A stretch of 45,334 bases of DNA from Blautia sp. (GTDB lineage: Bacteria; Bacillota; Clostridia; Lachnospirales; Lachnospiraceae), in contig JABUSW010000334.1 in NCBI GenBank assembly GCA_021443885.1, positions 1-45,334 on the forward strand. Reading direction: 5' to 3'. This document shows, piece by piece, positions 1 to 45,334 of the stretch; within the stretch, counting starts at the first letter, position 1; each line of letters starts with the position of its first letter. Position numbers and translations under genes: made by a program. The notes under the pieces are model-generated. The model did no database searches and had not been told where the DNA came from. It saw only the letters and a program-made list of their open reading frames with translations.

Positions 1-231
1 ACATGCAAGAGGCAGGGTAACATTTCCGCGAAAAGCAGAAAATATACCGGTCTTCTCCTTAAGAAGCTTTTTGCAATCCTTTATCCTGTCCGTATCTACC
101 GGAAGGTTTTTTGAAGTATACACATTTGATGACACCATGTAGATGGAATCGAATTCCAATCCGCCTATTTTTTCCATCTTTGTTTTGTTCTCAGTAAACA
201 ATTCGCATCTGCTCTGTAATTCTGATTTCAT
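1..231 (-). CDS. DUF4003-like protein, N-terminal part (truncated by window edge)
   Basis: Reverse strand from ATG at 231 reads MKSELQSRCELFTENKTKMEKIGGLEFDSIYMVSSNVYTSKNLPVDTDRIKDCKKLLKEKTGIFSAFRGNVTLPLAC, open to the window edge; the 'KKTGIFS.FRG' style resembles DUF4003 proteins (from memory). Confidence 0.6.
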   Translation of the reverse strand, partial: MKSELQSRCELFTENKTKMEKIGGLEFDSIYMVSSNVYTSKNLPVDTDRIKDCKKLLKEKTGIFSAFRGNVTLPLAC

Positions 232-382
232 AGTATATTCTCCGTTTTATCTATAGTTTTTCAAAGTTACCTCTTTTTAGGATCTCACACCTATTCAAAT
301 ATGATTGTAGTACAACTATTCACAAATTGTAAAGCTTTCGTTTGATGAGAAAATGAATTGCCTTTTCAAAGATAAAGGCATA

Positions 383-411
383 TTGACAATTAAAGTAAAT
401 AGATGTAACAT
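383..411 (+). promoter_or_regulatory. Candidate sigma-A promoter of purF
   Basis: TTGACA (383-388), 17-nt spacer, TAACAT (406-411). Confidence 0.55.
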
Positions 412-425
412 AACGGCTTGAAAGG

Positions 426-471
426 CAAAGAAGTCTTGAGGGAATGACCTTGTGGCTTCTTTGTTTTTTTT
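426..471 (+). terminator. Intrinsic-terminator-like hairpin in the purF leader
   Basis: CAAAGAAG (426-433) pairs with CTTCTTTG (456-463), followed by a run of T (464-471); lies between the candidate promoter and purF ATG. Confidence 0.55.
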
Positions 472-510
472 GTATGTTGGATTCTGGTAAATGAGGATGA
501 GGATAAGGAT

Positions 511-1920
511 ATGAGTATCAGAGAGGAATGCGGCGTATTCGGGGTTTTTTCCGGAAAGAAAGAGCATCTGGAAACCATGGTATATTATGGCCTTTACGCC
601 TTGCAACATCGGGGACAGGAAAGCTGTGGAATCGTAGTGAACGATTCCGGTGTATTCCATGCACATAAGGATCTGGGACTGGTCAGTGAAGTGTTTTCCA
701 AAAAGACTTTGCAGCAGTTTCCCAAGAGCAGCATTGCCGTAGGGCATGTTCGCTATGGAACTACCGGTGCAACAAACCGAAGCAATTGTCAGCCTATGGT
801 AGTAAATCACAAAAAAGGAAAACTGGCGCTGGCCCACAATGGGAATCTCAGCAATGCCCTGGAACTGCGGGATGAACTGGAGCTCTCCGGTGCGATCTTT
901 CATTCTACCAGCGATACAGAGACAATAGCATATGTGATCACCAGGGAAAGGATCCGATGCGGAAGCATTGAGGTTGCGGTAAGCAATGCGATGAAACGGC
1001 TTGAAGGGGCGTATTCCCTTGTCATGATGTCCTCTCGTAAAATGATTGCAGTGCGGGATCCGAAAGGCTTTCGCCCGTTGTGCTATGGAATACGTCCGGA
1101 TGGAACATACGTAGTAGCTTCCGAAAGCTGTGCATTACAGGCGGTTGGGGCAGAGTTTATCCGGGACTTGATTCCGGGTGAAATACTGGTATTTGGAAAA
1201 GAAGGAATCGTATCCAGAACAGAGCATTGCAGTATGCAGGAAAAAAAGATCTGCGTCTTTGAATACATCTATTTTGCCCGTCCGGACTCTGTGATCGACC
1301 ATGTAAGCGTACACCACGCAAGACTGAAGGCGGGTAAACTCCTGGCAGAAAAATATCCGGTGACCGCAGATGTTGTAATTGGTGTCCCGGACTCCGGACT
1401 GGACGCTGCGTTAGGCTATTCCAGAGCTTCCGGAATTCCCTATGAAATCGGATTGATCAAAAACAAATACATCGGAAGAACTTTTATTTCACCGGGTCAG
1501 GATGAACGATTCGATCAGGTAAAAATCAAACTCAGCCCCGTGAAAAGTGTTCTGAAAGGGAAAAGAGTCGTTTTGATTGATGATTCCATCGTCAGAGGAA
1601 CCACCAGCAAACAGCTGGTAAAGCTATTGCGGGAGGCTGGCGCACAGGAGATCCACATGCGGATATCTGCACCCCCTTTTTTACATCCTTGTTATTACGG
1701 CACAGATATTGATTCGGAGGATAACCTGATCGCATGCCATCATACCACGGAAGAGATTGCGAAAATGATAGGTGTGGATTCTTTGGGGTATCTTCCGGTG
1801 GAAGGATTAAAAGAGCTGGCGGAAACAAACGAGATCTGTTCTGCCTGCTTTGATGGAAAGTATCCGACTGCGATACCGACTGATACCAGAAAAGATCGAT
1901 TTGAAGGCAAAGTGGAATGA
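511..1920 (+). CDS. purF: Amidophosphoribosyltransferase
   Basis: 469 aa; CGVFGVF N-terminal nucleophile glutaminase start, GHVRYGTTG, PRPP motif VVLIDDSIVRGTT. Confidence 0.97.
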   Translation: MSIREECGVFGVFSGKKEHLETMVYYGLYALQHRGQESCGIVVNDSGVFHAHKDLGLVSEVFSKKTLQQFPKSSIAVGHVRYGTTGATNRSNCQPMVVNHKKGKLALAHNGNLSNALELRDELELSGAIFHSTSDTETIAYVITRERIRCGSIEVAVSNAMKRLEGAYSLVMMSSRKMIAVRDPKGFRPLCYGIRPDGTYVVASESCALQAVGAEFIRDLIPGEILVFGKEGIVSRTEHCSMQEKKICVFEYIYFARPDSVIDHVSVHHARLKAGKLLAEKYPVTADVVIGVPDSGLDAALGYSRASGIPYEIGLIKNKYIGRTFISPGQDERFDQVKIKLSPVKSVLKGKRVVLIDDSIVRGTTSKQLVKLLREAGAQEIHMRISAPPFLHPCYYGTDIDSEDNLIACHHTTEEIAKMIGVDSLGYLPVEGLKELAETNEICSACFDGKYPTAIPTDTRKDRFEGKVE

Positions 1921-1930
1921 GGAGGATACT

Positions 1931-3025
1931 ATGCTGAAGGACTATAATCGCAAACTGATTTTGGAAGACGGAAAAGAATACTACGGATATGGCTTTGGAG
2001 ATGAAGAAACGAAAATCTGTGAGGTGGTATTCAATACCTCGGTGGTTGGATATCAGGAGATATTGTCAGACCCCTCCTATACATACCAGGCTGTTGTTAT
2101 GGCTTATCCATTGATCGGAAATTACGGAATGGCAGAAGAGGATTATGAAACGAAGATTCCTACCATCGGGGCAATGATCGTCCGGGATTATAATGATATG
2201 CCTTCTAATTTTCGAAGTGCGAAAACCTTGTCACAGGTGATGAAAACATATCATATACCTGGAATCTATGGACTGGATACCAGAGCTCTGGTTCGCAGGA
2301 TCCGCAATAATGGATCTTGCCTGGGAATGATCACGGATATTCATACAGATACACAGAATGCAATGAAGCAGCTGAGGGAATACAGGGTTCCGAAGGACGC
2401 CGTACCACTGGTCAGCCGAAAAGAGATGCAGTTTTATCCCGTAGATAATGCGGCATTTCATGTGGTTGCAGTGGATTGCGGAATGAAGGAGAATATTGTC
2501 CGGAGCCTGAACCGGAAAGGATGTTCTGTGACAGTGGTTCCGTTTGATACGAGCAAAGAAGCAATTGAAAATCTGAGACCGGACGGAATTTTTCTTTCAA
2601 ATGGTCCCGGGGATCCTATGGACGTGCAGGTAGTGGTATCGTTGATCAAGGAGTTAAAGGGAAAGTATCCCATGTTTGGAATCTGCCTTGGACATCAGAT
2701 GATCTCTTTGGCGTATGGAGCGAAAACCTATAAACTAAAGTTCGGTCATCGGGGCGGCAATCATCCGGTGAAAAACCGGAAAACCGGCAAAATCGAGATC
2801 ACTTCTCAGAATCACTCTTATGCAGTTGATACCGAGAGTCTTAAAGAGACAAGACTTACCGCTACGCATATTAACATTCTGGACAATACAATTGAAGGGG
2901 TGGAGTGCCTGGAGGATAAGGTATTCAGTGTGCAATACCATCCGGAAAGTGCTCCGGGACCACAGGATAGTACCTATTTATTTGACCGGTTTATCGAACT
3001 TATGAAGGAGGAGCGTCATGCCTAA
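1931..3025 (+). CDS. carA: Carbamoyl-phosphate synthase small subunit
   Basis: MLKDYNRKLILEDGKEYYGYGFG start after GGAGG; GICLGHQ glutaminase triad motif and QYHPES. The ORF-track start at 1850 lies inside purF and is less likely. Confidence 0.95.
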   Translation: MLKDYNRKLILEDGKEYYGYGFGDEETKICEVVFNTSVVGYQEILSDPSYTYQAVVMAYPLIGNYGMAEEDYETKIPTIGAMIVRDYNDMPSNFRSAKTLSQVMKTYHIPGIYGLDTRALVRRIRNNGSCLGMITDIHTDTQNAMKQLREYRVPKDAVPLVSRKEMQFYPVDNAAFHVVAVDCGMKENIVRSLNRKGCSVTVVPFDTSKEAIENLRPDGIFLSNGPGDPMDVQVVVSLIKELKGKYPMFGICLGHQMISLAYGAKTYKLKFGHRGGNHPVKNRKTGKIEITSQNHSYAVDTESLKETRLTATHINILDNTIEGVECLEDKVFSVQYHPESAPGPQDSTYLFDRFIELMKEERHA

Positions 3026-6000
3026 GAGAACGGATATTAAGAAGATCCTTGTAATCGGTTCCGGCCCTATCGTCATAGGGCAGGCGGCGGAGTTTGATTA
3101 TGCAGGAACACAGGCGTGCCTGGCTCTGAAAGAGGAAGGCTATGAGGTGCTCCTTTGTAATTCCAATCCGGCAACGATCATGACAGATATATCCATTGCG
3201 GATAAAGTGTATATGGAACCCTTGACTCTGGAATATATCGCAAAAGTGATCCGAAAAGAACGTCCGGATGCGCTTCTGCCGGGTATCGGCGGACAGACAG
3301 GACTGAATCTTGCCATGCAGCTGGAGAAAAAAGGGGTTCTCAGAGAGTGTCGGACACAGCTGTTGGGAACCAAAAGTGAAAGCATAGAGCGGGCAGAAGA
3401 CAGAGAACGGTTTAAAGAGCTATGCGAGGAACTGGGAGAACCGGTGCTGCCTTCTATGATTGCCGAAAGTCTGGAGGAAGGCATGAAAGCCGCACAGAAG
3501 ATCGGGTATCCGGTGGTCTTAAGACCTGCTTTTACATTGGGTGGAACCGGCGGCGGTTTTGCAGACAATGAAGAGGAACTGACCGCATTGCTCAAAAATG
3601 GTCTTTCCCTGTCTCCGGTCCACCAGGTTCTGATCGAAAAAAGCATCAAGGGCTTTAAGGAAATAGAATATGAAGTGATCCGGGATGCAAATGATACTGC
3701 GATCACGGTCTGTAATATGGAAAACCTGGATCCGGTGGGAATCCATACGGGGGATTCCATTGTAGTTTGCCCATCCCAGACACTGACCAATAAAGAGTAC
3801 CATATGCTGCGAGACAGTGCCTTGAAGATCATTCGTGCGCTGAAGGTGGAAGGGGGCTGCAATGTACAGTTTGCATTGGACCCGAAATCTTTTCAGTATT
3901 ATCTCATCGAAGTGAATCCCAGGGTATCCCGCTCATCGGCACTGGCTTCCAAGGCCAGTGGTTATCCCATTGCAAGGGTATCGGCGAAAATCAGTATCGG
4001 CATGCACCTGGAAGAGATCATGCTGGCAAATACACCGGCTTCCTTTGAGCCGGCACTGGATTACGTGGTAACGAAAATGCCCCGGTTTCCTTTTGACAAG
4101 TTTATTGATGCCAACCAGAAGCTTGGCACACAGATGAAAGCTACCGGTGAGGTCATGAGCGTTGGCCGTACTTTTGAAGAAAGTCTGTTAAAGGCGATCC
4201 GCTCTCTGGAAGTGGGACTTACGCATCTTTATGCACCCAGATTTGCTTCCATGACTGAAATGCAGCTGAAGGATTATATCCGAATCGGGACAGATGATCG
4301 TATCTACGCTATCGCAGCACTTCTGCGAATCGGTATTTTGCCGGAAGAGATCGCATACATTACTGGTATTGATCGTTTCTTCCTGGATAAATTTGTGAAC
4401 ATCATCCGGGAAGAAGAACGTCTGGAACAGGCAGGTCTGCAGCCGGAAGAATTTTATCGGGCGAAAAGAATGGGATTTTCAGATTCCTTTATTTCATATC
4501 TGCTGCAGATGAAAGAGGAAGAGGTTTATCTGTATCGTAAAGAAAATGGTATATTTCCGGTATATAAAATGATCGATACCTGCGCTTCGGAATTTGAAAG
4601 CTATGTACCGTATTTTTACGCAACCTATGAAGAAGAAAATGAATCTATCGTATCGGAGAAGCAAAAGATCATCGTTCTGGGTTCCGGCCCTATCCGGATC
4701 GGCCAGGGGGTGGAGTTTGACTATTCCACGGTTCATGCGGTAAAAACCATCAAGGAGTCCGGTTTTGAGGCCATTATTATCAACAACAATCCCGAGACGG
4801 TGTCAACCGATTATACGACCTCTGACAAACTGTATTTCGAACCACTTTGCGTAGAAGATGTCATGAACATCATAGAGTTAGAGAAACCAATGGGGGTGAT
4901 CGCAACTTTGGGCGGTCAGACGGCCATCAATCTTGCAGAGCCGCTGGCGAAACGAGGCGTTAAACTCATAGGCACCGGTGTGGAAGCAATTGACCGTGCG
5001 GAAAACCGCGATTCCTTCGAGGTTTTGCTTGAAAAACTGGGAATTCCGGAGCCGGAAGGACTGGCGGTCACCAATATTGAGGATGGTGTAAAAGCTGCCG
5101 AAGAAATCGGATATCCGGTTCTTGTACGCCCAAGCTTTGTGCTGGGTGGTAGAGCAATGCAGATCGTGGCAAAAGAGGAACACCTGCGCCATTATCTGAA
5201 AAATGCCGTAGAGATCGATGAAGATAAACCGGTTCTTGTGGATCATTATATCTGCGGAAAAGAACTGGAAGTGGATGCCGTTTGCGATGGAGAGGACGTT
5301 TTTGTTCCGGGAATCATGGAGCTTGTAGAACGAACCGGTATTCATTCCGGAGATTCCATGAGTGTCTATCCGACTTATAGTGTTTCGGATCGGGTGAAAC
5401 GTACGATACTGGACTATACAAAACGGCTTGGGCTTGGAATCGGAATTGTTGGACTGTTTAATATTCAGTTTATTGTGGACAATGAGGAGAACGTATATAT
5501 TATTGAGGTAAACCCAAGATCCTCAAGAACGGTTCCGTTTCTGTCGAAGGCCACAGGGTACAGTCTGGCCGATATTGCCACCAGAGTCATTCTTGGATAT
5601 TCGCTTCAGAGCCAGGGAATCACAGAGATTTACCCGGAAGAAAAGAAAAGGTGGTATGTGAAAGCACCGGCATTTTCGTTCTCCAAATTAAATGGAATGG
5701 ATGCGTATCTGTCTCCGGAGATGAAATCGACGGGAGAAGCCATCGGATACGATGACAAACTCCATCGGGCAATGTACAAGGCCTTGATTGCTACCGGCAT
5801 CAAGCTGCAGAATTATGGAACCATCGTTGTGACCCTGGCTGACGAAGATAAGGATGAGGCATTGGATCTGATCCGGAGATTCTACGATATCGGTTTTAAC
5901 ATTGAAGCAACGGTCGGAACCGGAGAGTATCTCAAAAGTCATGGGATCCGTACCCGCATCCTGGGAAAACCCAGCGAAGGCAGCGATGAAGTGTTGGATT

Positions 6001-6197
6001 CGATTCGGGCTGGCTATGTCAGCTATATTATCAATACAAGGGCGATTCTTTCCGGAATTCATTATGGAGACGGGGTTGCGATCCGGCGTGTCGCAAGTGA
6101 AAATAATGTGACGACATTTACATCACTGGATACGGTACGTGTGCTGCTGCGGGTACTGGAAGAGATGACCATCGGCGTGTCTACCATTGATTCCTGA
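3018..6197 (+). CDS. carB: Carbamoyl-phosphate synthase large subunit
   Basis: 1059 aa; duplicated ATP-grasp halves (VIGSGPIVIGQAAEFDYAGTQA and VLGSGPIRIGQGVEFDYSTVHA). Confidence 0.97.
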   Translation: MPKRTDIKKILVIGSGPIVIGQAAEFDYAGTQACLALKEEGYEVLLCNSNPATIMTDISIADKVYMEPLTLEYIAKVIRKERPDALLPGIGGQTGLNLAMQLEKKGVLRECRTQLLGTKSESIERAEDRERFKELCEELGEPVLPSMIAESLEEGMKAAQKIGYPVVLRPAFTLGGTGGGFADNEEELTALLKNGLSLSPVHQVLIEKSIKGFKEIEYEVIRDANDTAITVCNMENLDPVGIHTGDSIVVCPSQTLTNKEYHMLRDSALKIIRALKVEGGCNVQFALDPKSFQYYLIEVNPRVSRSSALASKASGYPIARVSAKISIGMHLEEIMLANTPASFEPALDYVVTKMPRFPFDKFIDANQKLGTQMKATGEVMSVGRTFEESLLKAIRSLEVGLTHLYAPRFASMTEMQLKDYIRIGTDDRIYAIAALLRIGILPEEIAYITGIDRFFLDKFVNIIREEERLEQAGLQPEEFYRAKRMGFSDSFISYLLQMKEEEVYLYRKENGIFPVYKMIDTCASEFESYVPYFYATYEEENESIVSEKQKIIVLGSGPIRIGQGVEFDYSTVHAVKTIKESGFEAIIINNNPETVSTDYTTSDKLYFEPLCVEDVMNIIELEKPMGVIATLGGQTAINLAEPLAKRGVKLIGTGVEAIDRAENRDSFEVLLEKLGIPEPEGLAVTNIEDGVKAAEEIGYPVLVRPSFVLGGRAMQIVAKEEHLRHYLKNAVEIDEDKPVLVDHYICGKELEVDAVCDGEDVFVPGIMELVERTGIHSGDSMSVYPTYSVSDRVKRTILDYTKRLGLGIGIVGLFNIQFIVDNEENVYIIEVNPRSSRTVPFLSKATGYSLADIATRVILGYSLQSQGITEIYPEEKKRWYVKAPAFSFSKLNGMDAYLSPEMKSTGEAIGYDDKLHRAMYKALIATGIKLQNYGTIVVTLADEDKDEALDLIRRFYDIGFNIEATVGTGEYLKSHGIRTRILGKPSEGSDEVLDSIRAGYVSYIINTRAILSGIHYGDGVAIRRVASENNVTTFTSLDTVRVLLRVLEEMTIGVSTIDS

Positions 6198-6217
6198 TGA
6201 CAGGTTAAAAATTAAGA

Positions 6218-6250
6218 AAACAGATAACATTTTTAAGAATCTGTTTGCTT
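6218..6250 (+). terminator. Weak terminator-like hairpin after carB
   Basis: AAACAGAT...ATCTGTTT with partial T tract (GCTTTT). Confidence 0.35.
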
Positions 6251-6303
6251 TTAAAGCTGTGAATCATTATAATAAAAGAAAAACGAATTAAGGAGACACG
6301 AAT

Positions 6304-7272
6304 ATGAAAATTGGAGTTTGTTCTAATGTACGTGGCGATCTGCCCTGGCGTGAGGCACTGGAATACTTTGCAGCAAAAGGTATTCAGATGGTAGAAGTTG
6401 GTGTTGGCGGCTATCCTGGAAATGATCATTGCAATGCAGATGTTCTTTTGAATGATGAAGCTGCTTATGCAGAATGGAAAAAAGCACTGGATGACACCGG
6501 CATTCAGGTTTCCGGTTTCTCCTGCCATGCGAATCCGGTTCATCCAAACAAAGAATTTGCGGCAGAGTCCGATAAGGCAATGCGTGATGCTGTTTTGATG
6601 GCTGAAAAGTACGGGATTGCTAATATCGAATGTTTCTCCGGATGCCCGGGTGACTGTGAGACATCCAAATACCCGAACTGGGTAACATGTCCATGGCCAA
6701 ACGATTTTGGTGAGATTCTTGAGTATCAGTGGAATGAGGTTCTGATTCCATACTGGAAGGGATTTGTAGAATTTGCAAAGGCTCATGGCGTTACAAAGAT
6801 CGGTCTTGAAATGCACCCCGGATTCTGCGTATACAGCACACAGACTCTGTTAAGACTGCGTGAGGCAGTTGGTCCGGAAATCGGTTGTAACTTTGACCCG
6901 TCTCATCTGTTGTGGCAGGGAATGGATCCGGTAACCGTGATCCGTGCTCTTGGCGACGCAATTTTCCATTGCCATGCAAAGGATGTCAGAATTGATGCAA
7001 ATAACACAAATCTGAATGGTGTTCTGGATACTAAGTCATACGCAGATGAGATCAACAGATCCTGGATCTTCCGTTCCTGTGGATACGGCAATGATTCACT
7101 GTACTGGAATGATATTGCTTCCAACCTGAGAATGATTGGCTATGATTATGTAATGTGTATCGAACACGAAGATTCTCTCATGAGTCTGGACGAGGGGCTT
7201 GAGAAAGCAGTTGCCTGCATGAAAGACTGCGTCATCAAAGAGCCGAAGCTGACAAACGCTCGCTGGATCTGA
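6304..7272 (+). CDS. Sugar phosphate isomerase/epimerase-type TIM barrel protein
   Basis: 322 aa; MKIGVCSNV...GLEMHPGFCVY...NFDPSHLLWQGMDP...FHCHAKD...IEHED metal-site pattern of the AP-endonuclease-2-like xylose isomerase superfamily. Confidence 0.85.
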   Translation: MKIGVCSNVRGDLPWREALEYFAAKGIQMVEVGVGGYPGNDHCNADVLLNDEAAYAEWKKALDDTGIQVSGFSCHANPVHPNKEFAAESDKAMRDAVLMAEKYGIANIECFSGCPGDCETSKYPNWVTCPWPNDFGEILEYQWNEVLIPYWKGFVEFAKAHGVTKIGLEMHPGFCVYSTQTLLRLREAVGPEIGCNFDPSHLLWQGMDPVTVIRALGDAIFHCHAKDVRIDANNTNLNGVLDTKSYADEINRSWIFRSCGYGNDSLYWNDIASNLRMIGYDYVMCIEHEDSLMSLDEGLEKAVACMKDCVIKEPKLTNARWI

Positions 7273-7352
7273 TTCTATTGTAACAAAGGAAATCTGTCGG
7301 AAGGATCATACAGGTTTTCAAAAAGAGAGTAGGGAAGTATTTCCATACATAT

Positions 7353-7385
7353 AAAAGGCTGTCTGATGATTCAGGCAGCCTTTTC
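7353..7385. terminator. Bidirectional intrinsic terminator between convergent genes
   Basis: AAAAGGCTGTCTGA tga TTCAGGCAGCCTTTT hairpin, A-rich 5' and T-rich 3'. Confidence 0.8.
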
Positions 7386-7398
7386 TTTGAAACTGTAA

Positions 7399-8769
7399 TC
7401 ATGCATTCTTTTTCCAGGCACCGCTGAGATAGTAGACGCCGCCGATAAAGAACGGCATAAATCCTGCCAGAGCATCTCCCAGCCAGAAACCTTGCGGCCC
7501 CATATGGAAAGCCCATCCCAGAAGATATGCAATGCCGATTCTGGCAATCAGTCCATCCAGAAGTGCAACGGCGAGGTTCAGCCTGGAATTACCGGATCCA
7601 TTAATGATACCGAAACCAAAGCACCGGGAGGCAGCTCCCAGGAAGCTTAAGATCGATGGCAGTATGATCATGGCGGCTCCGGTCACAACTTCCTGATCAG
7701 AGGTGAACAGGCTGAATATGGCATTGGGAAATACCATTAAAATGACAGAGAATACAATGGCAAGTACAAAGGATGCGGAAAAACTCCAGGCCAGGATCTT
7801 TGGGATACGGTTATACTTTCTGGCACCGAGGTTCTGACCCACCATGGAAGCGGCAGCCGTAGTGATGGACACGGACATGATGCCCACCATCATATTCAGC
7901 TTGCTGAGAATTCCTGCAATGGCGGAGTATACAACGCCAAAAGAATTCACCCATGCTGCTACCACGGTTTGTGAAATGGTGACAGCAGCAGATTGAAGAG
8001 CCATTGGAATGCCCAGAGCGAAGAGTCTTTTAACCATTTTTTTGTCCGGAATAAAGCTTTCCGGCTTGAAGTCAAAGCCAAAGCTCTGACGATTTCTGTA
8101 TAGATAAATAAGGGCATAAACAAAGCTGAAGCCCTGTCCGATCACGGTGGCCCATGCAGCACCGGCGACTTCCATGCCCAGGTAACCTACAAACAGAATA
8201 TCCAGTACCATGTTGATGATGGCTGCGATGGCAACGAACATAAATGGACGTTTGGAATCTCCCATACCGCGCATGATGGCACTGACGATGTTGTATCCGT
8301 AGATAAAAAACAGACCGACGATACAGATCACCATATAATCCATGGTATATTTATAAGCCTCACCAGGTGTATTGACCAGTTCCAGTACTTTGTCCCGCAA
8401 CAAAAAACAGACAAGAGATACGACCAGAGACATGCTGAGCAGTAATGTAAACATGGTTCCGATGGTTTTCCGGACAGACTCTTTGTCCTGCTCACCAATT
8501 TCTCTGGCAATAATAACCTGTCCTGCGGAGGAAAACCCCATCGCCAGAAATGTCAGAATATGCAGAATGTTTCCGCCTGTCGATACAGCGGACATACCAT
8601 TGCCGCCGATCACCTGCCCTACAACGATCATATCTACGATGTTGTAGACCGCCTGTAATGCGTTTGAAACAAACAAAGGGGCTGCAAAGGCCAGCAGAAG
8701 TCCTGGGACGCTTCCTGTTGTAAGATCCTTCGCCATCGATTTGTTTTTCGCTTGTTGCTGATTGTTCAT
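7399..8769 (-). CDS. MATE family efflux transporter
   Basis: 456 aa polytopic protein; LLLAFAAPLFVSNALQAVYNIVDMIVVGQVIGGNGMSAVSTGG is typical of MATE/NorM-DinF proteins. Confidence 0.93.
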   Translation of the reverse strand: MNNQQQAKNKSMAKDLTTGSVPGLLLAFAAPLFVSNALQAVYNIVDMIVVGQVIGGNGMSAVSTGGNILHILTFLAMGFSSAGQVIIAREIGEQDKESVRKTIGTMFTLLLSMSLVVSLVCFLLRDKVLELVNTPGEAYKYTMDYMVICIVGLFFIYGYNIVSAIMRGMGDSKRPFMFVAIAAIINMVLDILFVGYLGMEVAGAAWATVIGQGFSFVYALIYLYRNRQSFGFDFKPESFIPDKKMVKRLFALGIPMALQSAAVTISQTVVAAWVNSFGVVYSAIAGILSKLNMMVGIMSVSITTAAASMVGQNLGARKYNRIPKILAWSFSASFVLAIVFSVILMVFPNAIFSLFTSDQEVVTGAAMIILPSILSFLGAASRCFGFGIINGSGNSRLNLAVALLDGLIARIGIAYLLGWAFHMGPQGFWLGDALAGFMPFFIGGVYYLSGAWKKNA

Positions 8770-8933
8770 TTGATATTCCCTCTACATTCGTATATTTGAT
8801 TTTTAAAAAGCGTGCAAAGCGGTAGAAACTGTTATTGACACTTTGGATATTATAGCAAAGTATGTAAAAAAGAGAAACATAGAAAAGCGATTTCTTTTGA
8901 TCGTTTTATTGAAAAACAGAAAGGAACCGGTAT

Positions 8934-9497
8934 ATGAATTATTCGCAGATCACAGACTGGTGTCACGAAATTATGAAAACCCGGAAGAACGAGGGCGGAT
9001 TATATGTAGATGCCACTATGGGAAAAGGAAATGATACAGAGTTTCTGTGCAGACTTGCCGGAGAAAAGGGAAAGGTGCTGGCTTTTGATATTCAGATGGA
9101 GGCCATCGAACACACCAGAGCAAGGCTTGGAAATGCGCTGCTGGCGGATCGGGCGGAACTGATCCTGGACGGGCATGAGAATATGGATCGTTATCTGGAG
9201 AAAGAAACTGCAGATATTATCTGTTTTAATTTCGGCTATCTTCCCGGAGGAGACCACAATGTTTCCACAAAACCGGAAACCAGTATCATTGCCATAACGA
9301 AAGCTCTGGAAATACTGAAACCTGATGGAATGCTGAGTCTGTGTATTTACAGTGGAGGAGACAGTGGTTTTGCAGAAAAAGATGCCGTTTTGGATTACCT
9401 GAAGAAACTGTCTTCCAAAGAATATGTTGTGATCCGGAATGACTATTATAATCGCCCGCATCATCCGCCGATTCCGGTTTTTGTGTTTAAGAAGTAA
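8934..9497 (+). CDS. mnmM: Class I SAM-dependent methyltransferase, MnmM/YtqB type
   Basis: 187 aa; YVDATMGKGNDTEFLCRL SAM motif, NFGYLPGGDHN, C-terminal NRPHHPPIPVFVFKK as in B. subtilis YtqB. Confidence 0.8.
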   Translation: MNYSQITDWCHEIMKTRKNEGGLYVDATMGKGNDTEFLCRLAGEKGKVLAFDIQMEAIEHTRARLGNALLADRAELILDGHENMDRYLEKETADIICFNFGYLPGGDHNVSTKPETSIIAITKALEILKPDGMLSLCIYSGGDSGFAEKDAVLDYLKKLSSKEYVVIRNDYYNRPHHPPIPVFVFKK

Positions 9498-9587
9498 AAT
9501 AACAGCCTTCGGTGGATGGCGGAGTTGTGCCCGGAAAGGCAGCAAAGTTTTGCGTATTTCGTCTGCGAACCCGCTTCGGGATGCAGC

Positions 9588-10451
9588 TTAAATGTCTTCG
9601 TAAATCTTCCGGAAATCTCTGGGAGAACAACCCTTCATCAGCTTGAACATTCGGGTGAAGGCAATGGGGGTTGAGAATCCGGACTGAATCGCAACCTGTG
9701 TCACAGAGATTCTGGGATCAGATAAAAGGGTTTCGGCGTGAGAGATTCTTTTCTGGCTTACATATTTGTAGAAGGAAACACTGGTTACTTCTTTGAAGAG
9801 CCGCGAAAAATGGAATTTGCTGAAATTGGCCATGTCTGCAATCTGATCCAGTGTCAGATTCTCTGTAAAATGGGCATTGATGTATTCACAGCATTGCAGG
9901 ATCTTATCCACATTCTGGTAATAGATCTGCTGGTTGGAGGTGGAATCCATCAGCTTCTGATTCATGTAGAAACGGCCGATCGTCGCAATCATGTCCAACA
10001 ATGCTGAATAAATGGTGGTTTCGGAAAACATCTGACCATTGTTGTATTCCTCCACCAGTCTGGTAAACTTCGACGCCAGTTCATTGTGGAAAGACGAATG
10101 GTTTCGTGCATTGGAAACGAAGCAGTCGCCGGTCAGAGAAAGAATAGTATTCATATCTTTCATATCCTTCAGCAATGAAAGCTCTGCCTGAAAAATTATG
10201 CGGCGGCCGGTAGGAGGGGCGATCAGTTCATGGGTAGTGCCCGGCCAGATAAACAAAAGATCTTTTGGGGTCAGTTTGTACCGGGTGTTGTTGATGATTA
10301 CCTCGTAACTGTTCTCCAAAGGATAGATGATCTCCATGGAACTGTGCCAGTGCATAGGATAACAATCTGTTTCAACGTTGTCGTACAGCTTGATCCGGTC
10401 ATATTTCGTATAGTTTACGATTTCGTGCTGTCCATTCAAATTCTCAATCAT
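9588..10451 (-). CDS. AraC family transcriptional regulator with cupin sensor domain
   Basis: 287 aa; N-terminal cupin (MHWHSSMEIIYPL), C-terminal HTH (DQIADMANFSKFHFSRLFKEVTSVSFYKYVSQKRI). Confidence 0.93.
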   Translation of the reverse strand: MIENLNGQHEIVNYTKYDRIKLYDNVETDCYPMHWHSSMEIIYPLENSYEVIINNTRYKLTPKDLLFIWPGTTHELIAPPTGRRIIFQAELSLLKDMKDMNTILSLTGDCFVSNARNHSSFHNELASKFTRLVEEYNNGQMFSETTIYSALLDMIATIGRFYMNQKLMDSTSNQQIYYQNVDKILQCCEYINAHFTENLTLDQIADMANFSKFHFSRLFKEVTSVSFYKYVSQKRISHAETLLSDPRISVTQVAIQSGFSTPIAFTRMFKLMKGCSPRDFRKIYEDI

Positions 10452-10772
10452 TTCAACACCCTTATCTGCATGAAAATAGTCTTTACAAAATCTATAATAA
10501 ACGTGAAAAATAAAATTGTAAATAATTGCGGAAAATATTGTGAGTTTTGCACAATAAAATTAATGCTATCAGAGCATTAGGCTTGAAAAGCCTAGTTAAT
10601 TATACGAATGTCATATGTGAAAAATGACAAAACTATCGAATAATCACAATCTTATTTCTGGAAATCACGGGATATGATAGCAATAATTTTATATTAAATA
10701 CTGCTTCTCTCTGCTATATTAAAATTATCAAAAAACACGTATAAAAATTATTTTATGCAGGAGGAAACAAAT

Positions 10773-12092
10773 ATGAAGAAAAGAGTTATCGCTACAGCTC
10801 TCGGTGTTGTTATGGCAGCATCCATGATGTCTACAGCAGCTTTTGCTGGAGACGCAATCAAGATCATGTCTTTCACAGACGAGGTTCCGAACATGTTGAA
10901 ATACTATGTAGAGAACCATCCGGATTGCGGAATTGAATTAGCAGATCCGGTTATCGTAGCTACAACAGATGGCGCTTACCAGCCGGCTCTTGACCAGGCA
11001 CTTATGGCAGGCGGCGAAGATGCTCCGGATATCTACTGTGCAGAAGCAGCTTTCGTTCTGAAATATACACAGGGTGATGCATCCGCATTGGCAGGTGCTT
11101 ATGAAGATATGGGCATTGATGTAGCTGCAGCTGTAGAAGAAGCAGGAATCGCACCATATACTGTTGATATCGGTACAAGAGCAGATGACGGCAAACTGGT
11201 AGCTCTTGGATATCAGTCTACAGGTGGAGCATTTATTTATCGTCGTTCCATCGCTCAGGATGCTTTCGGAACAGATGATCCTGCAGAAATCGCTGAAATC
11301 ATCGGCGCTGGAAGCGGCAACTGGGATAAATTCTGGGAAGCAGCTGAAACATTGAAGGGCAAAGGATATGGAATCGTTTCCGGTGATGGAGACATCTGGC
11401 ACGCAGTTGAGAACAGCTCCGAAACAGGCTGGATCGTAGATGGCAAATTGAACATTGATCCTAAGAGAGAAGAGTTCATGGACATCTCCCTGAAACTGAA
11501 AGAAAATGATTATTATAACGATACACAGGACTGGCAGGATGCATGGTTCGCAGATATGGCAGGCGTTGGCCCGAAACAGGTATTTGGTTTCTTTGGACCG
11601 GCTTGGCTGATCAACTATACATTAGGTGATAACTGCGGCGATACAGCAGGTGACTGGGCAGTATGTGCTTCTCCGGTTGGTTTCTTCTGGGGCGGAACAT
11701 GGGTAATGGTTAACAAAGACAGCGTTGAGAAACCTGGTGTAAAAGAGTTAGTAGAATGGATCACATTGGATGCTTCTGAAGATGGTCTTCAGTATGCATG
11801 GGCAAACGGTCTTATGAACGAAGCCGGAACAAAAGATTCTGTTGCATCAAATGCAGTTCTTGAGATCTCCGATGGAACTATGGACTTCCTTGGCGGACAG
11901 AACATGTTCGATGCATTCATTCCGGCAAATGAATATGCAAACGGCAAGAACCTTACACAGTATGATGAAACAATCAACCAGTACTGGAGAGATGCAGTTC
12001 GTCAGTACACAAGCGGCGAAAAAGATAAAGAAACAGCTATCGCAGACTTCAAACAGAACGTAGCAGATAACCTTGATGTTATCGTAGAATAA
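10773..12092 (+). CDS. Sugar ABC transporter substrate-binding protein (extracellular family 1)
   Basis: MKKRVIATALGVVMAASMMSTAAFAGDAIKI signal peptide after GGAGG; SBP fold; followed by MalF/MalG-type permeases. Confidence 0.9.
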   Translation: MKKRVIATALGVVMAASMMSTAAFAGDAIKIMSFTDEVPNMLKYYVENHPDCGIELADPVIVATTDGAYQPALDQALMAGGEDAPDIYCAEAAFVLKYTQGDASALAGAYEDMGIDVAAAVEEAGIAPYTVDIGTRADDGKLVALGYQSTGGAFIYRRSIAQDAFGTDDPAEIAEIIGAGSGNWDKFWEAAETLKGKGYGIVSGDGDIWHAVENSSETGWIVDGKLNIDPKREEFMDISLKLKENDYYNDTQDWQDAWFADMAGVGPKQVFGFFGPAWLINYTLGDNCGDTAGDWAVCASPVGFFWGGTWVMVNKDSVEKPGVKELVEWITLDASEDGLQYAWANGLMNEAGTKDSVASNAVLEISDGTMDFLGGQNMFDAFIPANEYANGKNLTQYDETINQYWRDAVRQYTSGEKDKETAIADFKQNVADNLDVIVE

Positions 12093-12150
12093 TCTTACGG
12101 AAGCAGTTATGATGGCGATACCCGCCGGGGAATAGACAGTGATTACGGAA

Positions 12151-12183
12151 GTGGGGCGGTTGGCAACAACGCCCCGCTTTTCT
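12151..12183 (+). terminator. Attenuator-like terminator between SBP and permease genes
   Basis: GTGGGGCGGTTG gcaa CAACGCCCCGC TTTT; GC-rich stem with one bulged G and short T run. Confidence 0.65.
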
Positions 12184-12277
12184 GCATGCTGAAGTTGTAT
12201 TGCAATTTGTGTATCTCTGGCGGTCAAAGAGTATAGAAAGCTCTTTGCTTTACCGTTTTATGATAGGAGAAAAGAAA

Positions 12278-13246
12278 GTGGAAAAAAGAAAAAAAGTATC
12301 ATATGCGAAATATGGATATATCTTCAGTTTGCCTTTTGTTGTGGCATTCCTTCTTTTTACGCTTTATCCGGTAGTGTACACAGTAGTGATCGGATTTACT
12401 GATTTGAAGGGATTTGGAAAGACTACATGGAATATCCAGCCGGATCTGTTTATCAACTTCAAACAGATCTTGAGCAATGCGTCTTTTAAGACTGCATTGT
12501 CAAATACCGTGATCATGTGGATCGCCAACTTTATTCCGCAGATCCTGCTTGCTTTATTGCTGGCAGCCTGGTTTACCAACAGATCCAGAAAGATCAAAGG
12601 ACAGGGATTCTTTAAGGTTGTATTCTATATGCCTAACATTATTACAGCTGCAACCGTAGCGGTTTTGTTCGGCGCATTGTTCGGATACCCGATGGGTCCG
12701 ATGAACAGTCTTCTGCAAAGCATCGGTCTGGCTAAGGAACCGGTGTTCTTCTTCCAGAGCAAGGCAATTGCAAAGGGGGTTGTAGCATTTATTCAGTTCT
12801 GGCAGTGGTATGGATATACCATGATCATTCTGATTTCCGGTATCCTGGGTATCAGTCCGGAGATTTATGAAGCTGCAGATATTGATGGTGCCACCAACAT
12901 TCAGAAATTTTTCTTTGTCACAATACCGAACCTTAGAACGGTATTGATCTATATGCTTGTCACTTCCCTGATCGGTGGACTGCAGATGTTTGATATCCCG
13001 TTGAATCTGGTTGCAAATTCCGGCCCGGATAACGGTACTCTTACAACCAGTGTATTTATTTACAATCAGGCCTTCAAGGGCAGCTATATGTACAATCGTG
13101 CGGCAGCGGCCAGCATGATCATGTTCATTATTATCAGTATTCTTTCAGCCTTTGTATTCGTTCTTATGCAGGATAAGAGCGAAGTAAAAGAGAAGAAAGA
13201 AATCAAGAAAGCCCAGAAGGCGATGAAGAAAGGAGGAAGAGCATAA
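12278..13246 (+). CDS. Sugar ABC transporter permease (MalF/UgpA type)
   Basis: Polytopic; EAADIDGATNIQKFFFVTIPNL is the EAA motif. GTG at 12278 with upstream GGAGA is the preferred start; ATG 12260 is an alternative. Confidence 0.88.
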   Translation: MEKRKKVSYAKYGYIFSLPFVVAFLLFTLYPVVYTVVIGFTDLKGFGKTTWNIQPDLFINFKQILSNASFKTALSNTVIMWIANFIPQILLALLLAAWFTNRSRKIKGQGFFKVVFYMPNIITAATVAVLFGALFGYPMGPMNSLLQSIGLAKEPVFFFQSKAIAKGVVAFIQFWQWYGYTMIILISGILGISPEIYEAADIDGATNIQKFFFVTIPNLRTVLIYMLVTSLIGGLQMFDIPLNLVANSGPDNGTLTTSVFIYNQAFKGSYMYNRAAAASMIMFIIISILSAFVFVLMQDKSEVKEKKEIKKAQKAMKKGGRA

Positions 13247-14091
13247 TGAAGTCTGGTTCTAAGAAATTCGACGGATTTAAAATAGTCATTTATGTTGTTC
13301 TGATCCTCCTGGCAATCTTAAGCTTACTGCCCTTTGTGATCATGATCGTCAATGCCACCAGGAGTACGGTTGAGATCCAGCAGCATGCGATTTCTCTGAT
13401 TCCTTCCAAATACCTTATGAGCAACCTGAAGGTATTGACCGGTAAGAGCTTTAATCCCATCAGAGGTTTCCTGAACTCGATTATCATCTCAGGTGGTGCT
13501 ACCGTTTGTGCCGTGTATTTCTCGACGCTGACAGCATATGCGCTGGTTGCTTATAACTGGAAATTAAGACAGCCTTTCTTTACATTCATCATGGCTGTCC
13601 TGATGATTCCGACACAGTGTGTCAGCATCGGTTTCTACCAGTTTATGTATCAGATCCATATGACAAATAATTTCCTTGCATTGATTCTTCCATCAATCGC
13701 GGCTCCTTCCATGGTGTTCTTTATGAGACAGTTTATGATCCCGGCGCTGCCCCTTGACATCGTGAATTCCGCCCGTGTAGATGGCTGTAAGGAATTTAAG
13801 ACATTCAACTCCATTGTCCTTCCGATCATGAAGCCGGCGATTGCTACACAGGCGATCTTCTCATTTGTAAATACCTGGAACCAGTTGTTCCTGCCGTTGA
13901 TCCTCTTGACTGACCAGAAAAAATATACGATGCCGATCATGGTATCTCTCTTAAGAGGTGATATTTACAAAACAGAATTTGGCAGCATTTATTTAGGACT
14001 GACACTGACAGTACTTCCGCTCTTTATCGTATATTTCGCTCTGTCGCGTTATATTATTGAGGGTGTTGCTCTCGGTGGTGTAAAAGGATGA
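13246..14091 (+). CDS. Sugar ABC transporter permease (MalG/UgpE type)
   Basis: 281 aa; NSARVDGCKEFKTFNSIVLPIMKPA EAA-type motif; overlaps the previous gene by one base. Confidence 0.92.
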   Translation: MKSGSKKFDGFKIVIYVVLILLAILSLLPFVIMIVNATRSTVEIQQHAISLIPSKYLMSNLKVLTGKSFNPIRGFLNSIIISGGATVCAVYFSTLTAYALVAYNWKLRQPFFTFIMAVLMIPTQCVSIGFYQFMYQIHMTNNFLALILPSIAAPSMVFFMRQFMIPALPLDIVNSARVDGCKEFKTFNSIVLPIMKPAIATQAIFSFVNTWNQLFLPLILLTDQKKYTMPIMVSLLRGDIYKTEFGSIYLGLTLTVLPLFIVYFALSRYIIEGVALGGVKG

Positions 14092-14098
14092 TGAAAAG

Positions 14099-14722
14099 AT
14101 GAATCTGTTCAGTATGGACAATCTCTTCTTTCGTACCATGAGTAAGATCACAGATCTTGTATGGCTGAATATTCTGACATTGTTGGGATGCCTGCCGGTA
14201 ATTACCGGCGGCGCATCCCTTACTGCAATGTATAGTGTATTGCTGCGAATGGTTCGGGATGAAGAAGGAAGTGTTACGCGGAATTTCATTCGGGGTTTCC
14301 GTGAGAATTTTAAAAATGCCACAAAGGTATGGATCGTTGCTTTATTGGCAGCGCTTTTCTTTTTTATGGATTTCAATATTTTGCGGCAGGGAGTTTTGGA
14401 TGGTTATGAAACCTTATATAAGGTGAGTATTGCGGCGATCACGATTCTGATCGTGCTGCTTCTGATGATACTGCAATATACATTCCCCCTTCTGGCCCGC
14501 TATGACCGTGATCTGAAGGGGACATTGCGAAATGCAGTAATCATAATGGTTGCTCGTGTTCCCCGTACGGTAAGCATGCTGATTATCTGGCTGTTTCCTG
14601 TTGCATTGATGATTTTATCGAACTATTTTCTGTGGTTCTGGTTCCTGTACGGACTTGCATTCCCGGGATATTTCTGTTCTATGGTATTGAGAACCGTGTT
14701 TGAAAAATTCGAAGAGCCATGA
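14099..14722 (+). CDS. DUF624 (YesL) family membrane protein
   Basis: 207 aa; LVWLNILTLLGCLPVITGGASLTAMYSVLLRMVRDEEGSVTRNF is typical of YesL/DUF624 downstream of sugar ABC operons. Confidence 0.9.
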   Translation: MNLFSMDNLFFRTMSKITDLVWLNILTLLGCLPVITGGASLTAMYSVLLRMVRDEEGSVTRNFIRGFRENFKNATKVWIVALLAALFFFMDFNILRQGVLDGYETLYKVSIAAITILIVLLLMILQYTFPLLARYDRDLKGTLRNAVIIMVARVPRTVSMLIIWLFPVALMILSNYFLWFWFLYGLAFPGYFCSMVLRTVFEKFEEP

Positions 14723-14802
14723 TATATGGATCATACCGTGAAAGAAATGATACGATATTATCCGTGAACAGAAATAAGTCTGAAAAATCCATGTTTAATA
14801 AT

Positions 14803-14832
14803 TTGACATGCAACTTTTGATTAAGGTATAAT
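14803..14832 (+). promoter_or_regulatory. Strong candidate sigma-A promoter of the BMC operon
   Basis: TTGACA (14803-14808), 18-nt spacer, TATAAT (14827-14832). Confidence 0.75.
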
Positions 14833-14940
14833 ACTTTATATCGTATTCAGAATGATCGGTTTTGGTGCATGTCTGTTTTTTCAGTGCATACAACCGACTG
14901 CTTTGCGAACGGTATACCAGGAAAGTGAGGAACAGACAGA

Positions 14941-15305
14941 TGGCATTTGAACAGGAAGAACAGATCAGAATTGTTCAGGAAACGGTGGCAGGGAAAGAAA
15001 TCACCTTTGCGCATGTAATGGGTGGACCGGATCCTATTGTATATCAGAAGCTTGGCTTGAATCCGCAGGTGGATTATCGCTCATCTGCAATCGGAATTAT
15101 GAATATGACACCACCGGAGTCTGCTGTGATTGCATCGGATATTGCAGTGAAGAGCGGGAATGTGTATCTGGGGTTTGCAGATCGCTTCACGGGAACCTTG
15201 ATCATTACCGGGGAGATTTCGGATGTAATGTCTGCCCTGACGGAAATTGTGAATTATTTCCGTGATGAGATGGGATATGTGACCTGTAAGATTACCAAGA
15301 GATAG
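14941..15305 (+). CDS. Bacterial microcompartment shell protein, EutS/PduU-like
   Basis: MAFEQEEQIRIVQETVAGKEITFAHVMGGPDP...AIGIMNMTPPESAVIASDIAVKSGNVYLGFADRFTGTLIITGEISDV matches the EutS pattern. GTGAGG upstream of ATG 14941; the longer ORF from 14862 starts in the leader. Confidence 0.92.
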
Positions 15306-15315
15306 GTGTGATACT

Positions 15316-15744
15316 ATGAGTCAGATGACGAAAGAAGAACTTCTGGAAAGGATGTTTCGAGATGACTTCGAGAACCTGAAGGGGAAACGGCTTCGTATGA
15401 CCCGTGTACGAGTTCCGGGCAAAGAGGTGTGTCTGGCGCAGATCATCACGCCTTCGGATCCGTGTATATATCAGAATCTGGGGTTGCACATAGGCGTACA
15501 CGAAGGAGAAGATCATACCGGAGAAACCATAGGGATGATTCGCTTTACCCCGTGGGAAGCCGTGGTTGCTGCAGCTGATATTGCTATGAAGGCGGCTGAT
15601 GTACAGGTGGGATTTATGGATCGTTTCTGCGGTTCGCTGATTCTTCTGGGTGGCCTTACGCAGGTGCAGACAGCGGTGGAAGAGGTCGTTCGATACTTTG
15701 GGGAAGAACTGGGGTTTCGAACCTGTAAGGTACATAAAAGTTAA
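15316..15744 (+). CDS. Second EutS/PduU-like BMC shell protein with N-terminal extension
   Basis: 142 aa; VPGKEVCLAQIITPSDPCIYQNLGL...ETIGMIRFTPWEAVVAAADIAMKAADVQVGFMDRFCGSLILLGGLTQV, paralogous to the preceding gene. Confidence 0.9.
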   Translation: MSQMTKEELLERMFRDDFENLKGKRLRMTRVRVPGKEVCLAQIITPSDPCIYQNLGLHIGVHEGEDHTGETIGMIRFTPWEAVVAAADIAMKAADVQVGFMDRFCGSLILLGGLTQVQTAVEEVVRYFGEELGFRTCKVHKS

Positions 15745-15756
15745 AGGATAGAATGC

Positions 15757-16278
15757 ATGAAGAAACTGTTTTTGATGGGAAGAAGTGAAGCCGGTAAAAC
15801 TTCATTGACCCAGGCACTTAAAGGAGAAGAGCTTCATTACATTAAAACGCAGTATACAAACACCAATGACGATACCATTGATTCGCCCGGGGAATATGCG
15901 GAATCGAAAAGGTTCAGTGTAGGGCTTGCCTGTTTTTCCTTTGAGGCAGACGTAGTGGCCATTGTGCAGGCGGCCGATGAACCCTTCAGCCTGTTTGGGG
16001 CCAGTCTCCATTCCTTTATTTTACGACCATTGATCGGGGTGATCACAAAGACGGATTCGCCTTATGCAAATGTGGAAATGGTAAAGCTCTGGATGGAAAA
16101 TGCCGGATGCGAACGTATCTTTCTCGTGAATAACGTAACAAGGGAAGGGATACAGGAATTGATGGAATATCTGGAAGAGGATTTTCCAAAATTGACTATG
16201 GAGCAGGCAAAATTCAAACAAAGTCTGGGATTAAGTGAATGGGATCCGTTGCCGGAAGGCGTGGAATATCCAATATAA
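15757..16278 (+). CDS. EutP/PduV family GTPase-like protein
   Basis: 173 aa; MKKLFLMGRSEAGKTSLTQAL P-loop, TIDSPGEYAE, VITKTD; immediately downstream of the BMC shell genes. Confidence 0.92.
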   Translation: MKKLFLMGRSEAGKTSLTQALKGEELHYIKTQYTNTNDDTIDSPGEYAESKRFSVGLACFSFEADVVAIVQAADEPFSLFGASLHSFILRPLIGVITKTDSPYANVEMVKLWMENAGCERIFLVNNVTREGIQELMEYLEEDFPKLTMEQAKFKQSLGLSEWDPLPEGVEYPI

Positions 16279-16280
16279 AA

Positions 16281-16320
16281 AGCCAGCTGTGAAACAAACT
16301 GTTTACAGCTGACTTTTTTA
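16281..16320 (+). terminator. Intrinsic terminator of the BMC operon
   Basis: AGCCAGCTGTGAAAC aaact GTTTACAGCTGACT followed by TTTTTT. Confidence 0.85.
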
Positions 16321-16404
16321 TTGTCATTGAAAGATCCGGAATACCGGAATTATGCGGATCATTGTTCTGCATGCAATGTGGCTGCAGACCATTTTAGAGT
16401 TCTC

Positions 16405-18054
16405 TTACTTCGCATGCTCAAGAGTGAGTGTAATTGTAGGAAGGTCACACACTTCAGTTGGACCATAGTACTGAATTGCACCCGGATAAGTAAAGCATGT
16501 TTCTTCAGCCCATTTTGCTCTGTTTGCTTCAAAATACTTAAATGGTGCGCCATCAAGCTCTACAAGGGCTTTCTTGATAACCGGTTTATCTTCCCCATGT
16601 CTTCTCTCGATGTTCATCATCTTAGTGATCGGCATACCGCCTGCCACCCATTCAGAAGCCGGTGCGGAAAGATTGGATACTTTGGAAAGATATCCGTTAT
16701 AGCCATACTGGATCAGCATAAATGCGTTGTATCCAAGTGAGTAGCAGTAGTCGGAGTCAAAGTTGGATGGGAACGCACATCTTCCTTCGTATCCGAAGAA
16801 ATGATGAAGCGTTGCATATCTTTCAGCATATCCTCTTTCAGCCAGTTTTGCACCAACCATTTCGGAAAACAGCTTCTCGGACTCGATCAGGGATACCTGT
16901 ACGTTGCCGTGCGGATCTCTTTCCAGGAACAGCTGCTGCTGAATCGCCGTAGGAAGGATTGCAAATACCTTCATGGAAGCTTCCGTAAGACCATCTTTAA
17001 TGAATGCATATTTTTCTTTCCAGGAAGCAAGGGAATTGAATTCATCTGCTTTGCTGCCGGCCAGAAGCTCATTGATTTCTGCAATCAGAACAGAGAATTC
17101 AGGAACAAATTCTACAACACCTTCCGGGATTACAACGACACCAAAGTGCATACCTTTTTCAGCTCTGGTGATAACAGAATCTGCAATCTGATCTGCAATC
17201 TGAGAAAGAGACATTTTCTTAGCAGCTACTTCTTCCGAAATCAGACAGATGTTTGGCTGTGTCTGGAGTGCGCATTCCAAAGCCACATGGGAAGCGGAAC
17301 GTCCCATTACTTTAATGAAATGCCAGTATTTTTTTGCAGAATTGCAGTCCCTTTCGACGTTTCCGATCAATTCGCTGTATGTTTTTGTGGCAGTATCAAA
17401 ACCAAAAGAGATTTCGATATCCTCATTCTTAAGGTCACCATCGATGGTCTTCGGGCAGCCGATAACCTGTACACCCGTGTTGTTTGCTGCCATGTATTCC
17501 GCAAGGACACCGGCGTTCGTGTTGGAATCATCACCACCAATGATCACAATAGCGGTAATACCATGTTTCTTGCATACTTCTGCGGCAATGGCAAACTGTT
17601 CCGGTGTCTCCAGTTTGGTTCTTCCGGAACCGATAATATCGAAACCGCCTGTATTTCTGAATTTATTGATATATGCATCATCAAAAATAAGATAATCATC
17701 ATCAAGAAGTCCGCTGGGACCGCCCTTGAAACCATAAAGCTCATTATCTTTATTGGTGGCTTTTAATGCATCATAAAGACCACACACAACGTTATGCCCG
17801 CCAGGAGCCTGTCCGCCGGAAAGAATAACACCAACCACCTGTTTCTTTGCGGCAGAAGTGTTCGCACCCTTTACAAATGTGATTTCCTTCTTGCCATAGG
17901 TATTTGGAAACAAAGCTTTAATCTGCTCCTGATCTGCAACACTCTGTGTCTCCTCGCCCTCCTTCACACTGATCTCGGCAATGCCATGTCTCAGCATACC
18001 AGGAAGCTTCGGAGCATAATCATATCTGGATTTCTGAAGTACTGATAATTCCAT
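16405..18054 (-). CDS. pfp: Diphosphate--fructose-6-phosphate 1-phosphotransferase (PPi-PFK, long form)
   Basis: 549 aa; [16 protein letters not shown] and [16 protein letters not shown] (GGDDS signature of PPi-dependent enzymes), [11 protein letters not shown]. Confidence 0.93.
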
Positions 18055-18105
18055 AACAACTCTCCTTTATATACTCATAAATGTTTAAATTATTTAATCA
18101 GAGAT

Positions 18106-18134
18106 ACTATAATGCATTTATTCGCTTTTGTAAA
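18106..18134 (-). promoter_or_regulatory. Candidate promoter of the PPi-PFK gene
   Basis: On the minus strand: TTTACA, 17-nt spacer, TATAGT. Confidence 0.55.
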
Positions 18135-18353
18135 TACACGAATCTCACCTTTTATACAGTCGAATATGCCATCCCAATGCGTCAAAATAACGAAATTGTG
18201 CAAATACACGTCGTTTTAAGTTATAATTCAACCATTATGAAATGCATAAAAGAAACTTGTGTACAATCTCCAAAGTGATTTGGAACACACAGAATACGGC
18301 ACACAGCTCGTACAGGTATATACAGCTATTTCTCAGGTTGTTTTAGGTACACA

Positions 18354-18501
18354 GCGCATAGCCCCGGCAGGTATGTGTCAGCAACCCTCTGAGACCGCCG
18401 GCACTTAATGAATTCAAGCTTCGCGCAGAATGAATTTAGTGCCGCTGCGAGACGAAGGGAGCGAGAGCGAGTTGCAGAACATACCTGCCGGGGCTATGCG
18501 C
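18354..18501. repeat. Large imperfect palindrome / MITE- or REP-like hairpin element
   Basis: Perfect 23-bp inverted repeat GCGCATAGCCCCGGCAGGTATGT (18354-18376) / ACATACCTGCCGGGGCTATGCGC (18479-18501), with further internal pairing (GCAAC/GTTGC, CGGCACT/AGTGCCG, TGAATTCA/TGAATTTA). Confidence 0.85.
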
Positions 18502-18602
18502 GTCCGTCCGTCAGGCAACGCATCATTTCTCCTTTTGCTAGACAATCAATGCTTTGATGTGTTAAAATGTTACGTAATATTAAACAGGAGAGGGACATCA
18601 AA

Positions 18603-19985
18603 ATGATAGAAACAATTACAAAAATAAACGGTGCCATCAACAGTGTCGTTTGGGGACCCGTCATGCTGGCTCTGTTGGTAGGAACCGGTATATATCTGAG
18701 CATCCGTGTAGGCTTCATTCAGATCACAAAACTCGGTGAAATCTTACGCTGCACACTTGGCGGAATCCGGGATCCGGAAGCCCATAAGAAAGATGAGTTT
18801 GGAATCTCTCCCTTCCAGGCGGTTATGACAGCACTGGCATCTACCGTAGGCACCGGCAACATCACAGGTGTAGCAACGGCCATCGCCCTTGGCGGTCCGG
18901 GCGCTGTGTTCTGGATGTGGGTCAGCGCCTTGTTCGGAATGGTAACAAAATTTTCTGAGGTTGTTCTGGCCGTTCACTTCCGCGAAAAAAACGCTATCGG
19001 GGAAAACGTCGGCGGTCCGATGTACTATATTGAAAAAGGTCTTGGACCAAAGTTCAGATGGCTTTCCGTATTGTTTGCTGTGTTTGCAATGTTTGCTTCC
19101 TTTGGTATTGGCAACATGACACAGGCAAATGCAATCGCAGTTGCATTGTCTTCCACCATCGGAATCGATCCTAAGATCACAGGTGCTGTCATTATCGTGA
19201 TCGCTACAGTTGTATTGTTAGGCGGAATCAAGAGTATCGCAAGAGTTACTTCGACATTGGTTCCCATCATGGGAATTGCATACGTTGGATTTGGCATTGC
19301 TGCACTGGTCGCATATGCAGGACAGATTCCCCATGCATTTGCAGTCATTTTCCAGGGTGCATTGAATCCTTCATCGATTGGGGGCGGTGTTGCCGGATAT
19401 ACGATTGCAAATGCTGTTCGTTATGGATTTGCAAGAGGTATTTTCTCAAATGAAGCGGGTCTGGGAAGTGCACCCATCGCCCATGCAGCTGCAAACACGG
19501 ACAGTCCGGTAAAACAGGGCTTCTGGGGTGCCTTTGAGGTATTCTTTGATACCTTTATCATTTGTACCTTCACAGCCCTGGTAGTCGTTTGTTCCGGGCT
19601 TTATGACAGTGGTTTGATGGGGGCAGACTTAACCATTACCGCCTTTGGAAATGCCATTGGAGGGATCGGTACCTTTGGTGTAACAATGGGAACCGTCCTC
19701 TTTGCATTGTCTACGATCCTTGGATGGTCTTACTATGGAGAAAAAGGCATTGAATATCTCTTTCGTAATACAGGAATCACAAAACAGGTATCCTTTGGCT
19801 ATCGTGTAGTATTTGTATTGCTGACATACGTAGGTTCCATAGGAAGCCTTACACTTGTGTGGGATATTGCAGATACATTAAATGGTCTCATGGCAATTCC
19901 GAATCTGATCGGTCTGCTGGGATTAAGCGGAATAGCCATCCGGCTGACCAGGGAGTATTTTAGTGCTGCAAAAAGGCAGAAATAG
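18603..19985 (+). CDS. AGCS family sodium:alanine/glycine symporter
   Basis: MIETITKINGAINSVVWGPVMLALLVGTGIYLSIRVGFIQ; ALASTVGTGNITGVATAIALGGPGAVFWMW; NEAGLGSAPIAHAAA. Confidence 0.95.
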   Translation: MIETITKINGAINSVVWGPVMLALLVGTGIYLSIRVGFIQITKLGEILRCTLGGIRDPEAHKKDEFGISPFQAVMTALASTVGTGNITGVATAIALGGPGAVFWMWVSALFGMVTKFSEVVLAVHFREKNAIGENVGGPMYYIEKGLGPKFRWLSVLFAVFAMFASFGIGNMTQANAIAVALSSTIGIDPKITGAVIIVIATVVLLGGIKSIARVTSTLVPIMGIAYVGFGIAALVAYAGQIPHAFAVIFQGALNPSSIGGGVAGYTIANAVRYGFARGIFSNEAGLGSAPIAHAAANTDSPVKQGFWGAFEVFFDTFIICTFTALVVVCSGLYDSGLMGADLTITAFGNAIGGIGTFGVTMGTVLFALSTILGWSYYGEKGIEYLFRNTGITKQVSFGYRVVFVLLTYVGSIGSLTLVWDIADTLNGLMAIPNLIGLLGLSGIAIRLTREYFSAAKRQK

Positions 19986-20015
19986 ATTAATTTTAGTGTT
20001 TTAGGATGATCGATC

Positions 20016-21980
20016 TTGAGAAATCATACAAAATTTAAGCTGAGAAATCATGAAGAGTTGGAGGCTTTGCTGGAAGGAAAGGACCACTTGTTTGTCATTG
20101 CCTGCAGCAGGTGCTTTGAGATATTTGAATCTTTTGAACATCCTGACAGGGATACCTTTCTGAAGTTTGCCTGTGGTCAGGGGAAAAACATTACAGGACT
20201 GTTGCAGCAGGATTTTCTGTGCAACCGGATACAGACGAGTCGGAAACTTCCGGTTCAGATTCCGCAGGATACGGAAAACCTTGTTGTAATCGCCTGTGGA
20301 CTTGGCGTTCAGACAGTTGCGGTTCTGGCTGATATTCCGGTTATTGCCGCATGTAATACACTGCCCGACAGAGGTCACCACGGTATGGCATTGACGGAAA
20401 AGAAATGCGGTGCCTGTGCACAATGCTATCTGAATGTGACCGGAGGGATCTGCCCGGTGGTGGATTGTGCTAAGGGATTGCTGAACGGGCAGTGCGGCGG
20501 TGCAAAAGAAGGAAAGTGTGAAGTAAATCCGGATCGGAACTGTGCATGGAATCAGATACAGCAGCGTCTTGCGCAGCAAGGCCGACTGGAAGAATTCATT
20601 CAACAGCCGGTGCAAGTGCGGGATTATTCAAAAGTTAATCATAAAGTGATTCAGGATTATGTAAGATCTATTCGTGAAAGCCGGCTGGAAGGATATTACG
20701 GAGGGGTACACCCGTCAGAAAAGAAAGAACGTACTGCACAGCTTCCCTTGAAGCGTTTTCCCGCCTCTGATATCATCACCATTCCGGTGTCCATGCATAT
20801 GGGCGCCCCGGCGATTCCCGTCGTCTCGGTGGGAGATTACGTGATGGTGGGACAGAAAATCGCAAAGGCTGATGGCAGAATCAGCGCAAATGTGCATTCC
20901 AGCGTCAGCGGCACGGTGCTTGCGGTGGAACCGCGTCCTCATGTAACAATGGGCGAATGCATCTCTATCGTCATTAAGAATGACAGAAAAGAACGGCTGC
21001 ATGAGTCTGTACGGCCCAACAGACCCTTGGAGGAGCTGGATCGGGAGGAAATGATTGCTATTGTCAGAGAGGCCGGAATTGTTGGTATGGGAGGTGCAGG
21101 ATTCCCTACACATGTGAAGCTGGATCCCGGGATGCCCATCGATACAGTACTGTTGAATGGGTGTGAATGCGAACCGGGACTGACGGCAGACCATAGACTG
21201 CTGTTAGAGTATACAGACGATGTGCTCTTTGGGTTAAATGCCATTATTAAGACGGTAAATGCGAAAAAGGGCGTTATTGTAATTGAGGATAACAAGCAGG
21301 ATGCCATCGAAATTCTCAGAGAAAAGACAGCAGATCAGGCCCATATCGAAATCGTAACAGCACGAACCAAATACCCGCAGGGAGCGGAGAAGATGATGAT
21401 CCGGAGGGCAACCGGAAGGACTGTGCCAAGAGGCGGAATTCCGGCGGATGTGGGATGCATTGTAGATAATGTCAGCACCGGCAAAGCAATAGCAGATGCG
21501 ATCCGGAACGGTATGCCGCTGATTGAAAGAATCGTTACGATTACCGGGGATCGTATTCCGAACCCTGGCAATTTTATTACAAAAATAGGAACGAATATTC
21601 AGGAAATGGTGGATGCCTGCGGTGGGATAACCGGGGAGGATGTTACGATAAAGGCCGGAGGCCCCATGATGGGATACGAGGTGAACGGCAGTGATTTTCC
21701 GGTGAAAAAAGTTACAAATGGCTGGATCGCTGCAGACACGAATCATGCGATTCCCTGCGAATGTATAAAATGTGGCCGTTGTGTGGATGTTTGTCCTATG
21801 GAGCTGCAGCCGCTTTATTTTGTTCAGCTTGGCGGTAGACAGGATTACCAGGGGATGCTGAAACGAAACATTATGGATTGCGTGGAGTGCAGATGCTGTG
21901 ACTATATTTGCTCTTCCCGACTTCCCATTGTTTCCATGATCAAAATGGGAAAATCTGCAATAAAGGGGATGAAGCAGTAA
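20016..21980 (+). CDS. MetV-like (MTHFR C-terminal) domain fused to RnfC-like NADH/flavin/Fe-S subunit (RnfC2-like)
   Basis: 654 aa from TTG; N-terminus CGACAQCYLNVTGGICPVVDCAKGLLNGQCGGAKEGKCEVNPDRNCAW (MetV type), then RnfC region VREAGIVGMGGAGFPTHVKL and two 4Fe-4S motifs CIKCGRCVDVCP / CVECRCCDYIC. Confidence 0.88.
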   Translation: MRNHTKFKLRNHEELEALLEGKDHLFVIACSRCFEIFESFEHPDRDTFLKFACGQGKNITGLLQQDFLCNRIQTSRKLPVQIPQDTENLVVIACGLGVQTVAVLADIPVIAACNTLPDRGHHGMALTEKKCGACAQCYLNVTGGICPVVDCAKGLLNGQCGGAKEGKCEVNPDRNCAWNQIQQRLAQQGRLEEFIQQPVQVRDYSKVNHKVIQDYVRSIRESRLEGYYGGVHPSEKKERTAQLPLKRFPASDIITIPVSMHMGAPAIPVVSVGDYVMVGQKIAKADGRISANVHSSVSGTVLAVEPRPHVTMGECISIVIKNDRKERLHESVRPNRPLEELDREEMIAIVREAGIVGMGGAGFPTHVKLDPGMPIDTVLLNGCECEPGLTADHRLLLEYTDDVLFGLNAIIKTVNAKKGVIVIEDNKQDAIEILREKTADQAHIEIVTARTKYPQGAEKMMIRRATGRTVPRGGIPADVGCIVDNVSTGKAIADAIRNGMPLIERIVTITGDRIPNPGNFITKIGTNIQEMVDACGGITGEDVTIKAGGPMMGYEVNGSDFPVKKVTNGWIAADTNHAIPCECIKCGRCVDVCPMELQPLYFVQLGGRQDYQGMLKRNIMDCVECRCCDYICSSRLPIVSMIKMGKSAIKGMKQ

Positions 21981-21981
21981 A

Positions 21982-22605
21982 ATGTTAATAACAGAATTAA
22001 AACCGATGGAACAGATTCTCTCTTTGATTGCGCAAGATAAGATTTTCCTTTTGCAGTGCCATGGATGTAAGGAAATCCATTTTCCGGAGGATGCTGTTAA
22101 AGCTTTTGCAGAGAAACTGATTGAGGAAGATATGGTAACAGGACTTTCTACAATGGAGTATATCTGTAACCCGGAGAACAGCCGTTTATGCCTGGAGTAC
22201 CACAGGGATTCGATTAGGAATGCAGATGCGATCCTTGTGTTTGCATGTGGTGTCGGGGTGCAGACCATAGCAGAAATATTTCCGGAAAAAAGAGTATATG
22301 CCGGATGCGATACTTTTGCGCTTCCCGGATTTCAGGGGGTGACTCCTTTGGAATATGGCTGTGACCGATGTGGAACGTGCTATCTGAATCTTACCGGTGG
22401 AATCTGTCCGGTCACTGCTTGCGCAAAGGGGCTGCTGAATGGACAATGCGGCGGATCCAAGAACGGAAAGTGTGAGGTGGATCCGGACATGGACTGCGCA
22501 TGGGAACGAATTACCCGAAGACTGAAAATGCTTGGGAGATCGGAACTTATGCAGGGACCGGCTTTGATTCGGGACTTTGCTTTCAGTAATAAGGAAATGG
22601 AATAA
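21982..22605 (+). CDS. metV: MetV-like methylene-tetrahydrofolate reductase C-terminal/zinc-binding subunit
   Basis: 207 aa; CDRCGTCYLNLTGGICPVTACAKGLLNGQCGGSKNGKCEVDPDMDCAWERI; directly upstream of metF. Confidence 0.85.
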   Translation: MLITELKPMEQILSLIAQDKIFLLQCHGCKEIHFPEDAVKAFAEKLIEEDMVTGLSTMEYICNPENSRLCLEYHRDSIRNADAILVFACGVGVQTIAEIFPEKRVYAGCDTFALPGFQGVTPLEYGCDRCGTCYLNLTGGICPVTACAKGLLNGQCGGSKNGKCEVDPDMDCAWERITRRLKMLGRSELMQGPALIRDFAFSNKEME

Positions 22606-22613
22606 TTGAAATT

Positions 22614-23492
22614 ATGAGAATTACAGAATTGTTTGATCGTGGTGAATTTGTGACGACTGCTGAAGTAGGACCGCCCAAAGGGTTCCACGTGGAAAAAATC
22701 TTAGGGGATGCCAAAGCGTATTTTCATGGCGTTGCAGCCGTGAACGTGACGGATAATCAGTCTTCTGTGATGCGCCTTGGATCTCTTGCCACCAGCGTGG
22801 CATTAAAGGAAAACGGTATTACACCAATCTTTCAGATGACATGCCGGGACAGAAATCGAATCGCGATCCAATCCGATATTTTAAGTGCAGCAATGTTCGG
22901 TATTGAAAATGTACTCTGTTTAACGGGGGATCATACGACCATGGGAGATCATCCACAGGCAAAGCCGGTGTATGATCTGGATTCCGTTTCTCTGCTGCAT
23001 GCAGTGAAGATGATGGAATCCGGAGTGGATATGGCCGGAAATTCTCTGATTGGAGAACCACCGTGCTTTGCAAAGGGGGCCGTTGTATCTCCCTGCAGTG
23101 ATTCTTACGAAGCCCAGCTTGCGAAAATGGAGCGAAAGGCTTTTGCAGGGGCAGACTTTTTTCAGACGCAGGCAGTGTACGATGCGGAACGTTTTATACG
23201 GTTTATGGAGATTGCAAAGAAGTTTGGAAAACCGGTACAGATGGGCATTGTAATTCCGAAAAGTGCTGCAATGGCCAGATATATGAACCGGAGTATTCCC
23301 GGAATTCATGTGCCGGACAGTATGATCGCAGAACTGGAAGCCGATGTTCCAAGGGCGAAAGCCGGAATTACGGGTATTGAGATCGTTACCCGTATTATTA
23401 AGGAGTGCAGACCATATTGTCAGGGCGTGCATATTATGGCACTGGGATGGGAGGCAAAGGTTCCGGAAGTGCTGAAACGTGCGAATTTATAG
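22614..23492 (+). CDS. metF: Methylenetetrahydrofolate reductase catalytic subunit
   Basis: 292 aa; FVTTAEVGPPKG, TCRDRNRIAIQSD, LCLTGDH, FFQTQAVYD as in MTHFR. Confidence 0.93.
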   Translation: MRITELFDRGEFVTTAEVGPPKGFHVEKILGDAKAYFHGVAAVNVTDNQSSVMRLGSLATSVALKENGITPIFQMTCRDRNRIAIQSDILSAAMFGIENVLCLTGDHTTMGDHPQAKPVYDLDSVSLLHAVKMMESGVDMAGNSLIGEPPCFAKGAVVSPCSDSYEAQLAKMERKAFAGADFFQTQAVYDAERFIRFMEIAKKFGKPVQMGIVIPKSAAMARYMNRSIPGIHVPDSMIAELEADVPRAKAGITGIEIVTRIIKECRPYCQGVHIMALGWEAKVPEVLKRANL

Positions 23493-23606
23493 ATATGGAC
23501 AGCTATAAACGAAATTAAAGAAACTAATAAAATCAATAAGAGCAATGAACGCCGTCGGAATTGGCGGAAGTATACAAAAGTCTAAATATCGCAGGAGGAT
23601 ATTATC

Positions 23607-23915
23607 ATGCAGGCATTGGGAATGATTGAAACAAAAGGATATGTTGCATTTGTTGAAGCGGCAGACGTGATGGCGAAAACTGCTGCTGTGAAAATAATTT
23701 CCATGGAGAGGATTGGCTCCTCTCTGCTGACCATTATGGTAACCGGAGACGTGGGTGCTGTAGAGGCAGCAGTTGCGGCTGGCTGTGAAAAATGCAAAGA
23801 ATATGGCGACCTGATCGCCTATAAAGTAATTCCAAATCCACACAAAGCGCTGGAAGAAGTTCTTCCTTCCATGGCGAATTACTTTGATCCTGAGGAGGAA
23901 TTCAATGAAGAATAA
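23607..23915 (+). CDS. BMC-H hexameric microcompartment shell protein (EutM/PduA-like)
   Basis: 102 aa; MQALGMIETKGYVAFVEAADVMAKTAAVKIISMERIGSSLLTIMVTGDVGAVEAAVAAG...VIPNPHKALEEVLP; GGAGG RBS. Confidence 0.95.
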   Translation: MQALGMIETKGYVAFVEAADVMAKTAAVKIISMERIGSSLLTIMVTGDVGAVEAAVAAGCEKCKEYGDLIAYKVIPNPHKALEEVLPSMANYFDPEEEFNEE

Positions 23916-24090
23916 AATGGTAAATAATGTGCCGGAAACAGACGGGGAATGTCAGGAGCCTCTGAAAGACGAGGGATGGCATTGCGATACGTATTGCCGT
24001 AAGATCCGCCATATTACCTGTGAAGGAAAAGCGGGAGTCCGGGAGGGGGCAGAAAAACAATGTCCGTATCTGGATGAGATGCTCTATTAG
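23905..24090 (+). CDS. Small Cys-rich protein, uncharacterised (61 aa)
   Basis: ATG 23905 preceded by GAGGAGGAATTC; overlaps the BMC-H 3' end by 11 nt; MKNKMVNNVPETDGECQEPLKDEGWHCDTYCRKIRHITCEGKAGVREGAEKQCPYLDEMLY (5 Cys). Confidence 0.55.
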   Translation: MKNKMVNNVPETDGECQEPLKDEGWHCDTYCRKIRHITCEGKAGVREGAEKQCPYLDEMLY

Positions 24091-24100
24091 TTTGATTCGT

Positions 24101-25015
24101 ATGAAGAAAAAAAAGAAGAAGAGAAAGAACACAAGAAAGAGAAGAATCATCGTTCTTCGGATCAAGATCATCGCATTTTTTATCGCAGTGATTTCCGGAA
24201 TTGTGGCTTTTTGGCAAAGAGATGCGCTGAGTTCCATATGGAACAGGCTGCGCAGTGGAGAACCTTTGTTTCATGTGGAAGTCGAAGTATCACCGACACC
24301 GGCTCCGTTACCGAAGGAACCAGAGCCGGAAAAAGAACCGGTTTCAGAGGATGTTGTTCCGGATCTTGAGGAGGAAAACATTTACACCTTCATGCAAGGC
24401 CCTGTAGCGTGGAATACAAAAGCGGACTGGTCCGGGGAATGGTGTGAATTCAATATGGAGGGCGGCAATTTCAGTGTATTTGGATGTGGCTTGTGTGCTC
24501 TTGCAAGCATATATGGAACCATGACACCATATGAATGCTCTCCGGTAGATATGTATTATTATGCGCAGCTTGTTACGGATTATGCTCCCAGCGAAGGCTA
24601 TGGCGCCATAGACTGGCCGTTTTTGAAACAGACCCTGGAATCTGCAGGCATTGCCAATGAGGTTTTCGACAAAGATGATAGCTTCGAGGATTTTTGTCAG
24701 GCAATGGAAAGTGCAGTGGGAGCCATCGTGCTGGTATCCAGTGCGAATGATGCTTCTTACTGGAAGGATACAGAGGGGCACTACGTAACGATCTGGTCTT
24801 ACGATGCGGAGACGGGAAATGTCCTGCTTTCGGATTCCGGAGATCCGGAGCACAACCGGCAATGGATTCCTCTGTCTTATGTTTATAGTGCGTTGAAAAC
24901 TTCCGGAGAACATCAGTATCTGCTGATATACTCCTATAATGAAGAGAAGAACAGCTGGAAGTATTCCGGAATCAATGAAGAATGGAATGCGCCGGATTAT
25001 TATCACGAAAAATAA
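24101..25015 (+). CDS. Membrane-anchored C39-like papain-fold protein
   Basis: Polybasic N-terminus + TM (IIVLRIKIIAFFIAVISGIVAFW), Pro/Glu linker, FGCGLCALASIYGTM (Cys) and GHYVTIWSYDAETGNVLLSDSGDP (His/Asp) as in Peptidase_C39-like domains. Start codon uncertain. Confidence 0.75.
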   Translation: MKKKKKKRKNTRKRRIIVLRIKIIAFFIAVISGIVAFWQRDALSSIWNRLRSGEPLFHVEVEVSPTPAPLPKEPEPEKEPVSEDVVPDLEEENIYTFMQGPVAWNTKADWSGEWCEFNMEGGNFSVFGCGLCALASIYGTMTPYECSPVDMYYYAQLVTDYAPSEGYGAIDWPFLKQTLESAGIANEVFDKDDSFEDFCQAMESAVGAIVLVSSANDASYWKDTEGHYVTIWSYDAETGNVLLSDSGDPEHNRQWIPLSYVYSALKTSGEHQYLLIYSYNEEKNSWKYSGINEEWNAPDYYHEK

Positions 25016-25016
25016 G

Positions 25017-25066
25017 AGAAGATGCAGCGAATGTCAGCATGTGAACAAACGTAGCATCTTCTTTTG
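25017..25066. terminator. Terminator between convergent genes
   Basis: AGAAGATGC (25017-25025) / GCATCTTCT (25054-25062) followed by TTTG. Confidence 0.65.
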
Positions 25067-25099
25067 TTATATAGAATACAGTTCGGTTTTGCCAGCTGT

Positions 25100-26479
25100 T
25101 TATTCCCAGAAGTCTTTCGTACCGGTGGCCTGGCTTAAGACACCGCGCAATTCCATCATGGCAGTGTAATTCGGAAGCAGAAAAGCAGGAAGCTGATCGG
25201 CCTTCAGCTTGTCAAGAAGGTCCTTGTAATTCGCGATCATAACCAGTTTATCCTCTCCGGCGCCAGCTTTCTTCAGCCGTTTTAAGAGTTCCTGTGCACA
25301 TTCACCGCCAACATAAAGCTTCTGAAGATGCGGATCAGCACAAAGCTTCTCGTAATCCGTATCGTTTATCCAGGAAATGTCGTGCCCGTCTCCGGTCTGG
25401 TTGTTCAGGCAGAGAACTGCATTGAAATCTTCCGCAAAGCTCGTTACATAGGAGAAGGCCTGATTGCATCCGGCCGGATTTTTCACGAGAATCATCTGAA
25501 GCCGATTGCCGTCCAGATCAAAGGTTTCCATACGCCCGAAGGAAGAACGGACACTGGACAGGGAATCCATTGCTTTCTTCAGATCTAAGTCCATAGCTTT
25601 GGCTGCAGCAACGGCTGCTGCGGCATTGTACACGTTGTAGACGGCGGGAAGAGAGATCTGAATACGCTGTGATTTTCCGTTTGTCTGCATCTGAACCGTG
25701 CTTCCAGATGCAGAGATCTTTTCAATGGATGTAACCGCAACGTCCGGAGACATTCTCTTATGACCGCAGTTCGGGCAGGAAAAACCACCCAGATGTGCAT
25801 AAATGTGGTAATCATATGTATAATCGGAACCGCATTTCGGACACTTTCCTGCATCGCTTAAATCAATGTTACCCTGTACGCCTACAGATTTCTCAAGTCC
25901 ATACCAGATGACCTTGTTGGGAGTGTCTAACGCCAGGGATGCAGACAATGGATCTTCTGCGTTCAGTACAAGGGTAGACTGCGGACTGCGTGTAACCGCG
26001 GTGCGGATCTCTTTTAACGTGTTTTGCACGCCGCCATACCGGTCCACCTGGTCGCTGAAAAGATTTGTAACAACGATCGCCCTGGGAGTGATATACTGGA
26101 CAAGCAGCTTCAGGGCGGCTTCGTCACACTCCAGAACCGCATAAGGATATTTGGGTTTTCCCGTCAGGGTTGCGTTACAGATCAGATCCGCGGCGATTCC
26201 ATGTAGCATATTTGCTCCGGATCGGTCATGTAGACAATGACAACCGGCAGCAGACAGGGCATGCTCGATCATATTGCAGCTTGTTGTTTTGCCATTGGTG
26301 CCGGTGACAACGACGATTTTCATTCCATCGGACACCGCAGACAGGATTCTTTTGGAAATCTTCATGGCTGCGATACCCGGTATCGCAGTTCCGCCTCGTC
26401 CGGTTTTTCTTAAGAAAAAGCGCGTGATCTTACATGCGGCGACAGATATGACTCTGATCACAATGTTTGGTTTTTGCAT
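25100..26479 (-). CDS. murT: MurT-like lipid II amidotransferase subunit (Mur ligase + DUF1727)
   Basis: 459 aa; VVVTGTNGKTTSCNMIEH; zinc-ribbon CPKCGSDYTYDYHIYAHLGGFSCPNCGHKR; C-terminal NQTGDGHDISWINDTDYE. Confidence 0.9.
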   Translation of the reverse strand: MQKPNIVIRVISVAACKITRFFLRKTGRGGTAIPGIAAMKISKRILSAVSDGMKIVVVTGTNGKTTSCNMIEHALSAAGCHCLHDRSGANMLHGIAADLICNATLTGKPKYPYAVLECDEAALKLLVQYITPRAIVVTNLFSDQVDRYGGVQNTLKEIRTAVTRSPQSTLVLNAEDPLSASLALDTPNKVIWYGLEKSVGVQGNIDLSDAGKCPKCGSDYTYDYHIYAHLGGFSCPNCGHKRMSPDVAVTSIEKISASGSTVQMQTNGKSQRIQISLPAVYNVYNAAAAVAAAKAMDLDLKKAMDSLSSVRSSFGRMETFDLDGNRLQMILVKNPAGCNQAFSYVTSFAEDFNAVLCLNNQTGDGHDISWINDTDYEKLCADPHLQKLYVGGECAQELLKRLKKAGAGEDKLVMIANYKDLLDKLKADQLPAFLLPNYTAMMELRGVLSQATGTKDFWE

Positions 26480-26657
26480 AAAATCCTCCTTTTAAAGTGA
26501 AACAACTTTCACAGAATTTCATTGTAGCACCAGAGAATCGAATTGAAAAGGGAATCGTTGCAAGAATTTCTGTGAATGATGGTATAGACGGGGATTTCGA
26601 ATACGTATATAATAATCGTGTTATGATTTGATTGATTTTGATTGGTGGTGAAAGACA

Positions 26658-27548
26658 GTGAATATTCAATATATCGCAGGACCGGCCATAGGAGCCCTCA
26701 TCGGACTGATTACAAACGGGATCGCCATCCGAATGCTGTTTCGTCCGTTATATCCCGTGAAGATAGGTGGCTTTCAGCTTCCTTTTACGCCGGGGCTGAT
26801 CCCAAAGGAACGACCAAGAATCGCGAAAGCGATCGGGAAGGTGATCGGTGATGAACTGCTGGACACGGAGACCTTACAGAAAGCCCTGGCATCCGATAAT
26901 CTGAAGCAGGCTTTTTCTCTTAAGGTAGATTCTGTCATTGAGATGCTGGGAAAAGAAGATGGAACGCTGGCGGATTTGTTAGAGCGAAAAGGATATCTGG
27001 AGACGATTGACAGCGGTGCAGATTATATCGGTGACGGGGTTTCGAATTATATTGCCGAGCGTGTTGTGGAACAGAATCTCGGGGAAGAGATTCTGGAATA
27101 CGCTTTTGCGGAGATCATGGGAAACCTTAATCCTATGGCGGCTATGGTTGCAGAACCGGCAGTCCGAAAATCCATGCCGGTGATCGCAATGAAGCTGGAT
27201 GAAGTCATTCTGCAGAAGAGCCCGGAACTTTTGAAATCCTATGTCGATAAGGAGTATCATAAATGGAGAGATATGCCCATGTCAGAAGCAGGTGTATTTC
27301 TCTGGCAGAGAAAGGAACAGATCAAGGATAAGATATGGGAGTTCTATCTTAAGATACTGGAGGAAAAGGCGGAGAGCTTTATCAGCCGTCTGGATGTATC
27401 CGGTATCGTAGAGGAAAAAATCAATGAATTCGACGTTTCGTTTCTGGAGAAACTAATCATGGAAATTGCAAGAAAAGAGCTGAATGCGCTGGTCTGGATC
27501 GGGGGAGCTCTTGGGATGCTGATCGGGTTTGTGAATGTGCTATTTTAG
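26658..27548 (+). CDS. DUF445 family membrane protein
   Basis: 296 aa; GPAIGALIGLITNGIAIRMLFRPLYPVKIGGFQLPFTPGLIPKERPRIAKAIGKVIGDELL. Confidence 0.93.
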   Translation: MNIQYIAGPAIGALIGLITNGIAIRMLFRPLYPVKIGGFQLPFTPGLIPKERPRIAKAIGKVIGDELLDTETLQKALASDNLKQAFSLKVDSVIEMLGKEDGTLADLLERKGYLETIDSGADYIGDGVSNYIAERVVEQNLGEEILEYAFAEIMGNLNPMAAMVAEPAVRKSMPVIAMKLDEVILQKSPELLKSYVDKEYHKWRDMPMSEAGVFLWQRKEQIKDKIWEFYLKILEEKAESFISRLDVSGIVEEKINEFDVSFLEKLIMEIARKELNALVWIGGALGMLIGFVNVLF

Positions 27549-27601
27549 TAATAAACTGCCTTTTTTTGCGGAAAGTTTATTAAAAATAGACAAAAAAATA
27601 C

Positions 27602-27631
27602 TTGCGATTGCAGGAGCGAATAGGATATAGT
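27602..27631 (+). promoter_or_regulatory. Candidate promoter of the araB-like/araD operon
   Basis: TTGCGA, 18-nt spacer, TATAGT. Confidence 0.45.
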
Positions 27632-27669
27632 TAAACTGATTAAAAATTTTTCATGGAGAGGGACAGACT

Positions 27670-29256
27670 ATGGTAAAACAGGATATTTTAAATGGCAGTA
27701 CAGCGCTTGGTATTGAATTTGGCTCGACACGAATCAAAGCGGTATTGGTAGATTCCTCAAATGCTCCCATTGCATCAGGAAGTTACGAATGGGAAAACCG
27801 TCTGGAGAATGGAATCTGGACATATACACTGGATGATATCTGGACCGGATTGCAGGGCGCATATGCTGATATGGCGGCAGATGTTAAGAAACAGTACGAC
27901 GTCACATTGGAGACCATCGGTGCCATTGGTTTTTCTGCTATGATGCACGGTTATATGGTATTCAACAATGATGGTGAATTAATGGTTCCGTTCAGAACCT
28001 GGAGAAATACCATCACAGGAGAAGCTTCCGAGAAGCTGTTTAAGGAGTTTAATTATAATATCCCCCAGAGATGGAGCGTATCGCATCTCTATCAGTGTAT
28101 TTTGAATGGGGATGAGCACGTTAAGGACATTGATTATCTGGCAACTTTGGCTGCTTACATTCACTGGCAGCTCACGGGGGAGAAGGTACTTGGTGTTGGC
28201 GATGCTTCCGGTATGTTCCCCATTGATCCTAAGACAAAAGACTACGATGCAGCTATGATTGCAAAATTCGATGAACTGATCGCGGATAAAGGATATTCCT
28301 GGAGAATCAAAGATATTCTTCCGAAGGTTCTGGTAGCAGGGGAAAGTGCCGGCGTGTTGACAGAGGAAGGTGCAAAACGCCTTGATGTCAGCGGGAATCT
28401 GAAGGCCGGTATTCCGGTATGCCCTCCGGAAGGTGATGCAGGAACCGGTATGACGGCTACTAATTCTGTAAAACAGAGAACCGGCAACGTTTCTGCAGGT
28501 ACCTCCATCTTTCTGATGGCGGTTCTGGAAAAGGAACTCTCCAAAGCATATCCGGAGCTGGATATGGTTACCACACCGGACGGAAGCCTTGTTGCCATGG
28601 TACACTGCAACAACTGTACTTCTGATCTGAATGCATGGGTAGGTATTTTCCGTGAATTTATGGAATCCATGGGTATGGAAGTGGATATGAATAAGCTTTA
28701 TGGTACTTTGTACAATAAAGCACTGGAAGGCGACAAGGATTGCGGCGGTCTGATGTCCTATTGTTATTTCTCGGGAGAGCACATTACAGGATTTGACGAG
28801 GGACGGCCATTATTTGTTCGTAAACCGGACAGCAAGTTTAATCTGGCAAACTTTATGCGGGCGCATCTGTATTCCTGCATGGCTTCCTTAAAGATTGGAA
28901 TGGATATTCTGTCCAAGCAGGAAAATGTTACATTGGATGAATTGATGGGTCATGGCGGATTGTTCAAGACAAAAGGGGTTGGACAAAGCTTTATGGCAGC
29001 AGCCATGAATACCCCGGTTACGGTTATGGAAACTGCAGGAGAAGGCGGTGCATGGGGAATTGCACTTCTTGCTTCTTACATGAAGAACAAGGCTGAGGGA
29101 GAAACCCTGGATGTATATCTCTCGGAGAAGGTATTTGCAGGACAGGCCGGAAGCACATTGGCTCCGGAGGCAGCGGACATTGAAGGTTTTGAGAAGTTCA
29201 TGGATACATTTAAGGCAGCGCTTCCGGTTGAGCGAGCTGCTGTTGAGACGATGTGA
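27670..29256 (+). CDS. FGGY family carbohydrate kinase (probable L-ribulokinase, AraB-like)
   Basis: 528 aa; [17 protein letters not shown] phosphate-binding motif; [30 protein letters not shown]; adjacency to araD suggests ribulokinase. Confidence 0.85.
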
Positions 29257-29277
29257 CAAATCGCAGGAGGAAATGAT

Positions 29278-29967
29278 ATGTTAGAAGAACTGAAGAAAAG
29301 AGTATATGAAGCCAATATGCTTCTTCCAAAATATGATCTGGTTACATTTACCTGGGGAAATGTAAGCGAGATCGATCGCGAGACAGGATACTTTGCCATC
29401 AAACCAAGTGGTGTTGACTACGATGAATTGAAACCGGAAGACATGGTAATTGTTGATCTGAATGGCAATAAGATCGAAGGGAAATACAATCCTTCCTCCG
29501 ATACTGCTACACATGTAGAACTGTATAAGGCATTTCCGAATATCGGCGGTGTTGTACATACACATTCACCTTGGGCAACCAGCTGGGCCCAGGCCGGCAG
29601 AGCAATTCCCTGTTATGGAACCACTCATGCAGATTATATCTACGGAGAAGTTCCCTGTGCACGCTGCCTGACCGAAGAAGAACTGAAGGATTATGAGAAA
29701 AACACCGGTGTGCTGATCGCAGAAATGTTCAAGGACAAAGATTATGAAGCGGTTCCTGCAGTATTATGCAAAAATCATGGGCCATTCACCTGGGGTAAAG
29801 ACGGACACGAAGCAGTTCATAATGCAGTTGTTCTGGAACAGGTAGCAATGATGGCAGCTCGCTGTGAAAATCTGAACCCGCAGGTACAGCCTGCACCCCA
29901 GGAGCTTCAGGATAAGCATTACTATCGGAAACATGGTGCCAACGCTTATTACGGACAGGGTAAATAA
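29278..29967 (+). CDS. araD: L-ribulose-5-phosphate 4-epimerase
   Basis: 229 aa; [76 protein letters not shown]. Confidence 0.93.
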
Positions 29968-31113
29968 ATGATCAAGGTTTTTTTGGTGGAAGATGAAGTC
30001 GTTATGCGTAATGGCATAAAGAATAATATTCCGTGGGAAAAAGAAGGATTTGAGTTTGTAGGAGAGGCCAGCGACGGAGAGCTGGCCTATCCGCTTATTA
30101 AGAGGGAAAAACCGGATATTCTGATCACGGATATCAAGATGCCTTTTATGGATGGATTGGAGCTTAGCCGCTTGGTAAAGAAGGAACTGCCGCAGATCAA
30201 AATTCTGATTCTCAGCGGCTATAATGAGTTTGAATATGCCCAGTCCGCCATCAACATCGGGGTGACCGATTATCTGCTGAAACCGATTGGGTCGGCAAAG
30301 CTTCTGGAAGCGGTAAAGAGAATTGCGGAAATCATCGAGGTTGAACGGGAACAGGAACGTATTCTGGAAAGATATCAGAAGGAGATTTCAGATGTTCGAA
30401 GAATGAGAGGAACTGCGGGGGAGGAAATCGATGTTCGGGATCTGCATTCCAAAAAATCGGAGCAGGAGCAGGTGGAGAAATTCCTGAAGAACGGTACTAT
30501 AGAGGAGATTTCTGATTTTGTGGAGAAGTACTTTGCCCGCGTAGGGGAGAAGAATTACCAGTCTCTTTTGTTCAGACAGTATATTGTGATGGATCTTTTT
30601 GTTGTAGTGACTGACTTTCTGCAGAATCTGGGAATTGAAAATGAAGAGCTTCCGGAGGATGTCCGGGATATCGGGACAACTCTGACGCAGATTGCCGCTC
30701 TGCAGGAGATGAAATGCTGGCTGAAGCATCTTTTTACAGAGGCAATGCGTCTGAGAGACTGTCGTTCCATGAAGCGCTATGACGCTCTGCTGGAGGAAGC
30801 AAAAGCATTTATCCAGCAGAACTACCAAAAGGATGAGATGTCTCTACAGACGGTTGCTGCACAGGTGAATGTGAGTCCCAGTTATTTCAGTGCTATTTTC
30901 AGTGCGGAGACAGGTCAGACTTTTATCGAATATCTTACTTCTGTGCGACTGGAGAAAGCCAAGGAGCTTTTGATGTGTTCTTCCCTGCGAACTTCAGAAA
31001 TCGGATATGAGGTTGGTTATAAAGATTCACATTATTTCAGCTATATTTTTAAGAAGGTGGTTGGATGCAGCCCGAAAGAGTATAAAAACCGCCGGAAAGA
31101 GCAGGATCTATGA
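29968..31113 (+). CDS. YesN-type response regulator (REC + AraC HTH)
   Basis: 381 aa; FLVEDEVVMRNGI...DILITDIKMPFMDGLEL...; C-terminal HTH (AQVNVSPSYFSAIFSAETGQTFIEYLTSVRLEKA). Confidence 0.95.
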   Translation: MIKVFLVEDEVVMRNGIKNNIPWEKEGFEFVGEASDGELAYPLIKREKPDILITDIKMPFMDGLELSRLVKKELPQIKILILSGYNEFEYAQSAINIGVTDYLLKPIGSAKLLEAVKRIAEIIEVEREQERILERYQKEISDVRRMRGTAGEEIDVRDLHSKKSEQEQVEKFLKNGTIEEISDFVEKYFARVGEKNYQSLLFRQYIVMDLFVVVTDFLQNLGIENEELPEDVRDIGTTLTQIAALQEMKCWLKHLFTEAMRLRDCRSMKRYDALLEEAKAFIQQNYQKDEMSLQTVAAQVNVSPSYFSAIFSAETGQTFIEYLTSVRLEKAKELLMCSSLRTSEIGYEVGYKDSHYFSYIFKKVVGCSPKEYKNRRKEQDL

Positions 31114-32597
31114 GGGGGAAGAATACATCCCTGGAGAGTCGTCTGCATTTGCTGATGATGGTATGCTTTCTGCCGCTGGCTTGTATTGCCATCTATCTTC
31201 TGGTCATGACTTACCAGGTTTCGGCCAGATACGATGCTATTGTAGAGAATATCACGAAAGCCAATGAGTATAATACACACCTGAAGGAAGAGGTGGATTA
31301 TACCATGTATGTCGTTGTTGTGAACTCTGAGAGAGCTGCGGAGATCGTTGATGTGGATGCTCCCCGCAACCTGATCAAAGGTGCAAGAGAAACCTTTACG
31401 GGTATTCTGGGTAAGACAGAAGAGGAAAACGGAAGAAATAAGCTGAACATCATACTGAAATGCCTGAATTCGCTGGAGAAAGGTGTAGAAGAAATTGAAA
31501 GGGATGCAGGTGTCAGCGGAATGTATGATACCAATCTGGAACATCTGGATCTGAATATCCGGATATTAACGGAACTGGTACAGGAAAGCATTCAGGAATA
31601 CATTTATTATGCTGCGACCAATCTGGAACTGCTCAGGGACAGGGTTGGAAAAGACGTGAAAAATGCCATGCTGATCAGCTCTTTGCTATGTATCACGACT
31701 TTTGCGATTGCTTTTGTCATTAGTCGGAGAATGCAATCCAGCATGACAAAGGGAATACGTGAACTTCGTATGGTAACCAGAAAGGCCGGTCAGGGTGATT
31801 TTTCCGTAAGAGCACATACAGATGACAATTACGAGGATCTGCAGGAACTGGAAGAGGGATTTAACCACATGGTGGAGCGGATCGGTAATCTGGTGGAGGA
31901 TATTAAGACGGAGCAGGTCAATCAGCGGCTGACGGAACAGAGGCTGCTTCAGGCGCAGATCAACCCTCATTTTCTATACAATACATTGGATGCCATTATC
32001 TGGCAGGCTGAGGCAGGGGAGAAGGAACAGGTCGTAACCATGGTAACGGCTTTGTCCGATTTCTTTCGGACGACCCTGAGCAAAGGGCGTGATTACATCA
32101 GTGTCAGAGAGGAAGAATCCCATATACGAAGCTATCTGCAGATACAACGATTCCGTTATCAGGACATTCTGGAATATGAGATCCGTATACCGGAAGAGAT
32201 GTATCAGTACCAGATTCTGAAGCTTACACTGCAGCCTCTCGTTGAAAATGCATTATATCACGGAATCAAGAACAAGCGGGGGATGGGATATATTGAAGTG
32301 TCCGGCCGCATGAATGGAATGAATATGGAATTTCACGTGAAGGACAACGGTATGGGTATGACCGAAGAACGCCTGTCGCAGGTTCGCAAAGAAATGTATC
32401 AGGAAAGAGAAGAGAATATCGAGCCTTCCGTATTTGGTCTTTTTAACGTGGTTGAAAGGATCCGCCTGAATTACGGACTGCGTTTCGGAGTGGAGATCGT
32501 TTCCGTGTTTGGAGAGGGAACGGATGTGATCGTACAGATTCCTGCGAAAAAAATCGAAACTTTTTCCAAAGAAAATCAACTTTTTCAGAAGCAATGA
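31110..32597 (+). CDS. YesM-type sensor histidine kinase
   Basis: 495 aa; two TMs, HAMP, QINPHFLYNTLDAIIWQAE, PLVENALYHGIKNK, DNGMGM; ATGA overlap with response regulator. Confidence 0.95.
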   Translation: MRGKNTSLESRLHLLMMVCFLPLACIAIYLLVMTYQVSARYDAIVENITKANEYNTHLKEEVDYTMYVVVVNSERAAEIVDVDAPRNLIKGARETFTGILGKTEEENGRNKLNIILKCLNSLEKGVEEIERDAGVSGMYDTNLEHLDLNIRILTELVQESIQEYIYYAATNLELLRDRVGKDVKNAMLISSLLCITTFAIAFVISRRMQSSMTKGIRELRMVTRKAGQGDFSVRAHTDDNYEDLQELEEGFNHMVERIGNLVEDIKTEQVNQRLTEQRLLQAQINPHFLYNTLDAIIWQAEAGEKEQVVTMVTALSDFFRTTLSKGRDYISVREEESHIRSYLQIQRFRYQDILEYEIRIPEEMYQYQILKLTLQPLVENALYHGIKNKRGMGYIEVSGRMNGMNMEFHVKDNGMGMTEERLSQVRKEMYQEREENIEPSVFGLFNVVERIRLNYGLRFGVEIVSVFGEGTDVIVQIPAKKIETFSKENQLFQKQ

Positions 32598-32627
32598 GAA
32601 AGATAGTAAAAAAAATATACTTCTTGC

Positions 32628-32650
32628 AAAAGGATGTCGGTATCCTTTTT
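32628..32650 (+). terminator. Terminator-like hairpin after the histidine kinase
   Basis: AAAAGGAT gtcggt ATCCTTTTT. Confidence 0.5.
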
Positions 32651-32724
32651 GGACAGATTCGGGTATGATTTTACCATGGTCGGCAGTGCCGGCAACGTAA
32701 AAAACAAAACAGGAGGTTTCTACA

Positions 32725-33735
32725 ATGAACAAAAAAATCGCATTAGGTCTTGCAGCTGCAACAACAATGGCAATGGCTATGTCCGCAAACGTTTTCGCAG
32801 AAGACGTTATCACAATAGGTTTTGCACAGGTTGGTCATGAATCTGACTGGAGAACAGCTTCTACAAAATCCTGCCAGGACGTTTTCTCCGCAGAGAATGG
32901 ATATGATCTTCAGTTCGTAGACTGTGACAATGATTCCGCAGCTCAGCTGGAAGCAGTTCGTGGATTTATTGAGCAGGATGTTGACTACATCATCATCGAC
33001 CCCATCGTTTCCACAGGTTGGGATCAGGTTCTTACAGAGTGTGAAGATGCTGGTATTCCGGTTATCATCATTGACCGTACCATCGATGACTCTGACAAAT
33101 ATGTATCATGGGTAGGCTCCAACTTCAAGACAGAAGGTCTTGCAGCTGGTGAATGGCTGAAAGCATACGCAGCAGAAAAAGGCATCACAGAGATCAACGC
33201 TCTCGTAATCGAAGGCTCCAAAGGTTCATCCGCACAGATCGGACGTACAGACGGTTTCAAAGAGATCGCTGACGCAGAAGGCTGGACGATCCTTGATTCC
33301 CAGGATGGTGACTTTACACAGGCCGGCGGCCAGGAAGTTATGGAATCCTATTGCAAATCCTATGAAGGACAGTTTAACGTAGTTGTTTGCCAGAATGATA
33401 ATGAAGCATTCGGTGCTATGGATGCTATGAAAGCAGCAGGCGTTTCCTATGGTATCAATGGTGATGTGATTCTTATCTCTTTCGACGCTTGTACAGCAGG
33501 TCTTGAATATGTAATCACAGGCGATATCAATGGTGATTTCGAGTGCAACCCGCTTGCAGCTCCGACTGTAGAAGAAGTTATCAAACAGCTTGAAGCTGGC
33601 GAAACACCTGAAAAAGAAGTATTCATGCCGGAACACTGGTATGTAGCAGAAGATATCCTTGCTTCTATCACAGTTGGCGGAGAAGAGCAGGAACTGACAG
33701 TTGTAACACAGGAAATCATCGACGCTCAGTACTAA
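32725..33735 (+). CDS. Substrate-binding protein of sugar ABC transporter (YtfQ-like), copy 1
   Basis: 336 aa; signal MNKKIALGLAAATTMAMAMSANVFA; ITIGFAQVGHESDWR...DPIVSTGWD...GDFTQAGGQEVMES...DFECNPL. Confidence 0.92.
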   Translation: MNKKIALGLAAATTMAMAMSANVFAEDVITIGFAQVGHESDWRTASTKSCQDVFSAENGYDLQFVDCDNDSAAQLEAVRGFIEQDVDYIIIDPIVSTGWDQVLTECEDAGIPVIIIDRTIDDSDKYVSWVGSNFKTEGLAAGEWLKAYAAEKGITEINALVIEGSKGSSAQIGRTDGFKEIADAEGWTILDSQDGDFTQAGGQEVMESYCKSYEGQFNVVVCQNDNEAFGAMDAMKAAGVSYGINGDVILISFDACTAGLEYVITGDINGDFECNPLAAPTVEEVIKQLEAGETPEKEVFMPEHWYVAEDILASITVGGEEQELTVVTQEIIDAQY

Positions 33736-33774
33736 AATCAGTACAAATGTAAGGGAAGACTAACTAGCATTCCT

Positions 33775-33805
33775 GGGGAGGCCCACTATCCGGGTCTCCC
33801 TTTTT
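33775..33805 (+). terminator. Attenuator-like terminator between SBP and ATPase genes
   Basis: GGGAGGCCC actatcc GGGTCTCCC TTTTT. Confidence 0.8.
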
Positions 33806-33828
33806 AAATGCGATAAAGGAGGAACAAT

Positions 33829-35343
33829 ATGGACAATAACGTTGTATTGACCATGCGCGGTATTACCATGACATTCCCGGGTGTAAAGGCTTTGGATAAT
33901 GTGGATTTCACTCTTCGTAAGGGCGAGATTCATGCATTAATGGGCGAGAACGGTGCAGGTAAATCCACGCTGATCAAATGCCTTACCGGTATTAATGCCT
34001 TTGAGGCCGGCGAGATCCATGTAGAGGGAATTGAGGGACCGGTTGTAAATCATTCTACTCTGGACGCACAGAAAAAGGGAATTTCCACTGTGTATCAGGA
34101 GGTGAATCTTTGTCCAAATCTAAGCGTGGCAGAGAATCTGTTTATCGGCCGCGAGCCGAAAACACGAATTGGAACCATCGATCGGAAAACGATGGTGAAA
34201 AAAGCTCAGAAAATCGTAGATGATCTGGACATGGATGTGGATGTGACACAGAATCTGGAAGAGTATTCACTGGCTTTGCAGCAAATGATCGCCATTGCCC
34301 GTGCCGTGGATATGGATTCCAAGGTTTTGATTCTCGACGAACCGACATCATCATTGGATGACAATGAAGTAGAAAAGCTGTTTGGACTGATGCGGCGCCT
34401 GAAAGGACAGGGGGTTGGAATTGTCTTTGTTACGCATTTCCTGGAACAGGTATATGCAGTTTGCGACCGTATTACCGTGCTTCGAAATGGGCAGCTGGTA
34501 GGAGAGTATCCTATTGCAGAGCTTCCCCGCGTAAAGCTGGTTGCAGCCATGATGGGGAAAGATTTTGATGATCTTGCAGCGATCAAATCCGAAGGATCAC
34601 AGGATTTCTCCGGTGCAGAGCTTCTGATCGATGCAAAGGGCCTCAGCCACAAAGGAACCATCAAACCATTCGATCTGGAGATACATAAAGGAGAAGTCGT
34701 TGGTCTTACCGGACTTCTTGGTTCCGGACGAAGCGAGCTTGCCCGGGTAATTTACGGCGCAGATAAGAATCAGACCGGTACCTTGAAGGTGAACGGGCAG
34801 ACAGCGAAGATCAATGCGCCGATTGATGCAATGAATCTTGGCATGGGCTTACTTCCGGATGACAGAAAAGCAGAAGGAATCATTGCAGACCTGTCTGTAC
34901 GTGAGAATATTATTCTGGCATTGCAGGCAAAACGCGGCATGTTCAAGCTGCTGCCAATGAGCAAACAGATCGAGATCGCAGACAAGTACATTGAGCTTTT
35001 ACAGGTTAAGACAGCCAGCAGAGAGTCTCTGATCGGACAGCTGTCCGGTGGGAATCAGCAGAAGGTCATTCTTGGACGCTGGCTTGCGACGAATCCGGAA
35101 TTTCTGATTCTGGATGAGCCAACCCGTGGAATCGATGTCGGGACCAAGACAGAGATTCAGAAGCTGGTTCTTCAGCTGGCAGGAGAAGGCAAAGGCATCA
35201 TCTTTATTTCATCAGAGATCGAAGAGATGCTTCGTACCTGCTCGAAGATGGCAGTTCTTCGCGATGGACAGAAAGTCGGAGAGATCACAGAGGAGCTGTC
35301 ACAGGAATCTGTTATGAAAGCTATCGCAGGAGGTGACCAGTAA
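33829..35343 (+). CDS. ytfR: Sugar ABC transporter ATPase (two NBDs, YtfR/RbsA/AraG type)
   Basis: 504 aa; GENGAGKSTLIKCLTGI, ILDEPTSSLD, second-half LSGGNQQKVILGRWLATNPEFLILDEPTRGIDVG. Confidence 0.93.
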   Translation: MDNNVVLTMRGITMTFPGVKALDNVDFTLRKGEIHALMGENGAGKSTLIKCLTGINAFEAGEIHVEGIEGPVVNHSTLDAQKKGISTVYQEVNLCPNLSVAENLFIGREPKTRIGTIDRKTMVKKAQKIVDDLDMDVDVTQNLEEYSLALQQMIAIARAVDMDSKVLILDEPTSSLDDNEVEKLFGLMRRLKGQGVGIVFVTHFLEQVYAVCDRITVLRNGQLVGEYPIAELPRVKLVAAMMGKDFDDLAAIKSEGSQDFSGAELLIDAKGLSHKGTIKPFDLEIHKGEVVGLTGLLGSGRSELARVIYGADKNQTGTLKVNGQTAKINAPIDAMNLGMGLLPDDRKAEGIIADLSVRENIILALQAKRGMFKLLPMSKQIEIADKYIELLQVKTASRESLIGQLSGGNQQKVILGRWLATNPEFLILDEPTRGIDVGTKTEIQKLVLQLAGEGKGIIFISSEIEEMLRTCSKMAVLRDGQKVGEITEELSQESVMKAIAGGDQ

Positions 35344-36407
35344 TGAGTACATGGAAAAAACTCACCAGCAAACAGCTGTTTCTGCCGATTTTCTGCATGA
35401 TTCTGGTTATGGCAGTGAACGTTGTTTATGATGTAGCAAACGGAAATTTTGCATTTAGCTTTTTCTCGATTTCCGTGAAAAATGGTGTATTGTTCGGCCG
35501 TTTGATCGACGTGCTGAATCGAGGCAGTGAAATTGCGATCCTGGCAATCGGTATGACATTGGTTGTATCTGCTTCTGCAGGTACTGACATTTCCGTAGGT
35601 TCTGTAATGGCGCTGGCAGCTTCCTTCTGCTGTATGATTCTGGCAGGATTTGGTGTTTCGTCTGCCAATGAGCTGGCGGCACCCCTTATCGTAGGTGTGC
35701 TGGCTGGTATCCTTCTTGGCTGTTTATGCGGTGCGTTTAATGGTTTTCTGGTATCGTACCTGAATGTACAGCCTATGGTGGCGACTCTGATCCTGTATTC
35801 GGCAGCCAGAGCTATCGGGCTTTTGCTTTGCAATAACCTGATCGTATATATTCGTGACGATTCATATAAGTTCTTCGGAGGATACCTGGGCTTTATTCCG
35901 ACCCCGATCGTGATTGCGGCGATCTGTATCGCAATTATGTCCATTTTACTGAAAAAGACGGCATTGGGGCTTTATATCCAGAGCGTTGGTATCAACAAAA
36001 AAGCATCCCGTATTGCAGGATTGAATTCCGAGAGGATCATTTTCGTATGTTATATTGTCTGCGGCCTTTGCGCAGGTATTGCCGGAATTGTCAATTCCAG
36101 CCGTATCTATTCGGCAGACTCAAACAACATCGGATTATCTTATGAGCTGGATGCGATTCTGTCGGTGGCGCTTGGCGGGAACAGTCTTGGAGGCGGTAAA
36201 TTCAGTCTTGCAGGTTCCATCATCGGCGCATATACCATTCAGGCTATCACGACAACGTTGTACGCAGTTGGTGTATCTTCCGACCAGGCACCGGTATTCA
36301 AGGCTATCATCGTAATCATCATCGTTGCGATCCAGGCTCCGCCGGTAAAAGCATACTGGAAAAAGAGAAATGCCCAGAAAGCACTTGCAAAAGGAGGTAT
36401 CGCATAA
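35343..36407 (+). CDS. ytfT: Sugar ABC transporter permease (YtfT-like)
   Basis: 354 aa; IAILAIGMTLVVSASAGTDISVGSVMALA; order as in E. coli ytfQRT-yjfF. Confidence 0.88.
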   Translation: MSTWKKLTSKQLFLPIFCMILVMAVNVVYDVANGNFAFSFFSISVKNGVLFGRLIDVLNRGSEIAILAIGMTLVVSASAGTDISVGSVMALAASFCCMILAGFGVSSANELAAPLIVGVLAGILLGCLCGAFNGFLVSYLNVQPMVATLILYSAARAIGLLLCNNLIVYIRDDSYKFFGGYLGFIPTPIVIAAICIAIMSILLKKTALGLYIQSVGINKKASRIAGLNSERIIFVCYIVCGLCAGIAGIVNSSRIYSADSNNIGLSYELDAILSVALGGNSLGGGKFSLAGSIIGAYTIQAITTTLYAVGVSSDQAPVFKAIIVIIIVAIQAPPVKAYWKKRNAQKALAKGGIA

Positions 36408-37423
36408 TGAAAAAGAAAATTAACAGTAATACCTTGCTTCTGCTGATCACCATTGGTTTATTTGTTGTTATGTATGCTGCAGGATGTATTGTATACGGCT
36501 CGAAAGGATTCTCTCATTTACAGACATTTTTGAATATTCTGATCAACAATTCAGGTCTTCTTTGTGTTACCTGCGGAATGACTTGTGTTATGCTGACAGC
36601 CGGAATTGACATTTCCGTAGGTTCTTTGATCGCTTTGGATTGTATGATCCTTGCGGCGGGGATGGAACGATGGGGATGGAACCCGCTGGCACTGGTGGTC
36701 ATGGTTCTGGTAATTGGCGTTGTTTTCGGACTGGTACAGGGCTTCTGTATCGGTTATCTGCAGATTCAGCCCTTTATCGTATCTATGGCAGGTATGTTCT
36801 TTGCCCGCGGTATGACAGCTGTGATCTGTACCGATCAGGTATCGGTAAGTAACGAAGCTTTTCGGAATATTGCAAATATCAAGATCGAAATGCCTTTTAA
36901 CATCGGAGCTTATACAAATCGAAAAGGGGTTTTGCAGGTTCCTTACGTACGTGTTCATGTTGTGATAGCACTGCTTGTTCTGCTGGTGATCTTCTTCATG
37001 CTGCGCTATACGAAATTCGGCAGAAGTCTCTATGCAGTAGGCGGAAACGAGCAGTCCGCTATTATGATGGGACTTGATGTTAAGAAGACAAAACTGAAAG
37101 CGTATGTTTTATCTTCTTTCCTTTGTTCCATTGGAGGAATCTGTTATTGCATGAATACCATGGCTGGTGCAGTTCAGCAGGCTACAGGACTGGAGATGGA
37201 CGCAATTTCATCTGCAGTTATCGGCGGAACATTGCTGACCGGAGGTGTCGGAAACGTAATCGGCTCCTTCTTTGGTGTATTGATCAATGGTACGATCTCC
37301 ACGTTAGTTAAAACCAATGGAAAACTTCTGAGCTCCTGGTCCAGCATTGCGGTAGCAGCACTGTTGTGCTTCTTTATTGTACTGCAAAGTGTATTTGCGA
37401 AGATTAAGGACAGTAAGAAATGA
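36407..37423 (+). CDS. yjfF: Sugar ABC transporter permease (YjfF-like)
   Basis: 338 aa; LLCVTCGMTCVMLTAGIDISVGSLIALDCMILA; AVGGNEQSAIMMGLDVKKTKLKAYVLS. Confidence 0.88.
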   Translation: MKKKINSNTLLLLITIGLFVVMYAAGCIVYGSKGFSHLQTFLNILINNSGLLCVTCGMTCVMLTAGIDISVGSLIALDCMILAAGMERWGWNPLALVVMVLVIGVVFGLVQGFCIGYLQIQPFIVSMAGMFFARGMTAVICTDQVSVSNEAFRNIANIKIEMPFNIGAYTNRKGVLQVPYVRVHVVIALLVLLVIFFMLRYTKFGRSLYAVGGNEQSAIMMGLDVKKTKLKAYVLSSFLCSIGGICYCMNTMAGAVQQATGLEMDAISSAVIGGTLLTGGVGNVIGSFFGVLINGTISTLVKTNGKLLSSWSSIAVAALLCFFIVLQSVFAKIKDSKK

Positions 37424-38439
37424 AACACCGTAATTCAATTGTTCTGATGGTCAGTCTTTTGCTTGCCGGTATGTGTATTACTGCAGGAAATGCTGCCGGA
37501 GCATCATTGTCTGATGATAGAACAGATAATGACTCCGGAGACGGGCTGGTGATGGTCGGTGTATCACAGGTTGGCTCTGAATCCGACTGGCGGATCGCAA
37601 TGACACAATCCATTAAATCTGCTTTTACCACAGATGAGGGCTTTTATCTGATTTTTCAGGACGCACAACAGAAGCAGGAAAACCAGATCAAAGCCATGCG
37701 GAACTTTATCCTGCAGGAAGTGGATTACATTGTGCTGGATCCGATTGTAGAGACAGGCTGGGATGCAATTCTGCAGGAGGCAAAGGACACCGGAATCCCG
37801 GTTATTATTGTGGACCGTATGGTTGATGCGGATCCGCAGCTTTATACCTGCTGGATCGGTTCCGACTTTGAGAAAGAGGGACGAGATGCAGCAGAATGGC
37901 TTGCGGCTTACCTGGGTACAGAAGGACGGGGAGAAGAGGAGATCCATCTTGTGACTTTGCAGGGAACGCTTGGCTCTTCTGCTCAGATCGGCAGAACAAA
38001 AGGGTTTTCGGAGGTCCTGGATGAGCATGAGAACTGGAAGATGCTTGCCAGAGAGGATGGAGACTTCACACAGGCAAAAGGCCAGGAGGCCATGGAAAAG
38101 CTGTTGGAACGTTATGATGATATTGACGTTCTGATCAGCGAAAACGATAATATGACATTCGGGGCAATTGATGCGATTCAGAAGGCTGGCAAAACCTGCG
38201 GACCGAATGGGGATATGATCGTGATTTCCTTTGACGCTGTGGAGGCTGCACTGGATGCCATGATCGATGGCGAGATCAATGCGGATTTTGAGTGCAATCC
38301 GCTGCAGGGACCACAGCTCCTGGAGACGATCCGTAATCTGGAGAAGGGCATGACAGTTGATAAGATACAGCATGTGGATGAGACTTATTTTGACGCCACA
38401 ATGAACCTGCCGGAACTGAAGGCAGAACGGAAATATTAA
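37420..38439 (+). CDS. Second YtfQ-like sugar-binding protein
   Basis: 339 aa; VGVSQVGSESDWR...QQKQENQIKAMRNF...DPIVETGWD...GDFTQAKGQEAMEK...DFECNPL; 4-nt ATGA overlap with the permease gene. Confidence 0.92.
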   Translation: MKHRNSIVLMVSLLLAGMCITAGNAAGASLSDDRTDNDSGDGLVMVGVSQVGSESDWRIAMTQSIKSAFTTDEGFYLIFQDAQQKQENQIKAMRNFILQEVDYIVLDPIVETGWDAILQEAKDTGIPVIIVDRMVDADPQLYTCWIGSDFEKEGRDAAEWLAAYLGTEGRGEEEIHLVTLQGTLGSSAQIGRTKGFSEVLDEHENWKMLAREDGDFTQAKGQEAMEKLLERYDDIDVLISENDNMTFGAIDAIQKAGKTCGPNGDMIVISFDAVEAALDAMIDGEINADFECNPLQGPQLLETIRNLEKGMTVDKIQHVDETYFDATMNLPELKAERKY

Positions 38440-38532
38440 TGATTACAGTGTCAGAACACATTTTCCACGATGTGCTTGCACATGAGTGGGAGAATGTGTT
38501 ATTGACACCCGAGCCATTAATTACAGAAAAAG

Positions 38533-38580
38533 AAAACAAGCAGTACCTTCGGTATGTTTCCGGAGATGCTGCTTGTTTTT
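38533..38580. terminator. Bidirectional terminator between convergent genes
   Basis: AAAACAAGCAG (38533-38543) / CTGCTTGTTTT (38569-38579), flanked by A and T runs. Confidence 0.8.
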
Positions 38581-38588
38581 TCTGTTTC

Positions 38589-40064
38589 TTAATATCTGCT
38601 ATGTTCGAATTTCGGTTCGCAGGTGAGTTCGACACCAAGCTTACGGAAGCTTAAGATATCAACATCCGACAACATAACGGATGTATGCACCTGACATCCC
38701 CTTAAGTTTGGAATCTGCTCTAATGCCTTCTTTGCGTCCGGATCTTCGGACGCACTGATAGATAATGCAATTAATGTTTCGTCGATATGAAGACGAGGAT
38801 TCTTGCTTCCAAGGTATTGCGTCTTCAGACCCTGGATTGGACGCAGGGCATCCGGAGAGATGAGGTGCTTCTGCTCATCAATACCGCCAGCCAGAGATTT
38901 CAATGCATTTAGAATCAAGGCAGAAGATGCTCCCAGAAGATCTGTGGTCTTGCCGCAGACGATCCTGCCATCTGGCAGCTCCATAGCAGCGGCGGGGGCG
39001 CCGGTTTCTTCTTCACGGCTCAGACTGGCCGGAACGACCTTGCGATCGGTAAGGTTTGAATGAGCCTGCTGGAGAAGCAGTTCGATCTTAAACACTTCGT
39101 CTTCTTTAGCAGTTCCACTGAGCAGATTGCTCATACTTTTATAATAACGGCGGATGATTTCCTGCTTTGATGCCTCCTGACATACCTGATCATCCACAAT
39201 ACAATTACCGGCCATGTTTACACCCATGTCTGTGGGGGATTTGTAAGGACATTCCCCAATTATTTTTTCAAACATGACCTGAAGAACCGGGAAGATTTCC
39301 ACATCACGGTTGTAATTGACTGTGGTTACACCGTATGCATCCAGATGGAAGGGGTCGATCATGTTAATATCGTTCAGATCAGCTGTAGCCGCTTCATATG
39401 CCAGATTCACGGGATGCTTTAAAGGGATGTTCCAAATGGGGAAGGTTTCATATTTTGCATAACCGGCACAGATGCCTCTTTTGTATTCGTGATACAACTG
39501 GGAAAGGCAAGTGGCCATTTTTCCGCTGCCCGGTCCCGGAGCAGTAATGACTACCAGAGGACGGGTGGTTTCGATATATTCGTTTTTGCCATAGCCTTCA
39601 TCACTGACAATGGCGGAGACATTGCTGGGATATCCCGGAATTACATAATGAGTGTATACTTTAATTCCTCTCTTTTCCAGGCGCTTTTTGAAATTATCTG
39701 CGGCATCCTGTCCGGAATACTGCGTAATACATACGCTGCCTACATATAGGTTTCTGGAAGTGAATTCCCGAATGAGACGAAGTACATCCATATCATATGT
39801 TATGCCAAGATCTCCGCGTACTTTATTCTTATCAATATCAGCGGCACTGATCACGATGACGATCTCGGCCTGATCCGAAAGCTGCATCAGCATCCGAAGC
39901 TTGCTGTCCGGCTCAAAACCGGGAAGAACCCGGGATGCATGATAATCATCAAATAGTTTTCCGCCAAATTCCAGATACAATTTGTTGCCAAATTTTCCGA
40001 TGCGTTCTTTGATATGTTCGGACTGCATACGGAGATATTTCTCATTATCGAAACCTGTTTTCAT
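38589..40064 (-). CDS. DUF1846 domain-containing protein
   Basis: MKTGFDNEKYLRMQSEHIKERIGKFGNKLYLEFGGKLFDDYHASRVLPGFEPDSKLRML; AGGAGA upstream of ATG 40064; VVITAPGPGSGKMATCLSQLYHE. Confidence 0.92.
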   Translation of the reverse strand: MKTGFDNEKYLRMQSEHIKERIGKFGNKLYLEFGGKLFDDYHASRVLPGFEPDSKLRMLMQLSDQAEIVIVISAADIDKNKVRGDLGITYDMDVLRLIREFTSRNLYVGSVCITQYSGQDAADNFKKRLEKRGIKVYTHYVIPGYPSNVSAIVSDEGYGKNEYIETTRPLVVITAPGPGSGKMATCLSQLYHEYKRGICAGYAKYETFPIWNIPLKHPVNLAYEAATADLNDINMIDPFHLDAYGVTTVNYNRDVEIFPVLQVMFEKIIGECPYKSPTDMGVNMAGNCIVDDQVCQEASKQEIIRRYYKSMSNLLSGTAKEDEVFKIELLLQQAHSNLTDRKVVPASLSREEETGAPAAAMELPDGRIVCGKTTDLLGASSALILNALKSLAGGIDEQKHLISPDALRPIQGLKTQYLGSKNPRLHIDETLIALSISASEDPDAKKALEQIPNLRGCQVHTSVMLSDVDILSFRKLGVELTCEPKFEHSRY

Positions 40065-40146
40065 ATCTGTTCTCCTTGCTTCAAAAAATCGATACTCCAT
40101 TATACTACATCCAAAAGAAAATTCAAAGTATTTTCACAATCCCAGG

Positions 40147-40175
40147 TTGATTTATTTTTGAAAAATCTTTATAAT
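40147..40175 (+). promoter_or_regulatory. Candidate sigma-A promoter of ftsH
   Basis: TTGATT (40147-40152), 17-nt spacer, TATAAT (40170-40175). Confidence 0.75.
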
Positions 40176-40206
40176 GAATAGGATTGATTAAAACGGGAGG
40201 ATTATA

Positions 40207-42363
40207 ATGAGTAATCAGAATGATAAAGACCCTAATGGAAAAAGACCAGATAAGAAAGACTCCGGACCAAACGGACCAAATAAAAAAAATCAGCAGACGC
40301 TCTTTGCGTTGTTGATCTGCCTGCTGGTCACATTGGTCTGCTTCAGCTTTTTTACTAATATGCTGAAGGACAATTCCAGTGAGATCACATATGACAAGTT
40401 TATCGATATGGTAGAAAAGGACCAGATCCTGGAGGTTACGCTGAAGGCAGACACTCTGGAGATCGTTCCAAAGAAACAGATTACGCAGTTCCGTGACACA
40501 GTCTATTACACAAATCAGATGGAAGATGAGACTGCATTGACAGCAAGACTTGCGGACACGAAGATCAAATTCCATTCGGAAAAACCGGACGCAATGTCCG
40601 AGTTTATTTCCATGATCCTTAGCGTTCTCCTTCCGACATTGCTTCTGTTTGGGCTTCTGATGCTGTTTATGCGTCGTATGGGAAAAAGCGGCGGCATGAT
40701 GGGAGTAGGAAAAAGCAAGGCAAAGGCTTATATTCAGAAGGAGACCGGTATCACGTTCCAGGATGTGGCAGGACAGGATGAAGCAAAGGAATCCCTGGAA
40801 GAAGTTGTAGACTTTTTGCACAATCCGGCGAAATACACTATGATCGGTGCAAAGCTGCCGAAGGGTGCACTGCTTGTAGGACCTCCGGGAACCGGTAAGA
40901 CACTTTTGGCGAAGGCTGTGGCAGGTGAAGCGCATGTTCCGTTCTTTTCATTGTCCGGTTCTGAATTTGTTGAAATGTTTGTGGGTGTGGGCGCTTCCCG
41001 AGTAAGAGATCTGTTTGAAGAAGCAAAGAAAAATGCGCCTTGTATTGTGTTTATCGATGAGATCGATGCAATCGGCAAGAGCCGTGATTCACGCTACGGC
41101 GGCGGAAATGATGAGCGTGAGCAGACATTGAATCAGCTTCTGGCAGAGATGGATGGTTTTGACACTTCCAAGGGACTTCTGATTCTGGCTGCCACAAACA
41201 GACCGGAAGTTCTTGATCCTGCACTGCTTCGCCCGGGCCGTTTTGACAGACGTGTCATTGTAGATCGTCCGGATCTGAAGGGGCGAGTAGATATTCTGAA
41301 GGTTCATGCAAAGAATGTAAAACTGGATGAAACGGTAGATTTTGATGAAATCGCTTTGGCAACCTCCGGAGCCGTTGGCTCTGATCTTGCAAATATGATC
41401 AATGAGGCTGCGATTCTTGCTGTTAAGAACGGAAGAAATGCAATCTCCCAGAAGGATCTCTTTGAGTCGGTTGAGGTTGTTCTGGTCGGTAAGGAAAAGA
41501 AAGATCGTATCATGAGCATTCAGGAGCGCCGCATTGTTTCTTATCATGAAGTGGGACACGCTCTGGTAAGTGCTTTGCAAAAAGATGCTGAGCCGGTTCA
41601 GAAGATCACCATCGTGCCCCGTACTATGGGAGCCCTTGGATATGTTATGCATGTTCCGGAAGAAGAGAAGTATCTGAATACCCAGAAGGAACTGGAAGCG
41701 ATGCTGGTAGGATACCTTGGCGGAAGAGCAGCCGAAGAGATCGTATTTGATACCGTCACAACCGGTGCCGCAAATGATATTGAACAGGCAACAAAGGTTG
41801 CCCGTGCAATGATCACGCAGTATGGTATGTCTAAGAAGTTCGGGCTTATGGGACTTGCAACCCAGGAGAATAAGTACCTGACAGGGAATATGGTATTGAA
41901 TTGCGGTGATGACACGGCGACAGAAATCGACCACGAAGTGATGATCCTCCTGCATGATTCCTATGAAGAAGCAAAACGTTTGCTTTCCGAGAACCGTATG
42001 GCATTGGATAAAATTGCAGAATACCTGATCAAGAAGGAAACCATTACCGGCAAAGAATTTATGAAGATTTTCCGGGCTGTCAAGAAAGGAATGGAGATTC
42101 CGGAGGATATTAATGAGTTACCGGATCCGGAAGACAAGAATAAGCCGGCAGGTAAGACAGAAGCAACATCCGAAGAGATTTCTGAAACTCCTGCAGCAAC
42201 AGCAATGGAGGGCATCGCTGAAACACCTGTAGAAGCGGCAGCGGAGGGCATCGTTGAAGCATCTGTCGAAACTGTTGCGGAAGGAATTGATGAAATACAT
42301 GCGGAAGCAGTTTCAGAAGGTAAGGAAGAAGCTTCGGGAAAAACAGAATCGAATGCAGAGTAA
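40207..42363 (+). CDS. ftsH: ATP-dependent zinc metalloprotease FtsH
   Basis: 718 aa; [40 protein letters not shown] zinc site. Confidence 0.97.
42199..42342 (+). repeat. Four degenerate 36-bp/12-aa tandem repeats in the FtsH C-terminal tail
   Basis: [12 protein letters not shown] / [12 protein letters not shown] / [12 protein letters not shown] / [12 protein letters not shown]. Confidence 0.8.
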
Positions 42364-42402
42364 GATCTAAGACGGGAATGGATATAATCCGAACAGAAAA
42401 AT

Positions 42403-44259
42403 ATGTTTCAAATAGAAGAAGAATTAAAGAAACTACCTGGAAAACCTGGCGTATATATTATGCATGGGGAAAAGGATGAAATCATATACGTAGGAAAAGC
42501 CGTCAGCCTGAAAAACCGTGTACGTCAATACTTTCAAAGCAGTCGTAATAAGGGTGTAAAAATTGAACAGATGGTGACCCACATTTCCCGGTTCGAGTAC
42601 ATTATTACGGATTCGGAGCTGGAGGCGTTGGTGCTGGAATGCAATCTGATCAAGGAACATCGTCCGAAATACAACACAATGCTGAAGGATGACAAGACGT
42701 ATCCTTTTATCAAGGTGACTGTCAATGAACCATATCCTCGTATCTTGTTTTCGCGCAGGATGAAGAAGGATAAGTCGAAGTATTTTGGACCTTACACCAG
42801 TGCAGGTGCGGTTAAGGATGTTATCGAGCTTACCAGGAAACTGTATCAGATACGTTCCTGTAATCGTATTCTGCCAAAGGATATCGGAAAAGAACGTCCA
42901 TGCCTGTATCACCATATGGGACAATGTGCCGCACCTTGTCAGGGATGGATCTCGCAAGAAGAATATCGAGAACATATCGATGGATTACTGCGTTTCCTGA
43001 ACGGTGATTTTCAGGGGACGGTTGAGGACCTGACGAAGAAAATGATGGCAGCCTCTGAAGCAATGAATTTTGAGGAGGCTGCTTCTTTGCGGGATCTGAT
43101 ACAAAGTGTAAAGCGGATTGGAGAACGACAGAAAATCACCGGATACCACCAGGAAGATAAGGATATCATCGCTGCTGCCATGGATGAGAGCGAAGATCTG
43201 CGGGAACAGGATGCTGTTGTGCAGGTCTTTTTTGTGCGGGATGGACGACTGATCGGAAGAGAACATTTTTTTCTGCATGTAGCAAAAGGGGACACAAAGG
43301 GACAGGTGATTTCCAGTTTTTTAAAGCAATACTATGCTGGAACCCCCTATATTCCGAAAGAGTTGATGGTACAAAGTGAAATAGAAGATGCAGAAGTAAT
43401 CGAAGAATGGCTGTCCGCAAGGCGTGGCCAAAAGGTATATATTCGGGTGCCTAAGAAAGGTACAAAGGAAAAACTGATGGAGCTTGCATTTGAGAATGCA
43501 AGAATGGTGCTTACGAAGGATCGGGAAAGAATCAAACGAGAGGAAGGACGTACGATAGGTGCCGTAAAAGAAATTGAAGGCTGGTTAAATCTGAAAAATA
43601 TACATCGTATGGAAGCTTTTGATATTTCGAATATCAGTGGATTCGAATCAGTAGGATCTATGGTAGTTTATGAAAAAGGACATCCGAAGAAAAGTGATTA
43701 CCGAAAGTTTCGTATCAAATCGGTGCAAGGCCCCAACGATTATGCCAGTATGGAAGAGGTATTGACCAGAAGATTTACCCATGAAAGTAATGGCGAATAT
43801 GATTCCTTTTCCCGATTGCCGGATCTGATATTAATGGATGGCGGACGCGGGCAGGTCAATATTGCACGAAAGGTACTGGAAAAACTCGGCTTGTCAATTC
43901 CGGTTTGCGGCATGGTGAAAGATGATCATCATAGAACGCGGGGCGTTTTTTTTAATAATGTAGAGATACCCATCGACACTTCCGGTGAAGGGTTTCATCT
44001 TGTCACAAGAATACAGGACGAGGCCCACAGGTTTGCAATTGAATACCATCGTTCCCTTCGAAGCAAAGACCAGGTAAAATCGATTCTGGATGATATCCCG
44101 GGGATTGGAGAAACCAGACGAAAAGCATTGTTAAGAAAATTCAAGTCCATAGAAGCGATCCGGGATGCATCACTGGAAGAGTTGAAAAACACGGAGTCTA
44201 TGAACGCTGCAAGTGCAATAAAGGTGCATGCTTTTTTTCACCCTGAAAAGGTGGAGTGA
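42403..44259 (+). CDS. uvrC: Excinuclease ABC subunit C
   Basis: 618 aa; [43 protein letters not shown] motif; FDISNISG; C-terminal Hh[19 protein letters not shown]. Confidence 0.97.
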
Positions 44260-44344
44260 TGGATGCAAAATGTAATCTTTACGAATGAATATCGAATGTG
44301 ATAAAATACGAAATATAAATATGTTTTGCAAGTGAGGATGTATT

Positions 44345-45277
44345 ATGAAAGGTGTTGAACTGACAAAACTAGTTCTGGAAATGAATCTTACAAATCTTAC
44401 GCCGGAGATTCCGTTAGAGGATATTCTGATACTTACATCTGAAATCAACAGACCGGCACTTCAGCTGGCCGGCTATCTGGAGCACTTTGAAAATGAACGT
44501 GTACAGATTATCGGGTATGTTGAGTATACATACCTGATGCAGCTTGATGATGAAGACCGGATGTTTACATTTGAGAGATTTGTTTCGAGTAAAATACCCT
44601 GCGTTGTATTCAGTACAATGACGATACCATCGGAAGACATGCTGGAAATGGCAAGAAAATATAGTGTTCCGGTTCTGGCAACTGCCCGTACAACGTCTTC
44701 CCTGATGGCGGAATTGATTCGATGGCTGGGTGTTCAGCTTGCACCGTGTATTTCTATCCATGGGGTATTGGTTGATGTATATGGAGAAGGCGTTTTGATC
44801 ACCGGAGAAAGCGGTATCGGTAAAAGTGAAGCGGCCTTGGAACTGATCAAACGGGGACATCGTCTGGTGAGTGATGATGTTGTAGAGCTTAGAAAAGTCA
44901 GTGACGTTACTTTGGTTGGATCAGCACCGGATATTACAAGACACTTCATTGAATTGCGGGGTATTGGTATTGTCGATGTAAAAACACTGTTTGGTGTGGA
45001 AAGTGTAAAGGATACCTGTGCGGTGGATCTCGTTATAAAATTGGAAGAGTGGGATAAGGATAAGGAATATGACCGCCTGGGATTAAAAGAAGAATATACG
45101 GAATATCTTGGAAATAAAATTGTCTGTCATTCCCTGCCGATCCGTCCTGGAAGAAATCTTGCCATTATTGTTGAGTCGGCAGCTGTTAACCACAGACAGA
45201 AGAAAATGGGGTATAATGCCGCAGAAGAGCTCTACAAGAGAGTGCAGGCCAATATTGTTAAGAAGAGTGGTAAGTAA
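44345..45277 (+). CDS. hprK: HPr kinase/phosphorylase
   Basis: 310 aa; GVLVDVYGEGVLITGESGIGKSEAALELIKRGHRLVSDDVVE and ELRGIGIVDVKTLFG. Confidence 0.97.
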   Translation: MKGVELTKLVLEMNLTNLTPEIPLEDILILTSEINRPALQLAGYLEHFENERVQIIGYVEYTYLMQLDDEDRMFTFERFVSSKIPCVVFSTMTIPSEDMLEMARKYSVPVLATARTTSSLMAELIRWLGVQLAPCISIHGVLVDVYGEGVLITGESGIGKSEAALELIKRGHRLVSDDVVELRKVSDVTLVGSAPDITRHFIELRGIGIVDVKTLFGVESVKDTCAVDLVIKLEEWDKDKEYDRLGLKEEYTEYLGNKIVCHSLPIRPGRNLAIIVESAAVNHRQKKMGYNAAEELYKRVQANIVKKSGK

Positions 45278-45316
45278 TTATAAAGAGGCAGGTAATTATT
45301 AAGAGATAAAGAAAAT

Positions 45317-45334
45317 GGAGGCTTATAAGCCTCC
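45317..45334 (+). terminator. Perfect palindrome at window end, possible terminator stem (T tract would lie outside the window)
   Basis: GGAGGCTTATAAGCCTCC is self-complementary over 18 nt. Confidence 0.4.

Follow-up and report, generated by a model that had tools for sequence, protein, structure and literature searches.

A gene for a bacterial microcompartment (BMC) shell protein follows the genes of a methylene-tetrahydrofolate (methylene-THF) reductase in a Blautia genome. Is a C1/folate redox complex associated with a shell here, or do two unrelated units adjoin by chance? The window, meaning the whole stretch of DNA that was analysed (45,334 nt), comes from a draft genome (89% complete, 4% contamination), and its relatives are represented by sampled genomes. 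A preliminary description had listed a MetV-RnfC fusion, MetV, MetF, a BMC-H shell protein and a small cysteine-containing open reading frame (ORF) in a row. All five are present on the forward strand, and the 114-nt gap that it placed ahead of BMC-H is real. Families were assigned to four of the five ORFs with Pfam and NCBIfam, the exception being the small one.

The methylene-THF reductase genes

The first gene (20016-21980) encodes RnfC2, a 654-aa protein with an N-terminal MetV-type domain fused to RnfC. Its Pfam domains run from DUF5981 (residues 111-204) through RnfC_N (228-324) to Complex1_51K (350-493), with SLBB and 4Fe-4S (Fer4) domains in addition, and it scores 463 bits against the NCBIfam rnfC model TIGR01945, whose cut-off is 246. 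The start codon is TTG, likewise in its relatives. Next come the MetV subunit (21982-22605; 207 aa; DUF5981, E 5e-30) and MetF, the 292-aa catalytic subunit of methylene-THF reductase (22614-23492; PF02219 (MTHFR), E 1.6e-36). Domains and gene order thus bear out the acetogen-style MetF/MetV/RnfC2 reductase first proposed for this locus. The marks of a type III MTHFR are both present: metF, metV and rnfC2 are contiguous on one strand, and the MetV domain lies N-terminal to RnfC within RnfC2.

These three genes are an ordinary type III methylene-THF reductase, with earlier descriptions from Blautia and Acetobacterium woodii. Besides A. woodii, from which the enzyme is known, Blautia schinkii and B. 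wexlerae are reported to have it, and a MetV domain ahead of RnfC is a known feature of RnfC2 (PMC8760232, PMC8515935). In all three organisms it likewise consists of three subunits encoded in one operon. The enzyme itself is no different here, but a BMC-H gene comes after metF. The biochemistry, a 1:1:1 complex that carries out NADH-dependent methylene-THF reduction, comes from A. woodii only (PMC8760232). By analogy with that literature, from which both the donor and the electron path are taken, RnfC2 would oxidise NADH at an RnfC-type FMN site, and electrons would then pass via Fe-S clusters and MetV to the MetF flavin. MetF would use them for the step of the methyl branch of C1 metabolism in which methylene-THF is reduced to methyl-THF.

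With the fusion protein as query, the same three genes were found in the same order at 21 loci elsewhere, mostly in Blautia, other Lachnospiraceae or Oscillospiraceae. MetV occupies the same position in these relatives and is 43-62% identical. MetF is present in 32 of the 64 genus genomes, and is 71-75% identical in the 31 others. Three loci were read closely, and in each the MTHFR genes stand alone between variable flanks. PDB RnfC chains match the fusion at E 2e-115, and RnfC structures span its RnfC part only; no solved structure turned up for MetV. The possibility that the RnfC-type domain resembles PduS more closely than RnfC was rejected, the score against the rnfC model being well above its cut-off. 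The genome's own PduS is a separate gene, located on contig C141 within a complete BMC locus, and it aligns to the fusion over residues 342-642 only, with 31% identity.

Shell genes in the window

The gap between metF and BMC-H (23493-23606) is AT-rich (GC 0.34, against 0.44-0.50 in the genes), with a strong Shine-Dalgarno sequence ahead of BMC-H. Its fold is not unusual (z 0.15), and the scan of the gap returned no terminator-like or promoter-like site above threshold. The strong independent promoter that the preliminary description had named as evidence against its shell-associated complex was therefore not among the sites detected at that threshold.

The BMC-H gene (23607-23915; PF00936, E 5.6e-25) encodes a 102-aa, EutM-like shell protein of a rare orphan lineage. 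The ORF is intact, and a 98-residue alignment to its two orthologs gives a dN of about 0.2 with dS saturated. Since this pattern points to purifying selection, BMC-H is, judged from its substitutions, a working gene. At the matched edge and pore positions it has residues that occur commonly in other BMC-H proteins. A degenerate shell copy was considered on account of an Asn at the position taken, by PduA numbering, to match the edge Arg-79. This was rejected, Asn being found there in 44 of 132 aligned BMC-H rows. The 61-aa ORF with several cysteines (23905-24090, ATG at 23905) starts inside BMC-H, in an 11-nt overlap that takes in the stop, and has a good Shine-Dalgarno ahead of it, and so it looks translationally coupled to BMC-H. 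It matches no family in Pfam or NCBIfam and has no tblastn relative in the fetched loci outside the source genome. Ten nucleotides after it starts a gene for a C39-like protein that probably has a membrane segment at its N-terminus. Further along, at 27670-29967, a family search identified an FGGY sugar kinase and an L-ribulose-5-phosphate 4-epimerase, followed by a two-component system and then sugar ABC transporter genes, these last two named by reading alone. This region appears to be a locus for pentose utilisation that has no relation to the BMC.

As for the window's BMC content, the preliminary description was right about BMC-H, but it left unmentioned two EutS-like BMC proteins and an EutP/PduV GTPase about 4-5 kb upstream. 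These are EutS1 (14913-15305; PF00936, EutS model 83 bits, under the model cut-off), EutS2 (15316-15744; PF00936, EutS model 67 bits) and the EutP/PduV-type GTPase (15757-16278; PF10662, E 4.7e-44), all on the forward strand. Together (14913-16278) they are a stand-alone BMC satellite, separate from the metVF unit. In relatives, 18 loci were examined in which EutP is not part of a full BMC locus, and all 18 have the same triad (identities of 79-93% for EutS1, 60-80% for EutS2 and 65-89% for EutP). Among 19 triad loci, no flanking gene is conserved. Orthologs of EutS1 (E<1e-60) were found in 35 of the 64 genus genomes, and are 82-90% identical in the 34 others. MetF and the EutS1 satellite co-occur in the genus above expectation (24 shared genomes, Fisher p 0.002, with shared ancestry and draft completeness uncontrolled).

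Conservation of the neighbourhood and compartments elsewhere in the genome

Conservation of the metVF-rnfC2/BMC-H neighbourhood across relatives, which the association of a C1/folate complex with a shell would lead one to expect, was not found. BLAST and HMM examination of the flanks revealed BMC genes beside metVF in none of the 21 loci from other genomes. Three of these loci have less than 1 kb after metF, which leaves 18 that are informative downstream.

The search for BMC-H orthologs covered 64 genomes of the genus, 397 of the family and 392 of the order (partly overlapping samples). Among these they occur only in G019 (68% identical) and G285 (74%), so that the lineage comprises three genomes in all, the source genome included. 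The 392 order genomes, searched with a three-sequence profile, yielded only paralogs at about 1e-33 or weaker. In a tree whose deep forks are unresolved, the three proteins form one clade (support 88/100) on a long stem, apart from the main-locus hexamers. Within the genus, an ortholog is present in 2 of 64 genomes, one of which is without a MetF match. Both nearest orthologs are away from metVF, although three known members make a small sample of neighbourhoods. In G019 (a 1.6-Mb, 92% complete draft), the gene has a GGGtGRT gene on one side and a formate/nitrite transporter gene on the other (L129, contig C38, 1621-4798), and neither MetF nor the MetV-RnfC fusion was found. In G285, the fusion is on contig C31 and BMC-H is on C3, without BMC or C1 partners around it. 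The pair was thus seen in the source genome only, among everything sampled, which is the first of the outcomes that the preliminary description had listed as refuting its proposal.

The proteins themselves point the same way. RnfC2, MetV and MetF align end to end with homologs from BMC-free loci, and since they end where those homologs end, no encapsulation-peptide-like or other terminal targeting extension is present. Of four papers found that join bacterial microcompartments, methylenetetrahydrofolate reductase and Wood-Ljungdahl, none describes an encapsulated MTHFR in its title or abstract.

The source genome contains 11 BMC matches on four contigs. The complete BMC locus to be looked for in the full genome was found on other contigs, with an aldolase, aldehyde dehydrogenase, PduL, BMC-P, PduS and BMC-T. 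It extends over C1 (reverse complement) and C141, whose ends share an exact 56-nt overlap inside a BMC-H gene (L012 1-4691 and L013 1-5076, G000). Its enzymes are a class II aldolase, a PduP-like aldehyde dehydrogenase, a zinc-dependent dehydrogenase, an Fe-alcohol dehydrogenase, PduL and PduS; its shell genes are four BMC-H, EutN and BMC-T; and a DeoR-type regulator was named by reading. By gene content, the criterion used for this assignment, the locus resembles the PVM-like (sugar-phosphate aldolase) BMC type (Sutter et al., 2021; PMC8217296), with which it has in common the class II aldolase, PduP-like aldehyde dehydrogenase, PduL, EutN, PduS, BMC-H genes and BMC-T. A EutS-EutP pair stands ahead of the aldolase in G471 and G480, but is absent from the source genome's copy. 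At the right end of contig C35 (L014), a partial BMC-H gene comes after carbamate-kinase-like, carbamoyltransferase-like and peptidase-like genes, the first two named from their sequence without a family search. This is a second BMC locus, truncated where the contig stops. Its BMC-H has a close relative in 37 of the 64 genus genomes; a specific tie between the orphan BMC-H and this type of compartment was rejected, the orphan being found in only 2 of the 64.

Explaining the adjacency

The best explanation, with a probability of about 0.85, is that two unrelated units stand side by side: a type III MTHFR operon, and a satellite BMC-H with its coupled 61-aa ORF, the BMC-H likely serving a distant shell. 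For this species, chance is then the most likely reason why a satellite shell gene adjoins an enzyme operon of a known kind. This alternative was already raised in the preliminary description, and it gains support from the unconserved adjacency and the full BMC locus elsewhere. Because of that complete PVM-like locus, BMC-H makes best sense as a satellite shell gene. At the level of sequence, it conforms to the published definition of a satellite locus (PMC4207490), which has only PF00936 or only PF03319 genes and a complete BMC at a distance. The ten proteins scanned here include one PF00936 and no PF03319 member, and the C1 and C141 locus has BMC-H, BMC-P and an aldehyde dehydrogenase. Described satellites likewise have shell genes only, with a complete BMC distant in the same genome (Axen et al., 2014, PMC4207490; Sutter et al., 2021, PMC8217296), but here the BMC-H lineage is very rare and the partner BMC is only a candidate. 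BMC-H would most likely supply a hexameric tile to the shell of a compartment whose genes lie elsewhere in this genome; the best candidate is the PVM-like BMC, and the alternative is the BMC at the end of C35. Counting against this explanation, no terminator separates metF from BMC-H, so that the two may be co-transcribed, and most genus carriers of the PVM-like BMC are without a BMC-H of this lineage. The formate/nitrite transporter beside the G019 ortholog is another possible C1 connection.

The one-strand adjacency and the gap without a terminator are also what a genuine C1/folate compartment would offer, with the type III MTHFR docked to or enclosed by a shell containing BMC-H, and the RnfC domain is indeed distantly related to PduS (the 31% identity given above). 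We consider such a compartment highly improbable: the adjacency is not conserved among the genomes sampled, the MTHFR proteins are without an encapsulation-type extension, the RnfC part scores as RnfC and not as PduS, and BMC-P, aldehyde dehydrogenase and PduL are all absent beside metVF and BMC-H. Just as improbable is the broader idea that the rare BMC-H lineage was recruited to C1 metabolism, beside MetVF/RnfC2 here and the formate/nitrite transporter in G019, and surrounds C1 enzymes or formate uptake with a shell or scaffold that has gone unrecognised. The missing terminator would equally suit a purely regulatory coupling, in which BMC-H is co-transcribed with metVF and the distant BMC's shell composition tracks the redox or C1 state without physical contact; separately regulated satellite shell genes have been proposed to tune permeability (PMC8217296). 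This is unlikely, as the placement is unconserved and as BMC-H, set off by a long AT-rich gap, has a strong ribosome-binding site to itself. A single rare gene with no adjoining enzyme partners might instead be the decaying remnant of a lost BMC locus. The intact ORF, the low dN against saturated dS, the common edge and pore residues and the good Shine-Dalgarno make this very unlikely.

Reading the locus as a known enzyme operon beside a satellite shell gene places both parts in known classes, and prevents a false lead, that of a folate microcompartment drawn from one chance neighbourhood. BMC shell genes are widely scattered in the genomes of the genus, as with the EutS-EutS-EutP triad; about half of them have its EutS1. 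What matches shell genes so far apart to a single compartment is a testable question.
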